Positions 1 to 64,000 of a stretch of DNA of 64,000 bases are shown here, in pieces. Below the pieces are notes generated by a model. That model did no database searches. It had not been told where the DNA came from and saw only the letters and a program-made list of their open reading frames with translations. Positions within the stretch are counted from its first letter, which is position 1. Each line of letters starts with the position of its first letter. A program made the translations under genes and the position numbers. Origin of the DNA: Candidatus Saccharimonadota bacterium (GTDB lineage Bacteria; Patescibacteriota; Saccharimonadia; Saccharimonadales; Saccharimonadaceae); assembly GCA_030445245.1 (NCBI GenBank), contig JAUCSD010000001.1, forward strand, positions 626,671 to 690,670, written 5' to 3'.

Positions 1-716
1 TGATCAGAGAACACTAGCTCTATCTTCCCGTTAGGCAGCAGCTTCTTTAGTTCTTGAGGTGTTCCCTCGGCAACAATCTTACCCTGACTTAATACGGCGA
101 TCTTGTCAGCGAGTTGGTCAGCTTCCTCAAGATATTGAGTCGTCAAAAATACGGTTGTACCTTTTTTCGCCAATGCCTTTATCGTTTTCCACATCGCGTT
201 TCGACTTTGCGGGTCGAGTCCTGTCGTTGGTTCATCGAAGAAAATGACAGAAGGATTGCCGATAAGGCCCATGGCAATATCAAGTCGTCTTCGCATTCCG
301 CCAGAAAAAGTGATCGTTCGTCGATCAGCGGCATCAACAAGATCAAACTGTTTTAGTAACTCATCGGCCGTACGGGATGGATTTTCAACGTGACGTAACT
401 CAGCAATCAAGATAAGATTTTCGCGCGCAGTTAGCATATCATCAACTGCGGCAAACTGACCCGTAAGACTGATACGTTTACGAACGTCTTCCGGTCGCTT
501 TGACACGTCAAAACCGTCTACTTCAGCAGTACCTTTATCACTATCCGATAATGTCGTTAGAATATTGATCATGGTCGTTTTACCCGCGCCGTTTGAACCG
601 AGTAACGCAAAGATAGCTCCTCGCTCCACTGCAAATGATGCCCCACGCAGTACACTTACTTTCTTATAAGACTTCTCGATATTATTAACAATGATTGCCT
701 GGGTTTGATTTGCCAT
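1..716 (-). CDS. ABC transporter ATP-binding protein, DrrA-like (3' end outside window)
   Basis: The reading frame starts at ATG 714-716 after an AGGGGG Shine-Dalgarno sequence and runs off the left edge, so the C-terminus is missing. The translation has a Walker A (GSNGAGKTT) near residue 40, an ABC signature in the form FSGGMRRRLDIAMG, and a Walker B followed by DEPTTGLDP. This order and the YLEEADQLAD tail match the DrrA/CcmA-type ATPases of ABC-2 exporters (family knowledge). It is the third gene of an operon with the PadR regulator and the pentapeptide protein. The membrane permease is probably just beyond the window (inference). Confidence 0.9.
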   Translation of the reverse strand, partial: MANQTQAIIVNNIEKSYKKVSVLRGASFAVERGAIFALLGSNGAGKTTMINILTTLSDSDKGTAEVDGFDVSKRPEDVRKRISLTGQFAAVDDMLTARENLILIAELRHVENPSRTADELLKQFDLVDAADRRTITFSGGMRRRLDIAMGLIGNPSVIFFDEPTTGLDPQSRNAMWKTIKALAKKGTTVFLTTQYLEEADQLADKIAVLSQGKIVAEGTPQELKKLLPNGKIELVFSD

Positions 717-725
717 ACTTACCCC

Positions 726-1526
726 CTAGAGTGTTTTAATATTATTTAACGTTGCTTTCGCACTTTTCAAAAGAGCATAGGTAATTTTATCCATTTTCGT
801 TCCGTCGAAGATAGTATGCTTGACGGCACTGTGGTGAAACGACACGTCACGAAGCGTAGCGTCTTTAAATGAGGTATTTTTGAGAGAAGAGCTGTCAAAG
901 AGAACTCCGTCAAGCGTTAGATTATCAAATGAAACATCCGTTAAGTCGGATTGCCTAAAGTCTGTGCCCGCAAGTGTTGCGCCGACGAATGTCGAACCTT
1001 TAATATCAGATGCTTTGAGCAGTGAACCCGTAAGGTTTGCACTGTCAAAGGTAACATTTTTCAAATCACTGCTACTAAATGTCGCATCAGTGAGGTTTGC
1101 GCCAACAAATGATGCATTCTTTAGAGATGCCGCTTTAAATTTAGCACCGACGAGACTAGATCGATCAAATGATGTCTCGACAAGATCGCTTGCGCTAAAG
1201 TCAGCCCCAGCAAGATTTGAATCTGTTAGGTCTGCCTGCTTTAATGACATTGCATTCAACTTTTTATTGCGCATGCTTACTTGCTGAAGATGCTCATCTG
1301 GAGTGGCAGATTCTTCATGTGGGATATGCTCCATGATTTCAGCCATATCACCGAATGAATCGATTGTCTGCTGGTATGCCTCATCATCGCTCTTACCTAA
1401 TTTCTTAAGGTCGTTGATTCTTTCCTGGAGGTTGGAAAGTAATTCTTGCGTTACGTCAGCCCGTGAAGGAAACTCACCGTATGGTTCAAATGCTTTGTCT
1501 AAAAATTTCTGTAATTTCTTTTCCAT
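726..1526 (-). CDS. pentapeptide-repeat protein with N-terminal HAAS-like domain
   Basis: The start is set at ATG 1524-1526 because an AAAGGTGAC Shine-Dalgarno sequence lies just before it; an upstream in-frame ATG would overlap the padR gene. Residues 1-65 resemble the DUF1700/HAAS domain that often sits beside PadR regulators. From about residue 85 the protein is a run of pentapeptide-like repeats (A/S-D/N-L/F-x-x) predicted to form a right-handed beta helix. No membrane segment is seen. It lies between padR (13 bp gap) and the ABC ATPase (9 bp gap), so it probably takes part in controlling or assembling the exporter. The exact role is unknown. Confidence 0.8.
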   Translation of the reverse strand: MEKKLQKFLDKAFEPYGEFPSRADVTQELLSNLQERINDLKKLGKSDDEAYQQTIDSFGDMAEIMEHIPHEESATPDEHLQQVSMRNKKLNAMSLKQADLTDSNLAGADFSASDLVETSFDRSSLVGAKFKAASLKNASFVGANLTDATFSSSDLKNVTFDSANLTGSLLKASDIKGSTFVGATLAGTDFRQSDLTDVSFDNLTLDGVLFDSSSLKNTSFKDATLRDVSFHHSAVKHTIFDGTKMDKITYALLKSAKATLNNIKTL

Positions 1527-1539
1527 AATGTCACCTTTC

Positions 1540-1869
1540 TTATAATAATTCGTCGAGGATTTGCTTTGCATGATCCCAGTTTTGCTTATTCTCTTCATAT
1601 TGCTCATGGCCGCTATCGGTTATGCGATAGTACTTGCGCCTTCCGCCCTGTGTCTCATCACCCCAATACGACGTAATGTGCTGGTCATTTTCAAGGCGTT
1701 TGAGGCTCGAGTACATCGTTGCCTCCTTAAGTTCGTACAACCGATCCGAATGCTCATAGATTAATTTCGTAATCTCATATCCATACTTATCGCTATCGAG
1801 TAGCAATCGAAGAATCATGGTGTCTGTGTGACCACGAAGTAAATCTGATGATAGTTTTTTATCAGTCAT
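1540..1869 (-). CDS. PadR family transcriptional regulator
   Basis: A 109-residue winged-helix protein. The segment with GHTDTMILRLLLDSDKYGYE and the basic wing (GGRRKYYRIT) are typical of PadR repressors. The start ATG 1867-1869 is chosen over the ATG six codons upstream because a -10 box (TACACT) lies exactly 6 nt before it. It is the first gene of the operon with the pentapeptide protein and the ABC ATPase, an arrangement in which PadR usually senses an exported compound (family knowledge). An 8-bp inverted repeat around its own promoter suggests autoregulation. Confidence 0.9.
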   Translation of the reverse strand: MTDKKLSSDLLRGHTDTMILRLLLDSDKYGYEITKLIYEHSDRLYELKEATMYSSLKRLENDQHITSYWGDETQGGRRKYYRITDSGHEQYEENKQNWDHAKQILDELL

Positions 1870-1904
1870 AACTACAGTGTATGTCATATTACTATGACTG
1901 TCAA
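1863..1904 (-). promoter_or_regulatory. padR promoter with flanking inverted repeat (likely operator)
   Basis: On the minus strand the -35 box is TTGACA (1899-1904), the spacer is 17 bp and the -10 box is TACACT (1876-1881). The predicted transcription start is the A of the padR ATG at 1869. A perfect 8-bp inverted repeat, CAGTCATA (1863-1870) and TATGACTG (1893-1900), brackets the -10 box, which is where a dimeric PadR repressor would block polymerase. Confidence 0.65.
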
Positions 1905-1976
1905 GGTAATTATGATCATTAATGGAAGATACTTAGAAAAACCGATCATTCCAACAGGGGTAGCAAAGCGAGATGA

Positions 1977-2555
1977 CTAGTGAAATTTCTCGCCGCGCTC
2001 AAGCACGTCAAGTAGTTTTTGTAAGCGAGATAGCCTTGTCTCGGGAGTTTTCGCAGTCATTAAGCGCCAAAGAACGGCATATTGGTTTGCGTTGTTTAAG
2101 GATTCAAAAAACTCCTTGGCTCGCGTATTCTTCTTGAAAGCGGCGGCGAGATCTGGCGGGATTGTGGCGTTCTTCTGCGACTCGTATGCAACGTCCCATC
2201 TGCCATCGGCTTTAGCGGCTGTGATTTCCGTGAGACCGGACGCCTGCATACGACCAGATGCTATTAGCATGCCGACCTTTTCGATATTTATCTTTGACCA
2301 CAAACTCCTTGAGCGGCGTGGCGTAAACTTTTGCAAAAAATACACCTCATCGAATGACCTGCGAAGACCATCAATCCAACCATAACAAAGAGCGACATCA
2401 AGTGCCTCTGGATGACTTATCGACTCGACACCTGACTTCTTCTTAGCAATTTTTAACCATATCCCTGAATGTAACGTCACATTAGTACTCAGCCACGCCT
2501 CCCAAGCAGTACTATCTTTGAAAGAGATGACGGGCAGATCATTAAATGTTTCCAT
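1977..2555 (-). CDS. YdeI/OmpD-associated family protein
   Basis: A soluble 192-residue protein. The segments ALDVALCYGWIDGLRRSFDE and FTPRRSRSLWSKIN are hallmarks of the YdeI/OmpD-associated family (family knowledge; the molecular function is poorly defined, and some members are linked to stress or bacteriocin resistance). The C-terminal third is helical and charged. There is no Shine-Dalgarno sequence. A weak -10 (TATGCT, 2562-2567) lies 6 nt before the start, suggesting a leaderless transcript. The gene stands alone. Confidence 0.85.
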   Translation of the reverse strand: METFNDLPVISFKDSTAWEAWLSTNVTLHSGIWLKIAKKKSGVESISHPEALDVALCYGWIDGLRRSFDEVYFLQKFTPRRSRSLWSKINIEKVGMLIASGRMQASGLTEITAAKADGRWDVAYESQKNATIPPDLAAAFKKNTRAKEFFESLNNANQYAVLWRLMTAKTPETRLSRLQKLLDVLERGEKFH

Positions 2556-2713
2556 ATATGTAGCATACCGTATTTATGCAAATCATTAGAGGAATGTTTC
2601 ATGTATTTCTTTTCGTATTCGCTCCGTTCTCTAAGCATCATGAAAGCCACCCTGCATATAATAAGAGAGTAAACTAGAAGTATCTATATAACTACATGAT
2701 AGGGAGAATCCAT

Positions 2714-3292
2714 ATGACAAAAATTGCTGTAATCGTCGGAAGCACTCGACAAGGTCGTCAGACTGATAAGCTAGCCAAATGGGCAGCGCAAGAAGTTGGC
2801 ATGAAAGCGGACGTAGAAGTTTTAGACCTACGCGACTACCCTATTCCTTTCATAGATGAACCGATTAGTCCTCGCTATAATCCAGATCGCAAACCCGAGC
2901 CAGAGACAAAAAAATGGCTCGATAAAATAGCTACTTTTGATGGATTCGTGTTCGTAACCCCTGAGTACAACCGCTCAACCTCAGCGGTTCTTAAAAACGC
3001 AATTGATGTTATGGGGCATGAAATTGATGATAAGCCCGTAGCTCTGGTGGGCCACGGTTCTAGCGGTGGTGCACAGGCAATTGCTAATCTACGTATGGCG
3101 CTACCTGGTGTAGGTGCGATTACTATCCCACAAGCATTATTTTTTAGTGACCGTCTCGCTGATTCTATTAGTGATGAAGGCGAACTAAAACAAGAGCTCC
3201 GCGATAAACCCTACGGACCACAAGAACAACTGAGTACGCAAGTTGATAGTTTACTCTGGTACACAACTGCACTAAACACAGCTCGCGTCTAG
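2714..3292 (+). CDS. NAD(P)H-dependent FMN reductase-like flavodoxin-fold oxidoreductase
   Basis: The start at ATG 2714 follows an AGGGAG Shine-Dalgarno sequence; an ATG six codons earlier lacks one. The N-terminal KIAVIVGSTRQGR is the phosphate-binding loop of the NADPH-dependent FMN reductase family, and VFVTPEYNRSTSAVLKNAID is the conserved flavin-binding segment. Such cytosolic proteins (about 190 residues) reduce FMN or quinones with NAD(P)H. It is monocistronic and convergent with the DUF4389 gene. Confidence 0.9.
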   Translation: MTKIAVIVGSTRQGRQTDKLAKWAAQEVGMKADVEVLDLRDYPIPFIDEPISPRYNPDRKPEPETKKWLDKIATFDGFVFVTPEYNRSTSAVLKNAIDVMGHEIDDKPVALVGHGSSGGAQAIANLRMALPGVGAITIPQALFFSDRLADSISDEGELKQELRDKPYGPQEQLSTQVDSLLWYTTALNTARV

Positions 3293-3325
3293 ATTGCGTG
3301 CTGTGCAGTCGTTCCCTGTTCCGTG

Positions 3326-3970
3326 TTAGTTAAGACTAAATGGGGGATATTGATCGGTTGTCAGGAAAAAGGCATAGGCACTAACGCGAAGACTCCATCT
3401 TCCTACTCCGACCACGAAGTCGAACATATCCTTTGGATAACGGCCGGTGAAAAGTATAGCGAACCAAGCGATAATGGTGAGAAACATCGCGACGAAGATA
3501 AGCACGAAAAGTATAATGTAATGAGGAACGGCCAGTAACCATTTTATTAAGGGCAGCCACCTATTAAGATCTCGCTTTACGTTAGGATACGTTATTTCCA
3601 TATGGACCGATTGCTTTTCAACGGTCGAAGGATATTGATCCGTTAACAGGAACACATATGCACCAACTCTTGTTGAAAATCGATTCAATTCTAATACAAA
3701 ATCAAACCACCAGCGAGGATAGCGTTGACGAAATAAAATCATGAGAGCGGTTGCGGCGAAGAGTCCAGCTACAATGCCTCCACCATTTTCGCTCATATAC
3801 TTTCCCGCCTCGCTACTAAAAGTTTGGCCGTCACTTCCTGTTAAAAGCGAGACGAGAATAAGAGCAGGAATAGACCAGATAATACGAAAGAAAGTCGATA
3901 GACGATCAAGTTGCTTTGGGTAGTCAATCTCCAAACTAGCTGGGTAAATGTCGTTTGTTTTGGTTGCCAT
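3326..3970 (-). CDS. DUF4389 membrane protein
   Basis: A 214-residue integral membrane protein with an AAAGGAG Shine-Dalgarno sequence before ATG 3968-3970. It has about four hydrophobic segments (near residues 27-45, 68-82, 143-172 and 190-205). The repeated motifs RYPRWWFDFVLELNRF and GRYPKDMFDFVVGVGRW, each followed by RVxAYxFLLTDQYP, are the duplicated DUF4389 signature. The function of the family is unknown. Confidence 0.85.
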   Translation of the reverse strand: MATKTNDIYPASLEIDYPKQLDRLSTFFRIIWSIPALILVSLLTGSDGQTFSSEAGKYMSENGGGIVAGLFAATALMILFRQRYPRWWFDFVLELNRFSTRVGAYVFLLTDQYPSTVEKQSVHMEITYPNVKRDLNRWLPLIKWLLAVPHYIILFVLIFVAMFLTIIAWFAILFTGRYPKDMFDFVVGVGRWSLRVSAYAFFLTTDQYPPFSLN

Positions 3971-4022
3971 TGTGCTATTCTCCTTTATTATTTATGACCA
4001 CTGCTTACTATCGAAGCTTGTT

Positions 4023-4094
4023 TTAGTTTTCGAGTGCTTCTTCGACAAACACTTTACCCAATCGCCCGTTGGCTGCTATGACAGCTACCTTCAT
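4023..4094 (-). pseudogene. N-terminal relic of a Rossmann NAD(P)-binding protein
   Basis: A 23-codon frame starting at ATG 4092-4094 encodes MKVAVIAANGRLGKVFVEEA and stops three codons later. This matches the first beta strand, glycine-rich loop (GxxGxxG, first Gly changed to Ala) and helix of NmrA/SDR-type NAD(P)H-binding proteins, but nothing follows it. It is best read as a gene truncated by deletion. The remaining 3971-4294 region holds only short GACCCGAG-type repeats (about 4152 and 4232). Confidence 0.45.
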
Positions 4095-4294
4095 GTACTC
4101 ATCATAAGCTTAATATCAAAAATAAACTATCATTTAAAGATATTTAAATAGACCCGAGAAGTGTATAGTTACCATGCGCAAGATTGCTACTAATGGCTAC
4201 TGTATACATATTCGGGTCTTCTTCCATCCATGAGACCCGAGTTGGCCTCTTCGCAACCTGGCTTGGCTAACGAAGAGTTTCCAACATCAGATCA

Positions 4295-4519
4295 TCAGAA
4301 CCTCGGCGTCTGCCCGTGTTGACGTGCGATGGCGTTTAGATTCCTCGCCGTTTCATCTGACATCCCCTGGGGACTGCTCGTGGACTTCCTGATCTCCTCG
4401 ACCGCTTTCTTCACGGCTTTGGTCTTCGCCTCACGAGCCTTCAGGAACTTGGGCTTAGGTAGCGGCATCTGGTTTCGGTCCTGCCTGTAGATGGTTGAGA
4501 TGGGCAAGTACTTACGCAC
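4295..4519 (-). CDS. small basic hypothetical protein, GC-rich
   Basis: A 74-codon frame that starts with GTG 4517-4519 or with an internal ATG at MPLPKPK. A TATAAT box lies 14 nt upstream of the GTG. The product is highly charged (many Lys, Arg and Glu) and probably helical in the middle. The gene is richer in G+C than its neighbours and is followed by a CTCTTCG/CGAAGAG inverted repeat. No family was recognised. It is probably translated, but this is uncertain. Confidence 0.4.
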   Translation of the reverse strand: MRKYLPISTIYRQDRNQMPLPKPKFLKAREAKTKAVKKAVEEIRKSTSSPQGMSDETARNLNAIARQHGQTPRF

Positions 4520-4623
4520 TCGCTAGGCGTATTATTATAGCTTATGAGCTTGGTGGTTAAAACAGTGAACTGGTTAATTTTCAACTAATAAGTCCAATAC
4601 GACCAATTCGATTTGGTAATATA

Positions 4624-5220
4624 TCAGAAACTACTTGTCACAGGAGCAGCATCAATTATCTTGTGCGCCAGTTCTACCGCCTTGTCCACGGTATTCGCTT
4701 CAGGTGCAGAGCCAACACCATAGCTCAAAATAATCCACTTATGACCATCAAGAATATTGAGCTGGCCAAGCGTTTGATTGAAGTAGGCATTGTCACCCAG
4801 ATCCTTTACGATCTCAACATTTTTGTGTGGTCGACCAATGCTAAACTCGGTTTTATTTTGCTCAACGCCTTTGTCATTAATTCCCGAACGAACAGTCATT
4901 GCCGCAACGATCATACTCCCAGTGTCGGGGTTTCCGTCCGTATACCCACAGTTGCTTACGGCTGTATTACCTGAGATAACAGGGCTTTTTGAAGTACTGT
5001 TAATTGCCCGGGTACCTAGAAGCGTTTTTGCTTCAGCAGTATTAAATAGATCACACGCTGTAGCAGGCTGATAATCTATTTTTGGGGCACCGTTCTGCAC
5101 GAATAATATGATAATCGCAACAATCAAGACGAGAACACCAAGGATCACTCCCGTACCTATCATGTATTCTTTTTTGTGGGCTACTATGGAAGTTTTTACG
5201 GCTTGGATGTATTGATTCAT
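4624..5220 (-). CDS. membrane-anchored extracytoplasmic protein of unknown function
   Basis: This 198-residue protein has a short basic N-terminus, one strong transmembrane helix at residues 20-43 (IGTGVILGVLVLIVAIIILF) and an outer domain of about 150 residues. The outer domain has two cysteines (near CDLFNTAEAKTLLG and NCGYTDG) that could form a disulfide. The layout resembles DUF3558-like surface proteins, but the match is not strong enough to name it. A TATACT box lies 11 nt before the start. Confidence 0.7.
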   Translation of the reverse strand: MNQYIQAVKTSIVAHKKEYMIGTGVILGVLVLIVAIIILFVQNGAPKIDYQPATACDLFNTAEAKTLLGTRAINSTSKSPVISGNTAVSNCGYTDGNPDTGSMIVAAMTVRSGINDKGVEQNKTEFSIGRPHKNVEIVKDLGDNAYFNQTLGQLNILDGHKWIILSYGVGSAPEANTVDKAVELAHKIIDAAPVTSSF

Positions 5221-5356
5221 AATTTATTCATAGTATACCCTAAAGCGATGGCACGTAGAAACTTTTGAATATATCCCCCCTACAAATTATCAAGACAAGA
5301 TTTGCCGTCGCGACGAAGGCCAAAATTGGGAGTATCTAGATTGATCAATAGAATAA

Positions 5357-5998
5357 TTATGAACCAATCGGATTAATCGCTTTAAGTACTTCATCGACAC
5401 CAACGAGCGACTTGTTCAATCCGTCTGAAGCATAATAACTGTCATCCGGGTTTTCACCGACTACCCGGGGCAATGCCGCCCATTCCTTTGCAAGATTGGC
5501 AGCGAATTGTTCACGAGTTAGCTCACCATTGACATACGACACAGCACCACGGCGCTCAATGAGAGTAACAGCCATTCTGTCCTGCGTAGCTTGATCAAAC
5601 GGACGATGAGTATCGACACCCAACTCCTTGACCAACCCGCTAAGTGTTGTATCCATAATCTGATATCTGCCGACGGCACTACTCGGACTACCCTGATGTA
5701 CATAATCAGACTGCCATTTCATAACATCTGCAATCGACATAGCAGTAAAGTCGATTGACGAATTACCAGCATGACCAAAATAAGCATTATAATTTCCTTT
5801 GCTCTCAACGCTCGCGATCAGATGGAGTAGTTGATTACAGGTGGTTGGATCGACAGTCAGCCGTCTGTTTTGCATATATTCAGTATAGGCGAATGCGCTA
5901 ACGAGAAGAAGTGCTACGAGTATCACCCTGGTAGCACTTCCATTTTTTAACCCTCGCTTAACTGAGCGAAGTAATTTGCGTTTAAATTTCAAGCTCAC
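5357..5998 (-). CDS. membrane-anchored lambda-lysozyme-like (GH104-type) murein hydrolase
   Basis: The start is GTG 5996-5998, 8 nt after TATAAT. Residues 1-20 are basic, 25-42 form a signal anchor, and the rest is extracytoplasmic. IASVESKGNYNAYFG carries the candidate catalytic Glu, followed by SAVGRYQIMDTTL, by TLIERRGAV and by AKEWAALPRVV. This order matches lambda endolysin (E...GRYQI...ERGA...WASLPG). Such enzymes cut the glycan strands of peptidoglycan (family knowledge). Because it is tethered outside the cell, it could remodel the cell's own wall or act on a host wall (inference). Confidence 0.75.
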   Translation of the reverse strand: MSLKFKRKLLRSVKRGLKNGSATRVILVALLLVSAFAYTEYMQNRRLTVDPTTCNQLLHLIASVESKGNYNAYFGHAGNSSIDFTAMSIADVMKWQSDYVHQGSPSSAVGRYQIMDTTLSGLVKELGVDTHRPFDQATQDRMAVTLIERRGAVSYVNGELTREQFAANLAKEWAALPRVVGENPDDSYYASDGLNKSLVGVDEVLKAINPIGS

Positions 5999-6107
5999 TA
6001 CTATCTATTATATTTCAATATGATGGAGATCATCACATTCTCTACAAACAAAATGAAAGCATTCGTCAATATTCAATACTCATGAAGGGAGATGACTTTC
6101 TCGTAGT

Positions 6108-6560
6108 TTACGAGTGATGGCCACTATGGTCATGTCCAATACCAAATCGGATCATCATGAAACGGTTTACTGGTACAGTCACAATGAAGGCAATCGCTAG
6201 TGACAATGCCGAGCTCCACCAAAAGAGCCACGCACCTACGCCAACACTCATAGCACCAGGTATAAGATATTCGAGTGTATTATCGATTATCTCCATGCTA
6301 ATTATAGATATAGTATCGGTTCGAAGGGCAGTTTTTCGTGCCTCAGAGTTATTCATACCCATTTTTCGTGCACCACGAAACGTAAGGCCGTATCCAAAAC
6401 AAAAAGCCAACACAACCGCTAGGAGCGTCTGAAAGGCATTCGCCCAGCCAAGTTGTGCGCCTATGGCGCTCCCAAGTACTTCTCCTATGCCGCAACCGAG
6501 CAGACAGTGCAGCGTATGTTCTATGGCGTGATTCGTCGTGGTGTCAAATGGTAGTCGCAT
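6108..6560 (-). CDS. DUF4396 membrane protein
   Basis: A 150-residue protein with about four transmembrane helices. The motif HAIEHTLHCLLGCGIGEVLG near the N-terminus and DTISIISMEIIDN in the middle match the DUF4396 family. The His-rich tail (GHDHSGHH) may bind metal. The promoter is TTGAAG-16-CATAAT with the -10 at 6567-6572, exactly 6 nt before ATG, so the transcript is predicted to be leaderless. The function is unknown. Confidence 0.85.
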   Translation of the reverse strand: MRLPFDTTTNHAIEHTLHCLLGCGIGEVLGSAIGAQLGWANAFQTLLAVVLAFCFGYGLTFRGARKMGMNNSEARKTALRTDTISIISMEIIDNTLEYLIPGAMSVGVGAWLFWWSSALSLAIAFIVTVPVNRFMMIRFGIGHDHSGHHS

Positions 6561-6641
6561 GCTATCATTATGACCTACCTGGCAAAGACTTCAATAAGAC
6601 CTGGCTAATACATACCTTCCTACCGAGGGAAGAATCTACAG

Positions 6642-7259
6642 CTAAGCTCCGACAGTACCCGTCTTAATTTCTCCAGCTCGCTCGTAATAGGCAAAGATCA
6701 CACCATTTGACGTAACCAGACTGTCTGTCATCGTAAAGGCTGCAGGAATAGTGCCCTCACCGAACAAACGCTTGCCCGTACCGAGCGTAATGGGGAAAGT
6801 CATCAAATAGAGTTCATCGACCAGATCATGCTTGAATAGCGTCTGAGCCAAGTTACCGCTGCCGTGAACTTTTATAGGAGCGCCTTCCGAGTTCTTGAGC
6901 TTTTTGATGTCATCGACACTTTTAAGCAATTCTGAGTTTTTCCAACCCAAGTCGTCCACCTCTGACTTGCTCATGGTATCACTCACGACATATTTTGTAA
7001 CATCTATAATGCCTGGCCACATATCGACATGTTTAGGCCAGTACTTGGCAAAAAGTTCGAATGTTTTTTGGCCTAAAAGAATATCTGTTGACTCCATCCA
7101 TCTTTTCATGAAGCCACCAGCTGCTTCGTCAGCTTCGGCGAAATACGGCGCAGTCCAACCACCATACTTAAAGCCGCTCGATACATCTTCCTCTGGTCCG
7201 CCGGGTGCCTGCATGACTCCATCTAATGTAATAAACTCTTGGACAATTATTTTTCTCAT
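6642..7259 (-). CDS. dihydrofolate reductase family protein (RibD C-terminal-like)
   Basis: The start is ATG 7257-7259, preceded by GGAGG. The protein opens with MRKIIVQEFITLDGVMQAPG, the strand and substrate loop shared by RibD C-terminal/DHFR-like reductases. It continues with LLGQKTFELFAKYW and ends with IPAAFTMTDSLVTSNGVI, all typical of YwjB/YyaP-like proteins. These are about 200-residue cytosolic NADPH-binding reductases whose substrate is generally unknown; true folate reduction is not implied. Confidence 0.85.
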   Translation of the reverse strand: MRKIIVQEFITLDGVMQAPGGPEEDVSSGFKYGGWTAPYFAEADEAAGGFMKRWMESTDILLGQKTFELFAKYWPKHVDMWPGIIDVTKYVVSDTMSKSEVDDLGWKNSELLKSVDDIKKLKNSEGAPIKVHGSGNLAQTLFKHDLVDELYLMTFPITLGTGKRLFGEGTIPAAFTMTDSLVTSNGVIFAYYERAGEIKTGTVGA

Positions 7260-7426
7260 ACCTTTATGACCTCCCATTCTTTCTGATTTCTACACAACTA
7301 GTATAACAGTCTGGAGGGATTGAAAATTGTATATATCACTAAGCTACTTGATAGTGACGCAAAATATGATCTTGAGCTACCAAAAAACCTTACAAAACGA
7401 CAAGATTATCTATTGGTACTGTCCGG

Positions 7427-7780
7427 CTATATACCCATTTCCTCAAGGCGTAGTTTAATAACCTCTTTGACGATAGCTTCTGGCAATTTCTGATTATAGC
7501 CAAATTTTACCGATCCGCCGTCAACTTTCCAGTCGTCGGTCTTAGGTGATAACTTACTAGCAACTTCAAAACTCATCGTATGAAAACTATTGTGAGACTT
7601 ACTAGCAGCAAACGAGACGACGTACTTACTCCCTAAATAATAGAAGGGTTTGCCAAATGCAATCTTTTCTTCAACATGCGGTATATTACGCAGTATCTTT
7701 TCGCGCAAGTCTTGCAGACTGCGTGCTTGGTCATCCTGAAGAATTGATAAATATTCATCGACAGTAGTTGGTTTTACCAT
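7427..7780 (-). CDS. DUF1801 (YdhG/SufE-associated-like) protein 1
   Basis: A 117-residue soluble protein with the DUF1801 layout: an N-terminal helix (TVDEYLSILQDDQARSLQDL), the EEKIAFGKPFYYLG strand pair, and a C-terminal YNQKLPEAIVKEVIKLR helix. Homologues have been described as putative iron chaperones. An extended -10 (TGT TATTAT, hexamer at 7787-7792) lies 6 nt before ATG and no Shine-Dalgarno sequence is present, so the mRNA is predicted to be leaderless. Confidence 0.8.
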   Translation of the reverse strand: MVKPTTVDEYLSILQDDQARSLQDLREKILRNIPHVEEKIAFGKPFYYLGSKYVVSFAASKSHNSFHTMSFEVASKLSPKTDDWKVDGGSVKFGYNQKLPEAIVKEVIKLRLEEMGI

Positions 7781-7801
7781 AATTCAATAATAACAAAGAA
7801 A

Positions 7802-7832
7802 GAAAACAGTCTCAATTCTTGAGACTGTTTTC
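7802..7832 (-). terminator. intrinsic terminator between the two DUF1801 genes
   Basis: A perfect 14-bp stem, GAAAACAGTCTCAA / TTGAGACTGTTTTC, with a 3-nt loop. It would end transcripts arriving from the minus-strand gene at 7952-8392. Confidence 0.75.
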
Positions 7833-7865
7833 ATAGTATAGCAGGTGGAAAAAAGTTATCACGAA

Positions 7866-7918
7866 ATCAGGGGTGAGATAGAACGATGGAAAGGTATCAA
7901 GAATACTTACTGAGCAAG
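7866..7918. repeat. diverged two-copy sequence, copy A
   Basis: This stretch shares blocks with 9424-9492: ATCAG..GTGAGATAG, CG.TGGAAA, TATC.AGA.TA.TTACT. Copy A lacks about 15 bp present in copy B. On the plus strand both would encode IRxEIxRWK and then hit stops. It looks like two decayed copies of one former gene or element. Confidence 0.35.
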
Positions 7919-7951
7919 TAAGACCCGAGAGCCACACTTAGGTAGAGATTC

Positions 7952-8392
7952 CTATTTCTCAGTTTGCCATAATATGTGATCTATAGGTCCCTCTTGGGAC
8001 TCTGACTTTATATAACCATAAGACTGTTGTAGGATTTGTTCAAGGACTGGCAGTTCTATATCACTAAGCCGCTTCATATAAACACAATACCCAGTAGTGG
8101 TATGCCTACCTAACTTAGTTAGTAGTTCAGAGTAGCGTGCCGTACCATCCATGAGATAAATGGTGGTCTTACCTTTTTTTGGATGAAAGCCAATAATAAG
8201 GGCGTCGCCTTCGCGCCCGCTATGATATTTGTAGTGGTAGCTATCAAACCCAATAGTACCTTCATTCAACAGACTTGGGCTATGACCGCTAATCCGCTGC
8301 ATTATTTGAAGAAGCACTTGGCTATCTTTTATAGTTTGTTCATCATTCAGTGACGTAAGATAGTCTTTGACCGAGGTAGTTATTTTATCCAT
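7952..8392 (-). CDS. DUF1801 protein 2
   Basis: A 146-residue soluble protein. SVKDYLTSLNDEQTIKDSQV, GFDSYHYKYHSGREGD, IIGFHPKKGKTTIYLMDG and CVYMKRLSDIELPVLEQIL follow the DUF1801 order. It differs clearly from the other DUF1801 gene 170 bp downstream, so it is not a recent duplicate. TATAAT at 8399-8404 sits 6 nt before ATG, without a Shine-Dalgarno sequence (leaderless prediction). Confidence 0.85.
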   Translation of the reverse strand: MDKITTSVKDYLTSLNDEQTIKDSQVLLQIMQRISGHSPSLLNEGTIGFDSYHYKYHSGREGDALIIGFHPKKGKTTIYLMDGTARYSELLTKLGRHTTTGYCVYMKRLSDIELPVLEQILQQSYGYIKSESQEGPIDHILWQTEK

Positions 8393-8546
8393 ATACTAAT
8401 TATACCCCTCAGACAAAAGAGAGCCCTGCGGCGGTCTCTTTATTAAATGTGACACCCATTTCTGCGAGAAGTTTACTCCGTCTAGGTGACTGACTGGCTA
8501 AACTTATCTTGGTCATAGACTTATCATAATAGATAAAAATCAGGAA

Positions 8547-9350
8547 TTATGAGGCTAGAAGATCAATCATCTCATCAAGTGAATCGACGACTCGAGTTGC
8601 GCCACCAGCCTCAAGAGTTTCTCGATCATCAAATCCGTGAGTAATACCGATTCGATTTTCCACACCTGCGTTTATTGCGGTGTGCATATCAATTTTATGA
8701 TCACCAAGCACTACTACTCGGTCAGGCGTAACACCTAATCTCTGCATCCCAAGTTCAAATGGATCAGGATATGGTTTGTGTTTGTGTGTATCGTTAGCTG
8801 TGACTATAGTAAAGCCAGGAAGATTATACGTATCAGACACGGTGTCTATAAACATGCCAAGTTTTTCTTCATCTGTCTTTGACTTGTCTCGGTACAAAGT
8901 AGACATACCCAGCTCAGGTAGCGCAATGCCAAAGTTTCGCACTACATGATGCGGAGTGCCACTTGTAGAAATAGCGAGTTTGATCCCAGTTCGACCTAGA
9001 GCATATAGCATTTCTGATAAGCCTTCGTATGCCGTGACAAATTCTTGTGCAATATCATCTTGAACGGGATTTAGCATATTATGCAACTCATCAAAATCCA
9101 TTCCGTCTAAGTGATGCGGACTTTGTTCATATAAAAGGCGCACTGTCTTCTCTAGCGTTTCTCGTGCAGGCCCACCTACTGATTGTGCAAGAAGAACATC
9201 ATACGCATCGTATTCAGGAATTTCACCTGCAGGAATACCGTGCTTTGTAAGGTATCGTTTTGCTGTTTCGTACTGACCATAACGAATTAGCTTCACAGTA
9301 TCAATTAGTGTGCCGTCTGCATCAGAAATAAGAGCTTCAACATTTTTCAT
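8547..9350 (-). CDS. HAD superfamily hydrolase (phosphatase-like)
   Basis: Starts at ATG 9348-9350 (MKNVEALISDADGTLIDT). Motif I is DADGT with the catalytic nucleophile and acid. Motif II is in AISTSGTP, motif III is the Lys in HKHKPYPDPFELG, and motif IV is VVLGDHKIDMHTAINAG. At about 268 residues with an alpha-helical cap it fits the phosphoglycolate/beta-phosphoglucomutase-like subclass. The substrate cannot be told from sequence. Confidence 0.88.
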   Translation of the reverse strand: MKNVEALISDADGTLIDTVKLIRYGQYETAKRYLTKHGIPAGEIPEYDAYDVLLAQSVGGPARETLEKTVRLLYEQSPHHLDGMDFDELHNMLNPVQDDIAQEFVTAYEGLSEMLYALGRTGIKLAISTSGTPHHVVRNFGIALPELGMSTLYRDKSKTDEEKLGMFIDTVSDTYNLPGFTIVTANDTHKHKPYPDPFELGMQRLGVTPDRVVVLGDHKIDMHTAINAGVENRIGITHGFDDRETLEAGGATRVVDSLDEMIDLLAS

Positions 9351-9423
9351 AAGATTATAAAATAATACCACAAAAGTGGCATCTTGTAATTGGTGCGGCG
9401 AGTATCAAATAGTTTTCACTCTA

Positions 9424-9492
9424 TCAGAGATGAGATAGCTCGCTGGAAATTAATTCTGGAAGTGCCGTATCGAGAGTATTTACTAAATCGGT
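9424..9492. repeat. diverged two-copy sequence, copy B
   Basis: Partner of 7866-7918. On the minus strand an open frame here reads KYLTVWDPNLTDLVNTL and ends at a TGA, offset by one base from the end of the S51 peptidase gene, so it may also be a displaced coding tail. Confidence 0.3.
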
Positions 9493-9526
9493 GAGGTTTG
9501 GGTCCCACACAGTCAAATACTTTTCT

Positions 9527-10171
9527 CTAGCTAACAAGTGTTGATGTTGTATCCTGAACTATCAAAGCTTGTCCGTCGCTTAAGGTCCAATAGTCCATAC
9601 CGTTTTCAAGAAAGTATTTAACGACTTCGTCTACGGCTTCAGACTCTGGGTGGTTAGACTTATAGTGTGGAACTATTGATTTACCAACCAGATTTAGCCC
9701 CGCCCAGACCACCTCTTTGCTGTAGCCTTCAGGAGTGGTATCTTTATCGTCAACCAGCTCTATGCCATGCAAGGTCGGCGTAGCAACCACCGCTCCTGCA
9801 CTAAAACCCGCGTAAACGATGGTATCATTTTTAACTAATGGCACTATAAGCTTGTAGAAACCGCTCTGCTTCATTGCTCTAAGAAGTAAAAATGAATTGC
9901 CTCCAACCACCCAAACTAAGTCGTAGTTTGATAGTTTCGCTTTTAACTCCTGATTGCGATTAAAGTAATTCCGCAGGTCTAACTCTTCTGAGTCTATCCC
10001 TAATGTAGCCAGCTCTTCAATCTGCGACGCAACATACGATGCACGTCTTTCATCGTCAGAATTATCTGCGGCATTAAGAATTATTGCGGCCTTAGCATTT
10101 TCTTTATTAACAAGTTCCTTGAGCTTTTCGGGATTATTGCCTAAATGGTAGGAAGATAAATACATTTTCAT
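9527..10171 (-). CDS. peptidase S51 (peptidase E / cyanophycinase-like) family protein
   Basis: The start ATG 10169-10171 gives MKMYLSSYHLGNNPEKL. The family's nucleophile elbow is GFSAGA with the catalytic Ser, preceded by LVWVVGGNSFLLLRAM. The later SIVPHYKSNHPES and YWTLSDGQALIV supply the remaining conserved strands. S51 proteins are cytosolic serine peptidases with a class-I amidotransferase fold; peptidase E cuts Asp-X dipeptides. A TATCAT box lies 8 nt upstream and there is no Shine-Dalgarno sequence. Confidence 0.85.
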   Translation of the reverse strand: MKMYLSSYHLGNNPEKLKELVNKENAKAAIILNAADNSDDERRASYVASQIEELATLGIDSEELDLRNYFNRNQELKAKLSNYDLVWVVGGNSFLLLRAMKQSGFYKLIVPLVKNDTIVYAGFSAGAVVATPTLHGIELVDDKDTTPEGYSKEVVWAGLNLVGKSIVPHYKSNHPESEAVDEVVKYFLENGMDYWTLSDGQALIVQDTTSTLVS

Positions 10172-10190
10172 ATGTATCAATGATAACAAA

Positions 10191-10221
10191 AAACACTCTG
10201 TTACGTGTAAACGGAGTGTTT
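10191..10221 (-). terminator. intrinsic terminator after the HEAT-repeat gene
   Basis: On the minus strand AAACACTC...GAGTGTTT forms a hairpin followed directly by TTTTTTG. It sits between the HEAT-repeat gene (10351-10881) and the S51 peptidase gene. Confidence 0.7.
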
Positions 10222-10350
10222 GGCGTTACAGATATGGTGCACCTGATGGATTATAGGTGGAACCAGTTTTATCTGAGTCTGGTGCTGATATACGAAAATT
10301 AGTGGGCTAGCATTTACAACCATTGACCCATAACGGCGACAATCACTGAA

Positions 10351-10881
10351 TCAGTCCCCTGACAATTCCGCAAGCAGCTTGTTAGCGCGCTTTATAACCG
10401 CGTTCGATTTATGCTTTTGCTGAATCTTAAGCAGCGGGGTGATGTCTACCACTGGATAAGAACCGTCTTTGGTAAAGTGGGCCAACGTGTCCATTGCATT
10501 TGCTGCAACAATCCAGTCTACGTCTTCAGTGGACAATAGATCTTTAAGCCAGTTAATCGCGAAGTGCTTCTGCTCAGTTGTTAGCTCAACCTCACGGTAT
10601 ATCTGTGCCAGGTGCCATCGTATGGACGGTTGAGTACTTGTGGCTAATTCATTAGAAAATTTGTCAATGTATGGCACTAGCCAATCAGGATGCTGACGAC
10701 AAATTTTTTCGAGCGCATCCGCGGCACGCATTCGTATCCATGCATCTTCGTTGAAAAGGCAGCTATACAATTCATCGAGCCTGTTTTGATCATTTAGTAC
10801 CAACTCTATAACATCGTTCACTTGACCGAGCGAGTTAGCATGGCCTCCGACAGCCAACATTTCAGTAAATTTTTCAGTCAT
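10351..10881 (-). CDS. HEAT-repeat-like helical protein
   Basis: A 176-residue all-helical protein with HEAT-like units: NEDAWIRMRAADALEKIC, TQPSIRWHLAQIYREV and DVDWIVAANAMDTLAHF. These proteins normally act as protein-interaction scaffolds; the partner is unknown. An extended -10 (TGC TATGAT, hexamer 10888-10893) lies 6 nt before ATG. The region 10882-11157 contains no recognisable gene. Confidence 0.7.
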   Translation of the reverse strand: MTEKFTEMLAVGGHANSLGQVNDVIELVLNDQNRLDELYSCLFNEDAWIRMRAADALEKICRQHPDWLVPYIDKFSNELATSTQPSIRWHLAQIYREVELTTEQKHFAINWLKDLLSTEDVDWIVAANAMDTLAHFTKDGSYPVVDITPLLKIQQKHKSNAVIKRANKLLAELSGD

Positions 10882-11157
10882 GCTTTCATCATAGCAGTGA
10901 TTGGAAAAGTTCCTTAGTTCATTAAAGAACTTTCAAGCAGAAGGGACCCTAACCAATGTAATAGATCCAGAATTCAAATCAAAATAAAAAGATGTCCGAT
11001 CTAGAACGTCTTCCTATCTGTAGATCTAAAATAGTGCGGAACTACAGAATTTACTTAAACTTTTTGAGTGGATAATGGATACTCCTCAAAGCAGTAAACT
11101 CGCCGCACTCACCATGGGTAGTGCAACAAGGGAAAAGATCATATATTAAAGTAACTG

Positions 11158-11616
11158 TTAATTACCGTTGAGTTCTTCTGCTAGACCAATGAGAATTTGC
11201 TCAGGACCGCGGATATAGCACAAGCGATACGAGTCCTCATACTGAACTACCTCACCCACAAGCTCTGCGCCGTACTCCTGTAATCTTGATACCGTATCGT
11301 CAATATCTTCCACGGTAAACATAGTACGGAGATAACCAAGAGCATTCACTGGTGCGTTGCGATGATCTACGACTGGAGGAGGCGTAAGATAACGCGATAG
11401 CTCCAGCCTGCTATGTCCATCAGGAGTCACCATCATAGCAATCTCGACACGTTGACCGTTTAATCCAGTGACACGCCCAGACCATTCTCCTTCAAGCGTT
11501 GCACGCCCTTCAAGCTTCAGACCAAGTTCCGTAAAAAAAGAGATGACTTCATCAAGTGACTCCACTACGATGCCGACGTTGTCCATCCTTTTCAAATTAG
11601 ATTGTTTTGAATTCAT
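11158..11616 (-). CDS. VOC family protein (glyoxalase/bleomycin-resistance fold) 1
   Basis: Start ATG 11614-11616. The segments MDNVGIVVESLDEVISFFTE and FTVEDIDDTVSRLQEYGAEL are the two paired beta-alpha-beta-beta-beta modules of the vicinal oxygen chelate fold. The protein (152 residues) ends with EQILIGLAEEL. Substrate unknown. An extended -10 (TGA TAAAAT, hexamer 11624-11629) lies 7 nt before the start. Confidence 0.85.
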   Translation of the reverse strand: MNSKQSNLKRMDNVGIVVESLDEVISFFTELGLKLEGRATLEGEWSGRVTGLNGQRVEIAMMVTPDGHSRLELSRYLTPPPVVDHRNAPVNALGYLRTMFTVEDIDDTVSRLQEYGAELVGEVVQYEDSYRLCYIRGPEQILIGLAEELNGN

Positions 11617-11720
11617 ATCTACTATTTTATCATTGAACGCACCGTAAGTCCTTATTAGATACAAGCAAAAAATCGCCAATATCTTGACGACTTTACATGG
11701 GTAAATTATGCTAAAAATCT

Positions 11721-11798
11721 TGGTGCGGGTACAGGGACTCTAACCCTGGACCTCGTCCTTGGCAAGGACGCGCTCTAAACAACTGAGCTACACCCGCA
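11721..11798 (-). tRNA. tRNA-Gly(GCC)
   Basis: A complete cloverleaf with acceptor TGCGGGT/ACCCGCA, anticodon stem CGTCC/GGACG, loop TTGCCAA (anticodon GCC) and an encoded CCA (11721-11723). Confidence 0.9.
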
Positions 11799-11975
11799 TG
11801 AGTGTGTTTTACTTGCATGATTATACAGAAGAAGGCACTCTATGGCAAGTGATTTCTAGTGGTCATGAGTCCATCAACTGTTTTAATGAAGGCTTTTCCC
11901 CTCATCATTAAAAGAAAAATAGAAGAGTTGGATATTGAAGCTATTATGAAATCATTGGATATGTAGTTTGACAGT

Positions 11976-12353
11976 CTACTCTTCTTTTCGTTTGGTAAAA
12001 AACGTAATACCGAAACCTTCCGGATCAACAATACTAAATGACGTATCACCCCACGGGTTATCAACGATGCCACGAGCGATAAATGGTTCATCCTTTATAA
12101 CCTCATGCATACCCCAGACATTAGATACTTCCAAAGATAGGTCCACTCCTTTGATTTGCTCATAACCATCTTCTGGTGAGAGTAACTCAAGAATCGCAGG
12201 CCCTACTTGGAGCATGACACCCTTGTCGGTATCTCCGCGGTCCCATTGATTGATGACCTGGAATCCAAGTCCTTCTTCATAAAAAGCTCGCACCTTTGGG
12301 AAGTCTTTCGGATAAAGTTTGAGACGAAATTCAGTTACCGTATTTGCATTCAT
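11976..12353 (-). CDS. VOC family protein 2
   Basis: The start is placed at ATG 12351-12353, two codons inside the longest frame, because TATACT (12360-12365) lies exactly 6 nt upstream. The 125-residue protein has VTEFRLKLYPKDFPKVRAFY, VMLQVGPAILELLSPED and a C-terminal DTSFSIVDPEGFGITFF, the canonical glyoxalase/dioxygenase metal-ligand strand ending. It is divergently transcribed from the gene at 12389. Confidence 0.85.
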   Translation of the reverse strand: MNANTVTEFRLKLYPKDFPKVRAFYEEGLGFQVINQWDRGDTDKGVMLQVGPAILELLSPEDGYEQIKGVDLSLEVSNVWGMHEVIKDEPFIARGIVDNPWGDTSFSIVDPEGFGITFFTKRKEE

Positions 12354-12388
12354 ATCCAAAGTATAGCCTACCTGGTAGAATGAAGGGA
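12354..12388. promoter_or_regulatory. 35-bp divergent promoter region, two leaderless starts
   Basis: Only 35 bp separate the start codons at 12353 (minus) and 12389 (plus). The minus -10 is TATACT (12360-12365) and the plus extended -10 is TGG TAGAAT (12373-12381). Each -35 region must lie across the other promoter or inside the other gene, so the two polymerases should interfere. Confidence 0.55.
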
Positions 12389-12778
12389 ATGAATGATCTA
12401 CTAGATAGACTACCCATGCCGCTCAATACTCTTTTTATTGAAATGCAACCTGGTGATTACAAAGATTTTGGCGCGGCTAGCGACTACCCGCTTAAAGGCG
12501 TGACCTTTGCGACGAGGTATGGTTACTTGCCAGGATACTTTGGAGAGGATAATGTTGAGCTAGATTTCTTTGTTGGATCGCAGTTTGATGGACTATACGG
12601 TTCGTTTATTGTTTTCAGACCGGAGCTCAAGAACGGCGAGCATAAATTCTATATTGCAATGAGTAAAGATGAGCTCGTAAGAACACTTAAAGAATACGAA
12701 CCCGTAGTGCTTGCTCATGAGCCCTTAAAAGATGCGACCAAACTACTCGAGGCAATCGAGATTTTCAAACGCCAATAG
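12389..12778 (+). CDS. hypothetical protein (inorganic pyrophosphatase-like ending not confirmed)
   Basis: A 129-residue soluble protein starting MNDLLDRLPMPLNTLFIEMQ. TAGAAT lies 7 nt before ATG 12389. The middle segment PLKGVTFATRYGYLPGYFGE followed by ELDFFVGS resembles the inorganic-pyrophosphatase-like fold seen in short uncharacterised proteins, but the Asp cluster of a true pyrophosphatase is not visible, so no activity is assigned. It shares a divergent promoter with VOC protein 2. Confidence 0.6.
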   Translation: MNDLLDRLPMPLNTLFIEMQPGDYKDFGAASDYPLKGVTFATRYGYLPGYFGEDNVELDFFVGSQFDGLYGSFIVFRPELKNGEHKFYIAMSKDELVRTLKEYEPVVLAHEPLKDATKLLEAIEIFKRQ

Positions 12779-12858
12779 CCTAACCTACCCTCCGTGGCCA
12801 CATCCCACCCTACCAGACTCGAACTAAAAACTAAAATAACTGGGGTGAAAACAAACAA

Positions 12859-12888
12859 AAAGTCCCAAGAAATAAATCTTGGGACTTT
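12859..12888 (-). terminator. original tRNA-Phe terminator left at the element's left end
   Basis: A perfect 12-bp stem (AAAGTCCCAAGA / TCTTGGGACTTT) lies 20 bp beyond the duplicated tRNA-Phe 3' end. In the uninterrupted chromosome it would follow tRNA-Phe directly. Confidence 0.7.
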
Positions 12889-12907
12889 CTGCTATCTGTA
12901 GATAATT

Positions 12908-12953
12908 TTGGTGGCTCCTCCCAGACTCGAACTGGGGACACAGGGCTCTTCAA
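12908..12953. repeat. attL: duplicated 3' part of tRNA-Phe
   Basis: A 46-bp exact copy of 18227-18272, covering the CCA end, T arm and part of the anticodon arm. After position 12953 the match ends within the anticodon loop region, so this copy is not a functional tRNA. A more degraded piece (CCAGACTCGAACT) lies at about 12811-12823. Confidence 0.9.
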
Positions 12954-13038
12954 TGCGTTTGGGTTCACCTTACAAGAACGTCTGACCTCTATAAACAGTG
13001 CTGTACGAGCACGTACATACACATGGAAGCTTGGCTGC

Positions 13039-13061
13039 GTTGCCGTCAATATTGCCGTCAA
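13039..13061. promoter_or_regulatory. candidate integrase arm-type sites near attL
   Basis: Two direct copies of (G/A)TTGCCGTCAA begin at 13039 and 13051, 12 bp apart. Related sequences occur near attR at 18112-18158. Such decanucleotide pairs at both ends are typical of arm-binding sites for the N-terminal domain of tyrosine integrases. Confidence 0.55.
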
Positions 13062-13124
13062 CGACTCACTATAACCACTAATGATATCCACGCTTCTTGA
13101 CAATTCAATAGTGGGCCTCGCTAG

Positions 13125-13616
13125 TTAATTGTCGTTCTTGTGTTTCATATAATAAGTGAAGCGAACGAACGGTCGAGTAGCTCTGCCCATCAAAAGGAAT
13201 AACCAAACTTTATAAGCTGGGGCAATGAAGTACTTGTATTCCTTGCCAGCAGTGTCAACCGCAAACATGTAGGCTACACTTTTCCATGACTTGTCGGGCA
13301 GGATGTCGCGAGTAAAAAGACAGGCGACATCCTCTCCTTCGTCGAGTTTTTTTGGTAAGTTTATAGCATTAGGTAACACCATAGCCTGATGGGGATGCCA
13401 TAAAATCCTGTAGCCGACTGTAAAAACTTTAAGTGGCCTTCGACCAACATTAGTTATTGATAGGGAAACGTGTTGCTCCTTCTTACCTGACCCCAGAATC
13501 AAAGCATCCCTCATTACGACAAGACGAACTTTTCTTCTATCACGTAGATAAGTGAGTATGGATATCGTCAGAGCGACCGCTGATATAAATAGGGCGAAAA
13601 GCGGTACGAGATTCAT
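13125..13616 (-). CDS. membrane-anchored hypothetical protein in the tRNA-Phe element
   Basis: The start is taken as ATG 13614-13616 (MNLVPLFALFISAVALTISI), which gives an N-terminal transmembrane helix and about 163 residues. The longer frame upstream overlaps an integrase relic on the other strand and is not trusted. The body is beta-rich (RKVRLVVMRDALIL, HVSLSITNVGRRPLKVFTVG), resembling small proteins with one TM helix and an outer Ig-like or immunity-type domain. Family not recognised. Confidence 0.55.
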   Translation of the reverse strand: MNLVPLFALFISAVALTISILTYLRDRRKVRLVVMRDALILGSGKKEQHVSLSITNVGRRPLKVFTVGYRILWHPHQAMVLPNAINLPKKLDEGEDVACLFTRDILPDKSWKSVAYMFAVDTAGKEYKYFIAPAYKVWLFLLMGRATRPFVRFTYYMKHKNDN

Positions 13617-13675
13617 AACCTGATTATACGCCCACTCGTTGTCAGGGTGAAATCGTAGGAGTTGGCTTACGTGAG

Positions 13676-13873
13676 CCTTGCAAGGATCATGGTTCACCAC
13701 GCCGACACACCGTAGCCACAATGTTCGAAGATATAGGAATGCCCGTACGAGACGCACAATTGATTCTTGATCATTCACATGTCACGACGACGATGCAGTT
13801 ATATCAACATGGAACATCGGTGCGACAAAGAGAAGCGATGGAGAAGATAGAGGAATTGTTACTCGGAAGCTAA
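13676..13873 (+). pseudogene. C-terminal relic of a second tyrosine recombinase
   Basis: In one plus frame ending at TAA 13871-13873 the translation contains RRHTVATMFEDIGMPV, then LILDHSHVTTTMQLYQHGT. These are box II (Arg-His), the second conserved His (normally GHS, here DHS) and the catalytic Tyr of phage-type integrases. The N-terminal domain is gone, and the HxxR box is altered to PRRH. A GEIVG stretch just before it (about 13643) may be box I brought close by a deletion. The last 15 bp overlap the convergent gene at 13859. Confidence 0.7.
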
Positions 13874-14644
13874 GTGCCTGTACCGAAGTCGCAATAGCCC
13901 AGGATATGAGTCGTAGAGCAGTGCAATGTTCCATGCATTGAGCGCCAAAAGGTAGTCGTCTAAACTATCGACAGCTTTAATCACAATTTCGGCTTTCTCG
14001 ACCCGACCATCTTTTCCGGGTAAACAGTAGTCGATCGCTATTTCCGCCTTTTCCCTTTCCACCTTTAGCTTCACCCACTCACGAGCCGCGCCCAACCAGG
14101 GGCTTGGCGGCCTATCTATTACACGACCTTCTATCGACTCTTGATTACCAATCTCCCTTGATGCTCCAGTTTCAGATATACCGGATATCTCCATCTGTAA
14201 ATACTTCTCGGATGCCTCAAGGAATAGTAGCACGGTGTCCACAAAGTCCTCCACGGATTCCATATCAGGCTTCTCGTATTCATGCTCGGCCTTGTTTCTG
14301 TATGCGTTTAGACGCCTCAGAAGGCTGGGAGTAACAACCCCACCCTCTCCCAGTTTATCTAGTTTTCGCGGGAAGTCCCAACGTTTAGATCTAGCCACGG
14401 CCGCGAGACCCCAAAAACTAAAGATCCTGTCTATTCGACAGTGCATTGCTCTTTTTGCATTAGTCACGGCATTGCCCAGACTCCCGAGGTTGTCAGCCTT
14501 CCGTTCTTTAGCTCCGTCAAGATCCGTGAGAGCATATCTCATAAACTCATACTCGCTCACACCGAAGGGATCGAAGGGAGATGCGTAATCCAACTCTATG
14601 AGCTCACCATCAACAAACTCCTGCAATATTACCTTCATATCCAT
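13859..14644 (-). CDS. HEPN-like domain protein
   Basis: A soluble protein of about 261 residues. The helical middle contains RLNAYRNKAEHEYEKPDMES, with the R-x4-H motif (Arg-Asn...His) that marks the HEPN superfamily active site, followed by a helix VEDFVDTVLLFLEASEKYL. HEPN proteins are often RNases in toxin-antitoxin and defence systems (family knowledge). The N- and C-terminal parts are not recognised. TATATT lies 8 nt before ATG 14644. No antitoxin-like nucleotidyltransferase is adjacent. Confidence 0.55.
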   Translation of the reverse strand: MDMKVILQEFVDGELIELDYASPFDPFGVSEYEFMRYALTDLDGAKERKADNLGSLGNAVTNAKRAMHCRIDRIFSFWGLAAVARSKRWDFPRKLDKLGEGGVVTPSLLRRLNAYRNKAEHEYEKPDMESVEDFVDTVLLFLEASEKYLQMEISGISETGASREIGNQESIEGRVIDRPPSPWLGAAREWVKLKVEREKAEIAIDYCLPGKDGRVEKAEIVIKAVDSLDDYLLALNAWNIALLYDSYPGLLRLRYRHLASE

Positions 14645-14937
14645 ACTTTTCCAATATACACCACTGTCCAACATATGTACCCATTAAGAAAAGAGGTTTA
14701 TGTACCTAGCTTCCTCGTCACGCCAAATAAACTACCGCGTTAATGTCAGATCAGCACAACAACTAAAGCACGAAACACCAGCCTCCTAGCCGAGAATACC
14801 CAGGAGAGACCCGAACCCACGATACCCTGCTTAAGGGGCTGATACTCACAGGTGAAAGTGCCCCAATAACCCCCGTTAACAAATACCTACGTACACAAGC
14901 TTACGCGTACATGTTTAGCGAAATTGCTGCGAAAAAT

Positions 14938-14997
14938 CGTCTCAATTCATAGTAGAATCGTAACAAATTGTTACGATATTCAGGTGCTATTGAGACG
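14938..14997. repeat. nested inverted repeats in the element's non-coding core
   Basis: An outer perfect 9-bp pair, CGTCTCAAT (14938-14946) and ATTGAGACG (14989-14997), encloses an inner perfect 9-bp pair, ATCGTAACA (14957-14965) and TGTTACGAT (14969-14977). The rest of 14675-15177 shows no gene, only a degraded tRNA-like T-arm piece near 14805-14850 and a plus-strand TATAAT at 15090. Confidence 0.7.
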
Positions 14998-15177
14998 CAA
15001 AAGTTGAACCTATCACCCACGCCCCAAGTGCAGTCAGAGAGATAGCGAACAGCCATTTTCAGTTTTACGTGAATGAGTTTGTTTTTCGCTATAATCTTCG
15101 GGGTGTAGCTGTTTATCCTGTTCTTTTGGAGCAGGCGTCGAAGCGCGTTTTATAAGTTGTTTGAAAGAGTTTTTTAC

Positions 15178-15585
15178 TCATTTTTTTGAGTCTCCGTTGT
15201 GATAATCGATGTCATCAAATAACTTTTTAGTAATCAACTTAATTATTAGATAGGACTGTGTTAATGACCCAGCGATAAGCGCGGAGAATATGAGTTGAAG
15301 TTGCTCAAGGCTATTTGACTGGAGTGCCCAAACGATAAGTAGCCATATCCCAACATTCTGAGCAACTAAAAGTATATACATTCCGCCAGCAAAATATGGT
15401 CGAAGCCTTATTTGCTGGTTCTTATCTTTAATTTCCGTAGAGTGAAGAGCTGACAGCCACTCGTCCGCCGTTAAATTAACTAGAGGAATCTGGATTGACG
15501 ACTCTGTAAAACCCGAAGTCTCTTGAGGAAGAGATGGATTACTGGGGGAATTACTGTCGCTTTCTGGAGTAGAGTCGGGAGTCAT
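15178..15585 (-). CDS. small two-TM membrane protein paired with ImmA/IrrE protease
   Basis: A 135-residue protein with a Ser/Pro-rich N-terminus (about 30 residues), a segment PLVNLTADEWLSALHS, and two transmembrane helices at about 68-88 and 95-115, ending in a charged tail. It starts 12 bp after the stop of the ImmA/IrrE gene, so the two are co-transcribed. It may be the target or effector of the protease (inference). Family not recognised. Confidence 0.7.
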   Translation of the reverse strand: MTPDSTPESDSNSPSNPSLPQETSGFTESSIQIPLVNLTADEWLSALHSTEIKDKNQQIRLRPYFAGGMYILLVAQNVGIWLLIVWALQSNSLEQLQLIFSALIAGSLTQSYLIIKLITKKLFDDIDYHNGDSKK

Positions 15586-15597
15586 ATATAACGCGGA

Positions 15598-16110
15598 TTA
15601 TTTCAGTAAATTAAGATGTTTCAGCCTAAAGCGCATTGCCGCGTGGGAGACTGCAAAAATATTTGACATCTTATCCACATCTTTCAATACATCCCAGAGC
15701 TCTCTAACTAGTTTTTCGGGCATTAAGAGGCTGGCCGCAAACCAGTTGGCCTCAGTTTCACGATGATTCTCTTCTGGATCAAGAAGATGTGTGGCTTGAT
15801 TGCGAAAGAATACATCGGTTTTAACGTCTTGATGCATTTTATAGTGTCCAAGTTCGTGAGCAATTGAGAAAGACTTCTTTTTAATGCCGTCGCTTGATGA
15901 GACAAAGATCGTTTTACTATCCCTATCTAATGCTGCGGCTATATTCTCATCTTTGAAGCCGCCTTCCTTAAGGTTGAGACCACAAGAATCTAGAACAGAA
16001 TTGAGATTTACCGGTAGTTTTAGATTGTCGATGTCACCAAAAACAGACTCCAAGAGCTCTGTTGCATTGGAATCTATTGCCTTAATCTCTTCTGGTGCTA
16101 ATATTGGCAT
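15598..16110 (-). CDS. ImmA/IrrE family metallo-endopeptidase
   Basis: A 170-residue protein with the zinc motif HELGHYKMH (HExxH) near residue 85 and a downstream ETEANWFAASLLMPEKLV, the third-ligand helix typical of ImmA/IrrE (COG2856). Preceded by a strong AGGGGGAG Shine-Dalgarno sequence and an extended -10 (TGC TATAAT) at about 16166. In mobile elements such proteases cleave a repressor after damage (family knowledge), but no Xre-type repressor gene is present here, so its substrate is open. Confidence 0.9.
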   Translation of the reverse strand: MPILAPEEIKAIDSNATELLESVFGDIDNLKLPVNLNSVLDSCGLNLKEGGFKDENIAAALDRDSKTIFVSSSDGIKKKSFSIAHELGHYKMHQDVKTDVFFRNQATHLLDPEENHRETEANWFAASLLMPEKLVRELWDVLKDVDKMSNIFAVSHAAMRFRLKHLNLLK

Positions 16111-16604
16111 CTTATCTCCCCCTAGTAAATCTTGTTTTGTTCATACATACAAGCTTAACTGCTTTAATTATAGCAATTCGCGCGGCATTATAACATGGGC
16201 ATAAGCGCAATGACTTTTATTCATTCTGGATATTTGTCTCGGGTGCGGCAACGAACGTTCTGCCTTCGTTCTCTTCACCTCAATTAAAATCGAGGCGACA
16301 GCTAGAATGCACTTTACCTAGCCCCAAGTAGCTAACTCGCTATGTAAGCTCATCCATTCGCTCAACAGAGGCCATATGTAAGTTGCCGTGTTCCGGGATG
16401 TAAGTTCGCTCAATACTTTTAGTGCTGCTTTCAAGCAACAATTACATTTAATTGTCAAGGGTGTTATACTAACCTCCCAACCTTATGGGTCATCTGCTTA
16501 GTGCAGATCTAAAACCAACACGGACAGTTTTTTATGAACTCGCAGTCACCACACTGTGTTTTTCATGGTACCCCAATATTCCCTAACCCACCGAAAGGAC
16601 TAAA

Positions 16605-16670
16605 ATGAAAGACAGGAAATACAAAATCAACTACCGGGTATGGTATGTACTTCGCGAGAGGTACGAATAA
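16605..16670 (+). CDS. 21-codon leader peptide coupled to the integrase
   Basis: GAAAGGACTAAA precedes ATG 16605, and the frame encodes MKDRKYKINYRVWYVLRERY plus Glu before TAA 16668-16670. The stop overlaps the integrase ATG (TAATG), the standard arrangement for translational coupling. Its transcript likely starts from the extended -10 TGT TATACT near 16470. The region 16111-16604 otherwise contains only promoter-like elements and a 6-bp hairpin (ATCTGC/GCAGAT near 16493). Confidence 0.55.
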   Translation: MKDRKYKINYRVWYVLRERYE

Positions 16671-17842
16671 TGCCACGCACACGAGCAAATGGTGAAGGCA
16701 CACTATACCTGCGAGCAGATGGACGTTACGAAGGTGCCATCGCGTTGCCGACGACAGGCGGCAGAAGAAAACGAATTCGAGTGTACGGAAAGACCCGACA
16801 AGAAGCACATAAGAAGCTCGTAAAAATAATCGAGGAAGCTCATCGTGGAATACTTCCATCTGAGCAATCATACAAAATTAGCGAATACTTAGATTTTTGG
16901 CTAGAGCGAGAAAAGCGCCGGCCGCTCACCCGAAAGCGACATGAATCCGTAGTACGCCTTTACATAAAGCCCAGTCTCGGACATCGCCGGCTCAACGGCT
17001 TGTCTGTGATGATCGTGCAAAACTTTCTCGACGATCTACTTGCCGACGGGAAATCGGTAGCAACGATCTATCAAGTGCGCAAGGCATTGAGTGCCGCCCT
17101 AACCTACGCAATGCGCCAAGAGTTAATCAGTAGAAACGTAGCTCGTCTTGTCGAACTTCCTCGCTACAAACCGAAAGAAGCGCGATACTGGACTCCCGAC
17201 GAAACCATTCGGTTCCTCGATGCAGCTAGCTCCGACCCGCTCTATCCGATGTTCGTCCTGCTCATCCTCTACGGACTACGCCGCGGTGAAGTTCTTGGCA
17301 TCAGGTGGTGTGATGTTGACCTCAGCCACGGTGTACTACGTATCCGGCAGCAAGTACAGCGGATCAACGGCAAACTCGAACAGATTGATCTGAAGACAGA
17401 TTCCAGCAGGCGGGATGAGCCCTTGTTAACGAGAGCGAGAGAGGTGCTTTTGGATCAGCGCAGTATCCAAGAGTACTACAGAACCAAGGCCGGCAATGAC
17501 TGGCAAGGCACTCATGATGATAACGAACTAGTTTTTACTAGCCGCACAGGCCGGCCCCTCGAGTCGCGCAATCTCGTTCGGTCATTCATGCGAATCTGTA
17601 ATCGGTATAACCTACGACAGATCACAATACATGGATTACGTCATAGCAATGCTACGACCCAGAAGGATCTTCATATTCACTCGCGTGACATTCAGGCAAT
17701 CCTTGGCCACAGCGACGTTCGCACGACAGGGATATATGAGCATGTTGATCTCATGAGTAAGCGGAACGCTCTACAGAGGGTTGAAGAACGTCTGTTCGCG
17801 ACGGAGATAGATAGAATCCCAGTGGTAAAAAATACCGATTAA
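16670..17842 (+). CDS. int: tyrosine recombinase/integrase of the tRNA-Phe element
   Basis: A 390-residue phage-type integrase. Residues 1-50 form an AP2-like arm-binding domain (GEGTLYLRADGRYEGAI), residues 60-160 the SAM-like core-binding domain, and the rest the catalytic domain: Arg in LYGLRRGEVLG, HGLRHSNATT (HxxR), LGHSDVRTTGIYEHV (His and catalytic Tyr). All catalytic residues are present, so it is probably active. It reads toward tRNA-Phe, 385 bp from attR. The start ATG 16670 is coupled to the leader peptide. Confidence 0.95.
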   Translation: MPRTRANGEGTLYLRADGRYEGAIALPTTGGRRKRIRVYGKTRQEAHKKLVKIIEEAHRGILPSEQSYKISEYLDFWLEREKRRPLTRKRHESVVRLYIKPSLGHRRLNGLSVMIVQNFLDDLLADGKSVATIYQVRKALSAALTYAMRQELISRNVARLVELPRYKPKEARYWTPDETIRFLDAASSDPLYPMFVLLILYGLRRGEVLGIRWCDVDLSHGVLRIRQQVQRINGKLEQIDLKTDSSRRDEPLLTRAREVLLDQRSIQEYYRTKAGNDWQGTHDDNELVFTSRTGRPLESRNLVRSFMRICNRYNLRQITIHGLRHSNATTQKDLHIHSRDIQAILGHSDVRTTGIYEHVDLMSKRNALQRVEERLFATEIDRIPVVKNTD

Positions 17843-17934
17843 CCAATTTGGCGGTAACTTTTTTACATTGGTTTCTACTATGCCAAAATAGGGTACACTA
17901 GAGCTAAATCCAGCACATGCGACGGAGGTCCTAC

Positions 17935-18015
17935 ATGGAAAACCTCGTCAATAGTAACCTCACCTTTGATGCGAATCAGTGGTGGGGATTATTTTTATTT
18001 CGGTCTCAAGACTAA
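17935..18015 (+). CDS. 26-residue small protein downstream of the integrase
   Basis: A frame with a GGAGG Shine-Dalgarno sequence 6 nt before ATG 17935, encoding a peptide that starts MENLVNSNLTFDANQWWGLF and ends RSQD. A TACACT box lies about 38 bp upstream and a CTGTCTC/GAGACAG hairpin follows the stop. Too short to classify; it could be a directionality or regulatory peptide (speculation). Confidence 0.4.
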   Translation: MENLVNSNLTFDANQWWGLFLFRSQD

Positions 18016-18111
18016 ACAATCTGTCTCAAGAGAGACAGGGCCTAGTTTGCCATATATCGCTTACTGTCACGACCCCCGTTAGCAACCTCCCTAATCTCAC
18101 ATAGAAGGCTA

Positions 18112-18158
18112 TTTGACGGTAAGTTGACGGCAGCCGTTGCCGTCAGAATTACCGTCAG
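18112..18158. promoter_or_regulatory. candidate integrase arm-type sites near attR
   Basis: Four related sites: TTTGACGGTAA (18112), GTTGACGGCAG (18123), then inverted GTTGCCGTCAG (18136) and ATTACCGTCAG (18148). Spacings within pairs are 11-12 bp, matching the pair near attL. Confidence 0.55.
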
Positions 18159-18226
18159 AATCGGCCTCATGTCCATGAAAATCCCAACAAAAGAAAATAC
18201 CCACCCCTGATGGGTAGGTACTTTCC

Positions 18227-18272
18227 TTGGTGGCTCCTCCCAGACTCGAACTGGGGACACAGGGCTCTTCAA
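18227..18272. repeat. attR: element-supplied 3' part of tRNA-Phe
   Basis: A 46-bp repeat identical to 12908-12953. It restores the tRNA 3' end. A GC-rich hairpin (about 18188-18222) just beyond it ends in TTTTCTTTT on the minus strand and could replace the lost terminator. Confidence 0.9.
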
Positions 18273-18303
18273 GCCCCTGCTCTACCAACTGAGCTAAAGA
18301 GCC
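18228..18303 (-). tRNA. tRNA-Phe(GAA)
   Basis: A full cloverleaf with acceptor GGCTCTT/AGGAGCC, anticodon stem GGGGC/GCCCT, loop TTGAAGA (anticodon GAA), T arm CCCAG-TTCGAGT-CTGGG, discriminator A and encoded CCA (18228-18230). It is the integration target of the element to its left. Confidence 0.93.
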
Positions 18304-18355
18304 AGATTGCATTAAGCTGTAGCTATTCTACTAGATTTGACCCTTTTTGCCAAGG

Positions 18356-18722
18356 TTACTTATGAATAATCTTACTAATCGTATCTGTTAGATCAGCCGG
18401 AAGTACAAATAGCGTCTTCTGGCTTGGCTTGGTAGAGATTTTTTCAAGCGTTTGAAGCGTACGAATGTTGATACCACCCGGAACCTTCGTAGGGATCGCT
18501 GCGACCTTTTCACCCTCAGCTTCTGCTTGCTTAGCCATGGCATGTTTCATATCTTGAAGCAATTCGATGTTCTGAACTTTGACATTTTCAACGTCAATCC
18601 CCCATTGATCTGCTCTCGCTGTGACGGCAAATCATCAAGATCAACATTACCTGCTACGTCACAAGGTGCAACTTTGATAAACTGACTCGTCGCATAGATA
18701 TAATTAATGGTTTCAAGAACCG
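18356..18722 (-). pseudogene. SPFH/band-7 (stomatin-like) protein, degraded
   Basis: From about 18720 the frame reads INYIYATSQFIK and then VDLDDLPSQREQIN; a shift with loss of a few codons leads to DQWGIDVENVKVQNIEL and MKHAMAKQAEAEGEKVA. These are consecutive parts of the SPFH domain and its Ala/Glu-rich coiled coil. The N-terminal half and membrane anchor are absent and the frame is broken, so the gene is dead. It abuts the ddl stop codon and lies beside the tRNA-Phe insertion site. Confidence 0.75.
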
Positions 18723-19784
18723 CTAATTAATACTTGGAATTGTCTCGACTTTGATTGTCGTATCTTCAAGGGCAAGAAGGATGAGACGTTCAATAAGCTG
18801 TGAATACGATACGCCAGCTTCGCGCCATAGTTTCGGATACATACTAATATTCGTAAAGCCCGGTATTGTGTTAATCTCGTTGACATACACCGTCCCGTCA
18901 TCCGCGAGGAAAAAGTCGACACGTGAGAGTCCCCTGCATCCGAGGGCAGCATACACATCTCCGGCAATCGTACGAATTCGCGAGCGCACGGCTTCGTCAA
19001 GATCGGCTGGAATAATGACTTCAGAAGTGCTCGTAGCGGCATATTTAGCTTCATAGCTATAGAAATCTTCACTTGGCTTTACCTCTCCAACCGTACTTGT
19101 CTCGTGAGTAGGTGGATTGCCAAGCACAGCAACTTCAAGTTCGCGTCCCGTTATACCGCGTTCAATAAGCACACTATCGTCATGTTCATGAGCAATGGCT
19201 ATAGCCTGAATAAACTCTTCTTCGCTGTAGACTTTACTGACGCCCACTGAGCTACCAGCATGTGATGGCTTTACGAACATTGGGCTACCAAGCCGCATGC
19301 TCAAATGATTAAAATCAGGGATAGGTTTGCCAACCCGGTGGACCTCATAGGGAGATACGACGATACCGCGCGCTTCAAGAATTTCCTTTGTTGCCACCTT
19401 GTCCATACAAATAGCGCTGGACGTCATATCACAGCCAACGATGGGTATATGGAGTAACTGCGCCAAGCCTTGAACACTGCCGTCTTCGCCATTTTTACCA
19501 TGGAGTATCGGGAGAATAACATCGGGTTTAATAACACTGTTGTTCGGAAACGTGAGAAAGCTTTCACTGCCAAATACCGGCGCGAGTTGCGATGCTCCAT
19601 GGGTATTAATTTCAGTGCTGAAATTATCGAGCAGCCACCACTTACCGTGCTTATCTATGTAGCCAAGTAGTACGTCAAATTTGCTATCATCAATTGCGGC
19701 ATAGACATTACGTGCTGAAGAAATCGAGACAGTATGTTCGGATGATTCACCGCCAAAAAGCAACATAACGGATGTACGGTTCAT
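18723..19784 (-). CDS. ddl: D-alanine--D-alanine ligase
   Basis: Makes the D-Ala-D-Ala dipeptide for peptidoglycan with ATP. The 353-residue frame from ATG 19782-19784 has MLLFGGESSEHTVSISSARN (N-terminal domain), HGKNGEDGSVQGLAQLLHIP, PMFVKPSHAGSSVGVSKV (ATP-grasp), EAKYAATSTSEVIIPADL (omega loop) and VNEINTIPGFTNISMYPKLW (Mg-binding Glu and Asn). The gene follows the aminotransferase by 13 bp. TACAAT (19792-19797), preceded by the TGA stop of that gene, lies 7 nt before the start and may act as an internal promoter. Confidence 0.93.
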   Translation of the reverse strand: MNRTSVMLLFGGESSEHTVSISSARNVYAAIDDSKFDVLLGYIDKHGKWWLLDNFSTEINTHGASQLAPVFGSESFLTFPNNSVIKPDVILPILHGKNGEDGSVQGLAQLLHIPIVGCDMTSSAICMDKVATKEILEARGIVVSPYEVHRVGKPIPDFNHLSMRLGSPMFVKPSHAGSSVGVSKVYSEEEFIQAIAIAHEHDDSVLIERGITGRELEVAVLGNPPTHETSTVGEVKPSEDFYSYEAKYAATSTSEVIIPADLDEAVRSRIRTIAGDVYAALGCRGLSRVDFFLADDGTVYVNEINTIPGFTNISMYPKLWREAGVSYSQLIERLILLALEDTTIKVETIPSIN

Positions 19785-19797
19785 AGTCGTTATTGTA

Positions 19798-20925
19798 TCA
19801 CTTTGCATCATAATACTGTACTAACCGTTCCATGCCCGCCTTGATCGCCTCCTCTGATCGTCCAAAGCAAAGTCGTATGTGACCTTCACCGTTTATCCCG
19901 AATGCATCACCCGGTATGGCGACTAGCTTGCTCGCAAGCAGGTGCCTGGTCAAATCTCGTGAACTCTGCCCATTAGTCGCTTTTGGGAAGAAGAAATAAC
20001 CGCCACGAGGCATGACGTAGGTCATATGGTCCGACAGCTTGTCCAGATAACTCGCCATTAGTTGACGACGCGCACCATAAAGCTGCGTGTTTTCATGAAG
20101 AATACGCGCACTCTGTTTAATAGCTTCGCAAGCTACATATTGTGAGATGACCGGGGCACAATTAACAAGCGTGTCGTGAATCGCGACGAGTCGGGCGATT
20201 CGACTTTGGTCAGCCTGAATGTAACCCACTCGCCATCCTGTCATTGCAAAATCTTTGGAAAAGCTCATCAGTCGAACAACAGTTTGTTTAAACTCAGGAT
20301 CCTCGGCTGGCGAATACATTGACGTTTCGTCATAGAGCATATTACGATACACTTCATCAACAATCAGGGTTACACCAGCCGTCTTAGCAATCTCTGCCAC
20401 TTCATGTAGCGTCGCCTCGTCATAGACTGAGCCTGTTGGATTATTCGGGTTACATAGTAGGATTGCGGCGGTACGCTTGCTGAGGCGACTTTTGAGCAAC
20501 GAGACGTCAAGCGCCCAGTCATGCGACTCGACAAGTGGCACTTCGACCACTTCGCCGTTTGCCGTTTCGATGAGCTTAAAATACGCACCATAGACTGGTG
20601 TCGGAATGATGATTTCGGTGGCCTCACTGGATATTACGCTGCGCAGCACGACACTCAGCGCCTCGATAGCTCCTGCCGTTACAATGATCTCGTCGACATC
20701 ATATTCCATACCCTGCTGAGCACATTGCTCGGCAATAAGACGACGCAGTTGCAAGAGACCTTGAGGATCTGAATATGCGTCTGCGTCACCGCGTTCAATC
20801 GTTTCAATTGCAGCTTGTCGTAACATCGGGTCGAGATGAGAGGAAGGGATGCCTTGACCAAGTGATATTATCATTGGATCCGCCCGAGCGGCACGTTCCA
20901 TGTATTTAATTGCGTTTAGTTCCAT
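19798..20925 (-). CDS. PLP-dependent aminotransferase, class I/II (fold type I)
   Basis: The 375-residue protein starts at ATG 20923-20925. It shows ITVGAIEALSVVLRS-type substrate-binding helices, LLCNPNNPTGSVYDE, LIVDEVYRNMLYD (Asp for the pyridine N) and SFSKDFAMTGWRVGY, where Lys binds PLP. The C-terminal Arg is in HIRLCFGRSEE. It is probably an aspartate- or alanine-type aminotransferase. Co-transcription with ddl suggests a link to alanine supply for the wall (inference). Promoter TTGTCA-17-CATACT (20932-20937) with a 6-nt gap to ATG. Confidence 0.9.
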   Translation of the reverse strand: MELNAIKYMERAARADPMIISLGQGIPSSHLDPMLRQAAIETIERGDADAYSDPQGLLQLRRLIAEQCAQQGMEYDVDEIIVTAGAIEALSVVLRSVISSEATEIIIPTPVYGAYFKLIETANGEVVEVPLVESHDWALDVSLLKSRLSKRTAAILLCNPNNPTGSVYDEATLHEVAEIAKTAGVTLIVDEVYRNMLYDETSMYSPAEDPEFKQTVVRLMSFSKDFAMTGWRVGYIQADQSRIARLVAIHDTLVNCAPVISQYVACEAIKQSARILHENTQLYGARRQLMASYLDKLSDHMTYVMPRGGYFFFPKATNGQSSRDLTRHLLASKLVAIPGDAFGINGEGHIRLCFGRSEEAIKAGMERLVQYYDAK

Positions 20926-21028
20926 CTTACTAGTATGCGTATTTCTAAATAAAATGACAAACATACGATAAATGTCATCATACCATCATCTGTTACGTAT
21001 CTGTGAATTTAATTTTGTCTATTTTTAT

Positions 21029-21063
21029 TAGAAATTATCATTTCTATTTGTTATACTGGACCA
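21029..21063 (+). promoter_or_regulatory. promoter of the TrmB-like regulator with operator-like repeat
   Basis: A perfect 7-bp inverted repeat TAGAAAT/ATTTCTA (21029-21046) is followed by an extended -10 TGT TATACT (hexamer 21052-21057) and, 6 nt later, the ATG. The repeat occupies the -35 region, where an autoregulator would bind. Confidence 0.55.
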
Positions 21064-21840
21064 ATGGAAGCATACCTTAAGGCCGCGCTCACTCAGCTTG
21101 AGTGCAATCAAAAGGAAATCCGCCTTTACCTTACCTGCTATAAGCTCGGTGCCTCTCGAATTGCTGAACTTGCTAAGGCTGCTCGTCTCCAGCGTTCGAC
21201 CGCATATGTGATCGCTCAACAGCTACTCGCGAAACAACTTCTTATTCAGGATGATGGCCAGTACAATAAACTTTTTATAGCTGCTGAACCGGAGGTGATT
21301 ATTCGTATGCTTGAAAATAAGAAACGTCTCCTCGCTCGATCAAGTATCGTGCTTAAAGATCACCTTGAAGAACTGCAAGCCTTGCGTCAAACCACCGATA
21401 TATTGCCCCAAGTACGAACATACCGTGGCACGAGCGGATTACTTGCCGTATGGCATACTATCCTAAGCTCAAAAACTGAACTACTCATCTGGACAAACCA
21501 AGCCACAGAACGCCAATTATTTGCGAGTCGGCAGCACCACCAGTTCATAGATGAACGAATCGCCAAGCGTATTTCTAGCCGCGTTCTTACCGTCGACAAT
21601 CCCGAAGGTCGTGAACTGCTTAGATCTGATACCGCCTCGATTCGAACAACGCGCCTGCTTCCAATGGCCACTACATTTAGTGCTGAAACGTATCTATTCG
21701 ACAATAAAGTAGTCATCCTCGATTACAATACTGAAATTATTGGCATCGTCATCGAAAACAGTCTGGTGTATCAGGCGCAAAAAGCCATCTTCGAACTCTG
21801 TTGGCACACAGCAGATATTTCATCTAGCGCGTCCCATTAG
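21064..21840 (+). CDS. TrmB family transcriptional regulator
   Basis: A 258-residue protein with an N-terminal winged helix (residues 1-75; IRLYLTCYKLGASRIAELAK and LQRSTAYVIAQQLLAKQLL), then a coiled-coil linker, then a PLD-like C-terminal domain (TYRGTSGLLAVWHTIL; AETYLFDNKVVILDYNTEIIGIVIEN). This is the TrmB architecture, used in many prokaryotes to sense sugars. It is divergent from the aminotransferase-ddl operon and near the glucoside genes; its targets are not known. Confidence 0.85.
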   Translation: MEAYLKAALTQLECNQKEIRLYLTCYKLGASRIAELAKAARLQRSTAYVIAQQLLAKQLLIQDDGQYNKLFIAAEPEVIIRMLENKKRLLARSSIVLKDHLEELQALRQTTDILPQVRTYRGTSGLLAVWHTILSSKTELLIWTNQATERQLFASRQHHQFIDERIAKRISSRVLTVDNPEGRELLRSDTASIRTTRLLPMATTFSAETYLFDNKVVILDYNTEIIGIVIENSLVYQAQKAIFELCWHTADISSSASH

Positions 21841-21931
21841 TTCTTCACTAATCAACATATCATTGACTTTATGCTTATTATAGTGTATAGTTAACTAGTC
21901 AACATCGACAAATTGAGGAATGTGACATACC

Positions 21932-22186
21932 GTGTCTAAGCGTCGTGGCGGTCCCCAGTTCCACTGCAGTAGCCGGGCCATCGTTCTTTCCGAACGAAGA
22001 GTGCCAGTACAACAGCAGGAAGAAGAAACGCCTGCCGCTCCCGAGCAGCCGACGCGAGCGCGTGAAGTGGTATGTGGGTCACCTACATGCAACCTCTCGA
22101 CGCCCACACACGGCAACACGTGCATCCACTGCGACACGAAGTTCACTCAGGAGCAGCTCTTCCCCCAGAAGCAGCTCACTCAATAA
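21932..22186 (+). CDS. small zinc-ribbon-like protein, GC-rich
   Basis: Starts with GTG 21932 and encodes 84 residues. The C-terminal half has CGSPTCNLSTPTHGNTCIHC, a CxxxxC...CxxC spacing fitting a treble-clef or zinc-ribbon knuckle. The N-terminus is basic with a Gln/Glu/Pro-rich linker. G+C is well above the neighbours. A hairpin terminator follows directly. It is probably a small metal-binding or nucleic-acid-binding protein; no family was identified. Confidence 0.6.
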   Translation: MSKRRGGPQFHCSSRAIVLSERRVPVQQQEEETPAAPEQPTRAREVVCGSPTCNLSTPTHGNTCIHCDTKFTQEQLFPQKQLTQ

Positions 22187-22189
22187 CTG

Positions 22190-22233
22190 CCCCCGAGGTT
22201 CTATCCCTACTAGAGATTCCCCTTGGGGGTTTC
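22190..22233 (+). terminator. terminator after the zinc-ribbon gene
   Basis: CCCCCGAGG (22190-22198) pairs with CCTTGGGGG (22221-22229), followed by TTTCT. It ends only 6 bp before the -10 box of the next gene. Confidence 0.65.
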
Positions 22234-22251
22234 TCACGCTATAATGAAAGT

Positions 22252-23424
22252 ATGCAACGTATCCCTCTTGCCGAAAGAATGCGGCCGACGACACTTGATG
22301 AGGTAATCGGCCAAACTCATCTTTTAGGTGGTGGTGAAATTTTACGTCAGATTGTTCGCAAAAAAGAACCAGTCAGCCTTATTTTATGGGGACCGCCTGG
22401 AAGCGGAAAAACCACACTTGCCCGTATTATCGCTCATGAAGTACAGGCTGAATTCATCGAACTCTCGGCTGTTACCAGTGGTAAAAAAGATGTCGAAAAG
22501 GTGGTTGAACACGCCCGTCAAAATTGGAATCTACAACTACGCACCATCTTGTTTGTCGACGAGATTCATCGTTTCAATAAAGCCCAGCAAGATGCCTTTT
22601 TACCCCATGTTGAATCCGGCCTTATTACACTTATCGGCGCCACTACCGAAAATCCAAGTTTTGAAATTATCAATCCGCTCCTTTCGCGTAGCCGCGTACT
22701 TGTGCTCGAACCACTGAGCAAAGATGAGATTATAAGCATACTAAAACGTGCCGTCAAAGAGCTAAAAACCACCAAGAATATAACTCCCAAAGCTATCGAT
22801 TACCTAGCAGAACTAGCCGGAGGTGATGCTCGCGTAGCGCTTGGTAACCTAGAGCTAGCCCTTTCTATGGATGAAAAGGTCACTCCGGAAATAGTGAAGA
22901 TAGCCGCTCAAAAACGAATCCCTGGTTACGATAAAAAAGGCGACATGCATTATAACGTCATTAGTGCCTTTATTAAGAGTATGCGCGGTAGTGATATTGA
23001 TGCAACACTCTACTACCTCGCCCGTATGATTGATGCTGGCGAAGATCCGAAGTTTATTGCCCGTCGTATGCTCATTTTCGCAAGTGAAGATATTGGACTG
23101 GCTGGCAATGGTGCACTCGGGCTAGCTCTTACTGCCTTTCAAGCAGTAGAGCGTGTTGGCATGCCAGAAAGTAATTACATTTTATTTCACGTTGCTACCG
23201 CCTTAGCTAAATCCGCCAAATCACGCCAAACGACCGACGCCATGGGGCGCGCAAAAGCGCTCGCAGCGCAGTATCCTGACGCCCAGGTACCACTTCACCT
23301 TCGAAATGCTCCTACGAAGCTTATGAAGGATCTTGGCTACAATAAGGACTACAAGTGGCAAGCAGACTTCAAACACGCCAAAGGCTTCCTGCCTGATGAG
23401 CTGGGTGATGAAAAGATATTCTAG
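22252..23424 (+). CDS. rarA: replication-associated recombination protein A (RarA/MgsA AAA+ ATPase)
   Basis: A cytosolic AAA+ ATPase that loads at stalled replication forks. The start ATG 22252 gives [20 protein letters not shown], the family N-terminus; the longer frame upstream covers the previous gene's terminator. Walker A is GPPGSGKTT, Walker [10 protein letters not shown], sensor 1 [10 protein letters not shown], and the C-terminal tetramerisation part has [19 protein letters not shown]. At 390 residues it is slightly shorter than E. coli RarA. TATAAT (22240-22245) lies 6 nt upstream (leaderless). Confidence 0.93.
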
Positions 23425-25028
23425 CGGATATTACGAATAACGACGCCATGATATGCCTGCAGAGCAACAGAGTTGCCAATCATAGCATTATCTACGGCAT
23501 GCGTACTATACATGATTTGTCCATCAATGCCTACGTCACGCATCGTAGGCTCAGCTGACATGTTGAGCAATATGAGAATCTGACTCTCGGTATCCTCACG
23601 GAAGTAACCGTATACAAACTCATCACTTCCATCCCATGGAGCATACGTGCCAAAGCGTAGCACATGCATATCACGAAGACTAAGCAGTGCTCGATACATA
23701 TACAAGAACGAGGTTGGGTCATGTAATTCTTCGACGGCGTTTTCCGTCGTAAAATCACTCGCTATTGGCAACCACGGCTCAACGCGACTGAAGCCAGCGA
23801 ATGGCTCGGCTGACCATTGCATTGGCGTGCGTTCAGGATCGCGCCCAAGACCAAGTCCGGGCGTCTGCTTCTCAAATGGATCGTGCACTTTATCAGGTGA
23901 GATAATCCCGTTTTTCATACCGATCTCATCACCGTAGTAAATAACCGGCGTACCAGGCAATGTTAATTGAAGTAGTCCAAGAAGCTTTGCTTGTTCTTTG
24001 CCGACGCGACTGACCAGACGCGGCTTATCATGATTCCCAAAACAATAAAACGGACGCGATTCGACCCCAATATCAGCCTGGAAGCGATCAATAAACTTCC
24101 TAAACGGCCCGGCACCGTACTCAACCTTGAAACCTTCGAAATTAAATGGAGCTGCTACATGCGGGTTTACTGCATAGAACTCTGAATACTGACTCTTAAG
24201 GTCAAGGGAGGCGTCCGGATAATCCTCGAAGAGAATAATCCTGTCTGGATAGCTTTCGATAACGTCACTAATTTGCCGCAGATGAGCAAACAAATGAACG
24301 CCATAGCGGCTAAACGTCTGAATCTGTGAAAGGTATGGATCCATCCCCTTACCTTCTTCGTAATTGGGGTTGAGCGGATTATCACGAAGATCTGGGTCCT
24401 TAGATATCCAGCGAACAGCATCAGCACGAATGCCATCGACGCCTATCTTTAGCCAGAAATGCAATACATCACACATGGCTTCACGGACTTCTGGATTGCT
24501 CCAGTTAAGATCCGGCTGTTTGGTGAGAAAACTGTGAAGATAATACTGCCCGCTAGCTGGATCAAATTCCCATGCGGATCCTCCGAAAACACTGAGCCAG
24601 TTATTCGGTGGCGTACCGTCCGGTTTAGGGTCACGCCAAACATACCAGTCACGCTTCTTGTTCTCACGTGATGACTTAGATTCCTCAAACCAAGCGTGCT
24701 CATCGGAGGTGTGGTTGGGTACATAGTCAATCATCACCTTAATGTCGCGGGCATGCGCTTCATCGATTAAGCGACTAAAGTCATCAAGGGTTCCAAATAG
24801 CGGGTTCACTCCACAATAATCGGTAATATCGTATCCGAAATCAGCCATCGGCGATGGATAAAAGGGTGATAGCCAAATAGCATTGATCCCTAACGAGTCA
24901 GGTTTACCATTTATATAATCGAGCTTTTCGGTAATGCCAGCAAGATCGCCAACACCATCACTGTTTGTATCCTTAAAACTCCGAGGGTAGATCTGATAAA
25001 TACCGTTTACATTCTGCCATCGTTTCAT
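23421..25028 (-). CDS. alpha-glucosidase / oligo-1,6-glucosidase-type GH13 enzyme
   Basis: A cytosolic glycoside hydrolase of 535 residues (start ATG 25026-25028). GH13 motifs in order: DYVPNHTS (region I), GIRADAVRW (region II, catalytic nucleophile Asp), ILFEDYPD (region III, general acid Glu), FGNHDKPR (region IV). YQIYPRSFKDTNSDGVGDL is the GH13 subfamily 17/23/31 N-terminus. Likely splits glucose from short alpha-glucosides or trehalose-related sugars. Its 3' end overlaps rarA by 4 bp (convergent). Confidence 0.9.
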   Translation of the reverse strand: MKRWQNVNGIYQIYPRSFKDTNSDGVGDLAGITEKLDYINGKPDSLGINAIWLSPFYPSPMADFGYDITDYCGVNPLFGTLDDFSRLIDEAHARDIKVMIDYVPNHTSDEHAWFEESKSSRENKKRDWYVWRDPKPDGTPPNNWLSVFGGSAWEFDPASGQYYLHSFLTKQPDLNWSNPEVREAMCDVLHFWLKIGVDGIRADAVRWISKDPDLRDNPLNPNYEEGKGMDPYLSQIQTFSRYGVHLFAHLRQISDVIESYPDRIILFEDYPDASLDLKSQYSEFYAVNPHVAAPFNFEGFKVEYGAGPFRKFIDRFQADIGVESRPFYCFGNHDKPRLVSRVGKEQAKLLGLLQLTLPGTPVIYYGDEIGMKNGIISPDKVHDPFEKQTPGLGLGRDPERTPMQWSAEPFAGFSRVEPWLPIASDFTTENAVEELHDPTSFLYMYRALLSLRDMHVLRFGTYAPWDGSDEFVYGYFREDTESQILILLNMSAEPTMRDVGIDGQIMYSTHAVDNAMIGNSVALQAYHGVVIRNIR

Positions 25029-25176
25029 ATAAAAAATCACTTGTTTGGGTTGTTACTTCCTTAAGTGTACCAAATAAAGTATACGGGTGATACCAAGTTA
25101 GCATATGCGGAATCCGCTAGTTGCGCTACGTAGCATGTGGTATAATAATACTTAACCTAATGGGAACAATTATCTT

Positions 25177-26340
25177 ATGAAAATTGCAATGATGGTACGT
25201 GCTTACCTTGTTTCACCCGTGTCTAATGATATCGCCTACTCACCAACCGGTGTCGCCGTAGCGATCGCCGAAGGTCTCGCAAAGCGCGGCCATGAAGTAA
25301 CTTTTTTTGGTCCAGAAGGTACTAAGCTTGAGACTACCGTCGAGACTTGCAATGTTCGACCACTCGCAACAACCGCGAATCAATTGTTCGACATGGTAAA
25401 TGTCACCGATCTTTTTAAGGATTACATACCAAGTCTTTACGACCAGTACATGACACGCATCATGTTTGAACGGGCGCGGGCTGGTGAGTTTGACGTCCTA
25501 TTTTTTCACCACCCTGAATCTGCAGCGCCATATGCACGGCTTTATCCAGACGTACCTGTCGTATACACTCTCCACGATTATCTCGATTCAACACGTCGTC
25601 AGATCATGGAGATGCATACCTCACCAAACCAGCACTTTGTATCGATCTCTAATAGCCAACGTCGTGATGCACCAGACCTGAAATATGCAGGGACCGTTTA
25701 TAACGGTATCGACACTGATGCCTTCGCGTTTAGTGACAGCCATGAAGATTACTTAATGTTTGCTGGCCGTATCGTTCCCGAAAAGGGGCTCAAAGAAGCC
25801 GTTCAAGTTGCCTTGCAAACTGGCAAACGCCTCCTCATAGCGGGTAGCACACTCCCTACTTCACAGTGGTATTTCGATGAATACGTTAAGCCGTTCCTGA
25901 GTGATAAGATCCTTTATCTTGGCATGATGGATCGTGACCAAATGGCTAGATACTACCAAAAAGCACTGGCGCTCCTTGTCCCTATTCAATGGGAAGAACC
26001 CTTCGGTCTGACTATGGCTGAAGCTATGGCCTGTGGAACACCGATTATCGCTTTCCGTCGCGGCTCCGTGCCTGAAGTGGTTGACGATACCAAAACCGGC
26101 TTTATTGTCGATAACACTTCTTCAATGATTGAAGCAGTTGAAAAAATTGATTCGATCAGCCGTAAGCAATGTCGTAAACACGTCGAAAACAACTTCTCTT
26201 TGACCCAGATGATCGACGGCTACGAAAAAGTACTGGCAAGTATCATTACGCCAGCCTCACCTGTTCGCGCTGAAACAAAGAAGATTATCCGAGGCCTAAA
26301 AAAGCTTTCAGGTAAACTACTCGTCAATAATCCCCGCTAA
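25177..26340 (+). CDS. glycosyltransferase family 4 protein
   Basis: A 387-residue GT-B enzyme. The N-terminal domain contains SPTGVAVAIAEGLAKRGHEV and VYTLHDYLD; the donor-binding domain contains MFAGRIVPEKGLKEAVQVAL and EEPFGLTMAEAMACGTPIIA, the GT4 EX7E motif, and GSVPEVV. Transfers a sugar from an NDP or NMP donor to an unknown acceptor. TATAAT at about 25141 leads to a short leader. Its 3' end overlaps the trehalase gene by 4 bp (convergent). Confidence 0.9.
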   Translation: MKIAMMVRAYLVSPVSNDIAYSPTGVAVAIAEGLAKRGHEVTFFGPEGTKLETTVETCNVRPLATTANQLFDMVNVTDLFKDYIPSLYDQYMTRIMFERARAGEFDVLFFHHPESAAPYARLYPDVPVVYTLHDYLDSTRRQIMEMHTSPNQHFVSISNSQRRDAPDLKYAGTVYNGIDTDAFAFSDSHEDYLMFAGRIVPEKGLKEAVQVALQTGKRLLIAGSTLPTSQWYFDEYVKPFLSDKILYLGMMDRDQMARYYQKALALLVPIQWEEPFGLTMAEAMACGTPIIAFRRGSVPEVVDDTKTGFIVDNTSSMIEAVEKIDSISRKQCRKHVENNFSLTQMIDGYEKVLASIITPASPVRAETKKIIRGLKKLSGKLLVNNPR

Positions 26341-27944
26341 AGACGAGGATATAGATTTGCGACGCGACCGTCGTTTTCAGCTAACAATGCCGCGAGTACA
26401 CCATTAGTCCAGCCGAAGCCGTCTTGCAGTGGGTATTCACCGCCACCACCAACGTTACCGACCTTAACCACATCGTATTTTTCAACCATCTTGCCCTTTT
26501 GAGAGAAGAGCTGAATGTTCGTTTCGATCCAGCGCTGACGAATCGTCTCAGCAAGTTGGTGATGACCATAGTTGCGTAGTCCTTCAATGACAATCAGCTG
26601 CAAGGGTGCCCAACCATTTGGAGCATCCCATTGCTGACCAGTCTCTTCAAGTGTCGTGATAAGTCCACCATCTTTGAGGAAGTCTTTCTCAATACGAAAC
26701 GCTACAGCTGCAGCTTGTTTGGTAGTTGCAATCCTTGCATACAACGGAAAGACTCCGGCAAGCGTAAGCCGGCTCGTCTGCTTTTGTTTATGGAAGTTAT
26801 AATCCATAAAGAAACCTTCTTTTTCATTCCAGCAGTATTCTTGAATTCCACGAACGCGTGCATCCGCAGCTGCTTGAAACTTGCGTGCAAGGAGTGGCTG
26901 ACGCAAGATCCGATACGCTTCAGCGATAGTCTCTTCAAGTTGATACAGCAGACAGTTAAGATCTATTGGAATAACATCGGCGGTATGGATTGTTCGGATA
27001 TCATTTGGATCTTCAAACCAACGTGAGCTAAAATCCCAGCCAGATTCAGCAGCAGCTCGTAGGTGTAAATAGAGGCGGTCTGGCTGTCGGTCTGGTGCAC
27101 CATCAGCTGTTTCCATGTCCTCACGAAGCGATTCGGGACGCGGCGTAGTCTTATTATCGTAGTAACGATTGAGCAGAATGCCGTTAGGCATTTCAGCCAC
27201 TCGCGCAAAAGCCCGGTTCTCACGCTTGTCGAGAGACTTACGACCCTTCATCCAGAAGCGGTATTCGAGAAGCATGTACGGCAGATATTCAACGAATGTA
27301 CGAGTACGACCCTTGTGACGAGCAAGTAATTTTACCATATGCGAAAAGAATGGAGGCTGTGAACGACTTAGGAAGTATGTTCGGTTTGCCGTAGGAATAA
27401 AACCGAATTTACGAATCATATAGGTATAGTTCTTGACCATACCTTCAATCATGTCCCAGCGGTTATCTGAGGCAAGACCAAGCATAATGAAGTAGCTGTC
27501 CCAGTAGAACTGCTCGCTAAAACGACCACCGGGTACTACATAGGCATATGGCAATGCAATAAGAGAGCCGCGATCACGACGGTTTTTACGTTCGAGTACG
27601 TGCCACAACTCGGCAATATGTTGACGAGGAGACATCTCACTATTAGTATGGTAGGCCGTTTCATAACCACCAAACTCATAAAAATGACGTGACACAAAGT
27701 CGCGTAAATCAAAATTAGGATCTTCCTTAGCAACGATGTATTCTTGCTGGATTTGCTTCATACGACGACGAGGCACAAGATCGACAAACGTTTTGCCATC
27801 ACCATACACTCGCCTGTTTTGAACATCCTCGAATAATTGCCCTAACGCCTCGTCTGGACTCTTTGAAGTTGGCAATAGGCCGCCAGTTGTAACAACGAAT
27901 GTTGATTTAAGTTTATTTTCGCCTGGAAGTTTCGGTATTTTCAT
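26337..27944 (-). CDS. trehalase, GH37
   Basis: Hydrolyses alpha,alpha-trehalose to two glucoses. Both trehalase signatures are present: PGGRFSEQFYWDSYF (about residue 140) and QWDAPNGWAPLQ (about residue 455). The GGGGEYPLQDGFGWTNGV near the C-terminus completes the (alpha/alpha)6-barrel family pattern, and ESGWDFSSRWF carries the conserved catalytic Asp. No signal peptide is seen, so it acts in the cytoplasm, unlike periplasmic TreA. Confidence 0.9.
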   Translation of the reverse strand: MKIPKLPGENKLKSTFVVTTGGLLPTSKSPDEALGQLFEDVQNRRVYGDGKTFVDLVPRRRMKQIQQEYIVAKEDPNFDLRDFVSRHFYEFGGYETAYHTNSEMSPRQHIAELWHVLERKNRRDRGSLIALPYAYVVPGGRFSEQFYWDSYFIMLGLASDNRWDMIEGMVKNYTYMIRKFGFIPTANRTYFLSRSQPPFFSHMVKLLARHKGRTRTFVEYLPYMLLEYRFWMKGRKSLDKRENRAFARVAEMPNGILLNRYYDNKTTPRPESLREDMETADGAPDRQPDRLYLHLRAAAESGWDFSSRWFEDPNDIRTIHTADVIPIDLNCLLYQLEETIAEAYRILRQPLLARKFQAAADARVRGIQEYCWNEKEGFFMDYNFHKQKQTSRLTLAGVFPLYARIATTKQAAAVAFRIEKDFLKDGGLITTLEETGQQWDAPNGWAPLQLIVIEGLRNYGHHQLAETIRQRWIETNIQLFSQKGKMVEKYDVVKVGNVGGGGEYPLQDGFGWTNGVLAALLAENDGRVANLYPRL

Positions 27945-28037
27945 ATGATAGTGTCTTTTGTTATGTAGTTAGTATAGTGCTTACGCATACGATAAGCAAT
28001 GGCGCCCAGAGGTAAGATGCTGTAATTAACGCAATAG

Positions 28038-28070
28038 AAAACTGGCCCGGGTCATACCCGAGCCAGTTTT
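28038..28070. terminator. terminator downstream of typA
   Basis: AACTGGC-C-CGGGT...ACCCG-A-GCCAGTT forms a strong hairpin with T/A tracts on both sides; on the minus strand it follows typA by about 20 bp. Confidence 0.75.
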
Positions 28071-28088
28071 AGCCTGCTGAACCCGAGC

Positions 28089-29912
28089 CTAGTGCTTATT
28101 AGCACGTTTACGGAGGTTTGGATCAAGGAAACGTTTACGAAGACGAAGTGACTTAGGAGTTACCTCAAGTAGTTCATCATCTTCGATAAAGTCGATACTC
28201 TGCTCAAGTGAAAGATCAGTAAACGGAGTTAACTGAATTGTTCCATCACTTGAAGATGTACGCATGTTCGTAAGTTGCTTACCACGACATACGTTGACAT
28301 CAAGATCATCACCACGAGTGTTCTGACCAACAATCATACCTTGATATACCGTTGTGCCCGGACCAACGAAGAGGGTGCCTCGTGATGCTGCGTTATCAAG
28401 TGCATAGGCAGTTGTTGAGCCAGCTTCAGTTGCCATAAGCGCACCAGTACGAGTCTTTTGAAGACGAGCACCAAGAGGTTGGTAGCCGTGCGGCAAACTA
28501 TTCATGATGATCGTACCTTTAGTCGCCGTAAGAAGAAGGTTACGTAGACCAATCATAGCGCGTGTTGGCAGAACGTAGGTGCTACGAGACGTACCACTAC
28601 TGGTCTGTTCTTGTTTAACCATAGCAGCTCGGCGGGTACCCAGTTCTTGGCTGACGGCACCTAGGAATTCTGGAGCAACTTCAACAAGCAATTCTTCAAC
28701 TGGTTCTTTCGTAACGCCGTCTTCTTCGATCGTTACCACCTGTGGGCGACCGACTTCAAATTCAAAACCTTCACGACGAAGTGTTTCAATAAGGACTGAA
28801 AGGTGAAGTTCACCACGACCAGATACAACAAAACCAATATTTTCGTCTCGTACTCGAAGGCTCACGTTTGTCTCAAGTTCTCGCTTAAGACGATCGCCAA
28901 TTTGACGAGAGGTGTTAAATTCACCTTCTTTACCCTTGAGTGGGCTTGTGTTTGGGCCAAGATACATACTTAGCGTCGGTGCTTCTATGTCAATCACAGG
29001 CAAAGCCTCTGGGTTTTCTTTGTCAGCAATCGTCTCACCGATGTGTGCGTCAGCAATACCAGTAATCGCGATAATGTCACCGGCAATAGCACTATCAACC
29101 TCTTCGCGAGCAAGGCCACGGTAACCAAATACTTTATCAATCTTACCGCTGACCAATGAGCCATCGCGCTTCATGAGAACGACCTGTTGATTTTTAGCCA
29201 CGTTTCCGCGGGTAATACGGCCAATGGCGTACTTACCAAGGAATGAGTCGTACTGAAGAGAAGTAACAAGCAATTGTAGCGGTTTGTTAGGATCAACTGT
29301 TGGCGCTGGGATGTCATTTACGATAGCATCGAAGATGATTGAAAGGTCAGCATGCTCAGATGGGTTATCTGGGAGTTCTTTCCATGCCTTACCTTCACGA
29401 CCAATCGCAAAGTACACTGGGTAGTGTAGTTGTGAATCGTCGACCGCAAGTTCTAGGAAGAGATCAGAGATTTCATCGATTACCTCATCGATGCGACGAG
29501 ATGGCTTGTCAATTTTGTTAATGATAACAACTGGCTTAAGACCAAGCTCAAGAGCCTTTGATAGCACGAACTTAGTCTGGGGCATTGGACCTTCTTGTGC
29601 GTCAACGATAAGAAGGACGCCATCAGCCATGTTGAGCGTACGTTCAACCTCACCACTAAAGTCAGCGTGACCTGGCGTATCAATAATGTTGATTTTATAA
29701 TCATCGTGATAAATCGATGTTTGCTTAGCGGTAATTGTGATACCACGTTCATGTTCTTGGTCACCACTATCCATAATAAGATCCTGGCTCATTTCAGCCT
29801 GGTTATCACGGAAGGTGTTGCTCTGCTTGAGCAACCCATCAACCAAAGTAGTCTTACCATGGTCCACGTGGGCAATAATTGCAATGTTGCGAATGTGTTT
29901 TTGGTCTATCAT
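28089..29912 (-). CDS. typA: translational GTPase TypA/BipA
   Basis: A ribosome-binding GTPase of 607 residues, the full family length. G1 is AHVDHGKTTLVD, G2 RGITI, G3 DTPGHADF, G4 NKIDK. Then come the beta-barrel domain II (LQYDSFLGKYAIGRITRG), EF-G-like domains and the BipA-specific C-terminal domain (TNMRTSSSDGTIQLTP). The start follows a leader with AGAGGAG. Needed for ribosome assembly and stress adaptation in other bacteria (family knowledge). Confidence 0.96.
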   Translation of the reverse strand: MIDQKHIRNIAIIAHVDHGKTTLVDGLLKQSNTFRDNQAEMSQDLIMDSGDQEHERGITITAKQTSIYHDDYKINIIDTPGHADFSGEVERTLNMADGVLLIVDAQEGPMPQTKFVLSKALELGLKPVVIINKIDKPSRRIDEVIDEISDLFLELAVDDSQLHYPVYFAIGREGKAWKELPDNPSEHADLSIIFDAIVNDIPAPTVDPNKPLQLLVTSLQYDSFLGKYAIGRITRGNVAKNQQVVLMKRDGSLVSGKIDKVFGYRGLAREEVDSAIAGDIIAITGIADAHIGETIADKENPEALPVIDIEAPTLSMYLGPNTSPLKGKEGEFNTSRQIGDRLKRELETNVSLRVRDENIGFVVSGRGELHLSVLIETLRREGFEFEVGRPQVVTIEEDGVTKEPVEELLVEVAPEFLGAVSQELGTRRAAMVKQEQTSSGTSRSTYVLPTRAMIGLRNLLLTATKGTIIMNSLPHGYQPLGARLQKTRTGALMATEAGSTTAYALDNAASRGTLFVGPGTTVYQGMIVGQNTRGDDLDVNVCRGKQLTNMRTSSSDGTIQLTPFTDLSLEQSIDFIEDDELLEVTPKSLRLRKRFLDPNLRKRANKH

Positions 29913-30087
29913 AAAAAATAATGCCCTTTATAGGCACTCCTCTGATTTAATTATAGCATATTTGATGTAAAAATAATAGTATCTACGGTGTACGAATTAT
30001 ACATATAGTATGTGTACAAATTCTAGAATAAGTGTTAAAATAAGTTGTCGAGATTCGGCTTAGCATACTAGTACGGAAGGTAAGGCT

Positions 30088-30618
30088 ATGCATGGTTTGA
30101 ATGATGTCATCCTTGCGGCCCCACCACACCTCTTCAAGGCTGTGGTGGTACCCCCCTGGATGACGCAGTTCGGTCTGGCGCTACTCGGCGTCGTCCTGTT
30201 CGACATGTGGGCGGATAAAATCCCGGGGGTCAAGGGGATCAACCGGCTCCCGCAGATCCTCACGCTGATCATGACGGCAACTGCAGTTTCAACGCTGCAG
30301 GACACCAAATTGATCGGCAGCCTGTCGCACAGGCTGGCGGAGCTGGCGGATAAACTGGGAGGTGCCCTGAGCGCCACCTGGAATATCACTGGCATCGTCG
30401 TCGCCGGCATCGTCGCCTTCATCTTCGCGCTCAAATACATGAACTCGGAGAAACTGTTCTGGGACGGCCTGATTTTTGGGCTGGTCATGACGGTGGCGGC
30501 GACACTCGTGCCATGGATCGGCAACGCTCTCGAGGTCTGGAGATACTCGATGCTCACGGGCATCACCAACATCTTCGTGATCATCGCCGGATGGATGGCG
30601 GATCGAACGATCTCGTAA
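30088..30618 (+). CDS. GC-rich multi-TM membrane protein of unknown function
   Basis: A 176-residue protein with about four hydrophobic segments (near 24-42, 55-67, 98-116 and 128-145, plus a C-terminal one). GGAAGGTAAGG precedes ATG 30088. The gene has about 60% G+C (36 of 60 bases in 30181-30240), clearly above the surrounding genes, and a 19-bp perfect hairpin follows it. No family recognised; likely acquired from elsewhere. Confidence 0.7.
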   Translation: MHGLNDVILAAPPHLFKAVVVPPWMTQFGLALLGVVLFDMWADKIPGVKGINRLPQILTLIMTATAVSTLQDTKLIGSLSHRLAELADKLGGALSATWNITGIVVAGIVAFIFALKYMNSEKLFWDGLIFGLVMTVAATLVPWIGNALEVWRYSMLTGITNIFVIIAGWMADRTIS

Positions 30619-30622
30619 CAAC

Positions 30623-30666
30623 CCTGTTCACCGTGAGCTCCGAGACAGGAGCTCACGGTGAACAGG
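30623..30666 (+). terminator. long perfect hairpin after the GC-rich membrane gene
   Basis: CCTGTTCACCGTGAGCTCC (30623-30641) pairs perfectly with 30648-30666; the loop is GAGACA. There is no U-tract, so it may stall or protect the 3' end rather than act as a standard intrinsic terminator. Confidence 0.7.
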
Positions 30667-30724
30667 TAAGAACCTTTTAGAAAGCGGCCCGAGCAGGGCT
30701 ATTTTATTTTGCGTCTATTTCCAT

Positions 30725-31162
30725 CTAAAGAATAGGCGTCGGTGACTCTAGGAGAGTAGAAAGTATAGCCTTTAGCTGTTGTAACTGCTCAGAGCTAAGT
30801 CGTTGATATTCCGGAAGTTGATATTCTGATAAAGCACCGAGGATTTGATATCGTATCTTTTCTCCCTCAGCCGTGAGTGTAATCATCTTAACGCGACGAT
30901 CTTCTGGCTTCTCCTCGCGAACAATATACCCCTGACTTAGCAGGCGATCGACGATACCTGTTACATTTGAGGCATCACACGAGAGTGCGCATGAGATAGT
31001 GTTCATTGGAATCGGCTTTTTAGGATTCATAATACAAAGGGTATAAAGTTGCATAACGGTAAGATCATGTTGCTCACTAAGACGCATAAGACCATGCTTC
31101 GCTCGGAATACTACCTGCAGCAACATCCAGTACACATTATCGTTAAGGCCTGCGTTATTCAT
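30725..31162 (-). CDS. MarR family transcriptional regulator 1
   Basis: A 145-residue winged-helix protein; DASNVTGIVDRLLSQGYIVR is the recognition helix and EEKPEDRRVKMITLTAEGEK is the MarR wing. It is divergent from the DHA2 drug exporter at 31267, which it presumably represses. Promoter TTGCAA-16-TAAAAT with the -10 (31169-31174) 6 nt before ATG; no Shine-Dalgarno sequence. Confidence 0.9.
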   Translation of the reverse strand: MNNAGLNDNVYWMLLQVVFRAKHGLMRLSEQHDLTVMQLYTLCIMNPKKPIPMNTISCALSCDASNVTGIVDRLLSQGYIVREEKPEDRRVKMITLTAEGEKIRYQILGALSEYQLPEYQRLSSEQLQQLKAILSTLLESPTPIL

Positions 31163-31201
31163 ATTTACATTTTACCTTATTTTTTTTATTTTGCAAATTA
31201 C

Positions 31202-31237
31202 TTGACTTGTTCAACCATATAGATTTAATATAGTTGA
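31202..31237 (+). promoter_or_regulatory. MFS-1 promoter with overlapping MarR operator
   Basis: TTGACT (31202-31207), a spacer of about 17 bp and TTAATA (31225-31230). A near-perfect 10-bp inverted repeat, TCAACCATAT (31211-31220) and ATATAGTTGA (31228-31237), with one mismatch, covers the -10. Confidence 0.6.
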
Positions 31238-31266
31238 TGTTATAAAGTATTCTATGAAAGGAATCA

Positions 31267-32697
31267 ATGAAACAACATTCCAAATGGATCATACTGGCTC
31301 TTCTGGCTTTAGCTCAGTTTATGGTCGTACTCGACACTTCAGTGGCTAACGTCGCACTCCCAGCTATTCAAAAAGCACTGGGATTTGATACAAGCGCCCT
31401 GCAGTGGATCATTACCGCATACGCATTAACCTTCGGAGGCTTTCTGCTTCTTGGCGGCCGTGCAGCCGACCTATTCGGTCGTCGGCGCGTACTGCTCACA
31501 GGTATTGCCGGATTTACTATCACCTCACTCCTGATTGGTATCGCTCAATCACCTGTGGAGATTATTGCTTTTCGTGCCCTACAGGGTATGATGGCTGCGC
31601 TTATGTCACCAAGTGCACTGTCTATCGTGCTGACAACATTTCGTGAGGGTAAGGCGCGCAACACGGCCATTGGCATCTGGACGACGGTCGCCGCAGGTGG
31701 AGCAGCTACGGGACTTCTCGTCGGTGGACTTTTGACCCAGTACCTTAACTGGCGTTGGAACTTCTTCATCAACATTCCTGTTGGTATCCTCACGATAATC
31801 GGTATCGTGCGATTCGTTCCAAAGCATGAATCGACCGCATCACATCGTCATCTTGACCTTCCGGGAGCCGCACTTGTAACTGCTGGTCTTATGACTTCCG
31901 TCTATGCGCTTACCGAGGCACCGAAATGGGGTTGGCTAAGTACTAACACGCTCGGACTCCTAGCAATTGCCGTCACCCTCCTCGTTCTATTCTTGCGCAA
32001 CGAATCACGCGCTTCTCACCCATTAGTACCACTTTCAATCTTTAAGATTCGTAACGTTTCAGGAGCTAACGCACTTGTCATGCCTCTTATGGCCGGCATG
32101 CTCGGTATGTTCTTCCTTTTGTCTCTCTATGTTTCAACAGCTATGAAATATACTCCCGTAGAGACTGGGCTTAGCTTCCTACCGTTCCCTATTGTTCTTG
32201 CGATTGTCTCGAATATCGTCCCACGTTTTATCATTCCTAAGCTTGGATTCAAGCGTATCCTCGTTGTCGGAACACTACTTGTGAGCCTCGGCCTTATCTG
32301 GCTTAGCCAACTGACGCTCACGAGCAGCTACGTCGTAGGTATACTTCCCGCCATCCTGCTTATATCTGCCGGCATGGGACTCAGCTTCGTATCTGTGACT
32401 ATTGCCGCAACTTCAGGCGTACCGTCGCATGAGGCTGGTCTTGCATCAGGACTCCTTAATACTTCCCAGCAAATGGGCGGCGCCCTCGGACTTGCTGTTT
32501 TATCAGGTGTTGCCACATCATTCGCTGAGTCGAGTAAGGAGAGTAGCCCTGTTGCAGCACTACTTAGAGGCGACAAGGCGGCATTTGCTGCAGCAAGCAT
32601 CATTACGCTCGTAGCAATGGCCGTAGCGATAGTGGTGGTTCGCGACAAGAAACGACCAGATCAAAATAAAATAAGCGAGCCTGTCGTTGCTCACTAG
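31267..32697 (+). CDS. MFS transporter, DHA2 (EmrB/QacA-type) 1
   Basis: A 476-residue drug:H+ antiporter with about 14 transmembrane helices. MVVLDTSVANVALPAIQ is motif D1, LGGRAADLFGRRRV is motif A, and the motif C region is around IGIWTTVAAGGAATGLLVGG with WRWNFFINIPVG. The AAAGGA Shine-Dalgarno sequence precedes ATG. Divergent from MarR 1. Confidence 0.93.
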   Translation: MKQHSKWIILALLALAQFMVVLDTSVANVALPAIQKALGFDTSALQWIITAYALTFGGFLLLGGRAADLFGRRRVLLTGIAGFTITSLLIGIAQSPVEIIAFRALQGMMAALMSPSALSIVLTTFREGKARNTAIGIWTTVAAGGAATGLLVGGLLTQYLNWRWNFFINIPVGILTIIGIVRFVPKHESTASHRHLDLPGAALVTAGLMTSVYALTEAPKWGWLSTNTLGLLAIAVTLLVLFLRNESRASHPLVPLSIFKIRNVSGANALVMPLMAGMLGMFFLLSLYVSTAMKYTPVETGLSFLPFPIVLAIVSNIVPRFIIPKLGFKRILVVGTLLVSLGLIWLSQLTLTSSYVVGILPAILLISAGMGLSFVSVTIAATSGVPSHEAGLASGLLNTSQQMGGALGLAVLSGVATSFAESSKESSPVAALLRGDKAAFAAASIITLVAMAVAIVVVRDKKRPDQNKISEPVVAH

Positions 32698-32716
32698 ATA
32701 AAGATTCCTGTACATA

Positions 32717-32749
32717 AAAATAGCACACTGCATATGGTGTGCTATTTTA
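32717..32749 (+). terminator. terminator after MFS 1
   Basis: A perfect 12-bp stem AAAATAGCACAC / GTGTGCTATTTT followed by AGT, 20 bp after the stop codon. Confidence 0.75.
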
Positions 32750-32775
32750 GTATCTATTTAAAAAAATGTCGTATG

Positions 32776-32852
32776 TGGTGGAGCATATCGGATTCGAACC
32801 GATGACCTCTTCCATGCCATGGAAGCGCGCTAGCCAACTGTGCCAATGCCCC
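32776..32852 (-). tRNA. tRNA-Ala(GGC)
   Basis: Acceptor GGGGCAT/ATGCTCC, anticodon stem CTTCC/GGAAG with loop ATGGCAT (anticodon GGC), T arm with GGTTCGAATCC, encoded CCA (32776-32778). Confidence 0.92.
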
Positions 32853-32865
32853 AAACTCCTGGTTA

Positions 32866-32997
32866 TTGTAACAAAAGCTCGCCCCTATTCCTAGAGGCGA
32901 GCTTCATTTTTCAGCTGCTACGCGCCCACCCGGGGCACGGTTTTGTTTTCAAACTGTTTGTTTTATACCAAGAGGCTGCCCCTTGGCGTACCAGCTT
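32866..32997 (-). ncRNA. candidate structured small RNA
   Basis: The predicted transcript starts near 32997, 7-8 nt after CATAAT, and ends in an intrinsic terminator (AAGCTCGCC / GGCGAGCTT, then TTTTGTT). A closing helix pairs its 5' end AGCTG-G-TAC with GTA-G-CAGCT. Inside are the hairpins CCAAGGGG-CAG-CCTCTTGG and CGTGCCC-CGGGT-GGGCGCG. GGGGCA in the first hairpin can also pair with TGCCCC in the second. No open frame fits. It carries no motif of 4.5S/SRP, tmRNA or RNase P RNA that I can see. The transcript reads toward tRNA-Ala. Confidence 0.55.
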
Positions 32998-33004
32998 AAA
33001 GACT

Positions 33005-33033
33005 ATTATGCACCGTTATCAAAAAATGTACAA
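33005..33033 (-). promoter_or_regulatory. promoter of the candidate small RNA
   Basis: TTGTAC (33028-33033), a 17-bp spacer and CATAAT (33005-33010) on the minus strand. Confidence 0.55.
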
Positions 33034-33226
33034 GCTTATGCTAGTAGTTTTATACAAAACATGCTTAAATAATACATGTTCAGAAGCACACGCGTATTAA
33101 TGGCAAAAGGCGGGCGCTTACCTCTTACAAGGTAAACTCTCTTCTTCGCACACATCGCAATAAGCACAAGCGGTCGATCTGACGATAATTAGAATCAGAT
33201 ATAAGAAGAAAAGAGTACCTACAATT

Positions 33227-33571
33227 ATGGCACAACAAAATCTATTCATTGGTAGCCTTGCTTACAGCACTACTGATGACACACTTAAAGCATTTTTCGA
33301 ACAAATCGGTGAAGTTGAAAGCGCACGTGTAATCACTGACCGCGACAGCGGCCGTTCAAAGGGCTTCGGCTTTGTTGAATACAAAAACGAAGCAGACAAC
33401 CAAAAAGCTGTTGATCAGCTTGATGGCAAAGAACTTGATGGTCGCGCAATCAGCGTTGGCCTAGCTCGTCCAAAAGAAGACCGACCTCGTCGTGACTTCG
33501 GCGGCAGCAACGACCGTGGTGGTGACCGTGGTGGTAACGGTGGTGGTTCATTCCGTCAGCGTAGCTGGTAG
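33227..33571 (+). CDS. RNA-binding protein with one RRM and a Gly-rich tail
   Basis: A 114-residue protein with RNP2 LFIGSLAY and RNP1 SKGFGFVEY (the aromatic RNA-contact residues are intact), followed by a tail of about 30 residues rich in Arg, Gly and Asp. The family binds single-stranded RNA and is common in bacteria as cold-shock or RNA-chaperone proteins. The upstream 100 nt form an untranslated leader with a TTACCT/AGGTAA hairpin. A 16-bp terminator follows. Confidence 0.93.
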   Translation: MAQQNLFIGSLAYSTTDDTLKAFFEQIGEVESARVITDRDSGRSKGFGFVEYKNEADNQKAVDQLDGKELDGRAISVGLARPKEDRPRRDFGGSNDRGGDRGGNGGGSFRQRSW

Positions 33572-33585
33572 TTTCTACCGTTCAC

Positions 33586-33622
33586 AATAAAATACCTCGT
33601 CCTAGCGACGAGGTATTTTATT
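33586..33622. terminator. bidirectional terminator between the RRM and ABC exporter genes
   Basis: A perfect 16-bp stem, 33586-33601 with 33607-33622, loop CTAGC. A/T-rich arms give U-tracts in both directions, and it overlaps the stop codon of the convergent ABC gene. Confidence 0.85.
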
Positions 33623-35441
33623 TAGCATCGCTATCGAGTTGAGACTTGAACATCGTATAATAAGCACCGCGCTTCTCGACTAGTTCACGATGCGTACCTG
33701 ATTCGACAAGTCTGCCTTCTTTGAGCATATAAATAACGTCTGCCCGCTTAACAGTAGTAAGACGGTGACTGATCGTGATTACCGTACGCTTTTTATCTGC
33801 AAAAATGTGTCTGAATATACGATCCTCAGCTAATGCATCGATGGCGGAGGTTGGCTCATCAAGAATAATAATCGGGCTATCGCGGTAGAAGTTGCGTGCG
33901 AGAGCCAATCGTTGCCACTGCCCGCCGGATAGATCAGTCCCCACATTGCCTTCGTCGTCTTCCATCCATGGATGGACATAGCTATCAATACCTCTAGGTA
34001 GCTTCTTTATGAACTGCGCAGCCTCAGCACGTTCAAGTGCTTGATCGAAACGAGTTTGGTCGAATGGAGCGCTGACATCACCCAAATAGACATTATCCTT
34101 TGCCGACGCAAAGCTATACGATGTGTAATCTTGCCTGAGGACACCGAGCAGTGTATGCCAGCTCGCAATATCGATTTCCCTGAAATCGATATTATCGGCA
34201 TACATACTTCCACTGGTTGGTTGATACAGTCCAGTAATGATTTTAATGAGCGTTGATTTGCCTGCCCCGTTTTCACCAACGATTGCAATATGTTGATGTT
34301 CCTTGAGCGTTAATGATACATCTTCAAGTACGTTCTGTGTGGAGGCTGGATACTTGAAGGTAACATCACTTAGTACTAACTCATTCGGCGCAGAGGTAAG
34401 TCGCTTTATACCCGTCGCAAATACTGGTAGCTCCATAAACTCTTGATAATCAAATAAATTGACCAGATCTTCATCAATTGTACTTATCTGAGAGACAAAG
34501 CTACTTGCTCCACCAAGCGCTCTGCTTACTACTTGCTGCACATATAAGAATTGACCAATGGGTTGGGTGCGAGCAATAATTTGCGTTACCGTAAATAACA
34601 GAGCTGTCACCTCGGCACCAGCTTCGAGCACATCAGCACCGAGACGTTTAAATATATATTTTCTTTCAAACTCAATACGAGCCTTTTCATCACGATCACG
34701 AAGATCCATACGAAGATTAAGCAAGTATCGCACGAGTGAATACAATCGCAGCTCCGCAATATACTGGGGCTGGAATAGATTCCACTCGATCTGACCTTTC
34801 GCTCGACGTGTTTCGACGTTTTCATTCCAATGTTTCGCTTGCGTGCGCGAAAGCTTGAATTGTATGTAAATACCTGGGATAACAGCGAGCAATACAATAG
34901 CACCGAGCCACCAGCTAACAAAAATGAGCGCTATAATACCTGCAACCATGGTTATAAATTGAGATACGATACTCGTCAGGTGATCAAATATATATGCAAA
35001 AAATTGCGAAAACTTTTTCGCTCGATCGTATAGATCCGCCGTGTGTTTGTCGTCATAGCGCCAAAAATCAAGCATCAGAAAATGTTCATACATACGATCA
35101 CTAATGCCCGCCTCAACCTTATAGCGCATGACCTGCGTGAGATACTGCTCAACACTACGCCAGACCGTCATAACGATGCCCAGTGCAGCAGTAATAATCA
35201 CATAGACAATAGCTTGCTGTCCAGCTGGCTGACTGCCAGCATACGCTTCCGCAAGAGCGGTTGTGGTGAGCGCGGCAAAGTATGTGACAGCGAGTGGTAG
35301 GATCGCGGTAATAAAAATACCAAAAACTTGCACAACAACCATTACAGGCGCAGCAAGAAATGTAATCCTAGCAACGCGCCCAATAGCAATGATCCGTTCT
35401 TTGACCGTTAATTTGCGTTCTTTATCTTTTTTTGTAGCCAT
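33618..35441 (-). CDS. ABC exporter, fused permease and ATPase
   Basis: A half-transporter of 607 residues. Residues 20-320 hold about six TM helices (ABC type-1 domain, rather diverged), and residues 350-600 the ATPase: Walker A GENGAGKSTLIK, Q-loop LRQDY, signature DLSGGQWQRLALARNF, Walker B with IIILDEPTSAID, His switch SHRLTTV. It probably works as a homodimer; the substrate is unknown. TATACT lies 13 nt before ATG with AGGGA between. Confidence 0.92.
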   Translation of the reverse strand: MATKKDKERKLTVKERIIAIGRVARITFLAAPVMVVVQVFGIFITAILPLAVTYFAALTTTALAEAYAGSQPAGQQAIVYVIITAALGIVMTVWRSVEQYLTQVMRYKVEAGISDRMYEHFLMLDFWRYDDKHTADLYDRAKKFSQFFAYIFDHLTSIVSQFITMVAGIIALIFVSWWLGAIVLLAVIPGIYIQFKLSRTQAKHWNENVETRRAKGQIEWNLFQPQYIAELRLYSLVRYLLNLRMDLRDRDEKARIEFERKYIFKRLGADVLEAGAEVTALLFTVTQIIARTQPIGQFLYVQQVVSRALGGASSFVSQISTIDEDLVNLFDYQEFMELPVFATGIKRLTSAPNELVLSDVTFKYPASTQNVLEDVSLTLKEHQHIAIVGENGAGKSTLIKIITGLYQPTSGSMYADNIDFREIDIASWHTLLGVLRQDYTSYSFASAKDNVYLGDVSAPFDQTRFDQALERAEAAQFIKKLPRGIDSYVHPWMEDDEGNVGTDLSGGQWQRLALARNFYRDSPIIILDEPTSAIDALAEDRIFRHIFADKKRTVITISHRLTTVKRADVIYMLKEGRLVESGTHRELVEKRGAYYTMFKSQLDSDAK

Positions 35442-35465
35442 AATGTGTTCCCTGAGTATACACCG

Positions 35466-36032
35466 CTAAAGGCTTCGAAGAAATGATTGCAGTTTAGCGA
35501 TCGGTTTAATCGTCTGGTATACGGCCTCATTTTGTTCAAGTATTAGTTCGGAGCGAGTCTTATCCTCGTAGCCTTGAGGACAAAAAATCTTATCCCAGCC
35601 AAAGCCGCCCTCACCTTTTGGATGCGCAGCAACCGTCCCGTCAATTCCACCGTGTAGGAGTTCGAGCCGCGTACCATCATAGTAGCCAAAGACGCATTCC
35701 GCCTTCGCGGTACGATCATCGAAACCATCAAGCATACGACATAATTTCTCAAGTCCATCTTCTGCCTCAACAAAGAATTTAATAAAGGGGCCAGGTAAAT
35801 TACCGAGAGCGGTGAAGCTCAATGAAACATCCTCTACTAATACTGGGCAACCGGCAATAGCATAGGCCTGCTTTACTTTATGGGTTACGATCTCATCGAG
35901 ATCAATCGATTGAATTTCATCGAGATCAATTTTGCGGTGTTCTAGTTTAATACCGAGGAGCTTAGCTAGGTAATCTGCTTTATGCTGATTACCAGTAATA
36001 AAAACGGGCATGGCCTCAGAGTGAGTGGTCAT
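35466..36032 (-). CDS. non-canonical purine NTP pyrophosphatase (HAM1/RdgB family)
   Basis: Removes ITP, XTP and dITP from the nucleotide pool. The N-terminus carries PVFITGNQHKADYLAKLLG (substrate loop), DLDEIQSIDLDEIVTHKVKQA and GCPVLVEDVSLSFTALGNLPG, the canonical HAM1 motifs, and later GEGGFGWDKIFCP. At about 185 residues it is full length. Its start codon overlaps the stop of the PGPGW gene (TAATG), so translation is probably coupled. Confidence 0.9.
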   Translation of the reverse strand: MTTHSEAMPVFITGNQHKADYLAKLLGIKLEHRKIDLDEIQSIDLDEIVTHKVKQAYAIAGCPVLVEDVSLSFTALGNLPGPFIKFFVEAEDGLEKLCRMLDGFDDRTAKAECVFGYYDGTRLELLHGGIDGTVAAHPKGEGGFGWDKIFCPQGYEDKTRSELILEQNEAVYQTIKPIAKLQSFLRSL

Positions 36033-36397
36033 TACTTAAATATCCCAAGCGGTGAGTGCAACCACGACATATGAAGCTGTAGAACGGTATCAAATATACC
36101 GAACATATTCAGCAACCAGAGGGTTGCGAGTACGATAGCCCCTGTCAGAGCCAGTATAAGGAACCTAACAGCGACATGCTGTCGCTTTGACCATTCAGTC
36201 CACATATCATATTTATGACGCGCATAATCGAGTACACGTTCCGCCCAAGTAAATTCAGTAGCGAGAATAGCCAGACCTGCAAATACGATCAGCCAGCCGG
36301 GTCCTGGATATGGAATAGCTATTATTCCAACAATGATCACAACACCCCCGACAATAGCCGTGGCGATTCGTTTTATCTGTTTTCTTGTACGTTGCAT
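36032..36397 (-). CDS. PGPGW-motif membrane protein (TIGR02611-like)
   Basis: A 121-residue protein with three hydrophobic segments; PYPGPGWLIVFAGLAILATEF carries the PGPGW motif and FTWAERVLDYARHKYD follows. The function of the family is unknown. TACAAT (36404-36409) lies 6 nt before ATG, without a Shine-Dalgarno sequence. First gene of a two-gene unit with the HAM1 gene. Confidence 0.85.
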   Translation of the reverse strand: MQRTRKQIKRIATAIVGGVVIIVGIIAIPYPGPGWLIVFAGLAILATEFTWAERVLDYARHKYDMWTEWSKRQHVAVRFLILALTGAIVLATLWLLNMFGIFDTVLQLHMSWLHSPLGIFK

Positions 36398-36445
36398 GTT
36401 CTTATTGTAACTGACTTCTCTATAGAGTAGTACTTCTCCGTAGGG

Positions 36446-37186
36446 CTACTCGCTCTTTCGTCGCAAAGTGGCGACACCAAGAAGCAATGCTCCGAGAACA
36501 AAAACAACAACCACAAGGAGATCACGCCAGGCATCAGCTGTGATATCCGCATGGTGAACGATTAAATTCAGTGCATCAATAGCATAAGTAAGCGGCAGAC
36601 AGTACGCAATCTTTTCAAGTAAATCTGGCATCTGAGAAAGTGGCATTAATAATCCACCAATGAGGATCTGAGGAATGACAAACGCAGGCATAAATTGTAC
36701 CGCCTGAAATTCACTGCGCGCATAGGCGCTCACAAAGAGACCGAGCGCCGTACCGAGCAGTGCGTCGGCCAGAGCCATGATAATCAAGAACCAATCAGGA
36801 CCCTGCACTTCGAGGCCAAAGCCATAGAGTAGCAGCAAGCTTGCAAGCAACGCCTGAAAGACGGCCAATATGCCAAAAGCAATCATATACCCTACAAGCA
36901 GATCGAACTTAGCAATTGGAAGTGCCATTAGTCGCTCCATAGTACCACCAGTTCGTTCACGTAATGTCGTAATCGATGTTACGAGAAACATAACGACGAA
37001 TGGGAAGACGCCGAGAAGCGCAGGCGCAATAGAGTTGAACACTGTCAAATTTTGATCGAACAGCCATCGCAATAATCCGAGGAGCACGCAGGGAACGACA
37101 AAGATCAAAGCTATTGTTCGTCGGTCGTGCGACAATTGTTGCAGGATACGGCGCGTTGTCGCTATAGTTGCGCGTATATGATACAT
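36446..37186 (-). CDS. ABC-2 type permease
   Basis: A 246-residue membrane protein with six TM helices. The segment ITTLRERTGGTMERLMALPI is the conserved ABC-2 coupling region. Its ATG touches the stop of the ATPase gene upstream, so the two form an exporter. Confidence 0.9.
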   Translation of the reverse strand: MYHIRATIATTRRILQQLSHDRRTIALIFVVPCVLLGLLRWLFDQNLTVFNSIAPALLGVFPFVVMFLVTSITTLRERTGGTMERLMALPIAKFDLLVGYMIAFGILAVFQALLASLLLLYGFGLEVQGPDWFLIIMALADALLGTALGLFVSAYARSEFQAVQFMPAFVIPQILIGGLLMPLSQMPDLLEKIAYCLPLTYAIDALNLIVHHADITADAWRDLLVVVVFVLGALLLGVATLRRKSE

Positions 37187-37908
37187 TATGCCACCTCCTG
37201 GTGTGTAACCATCTGAACAAAGGCCTCTTCCACAGATTTTGTGTGTGTTGTCTTAAGAAGACTCTCACGAGAGTCCTGCCACAACAACCGACCATCTCTT
37301 AGAAGCAGTAGCGACTGACACTTCTCCGCTTCATCCATCACATGACTCGATATTAATAATGTCTTGCCTTGCGCCGCGAGCTCAGCGAACAATTGCCATA
37401 ACTCTTGGCGTAATATAGGATCAAGTCCGACGGTCGGCTCGTCGAGTACGAGAAGACCTGGATCACCGAGTAACGCAACCGCGAGCGAGACGCGTGCCTT
37501 CTCGCCACCAGATAAACTCGCCGTAAGTTGCTTGCGTTTTGAGTCGAGTTTTACTTTATGAATAATTTCATCTATCTGTATGTTTGTAGCACCTGTCAGT
37601 ACACCAAAATAACGTAGATTTTGAATAACCGTTAAGTCATTATATATGGCGGGCGCTTGGGTAACGTAGCCGATTTTACGCCGCAATACTTTATCACCCG
37701 CTACTTTTCCGAGTACTTCAAGGTTTCCCTGGGTGACTTGCTGAACACCAACAATAGCTCGCATTAATGTCGTTTTTCCGGCACCACTTGGACCGACAAG
37801 CCCAGTAATGGAGCCCGCCGATACGGTAAACGTAAGCTCACTTAAAATCTGGTCACTGCCCTTTTTTATAGCAAGCTTTTCAGCTCGTATACTTGCTATC
37901 GTAGCCAT
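37186..37908 (-). CDS. ABC-2 exporter ATPase
   Basis: A 240-residue nucleotide-binding protein. Walker A GPSGAGKTTLM, signature LSGGEKARVSLAVALL, Walker B with LVLDEPTVGLDP, His switch SSHVMDEAE. It works with the permease encoded next and overlaps the upstream 7TM gene by 13 bp, so all three genes form one operon. Confidence 0.93.
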   Translation of the reverse strand: MATIASIRAEKLAIKKGSDQILSELTFTVSAGSITGLVGPSGAGKTTLMRAIVGVQQVTQGNLEVLGKVAGDKVLRRKIGYVTQAPAIYNDLTVIQNLRYFGVLTGATNIQIDEIIHKVKLDSKRKQLTASLSGGEKARVSLAVALLGDPGLLVLDEPTVGLDPILRQELWQLFAELAAQGKTLLISSHVMDEAEKCQSLLLLRDGRLLWQDSRESLLKTTHTKSVEEAFVQMVTHQEVA

Positions 37909-38651
37909 GCTCTTATCGTTCCCCCGAGGACGCTCTTTAGATTGTCCAGACTGGTCTGCTTATAATAATTAGGGAGAACAACCATAGTTATCGTAATGGC
38001 AAATATAACCGCAAAGCCACACATAATTGATGGGATACCGGCAACAGTCGCTGGATCAATAACATTCGCTGTAGTGGTAGGGACGATAAAAGCCATATAG
38101 CCGAGGGCAAACCAACGAAGCGCTTTTTGCTTCGATACTGACTTAAGCGCTCGCGCCGCTTTCCATGCGTATCCCACACCGACCATTAACCAGCCGTAGT
38201 AATACGCAGCGTACGGCAATGTCGCCCATGGTGCGATCGTAAAGATAACATAGTTACCAAGACAGAGCTGGCTTTGCATACCATGACCAACAAAGAGAAA
38301 TATACCAGAAAAAACCGCTGCACTTGCATAGACTGCGCCAACAAGAAATGGTCGCTTTTGACCTGCAAGTCGCGTCGCCATATGGAGACCGAGTGGAGGT
38401 AATAGCGTAATTGCCACATAACCGATCCGAGCCCAAGTCAGACTATCGACACCCCACGCGCCTTCGCAGACATTGTATTCAGCTAGTTGGAATACAGCCA
38501 GCCCTGCAAGTGTAGCTATTGCCAAGCGTGAAACAGCTGTTAATTTATAACGAAAAATAACATATACGGCAAAGGTAATCTCGATAATGAACGTTGCCAG
38601 CATAATTGGAGGCGAAAAACAGTAGAGTGTATTCGGTTTAAGATAACGCAT
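37896..38651 (-). CDS. seven-TM membrane protein, unknown function
   Basis: A 251-residue protein with seven hydrophobic helices and short loops, ending in a basic tail. The helix pattern recalls the 7TM sensory regions found at the N-termini of some histidine kinases, but no signalling domain is attached. It is encoded first in the ABC-2 operon, so it may sense or help the exporter (inference). The 225-bp gap 38652-38876 contains no confident gene. Confidence 0.75.
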   Translation of the reverse strand: MRYLKPNTLYCFSPPIMLATFIIEITFAVYVIFRYKLTAVSRLAIATLAGLAVFQLAEYNVCEGAWGVDSLTWARIGYVAITLLPPLGLHMATRLAGQKRPFLVGAVYASAAVFSGIFLFVGHGMQSQLCLGNYVIFTIAPWATLPYAAYYYGWLMVGVGYAWKAARALKSVSKQKALRWFALGYMAFIVPTTTANVIDPATVAGIPSIMCGFAVIFAITITMVVLPNYYKQTSLDNLKSVLGGTIRAWLR

Positions 38652-38876
38652 ATGTTAAAACCATAGTATCACAATGCACGGATTGACGTTTATATTTGCG
38701 TATAACGACTCGCTACTTGTTGGATAATTTTGTGAAACGAGAGACTATCTTACCCGCTATTTCAACCGTTTCCGTAAACATACTTATACGGGCGCAACCA
38801 AATATCTGGCTGCCCTTCATGTTCGTATATCCCTAAGCAAGTGTGGGAATATCTTTAAATTCATCCGTGTCAGTCC

Positions 38877-42003
<3,127 letters not shown>

Positions 42004-42007
42004 ATAG

Positions 42008-42883
42008 TTAAAACTTATTCGCATTCTGTCGCAAACGTGCGATTCGTTCTTCAAGCGGAGGATGAGTACTGAATAACTTACTGAAAAAACCAGGCTTGAG
42101 GGGGTTATTTAAAAATAAATGTGCTGTTGAGGTATTTTGTCGTTGCATTGGACGACCATATTGCTCCAACTTCTCGAGTGCACTAGCGAGTCCTTCGCTA
42201 TCTCGCGTTACGAGAACACCACTAGCATCAGCTAAATATTCACGCTGACGACTAATAGCAAGCTGCACAATAGCAGCAATGATTGGGGCGAGAATAATCA
42301 GAATAACACCAACAACAAGAACGATGGGATTAGCATTGTTTTCTCGACGATCACTAAAAAAGAACATACGAAAAGCAATATCCGACAATAGACCAATCGC
42401 ACTTACAAGGCCAAAAGCAATCATACTCACCCGAATATCGTAGTTACGCACGTGACTGATTTCATGAGCCATCACCGCTTCAAGTTCTCGGTCATCCATT
42501 ACTTCCAGAATACCCGTTGTTGCTGCTACGATCGCATGTTGCGGATCGCGACCAGTCGCAAAAGCATTTGGAGCAGGATCATCCATGATATAGACCTTCG
42601 GCATTGGCATGCCGGTTGCTATTGTTAAGTTTTCAACAATGCGATAAAGACGAGGATTATCTTTTTTCTCAATCTCGTGTGCGCCTGAGACTGCCACGGC
42701 AAGTTTACTGGCTATGAAATACTGGATAAGCGCGTATATGAACGCAACACCTATTACCCAACCTGCAATCGAACGATTACCGTACGCATAGCTAACCGCC
42801 CATCCGATAGCCCCAACTATGCCAATAAACACGGCCATGATAATGACCGTGTTTCGTTTATTGGTTGCAATCGCGTTGTACAT
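42008..42883 (-). CDS. htpX: membrane zinc metalloprotease HtpX
   Basis: A 291-residue M48 protease for quality control of membrane proteins. Two N-terminal TM helices, MDDPAPNAFATGRDP, the zinc motif MAHEISHVRNYD (HExxH), two further TM helices, and the third-ligand region REYLADASG. Follows lemA by 19 bp, the usual lemA-htpX pairing. Confidence 0.95.
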   Translation of the reverse strand: MYNAIATNKRNTVIIMAVFIGIVGAIGWAVSYAYGNRSIAGWVIGVAFIYALIQYFIASKLAVAVSGAHEIEKKDNPRLYRIVENLTIATGMPMPKVYIMDDPAPNAFATGRDPQHAIVAATTGILEVMDDRELEAVMAHEISHVRNYDIRVSMIAFGLVSAIGLLSDIAFRMFFFSDRRENNANPIVLVVGVILIILAPIIAAIVQLAISRQREYLADASGVLVTRDSEGLASALEKLEQYGRPMQRQNTSTAHLFLNNPLKPGFFSKLFSTHPPLEERIARLRQNANKF

Positions 42884-42902
42884 ATATTAAGGAAGATACT
42901 TT

Positions 42903-43460
42903 CTAGAATTGAACGTCTACTGGTTTTTCAACTGACGCCATGTCTTCAACTTCAAAGAACTCACGTTGCTTGAAGCCAAGCATACCGGCGAAAATGTTAT
43001 TCGGAAAGACTTGAATTTTAGTATTAAGATCACGAACTCCACCATTATAGAAGCGACGAGAAGCTTGAATTTTGTCCTCGGTATCGACAAGCTCTTGTTG
43101 AAGTTGTAGGAAGTTTTGGTTAGCTTTTAGATCTGGGTAAGCTTCAGCTACGGCAAATAGACTTTTCAATGCGCCTTCAAATTGGTTCTCTGCAGCAGCA
43201 GTCTCTTTAACACCCTGAGCATTGAGTGCATTCGCACGAGCTTCGGTTACCTTTTCAAAAACACCCGATTCGTGAGCTGCATAGCCCTTAACGCTATTAA
43301 CAAGATTCGGGATAAGATCAAGACGACGCTTAAGTTGGACGGTAATGTCGCTCCAAGCTTCATCTACACGAATCTTAAGTGTTACGAGTCCGTTATATGT
43401 CATCCATACGAATATCGCCAGCACGGCAATAATTCCAAGTACAATCCAAAGTGTTGTCAT
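42903..43460 (-). CDS. lemA: LemA family protein
   Basis: A 185-residue protein with one N-terminal TM helix and a helical-bundle body: VTLKIRVDEAWSDITVQLKR RLDLIPNLV is the LemA signature, and VFPNNIFAGMLGFKQREFFE the conserved end. AAGGGG Shine-Dalgarno sequence; an upstream TGG TATAAT promoter near 43508. First gene of the lemA-htpX-membrane protein-ligA operon. Confidence 0.95.
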   Translation of the reverse strand: MTTLWIVLGIIAVLAIFVWMTYNGLVTLKIRVDEAWSDITVQLKRRLDLIPNLVNSVKGYAAHESGVFEKVTEARANALNAQGVKETAAAENQFEGALKSLFAVAEAYPDLKANQNFLQLQQELVDTEDKIQASRRFYNGGVRDLNTKIQVFPNNIFAGMLGFKQREFFEVEDMASVEKPVDVQF

Positions 43461-43524
43461 TTTCTTAAAATCCCCTTATACCTTCTTGTTCTATTGTGCT
43501 TTCATTATACCATTTAGAGACAAA

Positions 43525-43550
43525 AAATTCGACCCTGATGGGTCGAATTT
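43525..43550 (-). terminator. terminator upstream of lemA
   Basis: A perfect 11-bp stem AAATTCGACCC / GGGTCGAATTT with loop TGAT. On the minus strand it runs into TTTTTTG, so it would stop transcripts leaving the defence operon. Confidence 0.75.
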
Positions 43551-43620
43551 CATTTACAAATTGGTGCGCCTTCGTCACAACCTTTCAAACACAAGATCAC
43601 CCCTGTTGAGACTACTTTCA

Positions 43621-44106
43621 GAACGAGGGGAACAGGGGTCATTCAAACCCTCAGGGGCCAGTTTTAGTGGCTCCTTCGCAGTGTCAGGTCACGAGGAAAA
43701 AGACTCTTTTAAACCACTGCCTACCCTCAATACCGCCATCGAGCAGGCCGATGTTACCGACCCGCATACCGTCCGATTGCACGTCAAAGAGAACCGGAAG
43801 CTATCGCCGGCTCAGGTGGATGACCTTGTTTGTGCCTATAAAGCTGGGGTGTCGATGCTGGCACTCAAACGCCAGTACCGTGCCCATGAGCAGACAGTAC
43901 GCCGGCACTTGCTCAAGCGAGGTGTGGTGCTGCGACCGAAGTCCGCGTTCACGGATGCACAAGAACGAGAGGTGGTGCGCTTGTATGTAGAAGATAAGCT
44001 GCCGATGGCGCAAATTGCTCCGCGGTTTTGTGTGACGGCTGGAGGGGTGAGGAAGGTTTTGGTACGACGAGGATGCGAAAGGCGATCAGGGCACTCAACT
44101 TCTTAA
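43621..44106 (+). pseudogene. C-terminal helix-turn-helix relic of a serine-recombinase-like protein
   Basis: An open frame without a plausible start codon. Its last 100 residues hold two HTH units: KLSPAQVDDLVCAYKAGVSM followed by HEQTVRRHLLKRGVVL, and FTDAQEREVVRLYVEDKLPM followed by VTAGGVRKVLVRRG. This tandem arrangement matches the extreme C-terminus of large serine recombinases and resolvase-like proteins from high-GC Gram-positives. The catalytic domain is missing. The upstream part contains an ACCCCTGTT/AACAGGGGT inverted repeat. Confidence 0.5.
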
Positions 44107-44111
44107 TGTTA

Positions 44112-44879
44112 TTAGCGCTTGATTCTCGGTGGATGAAAAAGTACTAATATCCCACACGTGTTATAAAACTCAATCCACATCCACCCAGTGCCCTCTATGT
44201 CAGAGGCCGGAGAGCCTATGTAGCTGATGTGACCAGGCCATATCTGACCAAACAAGGCACCACTCGCATTTGCTTTTTCTACCATGTTCTTAAGAGGTTC
44301 ACTAAGCGTCTCGATCGAAATACCATGAAGTTGCATCATCTTCTTGTCCGTCCAGCAAATTTCCGGTCGACCCGGTTTAATACCTGGAACGTTTCTAATA
44401 AACAGACCCTGGGCCATCTTACTCACGTATCGATTTAACTCTAAAACGTGCTTCTTACTTCCGATTACTTCGACATAAGGGGTGCCGTCCTGGATAACAT
44501 CGAGACTATGCTGGAAATCACGGGCTAATGTTCGTGCAAGCTTGTAGTCTCGTACTTTCCTTCCCATGCCTATGAGATCTGCATACTGTTTTTGTTCTTG
44601 AGAAGGATTGAGGAGATCTCTTTTTAGGATCCCTTCCGCCACAGGGTTTGTGCTCGAAATGAAGAGGATCCTCATCTTAATTCGCTCATCGATCATAGAT
44701 TTTCCATTGTTACATCCAGGATGAACAGGAAGTTGAGGCCTACATCCCGCGCCCTTAGGAAACATACTATTAGGAATAATGTGATCTTTACTCAACATAC
44801 CCTTAAGAGGCTTCCCACAAAGGTAGCAATCCGTAAGGTGCAGATCATTGTATTTCGGATGATTTATCTCGTTATACAT
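44112..44879 (-). CDS. HNH endonuclease-like protein, last gene of the CBASS-like operon
   Basis: A soluble 255-residue protein. The N-terminus holds CYLCGKPLKG (first zinc knuckle), KDHIIPNSMF (HNH His and Asp) and VHPGCNNGKS (second knuckle with Asn), the zinc-bound HNH pattern. The C-terminal 150 residues are not recognised; they could hold a ligand-sensing domain, since the classic SAVED domain of Cap5 is not obvious. It follows the CD-NTase gene by 70 bp containing a 7-bp hairpin. Confidence 0.75.
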   Translation of the reverse strand: MYNEINHPKYNDLHLTDCYLCGKPLKGMLSKDHIIPNSMFPKGAGCRPQLPVHPGCNNGKSMIDERIKMRILFISSTNPVAEGILKRDLLNPSQEQKQYADLIGMGRKVRDYKLARTLARDFQHSLDVIQDGTPYVEVIGSKKHVLELNRYVSKMAQGLFIRNVPGIKPGRPEICWTDKKMMQLHGISIETLSEPLKNMVEKANASGALFGQIWPGHISYIGSPASDIEGTGWMWIEFYNTCGILVLFHPPRIKR

Positions 44880-44894
44880 AAGAATTTCGATCGA

Positions 44895-44916
44895 CCACTT
44901 GTACTAACGCAAGTGG
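44895..44916 (-). other. hairpin between CD-NTase and HNH genes
   Basis: CCACTTG (44895-44901) and CAAGTGG (44910-44916) pair perfectly with an 8-nt loop. There is no U-tract, so it could be a processing or translation-control element that tunes HNH output. Confidence 0.45.
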
Positions 44917-44949
44917 CATTCATTTGGGTGTTCTTTCATATTCATTCCG

Positions 44950-45822
44950 CTAATAGTACGCTGGGAAATCTCCATCAAACAATCGATCCCACCAATAAAA
45001 TGCATCGGTCTCCCTGCCGCTTTCTCTCGCTTCAAGCGCATTACCAGCACGCCCAACTGCAGTCTTAAGTTTCGAGAGAGCTTCCCGATGATTAGCGTCG
45101 GAAGAACAGGGGCGTATCCGACCAGTCATACCTGTAGGGTCATTCATATCCGCCAATGAATGGTTCAATAACGAAGTGAGAAGACGTTTCAAATCGATTG
45201 GATAGAAGATCAAGCTTTCTCCGTTCATGTACTGAGCAGCGCGCATCTCAAGATAGAAAGACGAGATAGGCACATTACATTGGTACTTCCAGGCCTTGAC
45301 CAAGCGCGCAAGCTGCTTAACGCCGCCCTCTATTCCCTTCCTTTTGTTAGACGCGGTAACATATAAAAGATGTGCTTTCGGAGTAGATTCCATCCATTCC
45401 GTAGTCACACCGGGGATATCGTAACGCATTTCTCCACCACCCAACGTGAGACTCGGATAGGCAGGTATCAATTCGACACGTTCATACCCTCCGCCGAACT
45501 CAAGCACAACTGCGGGCCGCGAGATATGAATATAGGTATTTGGAAAGCGTTCCTGCATTGTATTCTTGACCGCAGTAAGCACCGAGGTGCCAAGCCTAGG
45601 CTTCGGGGATTTTAAGGAAATAAAATAGTCTACATCACTCCTGCCACTGACCCCCGTTCCATGCCTCCAGCTACCACTTTCGTACATCCGGTACAAACCA
45701 AACCTATCCTCGAGCTTTACTTCAATCGAGGCCCTATGAGAAGACGCTTTGGCTCGCTCAGCAACCGATGGAGTCAAACGTGAGAGATATATACTAAAAG
45801 CTTCATTGACTGTTTTAGCCAT
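44950..45822 (-). CDS. CD-NTase (SMODS family cyclic oligonucleotide synthase)
   Basis: A 290-residue cGAS/DncV-like nucleotidyltransferase. The active site reads GSWRHGTGVSGRSDVDYFIS: the GS loop and the DxD pair that bind Mg-NTP. The third carboxylate is Glu in RVELIPAY. The rest is the helical thumb (SMODS type), ending in WWDRLFDGDF. On phage infection it should make a cyclic nucleotide signal (family knowledge). Start ATG 45820-45822 has AGGAGG inside the end of the SLATT gene; the gap is 1 bp. Confidence 0.9.
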   Translation of the reverse strand: MAKTVNEAFSIYLSRLTPSVAERAKASSHRASIEVKLEDRFGLYRMYESGSWRHGTGVSGRSDVDYFISLKSPKPRLGTSVLTAVKNTMQERFPNTYIHISRPAVVLEFGGGYERVELIPAYPSLTLGGGEMRYDIPGVTTEWMESTPKAHLLYVTASNKRKGIEGGVKQLARLVKAWKYQCNVPISSFYLEMRAAQYMNGESLIFYPIDLKRLLTSLLNHSLADMNDPTGMTGRIRPCSSDANHREALSKLKTAVGRAGNALEARESGRETDAFYWWDRLFDGDFPAYY

Positions 45823-45823
45823 A

Positions 45824-46417
45824 TTAAGCCTCCTGGTCAACGGCATAGTCTTGGCCGCCTTCTTTATACAGGTTCTTTCTAGCCCGACGCTTCGCGAGTT
45901 GACTCGGCACGTCAGCAGTTTTGTTCAATTCATCACGCGAGTTCGTTATGCCATCAACAGCCTGTCGGGCTTGATCGTAATTGTATTTAGCTAAATCGAT
46001 CATGGCCAGCTGCCGAGCCTCCGTTTGCAACTGAAGATATGCATTTCCCGAGCTTTGCGTTTGCGTCATACGCCGAGTTGCATTGACCGTTGTAAGTGTT
46101 GCACTCAACGCGGCTGAAAATAGTGCTAAGCCACCGCCGATCACGGACCCCGAAACACCATTAATATTCCAATCATCACCGCTACTAAGAATAGCGCTAC
46201 CGGCAAGAGTGGCGGCGACTGCCGCAGGAACACCCAACCAATAGTTCAATGTACGCCATATCTTGGCTTGCTCAAATTGCGCTTGTGCCGAAAACTCAGC
46301 GCTTTCGTGAATTCGCAACACTTCTTGGCCAATCTGCTTTAGACCCACATCAACCCTAGCCGGCAGAGCTAAACTCTTGCGTTTACTCGGTTTTTTTCGC
46401 CAGAGATTCCAGGTCAT
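45824..46417 (-). CDS. SLATT-domain two-TM effector
   Basis: A 197-residue protein with an N-terminal amphipathic region, two TM helices (about 58-78 and 90-112) and then NATRRMTQTQSSGNAYLQLQ, the SLATT family signature in which the post-TM helix carries a GNxYLxL motif. SLATT proteins are predicted pore formers that kill the infected cell when a nucleotide signal arrives (family knowledge). Co-transcribed with the DUF3892 gene upstream, whose stop overlaps its AGGAGG. Confidence 0.85.
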   Translation of the reverse strand: MTWNLWRKKPSKRKSLALPARVDVGLKQIGQEVLRIHESAEFSAQAQFEQAKIWRTLNYWLGVPAAVAATLAGSAILSSGDDWNINGVSGSVIGGGLALFSAALSATLTTVNATRRMTQTQSSGNAYLQLQTEARQLAMIDLAKYNYDQARQAVDGITNSRDELNKTADVPSQLAKRRARKNLYKEGGQDYAVDQEA

Positions 46418-46426
46418 ACCCGCCTC

Positions 46427-46708
46427 CTAATATTCTAGTAACGCTAGTAGATTATCGGCGCCGGTGGAGTCAGGTTGAGTGCGGATGTAATCCGGCGCGT
46501 TGAGGCGGTGCACGGTCTCTACATATGCATAAAGCCTTCGATCTTGCGAATAGACGACTGCGACATGAGCGGACGAAGCATCGAGCCACTCAACAGCCTG
46601 TTGTCGCGTCATCTTCTTACGCGTTCCGTCAGCATCGATGTATTTAACTTCGGCTATGTGCTCATGGCGTTCACCGCCAACCATGTGTCGTTCGATGATT
46701 TCGATCAT
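46427..46708 (-). CDS. DUF3892 small protein, first gene of the CBASS-like operon
   Basis: A 93-residue soluble protein. HIAEVKYIDADGTRKKMTRQ, QAVEWLDASSAHVAVV and the C-terminal DYIRTQPDSTGADNLLALLE match DUF3892. GGAG precedes the ATG by about 9 nt. Members are often found next to conflict genes; the role is unknown and may be accessory or immunity-like (inference). Confidence 0.75.
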   Translation of the reverse strand: MIEIIERHMVGGERHEHIAEVKYIDADGTRKKMTRQQAVEWLDASSAHVAVVYSQDRRLYAYVETVHRLNAPDYIRTQPDSTGADNLLALLEY

Positions 46709-46822
46709 CTTTGGTTCTCCTGCGCCTTAGCGCACTAAGTTGTAAATGTGCATAGTTGTTTGTTTAGCCCCCTAATTTCCCTCACTCAGTGTGCCGTTAC
46801 AGGCAGCTATGCGTTCAATCCA

Positions 46823-46850
46823 TTATAGCATATTTCACGTCTTTTTCAAT
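46823..46850 (-). promoter_or_regulatory. promoter of the CBASS-like operon
   Basis: TTGAAA (46845-46850), a 16-bp spacer, extended -10 TGC TATAAT (46823-46828). The predicted mRNA has a leader of about 105 nt before the DUF3892 ATG, unlike the leaderless genes elsewhere. The leader includes a TTAG/CTAA hairpin just before the Shine-Dalgarno sequence. Confidence 0.65.
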
Positions 46851-46871
46851 AATTTGTAAATAGCATAAGCG

Positions 46872-47330
46872 CTATGACGACGTCCGCTCCTTAGCAAGCT
46901 CCAGCAGTACCTTACTAAATTTCTTCAGGTCCAACTCTGGCCGTGCAACCCCTACGACCATATCGACACGACGACCATCCGTACTTTCCTGCCGACCCGG
47001 CGACGGATTGTACTGTCTGTTCGCAGCGTTCAACGCTCGCCGCCACTCGGACCGTGGAATATCGAGCTCCTGGGAAATCCGGCGGAAGACTTTCTCCATA
47101 AGATGGACGTGCTTGCCGGCCTGGTGGGCCAGGGCTGGCTTGGTTACCGTCAGCTGCTGGATGTGCGCAAGGAGGTCTTCCTTCGTCAGCTCGCGAGAGG
47201 GTTGATAGAACTCATGAACTTGCCACTGCTCGTGAACTGGTAGCAGACCGTAGATCGTATTGAAGTCTGTCCAAGCTGCATGGAGGAAGAAGTAACGTTT
47301 GTAGTGTTCAGAAGGAGTGACGCGAGGCAT
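46872..47330 (-). CDS. hypothetical soluble protein next to the defence operon
   Basis: A 152-residue protein from ATG 47328-47330 (MPRVTPSEHYKRYFFLHAAW). The upstream extension of the frame is rejected because it lacks homology-like composition. Mostly helical and charged, with no TM segment and no motif that I recognise. G+C is somewhat above its neighbours. It is separated from the CBASS operon by that operon's promoter, so it is probably an independent gene. Confidence 0.55.
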   Translation of the reverse strand: MPRVTPSEHYKRYFFLHAAWTDFNTIYGLLPVHEQWQVHEFYQPSRELTKEDLLAHIQQLTVTKPALAHQAGKHVHLMEKVFRRISQELDIPRSEWRRALNAANRQYNPSPGRQESTDGRRVDMVVGVARPELDLKKFSKVLLELAKERTSS

Positions 47331-47473
47331 AGATGGGGTTCCTGGGGTTAAAAATAATCTCCATAGGATGCAGCTTCTCGGAACTCTTTGCAAGCATAGC
47401 CGGTACCTAAAAATAGCCAAGATCGTCAAAAATCTACCGGTTTGCCGTGCCCTTTTTAGGGTATAGTGTACGT

Positions 47474-47632
47474 AAAACAACATCACCGGTACATCTGGCT
47501 GTACCGGCCCAGAGGTCGAGCATTTGACAAACGATGTACCGGATGGCGAAAGACCCTAGCAGGACTTAAACCCTTTAACAGAGGTGGTGCGGAGAGAAAG
47601 GAGTTTTCATGGTTGCCATAAGCGCAAACAAA
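47474..47632 (+). ncRNA. candidate structured RNA with two alternative pairings
   Basis: A TATAGT box (47462-47467) precedes this gene-free stretch. CCGGTACA (47486-47493) can pair perfectly with either of two identical TGTACCGG copies, 47500-47507 or 47535-47542. A helix CATCA/TGGTG (47481-47485 with 47585-47589) could close the whole domain. Near the 3' end an AAAGGAG lies 5 nt before ATG 47609. The region 47331-47473 shows only promoter-like sequence. Confidence 0.35.
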
Positions 47633-47658
47633 AGGTCGCCATATTGCTATGGCGACCT
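47633..47658. terminator. terminator downstream of the tRNA-Leu/tRNA-Cys pair
   Basis: A perfect 11-bp stem AGGTCGCCATA / TATGGCGACCT with loop TTGC. The minus-strand side is followed by TTTTGTTT, so it mainly ends the tRNA transcript; it may also end a plus-strand RNA. Confidence 0.8.
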
Positions 47659-47687
47659 CTGTTATTTTATGGAAATCATTCCGTTTA

Positions 47688-47775
47688 TGGTGCGCAGAGC
47701 GGGACTTGAACCCGCACGACCGTGAGGCCAAGAGATTTTAAGTCTCTCGTGTCTACCAAATTCCACCATCCGCGC
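47688..47775 (-). tRNA. tRNA-Leu(UAA)
   Basis: Acceptor GCGCGGA/TCTGCGC, anticodon stem AGAGA/TCTCT with loop CTTAAAA (anticodon TAA), a long variable arm as in class II tRNAs, encoded CCA (47688-47690). Confidence 0.92.
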
Positions 47776-47795
47776 GTATGTTTTTTAAATAAATA

Positions 47796-47869
47796 TGGAG
47801 GCACGTATGGGAGTCGAACCCATTTAAAAGGTTTTGCAGACCTCCACGTAACCGTTCCGTCAACGCGCC
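47796..47869 (-). tRNA. tRNA-Cys(GCA)
   Basis: Acceptor GGCGCGT/ACGTGCC, discriminator U as usual for tRNA-Cys, anticodon loop CTGCAAA (GCA), encoded CCA (47796-47798). It is 20 bp upstream of tRNA-Leu(UAA), in the same orientation. Confidence 0.92.
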
Positions 47870-47904
47870 ATCAAGAGCTATTATACCAAAGAATCCCGAT
47901 ATCC

Positions 47905-49209
47905 CTATACGATCGTACCGTTAATCGCATTATCTGTAACGCGTGAACCAGTCCCGCCCATTTCAGTGAATCCTGAGGATAATGTACCAGCTCCGCTTTG
48001 ACGTAGTACGTTGTCCTTTACGATATTTACCCCCGTACCGCCTGAACCATCTTCTCGAATGAGCGAGCGAGTGCGGCCAGCGGTTGGAGATGATTCAAGA
48101 ATATTACCCGTAATAATACACTCTTTAACAGCGAACTCGAGACGAATACCTGAATAGGTTCCCGCCGATGCGGCCTGATCGGCAATGGAGGTAAATACAT
48201 TGTTACTAATATTATGCCCGGAAGACGAGGCTATAAATACGTTGGTGCCGCTCACTCCATCAAAAACACAGTTGAGCACACGAGATCGTTGGCCATCACG
48301 TAGCTCAATACCTCCCGTGTCATTCCTTCCGCCTACGAATACACTACCCTGAAATGTGTTCAATCCGGTTAAATCACGGATGGCATATGTCGGAGTTCCA
48401 GTTCCACCGAGAAATTGGAACTCACTTCGAATATAGTTCTCATCATTACTATTAATAAGCACACCGTGTCCAAGACCGGGCGAAGCAATCGTCGCATCAA
48501 ATAGACATGAAATTACCTTATTGTGATGACCGAATGCGGTACTCGGGAACGCGTCGAGCCATAGCCCTGCCGTATAGCAATTTGTAAAATGCATAAAGTG
48601 AAACTCAGACTGCACAGCACCACTAGCGTGGATGCCACCACCCGCTGTTTGGTTGCTTGAATTACCATCAAGCGTAAAATTTGAAAATAATCCGCGAGTA
48701 CCTTGACCACCTGGATTAAAGATCATCGCCCAGTTGTTCATACCGTTAGCTATCTTAATGACGCTTGACCAGCCCTGACCGACGACCTGAGGATTGACGA
48801 TAGTAATCGTTATAGGGCTACTGAGCGTAAACGTACCAGGTGAAAGAATCACTGCACCACTATTAATAGCAGTACTGAGTGCAGCACTGTCATTCGAGCC
48901 GTCCAAATGAACACCGGCAGCAGCCTGCCATGAGGCTGGAGCATCGGCAGCAATAACAAGTGTTGGATTAGCAACGAGAGGCTTATTCGTAAGATCGCTA
49001 TATGATCCCGACACTGCAACTGCAGCGAGTGTTGCGAGTTTATTTTTCTCTGTATTCGTGAATACTTTGTTTGTCGCGCCATCGATCAGCACGTCAGCCG
49101 ATACACCAGTCTTGAGCGTGCCATCAGTATTATGCGCGACTTCTAAGAAATCATTGAGAACACCGCCCCATGTGCCGTTGTCAGCTCCAGGTTGAGGAAG
49201 TCGTGCCAT
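47905..49209 (-). CDS. right-handed beta-helix, tail-spike-like protein
   Basis: A 434-residue protein without a signal peptide. Residues 1-80 read like a phage tail adaptor: MARLPQPGADNGTWGGVLND, HNTDGTLKTG, GSYSDLTNKP. From about residue 100 there is a pectate-lyase-like beta helix (DGSNDSAALSTAINSGAVIL, then many NxVF/NxIS rungs such as HNISNNVFTS and ECIITGNILESS). Phage spikes of this type cut or bind surface polysaccharide (family knowledge). No other phage genes are nearby, so it is either a domesticated spike or a particle component. Confidence 0.75.
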   Translation of the reverse strand: MARLPQPGADNGTWGGVLNDFLEVAHNTDGTLKTGVSADVLIDGATNKVFTNTEKNKLATLAAVAVSGSYSDLTNKPLVANPTLVIAADAPASWQAAAGVHLDGSNDSAALSTAINSGAVILSPGTFTLSSPITITIVNPQVVGQGWSSVIKIANGMNNWAMIFNPGGQGTRGLFSNFTLDGNSSNQTAGGGIHASGAVQSEFHFMHFTNCYTAGLWLDAFPSTAFGHHNKVISCLFDATIASPGLGHGVLINSNDENYIRSEFQFLGGTGTPTYAIRDLTGLNTFQGSVFVGGRNDTGGIELRDGQRSRVLNCVFDGVSGTNVFIASSSGHNISNNVFTSIADQAASAGTYSGIRLEFAVKECIITGNILESSPTAGRTRSLIREDGSGGTGVNIVKDNVLRQSGAGTLSSGFTEMGGTGSRVTDNAINGTIV

Positions 49210-49315
49210 TGAGATTAAATCTTATGTTTCATGTTTATGCTTTGTATTATAGTATGTATCACTTATTCAACGCAATGAGTCATACGGATATATTTACAAA
49301 AAAGTTTATTCATCA

Positions 49316-49345
49316 GGGATGGATCACGTCACCGCGATCCATCCC
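49316..49345 (-). terminator. hairpin after GC-rich exported gene 1
   Basis: A perfect 10-bp stem GGGATGGATC / GATCCATCCC with a 10-nt loop, 17 bp beyond the stop codon on the minus strand. Confidence 0.6.
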
Positions 49346-49362
49346 CTTTCGTCCGTCATCGT

Positions 49363-50175
49363 TCAGCAGGGAACTTTCGCCATCTGCACCATCACCACCT
49401 CAGCCTTCAGTCTCGACATGCCGTCTGCCTTGTCGCGCTGAGAGAACGTGTCGAGACCTCCGCGCTTACCGATCTTGACGTCCACTGGCGTGGCTTTGAG
49501 TTCCCTCAGCCGGCCAGTAAGTTCGGTGGCGCACTCATGCTCGAGCACGAAGTACTCGACAGGCAGGGAGACGACTCGATAATCAGGGACATCGATTGTT
49601 CGGCTGTCACCGTCCTTGTCGACCCCTGTCAGACGGGCGTAGTTGCCTTCACCCAATACCGCCCCGGCTTTCTCGCAGGGGAGGCCTGCCGTCCGTGCCA
49701 GAGCGGCTGCCCTGTCATAGCGTTCAGCATCCGACTGCAACGTTTCGGCCCAGGCCACGTCATCCGACGTGACGTTGCCATTCTTGTCAGCACGCTCGAG
49801 CGGAGCGTCGTGCGGGTAGGCAAAGACTGCGTCGGCAATGCCGCGATCGATTTGAGCTTGTGCGTGGAGCTCCGCTTCGCAAAGACCCCATTCACGCAGG
49901 ACAACGAGACTGTCGAGACCGACCTCGACAACATAATCCTCGAGAGTATCGTCGAGAAACTTGTTGTCGTGGTAGATGACACCCGGAAGAACGTTGAAGT
50001 TTCCAGCCGAGATCACCTTGCCATCCTGAATCGGCACGCCGTTGATCTGTGTGATTTTCACCCCCAAACCGATTTCCTGAGAATCTTGGCGCTGTGATGG
50101 CACGTCGGTCGTAATGAGACCGAGCGCCCCCACAAGCGCGACTACGGATGCGAGCGCAATAATACGCTTTCGCAT
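49363..50175 (-). CDS. GC-rich exported protein 1, unknown function
   Basis: The start is ATG 50173-50175 (MRKRIIALASVVALVGALGL); an ATG two codons earlier is also possible. A classic signal peptide or anchor occupies residues 1-22. The mature part (about 245 residues) has four cysteines and reads as soluble: QSDAERYDRAAALARTAG in the middle, VEYFVLEHECATELTGRLRE near the end. No family recognised. Base composition differs from the flanks and a strong hairpin follows. Confidence 0.65.
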   Translation of the reverse strand: MRKRIIALASVVALVGALGLITTDVPSQRQDSQEIGLGVKITQINGVPIQDGKVISAGNFNVLPGVIYHDNKFLDDTLEDYVVEVGLDSLVVLREWGLCEAELHAQAQIDRGIADAVFAYPHDAPLERADKNGNVTSDDVAWAETLQSDAERYDRAAALARTAGLPCEKAGAVLGEGNYARLTGVDKDGDSRTIDVPDYRVVSLPVEYFVLEHECATELTGRLRELKATPVDVKIGKRGGLDTFSQRDKADGMSRLKAEVVMVQMAKVPC

Positions 50176-50342
50176 GGGCATCGCCCTTCTTCTCCAATGT
50201 ACGGAACAGATCTTATTTTACGATATTTCCTTACATTGTCAATTTAGCTTGTTAGTCCTGCGCGTCCACATCGTCTCTAAGACATATGCCTGCAGGTTAA
50301 AATAAAATGATATCAATTTTTCTATATGAAAGATGTTGCAGG

Positions 50343-50377
50343 CCGGTCGGCCTCTTGCGCATGAAGAGGCCGACCGG
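50343..50377 (-). terminator. hairpin after GC-rich exported gene 2
   Basis: A perfect 14-bp stem CCGGTCGGCCTCTT / AAGAGGCCGACCGG with loop GCGCATG and no U-tract; 25 bp after the stop codon. Confidence 0.6.
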
Positions 50378-50401
50378 ATATTGCGCGTGCAGGTGTCGTC
50401 G

Positions 50402-51301
50402 TCAGGTGACGACCTCGACCAGCGTGCCGTCACACTCGAGGGCGTGCGGAACGCCACTATTGCTGTCCGGGATCCAGCTCGTGATCCAGTACCAGCCGAG
50501 CGGCAGGTTCAGGTAGCCGTTCACCGCCTGCTGTGTCGACAGGGTGCCGAAGCTGGGACCACCCGGCTGGACCAAAGCACACGCCTGCTGGGGCGTTGTG
50601 CCGGCCGGCACCGGCCAGAACTGGAAGAAGTGCAGCTCACGCGGGCTAGTGATACTGCCAGTCTTGTTGACCAACATGACCGGGCCGTTCTTGAGCTTGT
50701 TCATGCCCGCACTGATGCTGTATGCCGAAAAGAGATCTGGGCCGTTGGTGTTGACGACCGATACCTTGCCGTCCACGACGGGCAGGATCGCCTGCGGCGT
50801 TCCAACCACGGTGAACTTCTTCGCGACCGTCGACGGCTTGATGTTGCCCGACGGACGCAGCTGGGTGACGTAGTACATCCCCGGCGCCAGGATCCGGTCG
50901 AACTTGTTCGCGCCGGTGAACGGGAGTCCGCCGTAAAACGTCGTCTTCGCCGAAGACGTATTCGTTCCCGCGAACCACTGAATCGCAGCTTCAGCGACCG
51001 CCCCACCTTGACCGGCTTCGGCGATCTTCTGGTCGACCTGCGTCATGGAGACGCCGGGCGCCAACTGCATGATCTCCAGATCGCCAGCCGCAAAGGCGGT
51101 GCTGAACTGGGCCTTCACGACCTGGCCGGCCTGGAGGACCGAACCCTGGTTGATCGTGATCGTGCCCGCCGCATCCTGGCTGACGACCAAGTTGTTGGCG
51201 CCAGCAGCAATCGCCGGCGCAGTCGTCGCGGACAAGCCGCTGACGACCAGGACTAAGGCTAGCGCCCAAGCCCACACGCTTCTTTTCCGAGCGTTTCTCA
51301 C
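50402..51301 (-). CDS. GC-rich exported protein 2, unknown function
   Basis: Starts at GTG 51299-51301, 6 nt after AGGGG. The signal peptide is clear: a basic MRNARKRS, a hydrophobic core and a likely cleavage after APAIAA. The mature part (about 265 residues) is beta-rich: NNLVVSQDAAGTITINQGS, GMYYVTQLRPSGNIKPS, LNLPLGWYWITSWIPDSN, with two late cysteines. The style is that of actinobacterial secreted proteins. G+C is about 62% (37 of 60 bases in 50761-50820). Confidence 0.7.
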   Translation of the reverse strand: MRNARKRSVWAWALALVLVVSGLSATTAPAIAAGANNLVVSQDAAGTITINQGSVLQAGQVVKAQFSTAFAAGDLEIMQLAPGVSMTQVDQKIAEAGQGGAVAEAAIQWFAGTNTSSAKTTFYGGLPFTGANKFDRILAPGMYYVTQLRPSGNIKPSTVAKKFTVVGTPQAILPVVDGKVSVVNTNGPDLFSAYSISAGMNKLKNGPVMLVNKTGSITSPRELHFFQFWPVPAGTTPQQACALVQPGGPSFGTLSTQQAVNGYLNLPLGWYWITSWIPDSNSGVPHALECDGTLVEVVT

Positions 51302-51370
51302 TTCATACCCCTAGCGGAGCCTGTCAGCTCCATCGAGACGGCGTCGCGCCTGGTTTAACGCAACATACCA

Positions 51371-51400
51371 AGTATACTGAGGATTCTCAGCGCATGTCAA
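51371..51400 (-). promoter_or_regulatory. promoter of GC-rich exported gene 2
   Basis: TTGACA (51395-51400), an 18-bp spacer, TATACT (51371-51376). The -10 lies in the palindrome AGTATACT and the spacer contains CTGAG/CTCAG. A leader of about 65 nt carries a GGAGC/GCTCC hairpin before the Shine-Dalgarno sequence. Confidence 0.7.
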
Positions 51401-51529
51401 ACCATAAGCATGCTTATTGTAGCACCCACTCGAAAAACTACTGCTATAAAGACATTACTGTTTACAATAGGCGAGTGTCCCCGCACCACCCCTCCGCCGA
51501 TTGGCGGTTTTTTGATGTCAAAAGATCAA

Positions 51530-51562
51530 GAAAAATACCAGACATAAAGCCTGGTATTTTTC
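51530..51562. terminator. bidirectional terminator after tRNA-Leu(GAG)
   Basis: GAAAAATACCAG pairs with CTGGTATTTTTC; U-tracts arise in both directions. A second hairpin, CCGCC/GGCGG followed by TTTTTTG, lies at 51494-51514 on the plus strand and may end a short plus-strand RNA. Confidence 0.8.
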
Positions 51563-51564
51563 TA

Positions 51565-51651
51565 TGGTGCGCGAAAGAGGACTTGAACCTCCACGTCCCG
51601 AAGGACACCAGCCCCTCAAGCTGACGCGTCTACCAATTCCGCCATTCGCGC
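51565..51651 (-). tRNA. tRNA-Leu(GAG)
   Basis: Acceptor GCGCGAA/TTTCGCGC region, anticodon stem TCAGC/GCTGG with loop TTGAGGG (anticodon GAG), long variable arm, encoded CCA (51565-51567). Confidence 0.92.
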
Positions 51652-51685
51652 ATAAGGGTGTTTAACCTTGACGATTATAGCGAAG

Positions 51686-53485
51686 TTACGGTGTTTTGTA
51701 AACCGACTTTTGATCGACGCTCCAGTCAAGGACATTCGAATAGCGATCGTATGACGAGATGAGCGTAGCAGAAGTATCAAGTGAATGAACGTGTTTATTG
51801 TAAGCATACTGCGCAACCGGTTGGTAGAGGCCGATCGCCGGAACATCGTCAATCCACTGACGGGCAAAAGATTTATACTTTGCATTACGAAGGTCCGGCT
51901 CAAGCCGTGACCGTGCACTTGCTAGCGCATCGTCAGAGGTCGTACTGGCGTAATTAGAGAAGTTATAGCCTCTTAATCCGATCTGTGAAGAGTGCCAATA
52001 TGCATACACATCTGGATCAGCCCCGATGAAAAGTTCGTAGAGCAACACGTCATAGTTACGCGCCTGCAATACGTTCTGCACAAAGTTAGTTGATGGGTCG
52101 GCAGTATTAACAATATTTGTATGGACAACTACTCCGAGGTTACGCCACTGTCCAACAAGCGACTCCAGTGCCCTTTCGTATTGAGCGTTCTTTGTAGTTG
52201 CAATTGTCAGTTCGAGTTTCTGATCACCCTTCTTGCGCACACCTCCAACGAGCGTCCAGCCACTTTGATCAAGCAATGCGGCAGCTTTAGCGCGATCTGG
52301 GGCTGCTGGATGCGGAACGTCACTTCCAGTTAGTTGTCCGGTAATAAACGGCGAATCAAGTGCCGGAACAGCTACGGAGAACTTACTTCGAAGCACCTTC
52401 GTGTCAGTACCAAGAGCAAGTGCCTGACGGACAGCTTTATCTTTTAGAATTGGCGTGTCACCGTTAAACATAGCGTACACCCCACTGTTAATCGGCCGTG
52501 CGCTAATATCATAGTTATGCGAATCTATTTCTGAAGCATCGATACCGTTAAGATCGGCGGCTGCGGTCACTTCACCAGTTCGTAACGCGCTAAGGATACC
52601 TTCTTGCGTATTATATGAATGAATTTCAAAACGGCTTAGCATTGGCCGACCACCGTAATAATGTTCATTCGCCGTCATATGGACAATCTTGTGATTATAT
52701 TTAGTGTCTGCCGCTGTTTGGAGCAAGTTAAAAGTAAAGGGTCCACTACCAACGGGTGACTGGCTGAAAGTATTTTCTCGTACAGCTCCTGGAGCTACAC
52801 CGTTCAAAATATGTTGTGGCAAAACCGAGAACGTTAACGCATTAGGAAATGCAGCATATACCGCAGGAAGCTGGAATTGAATTGTTCTATCATCGAGCGC
52901 TTTGACGGTCACGTCTTGCCAGTTAATGCGAAGCGGTGAGCGTGTTTCGGGGTTCTTAATGAGATCAACGGTAAAAGCGACGTCTTCTGCAGTAAGAAGC
53001 GTGCCATCCTGCCAACGAGCATCATCCCGTAATTTGATCGTATAGATGGTGCCAGTTGGATCAGTTTGCATATTTTCAGCTAGATCACCTTTTAGGTGGC
53101 CAGTAGAATCATACGAATAGAGTGAGGAAAAGAGAAGTCGGCTTGCCGCTACTTCTGCGCTCGTTGAGGCATACAAAGGGTTGAGTGTGTCGATTGGCCC
53201 CAGTGAAGCTTCGGCATATGTTCCACCTCTCGCGGCAGCGGTTGTCTGATAGCTCTGCTGAAACCACATAAACTGCACGCCAACCGCGACAATCATGGCG
53301 CCAACAAGAAGTAGCCAGCCAATGACATGGCGACGGACACTGCGTATGTTATCAAGCCGGGTAACAATAAACTTACGGGCGTGACGGGTCGTCGCACCTT
53401 CAGCCTTTTTAACATGTTTTGATAACTTTTTACTGTCGAACGTCAGCTTTTGAAACTGCTTCCACCCACGTTTTTCGTCTGCCAC
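51686..53485 (-). CDS. membrane-anchored family 5 solute-binding protein (peptide/nickel type)
   Basis: 599 residues from GTG 53483-53485 after AGAGGGGG. A basic cytosolic segment (residues 1-55) precedes one TM helix (about 56-75); no lipobox is seen. The outer part is SBP_bac_5: GGTYAEASLGPIDTLNPLYA, WQDGTLLTAEDVAFTVDLIK, GSGPFTFNLLQ, FNGDTPILKDKAVRQALALG. These bind oligopeptides or other ligands for an ABC importer, but no permease genes are next to it. Confidence 0.9.
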   Translation of the reverse strand: MADEKRGWKQFQKLTFDSKKLSKHVKKAEGATTRHARKFIVTRLDNIRSVRRHVIGWLLLVGAMIVAVGVQFMWFQQSYQTTAAARGGTYAEASLGPIDTLNPLYASTSAEVAASRLLFSSLYSYDSTGHLKGDLAENMQTDPTGTIYTIKLRDDARWQDGTLLTAEDVAFTVDLIKNPETRSPLRINWQDVTVKALDDRTIQFQLPAVYAAFPNALTFSVLPQHILNGVAPGAVRENTFSQSPVGSGPFTFNLLQTAADTKYNHKIVHMTANEHYYGGRPMLSRFEIHSYNTQEGILSALRTGEVTAAADLNGIDASEIDSHNYDISARPINSGVYAMFNGDTPILKDKAVRQALALGTDTKVLRSKFSVAVPALDSPFITGQLTGSDVPHPAAPDRAKAAALLDQSGWTLVGGVRKKGDQKLELTIATTKNAQYERALESLVGQWRNLGVVVHTNIVNTADPSTNFVQNVLQARNYDVLLYELFIGADPDVYAYWHSSQIGLRGYNFSNYASTTSDDALASARSRLEPDLRNAKYKSFARQWIDDVPAIGLYQPVAQYAYNKHVHSLDTSATLISSYDRYSNVLDWSVDQKSVYKTP

Positions 53486-53496
53486 GTTCGCCCCCT

Positions 53497-53733
53497 CTAA
53501 AGATTAAAAGCCGGTAATAGAAGGCCTGTCAGAATGGACAACACAAAAACCACTGCCATAACAATTGTGGCTTCATAAAGGTTCTTATCAAGTCCACGAC
53601 GTGTCGTATATAGCTCACCTGAGCTACCGAAACCAGCACCAAGGCTTGCTCCACGTTGTTGCAATAAAATTGCAAACACCATCAATACGGCCGATACTAC
53701 CGTAATAATCTGTAAAATACTATCAATGTTCAT
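53497..53733 (-). CDS. secG: preprotein translocase subunit SecG
   Basis: A 78-residue protein with two TM helices and the SecG core LLQQRGASLGAGFGSSGELY, plus RRGLDKNLYEATIV before the second helix. Part of the SecYEG channel. GGAGG Shine-Dalgarno sequence; its ATG touches the stop of the holin-like gene, and the solute-binding gene follows after 11 bp. Confidence 0.93.
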   Translation of the reverse strand: MNIDSILQIITVVSAVLMVFAILLQQRGASLGAGFGSSGELYTTRRGLDKNLYEATIVMAVVFVLSILTGLLLPAFNL

Positions 53734-54125
53734 TATCTTTCCTCCATCTTGCGTGCGTACTGAAGTTCTAGCGCACTACTTACTATATAGTTTACCAAAC
53801 TTAACACGATTCCTGTAAGGACTGAGTTCCAGAATGTCATATGGAGTCCTGGAGCCAACATAAGTGAGATATATACCATGAAGCCATTAACGACTATTGT
53901 GAACAATCCAAGGGTTAGAAGGATAGCCGGCAACGAGAGAATAATGACAATAGGCTTTACGATTGTGTTAATAATAGAGAAGATCAAACCCGCAAAAAGA
54001 AACACCCACACACCCGTAATGAGCTCACTATCACTATAGCCAGTCCCAAAAATACGTACCGCAATCCATAACCCGATAGAGTTTAGTATCCAACGAAGGA
54101 TAAACACAAAAAATTGTTTTTTCAT
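53733..54125 (-). CDS. four-TM holin superfamily IV-like membrane protein
   Basis: A 130-residue protein with four hydrophobic helices; FAGLIFSIINTIVKPIVIIL and LTLGLFTIVVNGFMVYISLM are typical of the mycobacterial-type phage holin superfamily IV (PF04020), widespread as a housekeeping membrane protein. AAGGA Shine-Dalgarno sequence. First gene of the unit with secG. Confidence 0.88.
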   Translation of the reverse strand: MKKQFFVFILRWILNSIGLWIAVRIFGTGYSDSELITGVWVFLFAGLIFSIINTIVKPIVIILSLPAILLTLGLFTIVVNGFMVYISLMLAPGLHMTFWNSVLTGIVLSLVNYIVSSALELQYARKMEER

Positions 54126-54150
54126 AAGCTGTCCTTACTATAGCGGCAAT

Positions 54151-55344
54151 TTATAAATCTGTCGATAGACGTGCGGTTAAATTAATGGTTCCCGTAGGTG
54201 TCACGAGAACAGTATCGGCGAGTCTCATGCCAATGCCCTCCTCGGGAATGTACACCCCAGGCTCTACGGTCAAAACCATATCTGGCTGGAAAAAATGTGG
54301 CTTAGCCAAGCTGTCATGAGCATCAACTCCAACCCCGTGGCTAATGGCGTGTGGAAAGTATCGACGGTAAGCCGTCGTATCACTCCGACTCGACATCAAA
54401 CCAAGTTGCATGAGCATGTCCTGCATAATAGTATCGACTTCGCGTTGATATTGGTCGACTGGAAGATTAGGACCGAGCAGGGCGATAATCTGAATACGAG
54501 CCTGTTGTAGTGCCTCGTGGACTTCTTTTTGTCGACGAGTCGGGTCGCCACCATAGCAATAGGTTCGTGCGATGCCCGCAACATACCCCTGTGAACGCAC
54601 GCTAGCATCGATAAGTACGAGTTCTCGCTTTCTCAGCTTCTTACTATTGGCGACATATTGTAAATCGGAGGCATTCTTTCCTGATGCAATGACCGGATCG
54701 TATGGATTCCCCTGAGTACCGTGCGTACGAAAGTAATAGGTAAGCTCTGCTTCAATTTCATATTCATATTTACTCTCAGGCAAGATCTCTTTGATATGCT
54801 CAAAAGCAGCGACGGTAATATTGGTCGCTTTTTTTATCCGTAGTATCTCTTCGGGCTGCTTAATGGCACGAAGCTGAGCCAACTCTCGACGACAATCTTG
54901 AACGGTATTGAATATCCGATCCAACATATCATGCATTTTTCTTAGAGCTGGATTGAGAGCAAAGCTAAGATACTCACTACGAGGCTGTTCTCCAAGCGTC
55001 CGTACAATACTATGTTTCTTTGATAGTCCACGTAATAATTGCATGCCCGCATCTAGGGTCAGAATGCCGTCAACCCCGCTACTAGCAAGAGCGTCTTCGT
55101 ACCTGGAACTGGAAGTATCAAGACCAACGGGCGCAACCAACCAACTTTTACCTCGAGTACCGTCCATAATAAGCCACCAATCTGGCGTTTCAACACCTGT
55201 CAGCCACCAGAAATTCGCCTCTTGCTCGAACGGTGCCGCAATATCATTACTCCGCTGCACGCTCGCATATGCGGTTAAAACGACAAGGTTGCCGCTCAAC
55301 TTTACAAGCAGCCGTTCGCGATTAGCAGCAAAGAAATTCGTCAT
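54151..55344 (-). CDS. M24 peptidase (Xaa-Pro aminopeptidase-like) homologue, metal site incomplete
   Basis: 397 residues with a creatinase-type N-terminal domain and a pita-bread C-terminal domain. Of the five PepP metal ligands, the first Asp (LIDASV), the His (AISHGVGVDAHD) and one Glu (LTVEPGVYI) are present. The second Asp is replaced in YVAGIARTY (usually DxTRT) and the last Glu in GMRLADTV (usually RxED). Aminopeptidase activity is therefore doubtful. TATCAT lies 7 nt before ATG. Confidence 0.88.
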   Translation of the reverse strand: MTNFFAANRERLLVKLSGNLVVLTAYASVQRSNDIAAPFEQEANFWWLTGVETPDWWLIMDGTRGKSWLVAPVGLDTSSSRYEDALASSGVDGILTLDAGMQLLRGLSKKHSIVRTLGEQPRSEYLSFALNPALRKMHDMLDRIFNTVQDCRRELAQLRAIKQPEEILRIKKATNITVAAFEHIKEILPESKYEYEIEAELTYYFRTHGTQGNPYDPVIASGKNASDLQYVANSKKLRKRELVLIDASVRSQGYVAGIARTYCYGGDPTRRQKEVHEALQQARIQIIALLGPNLPVDQYQREVDTIMQDMLMQLGLMSSRSDTTAYRRYFPHAISHGVGVDAHDSLAKPHFFQPDMVLTVEPGVYIPEEGIGMRLADTVLVTPTGTINLTARLSTDL

Positions 55345-55377
55345 AGTTCTAATGATACACGTCCTGGGGTGGGGCGT

Positions 55378-55995
55378 CTATTTCACCACTACATAATAGT
55401 TCATGCCGTAGTTTGTTCCCCATAATTGCGTGGTGGCATCATAACCACTCACACTACCTCCGTCACAAAGTCCATCAATGACACTATCCTGGCGTGGCTG
55501 CGTTTCAAGACGGGCGAACAAATACGTAGTCGGAACGCTACTTTTCGTACATGTCGCCTTCATGTATGCCGTGGTCGGGGTAGCCCCAGATGTGCCACAG
55601 GTACTACCGCTATTATATATACAACCCGATGGATCAATAAACGCGCTCGTGTTACTAATAGCCTTTATATCCAATAAGCAATCCGAAATTGCTCGTGGAT
55701 AGGTGCCTGCACCCGGTTGCGATGCCCCAGCGTTGACCCATCCATTACCGTCACCGTTACGTCCACAGCCGCTAGCGAGTCCGACGAATGTATTTTTCTG
55801 AAAGGCATAGGTATGAAGCGCGGTGGCGAGTTGATTAAGGTCACTCTTACGCTCATTGTCGCGAGTTTGCTTCTGGTAATTCGGATATGCGACTAAAGTG
55901 ATGGCTGCAAGAATTGAAATTACGACAATAACGATAATCAACTCGATAATCGTAAAACCCGTATCGCCTTGTCGTTTGTTGCCGAAGATGCCCAT
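55378..55995 (-). CDS. type IV pilin-like protein
   Basis: Start ATG 55993-55995 after AAAGGA. The class III signal ends in GDTGFTIIELIIVIVVISIL: cleavage after Gly, Phe to be methylated, Glu at +5. The body of about 170 residues has several cysteines (GCGRNG, CLLD, CIYN, CGTSG, CDGGS) that could form disulfides, and it ends YGMNYYVVV. Pili of this type support adhesion and twitching, plausible for an epibiont (inference). Confidence 0.9.
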   Translation of the reverse strand: MGIFGNKRQGDTGFTIIELIIVIVVISILAAITLVAYPNYQKQTRDNERKSDLNQLATALHTYAFQKNTFVGLASGCGRNGDGNGWVNAGASQPGAGTYPRAISDCLLDIKAISNTSAFIDPSGCIYNSGSTCGTSGATPTTAYMKATCTKSSVPTTYLFARLETQPRQDSVIDGLCDGGSVSGYDATTQLWGTNYGMNYYVVVK

Positions 55996-56044
55996 ATTCG
56001 GATTCCTTTTTTGCTCGCTTATTGCCGTCACTATAGCATAAGCG

Positions 56045-57598
56045 TTAGTCGTGAGGCAAATATTTTCCGAGGAGCTGAGCCTTGGCTTTACCTATCGCCG
56101 ATTCCAGCTGCTCAGTAGTGGCCGCCTGCACACCACGGAGACTTCCGAAACTACGAATAAGTTTCTTTCGTGTCGTTGGTCCGATACCGGGAATTTCTTC
56201 AAGACTACTGGCGGTTTGCTTGGCGCGCTTAAGCACCGTGTGGTAACTCACTGCGAAACGATGCGACTCATCACGGATGCGCTGAAAAAGTTTAGTAATA
56301 TCTGAGTAGGGAGTATGTACCGACCCACCACGAAGGTTCTTCGAGTGCGATGAAGCGTTCAGCTGTCCAGCGTGAAGATTAATAATAAAGTACTCGCCGG
56401 AGCTCATGACACTCACGCCCGGAATTGGATCATTGAGAAGACTGATGATCTTATCGGTAACGATATTAGAACGTGTCTTATGAATCACCACTTCCTCTTC
56501 ACGCTTGGCGATACTGATGGCGGGTACGTGCATGCCTCGCTCTTCGAGAGCGCGCAGCGCGCCGTCAAGTTGCCCCTTGCCACCATCGATGAGCAAAAGA
56601 TCAGGCATACCCCAGGCTTTTATATTCTTCTCACTGAAACGACGGGTAATTGTCTCGTGCATATTGTACACATCGTCGTTATGCTCGATGCGAGTTTTAA
56701 ATTTACGATAATTAGCACGATCACTCACGCCATTGGTAAAGACGACCATACTTGCAACAACATTAGTACCACTCATATGTGAAATGTCGTAGCCTTCAAT
56801 GCGAGCCAATGATTTTGTGAGTCCGAGCAGCTCGCGGAGATCACCAAGTGCCTTGTCTTTACTGATATTTAAAAATTCCTTATCACCAAACATAATCCGA
56901 CGCTGAAGCTCACGGAGATTAAGCAGTTTATTACGAATTGCCGCCGCTTTTTCAAAGTCTTGCAAACCAGCAGCCGTCTTCATGTCACGTTCCAGTTCAC
57001 GGACAAGCGCGACACGTTCACCTTTTAAGTAACGAATGAGATTTCGCAGAACAAGCTTATACTCGTCGCTACTGCTACCTGGTTGAGGACTCAGTCCAAG
57101 GTGTACATCCAGGTCTGGGCGATCACTTGTTGGAACCTTAGTGTAGTATGGAAACGTCATACGCAGATAACGCAGTGCTTTCTTAACCGCGAATCCGTTA
57201 TAGTATGGCCCGAAATAGTCCGCGCCGTCATCGGCAGGATTACGAGTGAATTCCACATGCGGCCACTGGCTTTTCATATCGATACGAACGAACGTTTGTG
57301 ACTTATCGTCACGTAGCAAGATGTTATAGCGTGGCATATAGCGCTTAACCATCTCACTCTCGAGGAAAAGAGCATCGATTTCACTTTCGGTTTCCACCCA
57401 ATCAGTGTCGTGTATTTCTGCCACGAGTGCACGGGTTTTAATATCCATATCGCGCGTACTTTGAAAGTATTGACGAACTCGATTTTTAAGTACTGCCGCT
57501 TTCCCTACATAGATGATTTCACCCGACGCTGATTTATGAAAATAGACCCCGGGATTACGAGGTAATGTTTTCAGTTTTGCTTCAAGTATCGTGTTCAC
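56045..57598 (-). CDS. uvrC: excinuclease ABC subunit C
   Basis: Makes the dual incisions in nucleotide excision repair. Start GTG 57596-57598 (reads MNTILEAKLKTLPRNPGVYF) is preferred because TATACT (57606-57611) lies 7 nt upstream and the protein then begins as other UvrCs do. GIY-YIG nuclease: GVYFHKSASGEIIYVGKA. UVR: KAAAIRNKLLNLRELQR. RNase H-like: YDISHMSGTNVVASMVVF. HhH: LEEIPGIGPTTRKKLIRSFG. At 517 residues it is shorter than the usual 600, with the trimming mainly between domains. Confidence 0.95.
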   Translation of the reverse strand: MNTILEAKLKTLPRNPGVYFHKSASGEIIYVGKAAVLKNRVRQYFQSTRDMDIKTRALVAEIHDTDWVETESEIDALFLESEMVKRYMPRYNILLRDDKSQTFVRIDMKSQWPHVEFTRNPADDGADYFGPYYNGFAVKKALRYLRMTFPYYTKVPTSDRPDLDVHLGLSPQPGSSSDEYKLVLRNLIRYLKGERVALVRELERDMKTAAGLQDFEKAAAIRNKLLNLRELQRRIMFGDKEFLNISKDKALGDLRELLGLTKSLARIEGYDISHMSGTNVVASMVVFTNGVSDRANYRKFKTRIEHNDDVYNMHETITRRFSEKNIKAWGMPDLLLIDGGKGQLDGALRALEERGMHVPAISIAKREEEVVIHKTRSNIVTDKIISLLNDPIPGVSVMSSGEYFIINLHAGQLNASSHSKNLRGGSVHTPYSDITKLFQRIRDESHRFAVSYHTVLKRAKQTASSLEEIPGIGPTTRKKLIRSFGSLRGVQAATTEQLESAIGKAKAQLLGKYLPHD

Positions 57599-57697
57599 TA
57601 TGTCTAGTATACCGCGAGCACTCATCTGCTCAAACAGGAGTCGCTTGTAAGTTTTTCAAAAAATGAAACAATGGAGCTAGCATAAGCGGGGATGATG

Positions 57698-58594
57698 ATG
57701 AACACAATCATAGAAACAAAAGGGCTCACAAAACGATACGGAAAGACAGCCGCGCTCGATGCGTTAGACATTACTATCAAAAAAGGTGAGATCCTAGGCT
57801 ATCTAGGTCCAAATGGCGCGGGCAAAACCACGACGATTCGTCTCCTCTTGGGACTTATAAAACCAACCGAGGGCGTGGCACTCATATTCGGCCAAGAAGT
57901 AGATCATAATGCCGCCAAACTACATAAACGAATCGCCTACGTACCTGGAGAAACGAGCTTTTGGCCAAATATGACCGGAGCTGAAACACTTCGATTCCTC
58001 GCGACTATCCATGGCTCGGTAGATGCAAAATACGAAACTGAACTTATTAAAAAATTTGAATTTGATCCAAATAAGAAAGTACGTAACTACTCTAAGGGTA
58101 ATCGTCAAAAAATCGCTCTCATCGCATCGCTTAGTACACGTGCCGACTTATTGATTTTCGACGAACCGACCAGCGGACTTGATCCTGTTATGGCGAAAAC
58201 GTTTCGTGACGAGGTGTTGGTCGCCAAATCAAACGGACAAACCGTGTTTCTATCTTCACATATGCTCGAAGAAGTAGAAGAGTTATGTGACCGAGTTGCT
58301 GTGTTACGTCAAGGCAAACTGGTCGAGTTAGGAACACTCGAAGAGCTTCGACATCTCTCCGCGCTAACTATTGAAGCTTCGTTCCGCAGCATTCCACCCG
58401 ACCTATCTCACATACAGAGTGTCAGTAACATCGACATTCAAGGTAATCACCTGCGCTGCAACGTGAATGGATCCATAGATGAACTACTCCTTACTGTCGC
58501 AAAGGCAAAACCTCTTAGCTTCCTGAGCAGAAAGCCATCACTCGAAGAGTTATTTTTAGCGCTATACGATGGAGCCGAGAATGAGCAAGCATAG
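57698..58594 (+). CDS. ABC-2 exporter ATPase (antibiotic-exporter type)
   Basis: Start ATG 57698 is the third of three tandem ATGs and has GCGGGG at the right distance. Walker A GPNGAGKTTTIR, signature YSKGNRQKIALIAS (LSGG replaced by YSKG, as in the ABC-2 polyketide-exporter class), Walker B LLIFDEPTSGLDP, His switch SSHMLEEVEE. 299 residues. Overlaps the permease gene by 14 bp. Confidence 0.92.
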   Translation: MNTIIETKGLTKRYGKTAALDALDITIKKGEILGYLGPNGAGKTTTIRLLLGLIKPTEGVALIFGQEVDHNAAKLHKRIAYVPGETSFWPNMTGAETLRFLATIHGSVDAKYETELIKKFEFDPNKKVRNYSKGNRQKIALIASLSTRADLLIFDEPTSGLDPVMAKTFRDEVLVAKSNGQTVFLSSHMLEEVEELCDRVAVLRQGKLVELGTLEELRHLSALTIEASFRSIPPDLSHIQSVSNIDIQGNHLRCNVNGSIDELLLTVAKAKPLSFLSRKPSLEELFLALYDGAENEQA

Positions 58595-60200
58595 TCAAGT
58601 CACCAGAGCACTGCGGAAATTCGGATTTAAGCAGTCCCTCAAAGGAGCGATCATTCTTGGTCTTCTCACTGGTATTGTTATCGGTGCACAAGGTGCCGCA
58701 TACGCCATCACCTATCCTGATGATAAATCACGTAACCAATTTAAATTATCACTAGAAAAAGCTCCGGCACTTGGAGTATTGTACGGCGAGAGTCAAAACC
58801 TACCGTCACCTGCTGGTTATATGGTTTATAGAACAGTTACGTTCCTTACTTTTATAGCTAGTATCTGGGGACTTATGGCCGTCGTACGACTACTCCGCGG
58901 GCAAGAAGAAGATGGGAGATGGGAGCTTATTGCATCAGGCAGCGCATCTACTCAGAGAGCATCCCTACATATCCTTCTTGGATTTGGGGCCTCACTCCTC
59001 CTGGCTTTCGTTATGTGTCTTATAGGTACAACAGCATTTGGAGCAATGCCCAGTATTGATGCCCCTTCGACAGCTGGTCTCTTTATTAGTCTCTCTATTT
59101 TCGTACCTGTTGCACTCTTTAGTAGTCTCGGTTTTCTAGTGAGTCAGCTTTCAACCACACGACGCCGTGCACTTATGTACGGACTCGTACCGCTGATCCT
59201 TCTCTTTGCACTGCGGACTATTGGCAATACAGTAACCGACCTGCACTGGCTAAAGGAGTTCACACCTTTTGGATGGACCGAACTGGCTAATCCTGTCATC
59301 GATCCACATATGATATGGCTCTTGCCTGCAGCCCTACTCACGGTAGTCTTTGTCGGTCTAGGCCTCTCGTTCGTTAGTAAACGAGACCTCGGCGAAGGTG
59401 TCATTCGTGAATCCACGACAGCCAAGTCTCGCTACTTTCTTCTTGGATCACCAATGCAGCTAGCTGTACGTCAAAATATTACCCTCCTACTAAGCTGGGG
59501 AATAGCTGCGCTTGCTATGAGTGCCTTGATGGCTCAAATATCAAGTATTGCCGCCGATGCCGTAGCTGGCTCAAGCTCGCTAAAGGATGCTTTCGGGCAA
59601 GTTGGAGACAGCAGTAATCTTGCCATTGCATTCATCGGAACAGGCTTTGTTTTAGTAGTAATGTTGCTCCTCATCATGACCACGGTCTCAATGAGTTCCA
59701 TTCGTGGAACTGAAGCAAAGAATCAACTTGAGAACATCCTTGTTCATCCCGTTCGTCGGAGTAGCTGGTTGGTTGGTCGGCTAGTCGTTGTCGTTGCAGC
59801 TTCTTTCCTAATAGCCCTCGCCTGTACTGCCTCAACATGGGCGCTTGCAGCAACACAGCATATCTCACTCGATCTCGGAAACATGTTCCTTATAAGCATC
59901 GCCCTTATGGGAACAATCATCTTAACACTTGGTTTTGGAACACTTATCTATGGATTCTTACCACGACTAGCGGTTGTTGGTATGTACATTCTTATCAGCT
60001 GGTCCTTCCTCATCGAAACAATTGGTGCAGCAGTTAAGCTCGACGACATATTCGTAAAAAGTTCTCTGTTTCATTACATCTCAATCTCACCAACAAAGGC
60101 CCCTGACTGGTCTACCTTTTTATGGCTTGCTGGTATTGGTATCGTAATGATGATAATCGGTACCGTAGCCTTTACAAAGCGCGATATTATCAGTGAGTAA
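58581..60200 (+). CDS. ABC exporter permease, 12-TM type
   Basis: Start ATG 58581 after GGAG; an ATG four codons earlier lacks a spacing-matched Shine-Dalgarno sequence. 539 residues with about 12 TM helices in two homologous halves; LRGQEEDGRWELIASGSAST and GTEAKNQLENILVHPVRRSS are matched coupling segments, as in exporters of polyketide-type compounds. Pairs with the ATPase upstream. Confidence 0.88.
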   Translation: MSKHSQVTRALRKFGFKQSLKGAIILGLLTGIVIGAQGAAYAITYPDDKSRNQFKLSLEKAPALGVLYGESQNLPSPAGYMVYRTVTFLTFIASIWGLMAVVRLLRGQEEDGRWELIASGSASTQRASLHILLGFGASLLLAFVMCLIGTTAFGAMPSIDAPSTAGLFISLSIFVPVALFSSLGFLVSQLSTTRRRALMYGLVPLILLFALRTIGNTVTDLHWLKEFTPFGWTELANPVIDPHMIWLLPAALLTVVFVGLGLSFVSKRDLGEGVIRESTTAKSRYFLLGSPMQLAVRQNITLLLSWGIAALAMSALMAQISSIAADAVAGSSSLKDAFGQVGDSSNLAIAFIGTGFVLVVMLLLIMTTVSMSSIRGTEAKNQLENILVHPVRRSSWLVGRLVVVVAASFLIALACTASTWALAATQHISLDLGNMFLISIALMGTIILTLGFGTLIYGFLPRLAVVGMYILISWSFLIETIGAAVKLDDIFVKSSLFHYISISPTKAPDWSTFLWLAGIGIVMMIIGTVAFTKRDIISE

Positions 60201-60224
60201 ATTCTCGTTTGCTATACTTATATT

Positions 60225-60476
60225 ATGACTACAAAGAAATCTACCGAAGAATTTACAGTAAACGGTGAGGAACTCCTTGGCAAAGTAAAGTCGCTTATTA
60301 ATGAAGGTAATATTCGCCGTATTATCATTAAAGACGAAGCAGGTAAAACACTCGTTGAGCTTCCTCTTACCTTCGGTGTCGTTGGCGCCCTGATAGCTCC
60401 CGTTTTAGCGGCAGTCGGTGCTATTGCAGCGCTCGTTACTAAGTGTACGATCGTAGTAGAACGCCGCGAAGATTAA
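60225..60476 (+). CDS. DUF4342 protein
   Basis: An 83-residue protein with LLGKVKSLINEGNIRRIIIK, TLVELPLTFGVVGALIAPVL and AAVGAIAALVTKCTIVVER, the complete DUF4342 pattern with a hydrophobic C-terminal part. Function unknown. Extended -10 TGC TATACT (60213-60218), 6 nt before ATG and no Shine-Dalgarno sequence (leaderless). Confidence 0.9.
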   Translation: MTTKKSTEEFTVNGEELLGKVKSLINEGNIRRIIIKDEAGKTLVELPLTFGVVGALIAPVLAAVGAIAALVTKCTIVVERRED

Positions 60477-60517
60477 TACCTTCTCCTGCTTCTAGCGATT
60501 CACATCTACACGTATTG

Positions 60518-60982
60518 CTATTTCTGACGAAGCTGCGCAATACTCTTCTCTGTCATATCAATCATCTTATTGTGAATATCGATAAGAAACCGGAGCTGCT
60601 CGGATGTACATTCTTGGGCGAGCGCATTAAACATCTCACTCATAGGTCTATATAGTTCGCATATTTTCTTATTTTTTTCAAAATCATCAATTGGATCAAG
60701 TAAAACTCGACGACGGTCTTTGGGATCATTGACGCGACGCACAAGTCCCGCCCGTTCTAGCCGGTCGATGATACCCGTAATAGCGCCCGTCGTCAGACCG
60801 CACTCCGTAGCGAGCCTACCCGCACTTATCGGCTGATTGCGACTAATAATGTCCATCGATTCAAATTCCGTAGCACTCAGACCAATTTTATCGGCGATTG
60901 CATTAGTATGAAGCACTGTAAGCGTGCTGGTTCGCTGAATAGTCTGATTAAGTTCTTCGACGAGCTCTTTTTTAGATTTCAT
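60518..60982 (-). CDS. MarR family transcriptional regulator 2
   Basis: A 154-residue winged-helix protein. CGLTTGAITGIIDRLERAGL is the recognition helix and RRVNDPKDRRRVLLDPIDDF the wing. GGAG Shine-Dalgarno sequence. Divergent from the second DHA2 exporter, which it probably represses through the inverted repeats between them. Confidence 0.9.
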   Translation of the reverse strand: MKSKKELVEELNQTIQRTSTLTVLHTNAIADKIGLSATEFESMDIISRNQPISAGRLATECGLTTGAITGIIDRLERAGLVRRVNDPKDRRRVLLDPIDDFEKNKKICELYRPMSEMFNALAQECTSEQLRFLIDIHNKMIDMTEKSIAQLRQK

Positions 60983-61002
60983 TGTTGACTCCGCGTTACG
61001 GT

Positions 61003-61056
61003 TATCTTACAATCTAAGATATTAACTATATAAGCTAATCTACACATATTGTAGAT
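61003..61056. promoter_or_regulatory. two inverted repeats between MarR 2 and MFS 2
   Basis: TATCTTA-caatc-TAAGATA (61003-61021) and ATCTACA-catat-TGTAGAT (61038-61056) are both perfect 7-bp repeats with 5-bp spacers, the size and symmetry of MarR operators. Confidence 0.6.
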
Positions 61057-61069
61057 GGAAGGAACCTTT

Positions 61070-62776
61070 ATGTCAACCGAGCACCCTACTCACTCGGCGC
61101 AGCACCATGCCAGTAAGTTCACCGACCGACAGCGCACCATAGCGCTTATCGTCGTTGCACTTGCCTTTGTCATGGACTTGCTCGATACTACGATCGTTAA
61201 TATTGCGATACCCTCAATTCAAGCCAACCTAGGAGCGAGTTACGCTACCATCCAGTGGCTTATCGCCGGCTACTCACTCTCATTTGCTGTGCTTCTTATT
61301 ACGGGTGGTCGTATGGGTGATGTCTTCGGATACAAAAAACTGTTTCTTATAGGTGTTACGGGCTTTACGTTCGCCTCACTCTTTTGTGGTCTTGCCTGGA
61401 ACTCAGAGGTTCTTATTGGCGCACGCCTTGTTCAAGGTGTCATGGCAGCATTAATGGTACCTCAAGTGATGTCCCTTATGCAGGTCATGTATAAGCCACA
61501 CGAACGAGCTGGAGTCATGGGACTCTTCGGTGCCCTCGCTGGTGTCGCAGCCTCTCTAGGACCTGTAGTCGGTGGTATATTGATTCATGCCAATATCGCT
61601 GGATTAGAGTGGCGACCAATTTTCCTTATCAACGTTCCTATGGGTATCTTCGCGCTCGCTATGGCGTACAAATACCTACCCGAAGGTAAGTCAGCTCATC
61701 CACTTCGTCTGGACATGCGCGGCACAGCGCTTATCGTGGTCGCCATGCTGCTACTCGTCTTCCCGCTTATTCAAGGTCGTGAGCTTGATTGGCCTAGCTG
61801 GACATTTGTCATGATAGCTTCTTCAATCCCAGTCCTAGCTCTCTTTGTCTGGTGGCAAAAACGCAAAGATAGGATTGATGGATCTGCACTGATTGCGCCG
61901 ATTCTATTCAAAGCACCGTCATTTGTTAAGGGCTTAATACTTAACATTACTTTCCAAGCTGCTATGGCCGGATTCTTTCTTCCCTTCACGCTTCTCCTAC
62001 AGATCGGCCTTGGCTATGAAGTGATCCTTGCTGCCATTACTGGTATTCCAACAGCCATCGGTATAGCCTCAAGTATTGGTTTCTTTGGTCAAAAACTCAT
62101 TCCTAAGCTTGGACGCTACGCCCTTTCACTTGGTGCAGTCATCATGGCTCTTGGACTGTGGGTAACTTATTTCATTGTGAATGCAAATGGTCTACACATA
62201 AGTGCATGGCAGTTTATCCCAGGACTACTGCTAACCGGTGCTGGTATGGGCCTTGTCATGGCACCAATCTTCGCTGTTACTCTTAACGACGTCGACCCTC
62301 GTCATGCCGGTTCTGCATCTGGAGTATTGAGCGCCGTTCAGCAACTTGGTGGCGCAATCGGTATTGCCGTTGTTGGAGTTATCTTCTTCGGTCAGTTGAC
62401 TCAGCACTCTGATATTAGCTTTACGTCAGTCGAATCAAATATTCATACTGAGCTTAGTAAAACGAATCTACCAGTTCAGGCTCACGAGACACTCTTAAAG
62501 GCTGTACGTACATGCTACAACGATAGCGCAAAGCAAAAGGATTCAACTGAACGACCAGAAAGCTGTAAAACGCTTGAGTCTCAACCTCAGAACCCTGATA
62601 GCCAAAAGATCAGCTCAATAATTTCCGATGGCATTAAACAAGCAAACGCTAATAACTTCATCAACGCCTTCCGCGCTGGAGTTATCTACGAGTCAATCCT
62701 CGTCGGTATTACCTTTGTTCTCAGCTTCATGCTCCCTCGACGTATTCGTCAGGAAGCGCCTGGACAGAGCCACTAA
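61070..62776 (+). CDS. MFS transporter, DHA2 (EmrB/QacA-type) 2
   Basis: Start ATG 61070 after AAGGA. 568 residues, about 14 TM helices. MDLLDTTIVNIAIPSIQANL is motif D1, GGRMGDVFGYKKL motif A, WRPIFLINVPMG the conserved mid segment. A soluble loop of about 70 residues with two cysteines sits before the last helix, longer than in exporter 1. Confidence 0.93.
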   Translation: MSTEHPTHSAQHHASKFTDRQRTIALIVVALAFVMDLLDTTIVNIAIPSIQANLGASYATIQWLIAGYSLSFAVLLITGGRMGDVFGYKKLFLIGVTGFTFASLFCGLAWNSEVLIGARLVQGVMAALMVPQVMSLMQVMYKPHERAGVMGLFGALAGVAASLGPVVGGILIHANIAGLEWRPIFLINVPMGIFALAMAYKYLPEGKSAHPLRLDMRGTALIVVAMLLLVFPLIQGRELDWPSWTFVMIASSIPVLALFVWWQKRKDRIDGSALIAPILFKAPSFVKGLILNITFQAAMAGFFLPFTLLLQIGLGYEVILAAITGIPTAIGIASSIGFFGQKLIPKLGRYALSLGAVIMALGLWVTYFIVNANGLHISAWQFIPGLLLTGAGMGLVMAPIFAVTLNDVDPRHAGSASGVLSAVQQLGGAIGIAVVGVIFFGQLTQHSDISFTSVESNIHTELSKTNLPVQAHETLLKAVRTCYNDSAKQKDSTERPESCKTLESQPQNPDSQKISSIISDGIKQANANNFINAFRAGVIYESILVGITFVLSFMLPRRIRQEAPGQSH

Positions 62777-62793
62777 TAACTAAATCCCGTTAT

Positions 62794-62830
62794 AAAAAAT
62801 AACCAGGTCGTAACGACCTGGTTATTTTTT
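62794..62830. terminator. bidirectional terminator between MFS 2 and trhO
   Basis: A perfect 17-bp stem, 62794-62810 with 62814-62830, loop TAA; A6/T6 tails give U-tracts in both directions. Confidence 0.9.
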
Positions 62831-62843
62831 ATGCACCGTATAA

Positions 62844-63752
62844 TTAGGTACTGGCGGTTGCGCCAACTTTTGCCTGTTCTCGACAAGCGTCGGTGTGAAA
62901 GAGTAGGTCAGGGTTTTGCTTACAGAATAAACAAATCAAGACAAGATCATTACAGTTCGCCCAAGCACAGTTCTCGTAATTATTTGTTTGACCACCGCAA
63001 TGACTACATGCTCCGATAACCGCTGCATGATCACTAAAATCAACCGTCATGCGATCATCAAAGACACGCAGGCTACCCTCCCAGAGTCCATCGTCTCCGT
63101 AGGCTTCACCGTACCTCACGATCCCACCATCGATCTGATAGACTTCCTTAAACCCGCGATTCTTCATAAGGCTTGAAAGAATCTCGCAGCGGATACCACC
63201 GGTACAGTAGGTGACGATCGCCTTATCTTTGAGATCATCATACTTACCACTCTCAAGTTCACGAATAAAATCCCGTGACGTGTGCGTATCGGGAACTACG
63301 GCATTCTTAAACTTGCCGATAGCCGCTTCGTGAGCATTGCGTCCATCGAAAAAGACAACTTCATCACCGCGCTCTTCAACAAGTTCATTCACTTGTTTTG
63401 GCTTTAAATGAACACCACCACCGATAACTCCAGCCTCATTAACTTGTAGCTCATCGGCTGCGTCAAATGCAACAATCTCAGGACGAACTTTAACACTCAT
63501 ACGTGGGAAGTTCTCCCGACCACCGTCACTCCACTTGAATACGATGCCTGAAAAACCAGGAAATTCCTTAGTAGCTTTAATGTAAGCCTTGAGATTATCC
63601 ATGTCGCCACCGACTGTTCCATTCAAACCATGTTTCGAGATAAGGATGCGCCCCTGTAGATTAAGACCATCGCATAATGTTTTTTGCCATAGCTTAAGTG
63701 CCGTAGGGTCGGCAATCGGTGTAAACTTATAGTAGAGAAGAATCTTCTGCAT
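62844..63752 (-). CDS. trhO: tRNA uridine(34) hydroxylase, rhodanese-domain TrhO
   Basis: Hydroxylates uridine 34 of tRNAs on the way to (m)cmo5U (family knowledge). 302 residues: N-terminal acylphosphatase-like domain ([20 protein letters not shown]), rhodanese domain with the active-site loop YCTGGIRCE, and a C-terminal Cys-rich part (CSHCGG, CAWANC, CLFCKQN, CREQ) likely binding zinc. TATAAT lies 10 nt before ATG. Confidence 0.93.
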
Positions 63753-63821
63753 AATGATATATATTATACCTTTTTATACACAAATTATCCAACTCCTCTT
63801 GTGTGTATGGTCGAGGGTTGC

Positions 63822-63878
63822 TATACTCTAAAATACTATGATCACTTAGTGATCCTCTACCTGTCTACGTCCGGACGT
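63822..63878 (+). promoter_or_regulatory. promoter and palindromes upstream of the right-edge gene
   Basis: Extended -10 TGC TATACT (hexamer 63822-63827). Just downstream lie the palindrome GATCACTTAGTGATC (63840-63854) and the 12-bp palindrome ACGTCCGGACGT (63867-63878), both in the predicted 5' leader and possible operators or RNA hairpins. Confidence 0.5.
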
Positions 63879-63930
63879 GCCGAACCACTAGCAGACCATG
63901 CACTATCAATTACATTCAACAAGGAAGCTT

Positions 63931-64000
63931 ATGCAAAAACAAACTATCAAACTCCTATGGCAAACCGCCATGAAGTACCCTTTTCGTACGATATTTTCGA
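63931..64000 (+). CDS. N-terminus of a gene cut by the right edge, possibly an ABC exporter
   Basis: AAGGAAGCTT precedes ATG 63931. The 23 visible codons (MQKQTIKLLWQTAMKYPFRT, then IFS) look like the amphipathic start and first helix entry of ABC type-1 exporters. Nothing beyond can be seen. Confidence 0.5.
   Translation, partial: MQKQTIKLLWQTAMKYPFRTIFS

Follow-up and report, generated by a model that had tools for sequence, protein, structure and literature searches.

A structured non-coding RNA of a new family is almost certainly encoded on the minus strand of the window, the whole stretch of 64,000 nucleotides of Candidatus Saccharimonadota DNA that was analyzed. The kind of object is a known one, structured bacterial ncRNA, within which this RNA is a new family. 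We further think it somewhat more probable than not that the gene is independently transcribed, single-copy and trans-acting, that it is ancestral to one order of Saccharibacteria, and that its structured product is of a housekeeping type and binds a partner. The initial annotation had proposed a new structured small RNA here, and this was borne out by conservation and compensatory changes in relatives and by the lack of an Rfam match. A literature search, with preprints and most subscription papers outside its scope, returned no description of the RNA.

An RNA gene with promoter and terminator

The minus strand of 32866-33033 carries TTGTAC, 17 nt, CATAAT, an RNA from ~32996, a closing helix, GC-rich inner pairing and a terminator. 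The promoter and terminator elements listed here were read from the sequence.

33033-33005, minus strand: promoter of the RNA gene
33028..33033, minus strand: -35 element TTGTAC (-35-like CTTG/TTGACA is equally distant in homologous loci)
33005..33010, minus strand: -10 element CATAAT, with a 17-nt spacer
32913..32996, minus strand: conserved RNA core, 84 nt, positions 1-88 of models R1/R2 (covariance model match 83 bits, E 6e-19)
32871..32904, minus strand: intrinsic terminator, a 13-bp hairpin (32904-32875) and a T-rich tail

The promoter TTGTAC-17-CATAAT, the intrinsic terminator and the minus-strand orientation of the initial annotation were each found, and AGCUG... opens at 32996, 3' of CATAAT. 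The proposed length of ~130 nt was refined to a conserved core of 84 nt and a predicted whole transcript, to the terminator, of about 125 nt. The fold of 32866-32996 reached -58.2 kcal/mol against -38.3 ± 3.6 for dinucleotide shuffles (z = -5.6, 0/200 shuffles as low), a difference to which the terminator hairpin contributes part.

Across 72 homologous loci, the best -10 start lay 12-15 nt ahead of the RNA core in 62, the promoter match score was 8.65 compared with 7.59 ± 0.88 in shuffles, and a terminator-like site stood 3' of the RNA in 61 of the 72, compared with 11 of 72 after shuffling. The predicted promoter and terminator are thus kept in position, not merely in sequence, and a structured trans-acting ncRNA is expected to have both of its own. 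A few loci (L017, L027, L030, L065, L067 and L085) have a T-run immediately after P1, the closing helix, and so the functional RNA can end at P1. The homolog alignment revealed no conserved reading frame, because indels are not multiples of 3 and pairs change in a compensatory manner, in keeping with the gene-like layout without a frame that had been described.

Compensatory change in two helices

Two helices, P1 and P2, are defined by covariation.

32986..32995, minus strand: P1 closing helix, 5' strand GCUG-G-UACGC
32914..32923, minus strand: P1 closing helix, 3' strand GCGUA-G-CAGC
32977..32982, minus strand: P2 helix, 5' strand GGGGCA, the apical loop region of hairpin A in the window's family
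32932..32937, minus strand: P2 helix, 3' strand UGCCCC

Covariation was counted in 97 homologs, 94 of them distinct; an earlier 72-sequence version was also run. P1 and P2 together displayed 149 double-change cells against 35.7 ± 6.5 after shuffling, counts that are somewhat inflated because the homologs share ancestry and their alignments (A3/A4) were made to fit the structure. When the partner strand was slid as a control, no more than 17 double-change cells were obtained for P1/P2, and 96.9% of the P1 and P2 cells in the 97 homologs form standard pairs. Compensatory change in secondary structure, as expected of a structured trans-acting ncRNA, is therefore observed.

The closing helix had been given as AGCTG-G-TAC with GTA-G-CAGCT; it is real and covaries, but it is longer than that, consisting of 9 pairs and one G.G mismatch. 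The pairing GGGGCA:TGCCCC, suggested as a possible alternative, turned out to be P2, the conserved inner helix, with two-sided changes at all 6 of its 6 pairs. P2 is GGGGYA/UGCCCC in the window's family and elsewhere GCGGCG/CGCCGC, GGCUCU/AGAGCC, AAGGGC/GCCCUU, GGGUUU/AAACCC, UGCGAC/GUCGCA, GGCCUU/AAGGCC and others, giving 28 different sequence pairs, nearly all complementary. Since the P2 3' strand sits 0-2 nt from the invariant GGGUGGGC, little shifting of the alignment is possible at this helix.

Invariant unpaired elements

Two kinds of element that stay nearly constant, GGUGGGC and the A-rich AAAAYAAA loop motifs, lie unpaired outside the two helices.

32924..32931, minus strand: GGGUGGGC, unpaired in the P1/P2 fold (GGUGGGC in 96/97 sequences, GGGUGGGC in 94/97)
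32955..32964, minus strand: A-rich loop motif 1, AAAACAAACA (AAA[C/U]AAA-type motif in 96/97 sequences)
32940..32949, minus strand: A-rich loop motif 2, AAAACAAAAC (the same AAA[C/U]AAA-type pattern; at least 2 motifs in 68/97 sequences)

Invariance centered on the unpaired GGUGGGC and the A-rich motif is what would be expected of a binding site for a putative partner. It could be instead that GGUGGGC is a base-pairing seed, which speaks against the partner-binding interpretation. The RNA would then be a trans-acting antisense sRNA whose exposed GGUGGGC pairs with CCCACC-type sites in mRNAs, tRNA 3' ends or rRNA. The conserved unpaired stretch does have the length of a seed, the usual neighbor is tRNA-Ala, and GGUGGG could pair with the tRNA-Ala 3' end UCCACC through 5 Watson-Crick pairs and one G.U. 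However, a single seed that is invariant across an order would be unusual for mRNA targeting, the tRNA-Ala match is imperfect and not Ala-specific, and the A-rich loop is left unexplained; we regard an antisense role as unlikely.

Competing folds

Two GC-rich hairpins had been listed as primary structure.

32966..32990, minus strand: hairpin A, which competes with the inner half of P1 and carries the P2 5' strand in its loop (arms covary within family f1)
32922..32938, minus strand: hairpin B, GUGCCC/GGGCGC, which competes with P2 (present in the predicted minimum-energy fold)

Both hairpins held up as features, A through covariation in family f1 and B in the predicted fold, but not as the primary structure, as they compete with P1/P2 and belong mainly to the window's own family. 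The arms of hairpin A in f1 formed 4.98 of 6 pairs, against 4.39 ± 0.10 when arms were swapped among sequences, and 0/1000 swaps reached 4.98. The outer pairs of hairpin A also covary with P1 base R in f1 (Fisher p = 7e-5, relatedness uncorrected). Mean predicted pairing in f1 was 0.32 for P2, 0.54 for hairpin A and 0.57 for hairpin B; outside f1 the prediction favors P2, and hairpin B falls to 0.21.

Because the P2 5' strand lies in the loop of hairpin A, hairpin A and P2 can coexist as a pseudoknot, whereas the inner half of P1 cannot form together with the extended hairpin A. One interpretation of these data is that P2 in the window's family probably forms as such a pseudoknot, between the hairpin A loop and the 3' strand. 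The modeled pairing also makes fold switching in f1 plausible.

Note that some variants are longer. The core of L208-L210, L212 and L077-L081 measures 110-124 nt and contains one more internal stem, located either in the region of hairpin A or in the terminal loop. In the long variants L077-L079, L081 and L028, hairpin A is longer and GGGGU, read by eye, apparently lies in an internal loop, a position that also appears to fit a pseudoknot.

Distribution across genomes

Of 101 relatives, 38 gave homologs in a DNA search, in nearly every case a single copy, and 23 of these were used to build the covariance model R1. The covariance search in relatives that the initial annotation had called for supported the proposal: of the 393 class genomes searched, R1 matched 299, with one copy per listed genome and all in one order, and compensatory changes were present in P1 and P2. 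In a phylum-wide draw of 287 genomes, the search matched 20, all in the same order; no homologs turned up in the phylum's other classes or in non-Saccharibacteria.

A broader model, R2, was run on 39 genomes, mostly ones with no earlier match, and gave matches up to E 0.1 in 11, the two weakest being poor. It returned zero matches in five genomes from other orders of the class. It also found none in G095 and G059, complete genomes of the order itself, and these two genomes count against the partner-binding interpretation. Two extra weak model matches of 19-21 bits on contigs C38 and C34 of genome G084 (L216, L217) are probably due to chance.

An 18-base motif, scanned in 84,980 species, is also present in many GC-rich genomes. 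Among the matches listed, 80 motif loci were scored; all 16 at or above 40 bits are Saccharibacteria, and the remaining loci of those 80 scored at most 24.5 bits. Every named record in which the motif comes with a real model match is from Candidatus Saccharibacteria/TM7, the oral taxa HOT-348 and HOT-352 among them; the order assignment of the RNA carriers rests on these named records, which make it Saccharimonadales or its equivalent. A DNA similarity search of a phage collection produced no match to the RNA gene, and the best model score on IMG/VR contigs carrying the 18-base motif was a chance-like 24.6 bits.

Neighboring genes

The RNA gene of the window lies between two genes.

32776..32852, minus strand: tRNA-Ala(GGC), a neighbor outside the RNA (ARAGORN)
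33227..33571, plus strand: divergent RRM protein gene (PF00076, E 1e-24)

tRNA-Ala is present in 48 of the 72 homologous loci; in 34 it follows the RNA directly on the same strand. It is a persistent neighbor across families, while its sequence, isoacceptor and distance vary. The arrangement would suit a cis-acting leader or attenuator of the tRNA, in which P1 would be the terminator and hairpins A/B the anti-terminator, and both the T-run right after P1 in six loci and the competing folds in f1 are in line with it. However, in most loci a separate terminator stands between the RNA and the tRNA, and -10-like sequences precede the tRNA. Loci L077-L081 have no tRNA near the RNA, and in family f31 the tRNA is at least 1 kb off, on the other strand or absent. 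The gene ligA shares this synteny in the same block, and so the linkage may be one of inheritance. A cis-acting role is accordingly quite improbable.

Similarly, at least 38 f1 loci have the RRM gene nearby in divergent orientation, and the RNA could be the partner of the encoded protein. Against this, the protein was undetectable in four RNA-carrying genomes (G001, G007, G010 and G011), RRM proteins occur in genomes of other orders that lack the RNA, and outside f1 the RRM gene is no neighbor. The RRM protein was rejected as an obligate partner on the first two grounds, and we consider any partnership with it very unlikely.

Some f1 loci, and many loci belonging to other families, have ligA upstream, and it is a neighbor in f31; in L077-L081 neither RRM nor tRNA-Ala adjoins the RNA. 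All this is most simply read as the partial break-up of an ancestral ligA-RNA-tRNA-Ala block. Since neither RRM nor tRNA-Ala is obligatory, the layout argues for a trans-acting RNA. The RNA persists where its neighbors change (RRM in most of f1, ligA in f31), which favors the housekeeping, partner-binding interpretation.

Proposed role

On that interpretation the RNA would work as the RNA of a housekeeping-type RNP. Its architecture, established by comparison, consists of P1, P2, the near-invariant GGUGGGC left unpaired between these helices, and a long terminal loop that is A-rich and carries AAAAYAAA motifs. The freely varying helices may form a scaffold on which GGUGGGC and the A-rich loop are displayed for a putative conserved cellular partner, either a protein or a component of the ribosome or RNA polymerase. 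In the window's family, where the extended hairpins oppose P1/P2, the RNA may switch between two folds. Judging from the pattern of conservation, we place the partner-binding mechanism itself a little short of probable. A bolder version, in which this small, pseudoknotted and possibly bistable RNA forms an order-wide core RNP belonging to a functional class without examples elsewhere and affecting translation or transcription in ultrasmall episymbionts that have lost SRP, is speculative and rather doubtful.

Bacteria have few near-universal single-copy ncRNAs (tmRNA, RNase P, SRP, 6S), and these usually act in core processes. Saccharibacteria genomes are about 0.5-1.7 Mb and keep little that is unneeded, yet the RNA is single-copy in most of the order. 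Its presence in cultivable, genetically tractable Saccharibacteria, for which genetic tools exist (PMC10633639), makes it a directly testable target, and with the covariance model the RNA can be annotated straight away in about 300 genomes.

Relation to known RNA families

No family of Rfam 15 matches the RNA at gathering score, and the scan proposed by the initial annotation, when relaxed, gave only chance-level matches (best 20.1 bits against a cut-off of 60). Elsewhere in the window, 63835-63894 (plus strand) matches the cis-regulatory MDR-NUDIX RNA (RF02918) above gathering score. The RNA had been said to lack the hallmarks of SRP RNA, tmRNA and RNase P, and the family models indeed went unmatched; for tmRNA and RNase P RNA, neither these models nor, for tmRNA, ARAGORN gave a match. 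A metabolite-sensing RNA, that is, a riboswitch-like aptamer used in trans, would fit the compact pseudoknot-like fold, the A-rich linker and the invariant unpaired core; yet there is no conserved downstream protein gene, a terminator stands at the 3' end and no Rfam riboswitch matches, which leaves this a highly unlikely explanation.

The single-copy, housekeeping-like distribution could also point to a divergent 6S or SRP RNA. SRP RNA was rejected, as there was no Rfam match, the genomes lack SRP RNA and the Ffh M domain, and fold and length differ. RF00169 matched 0/41 genomes and RF01854 0/21, and the Ffh M domain PF02978 was found in 0/21 genomes against 14/14 controls. A search for the SRP54 GTPase in 30 genomes gave nothing above weak P-loop-level matches. 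A convincing SRP54 GTPase was also not found in the few other phylum members tested, and SRP loss has been reported in Parcubacteria (PMC4508563).

Identity with 6S RNA was likewise rejected: RF00013 has no match to the RNA in the window and is absent from the relaxed-scan list too, fold and length differ, and a separate 6S-like gene exists in G000, the window's genome, and in G028. The gene in G028 (L223) scores a sub-threshold 32 bits with RF00013, and its 78% identical homolog in G000 lies at C1:1144272-1144441 (minus strand; L250). A divergent member of either family is therefore extremely improbable. The 6S-like RNAs L250, L223, L061 (G062) and L218-L222 span Saccharibacteria and other phylum members; because they score about 32-42 bits with RF00013, below the Rfam cut-off of 46.4, such RNAs are probably under-annotated in the phylum.

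Like 6S RNA (RF00013), the RNA described here is single-copy and predicted to be independently transcribed, with a closing helix that joins the 5' and 3' ends and an internal loop; 6S RNA differs in its length of about 150-190 nt and its long rod with a central bubble. It resembles bacterial SRP RNA (RF00169, RF01854), a housekeeping RNA of about 90-100 nt with a closing stem, but it has no SRP helix-8 motif. The T-box antiterminator carries a GGGUGG motif and is associated with tRNA, and in both respects it is similar; however, its fold is different, T-box riboswitches gave no Rfam match, and the conserved downstream aaRS or amino-acid gene is missing here. In their main text, a 26-genome survey (PMC8632094) and a 50-genome survey (PMC11109978) name no Saccharibacteria/Patescibacteria; the orphan structured RNAs of such comparative genomics are like the present RNA in being intergenic, GC-rich and covarying.
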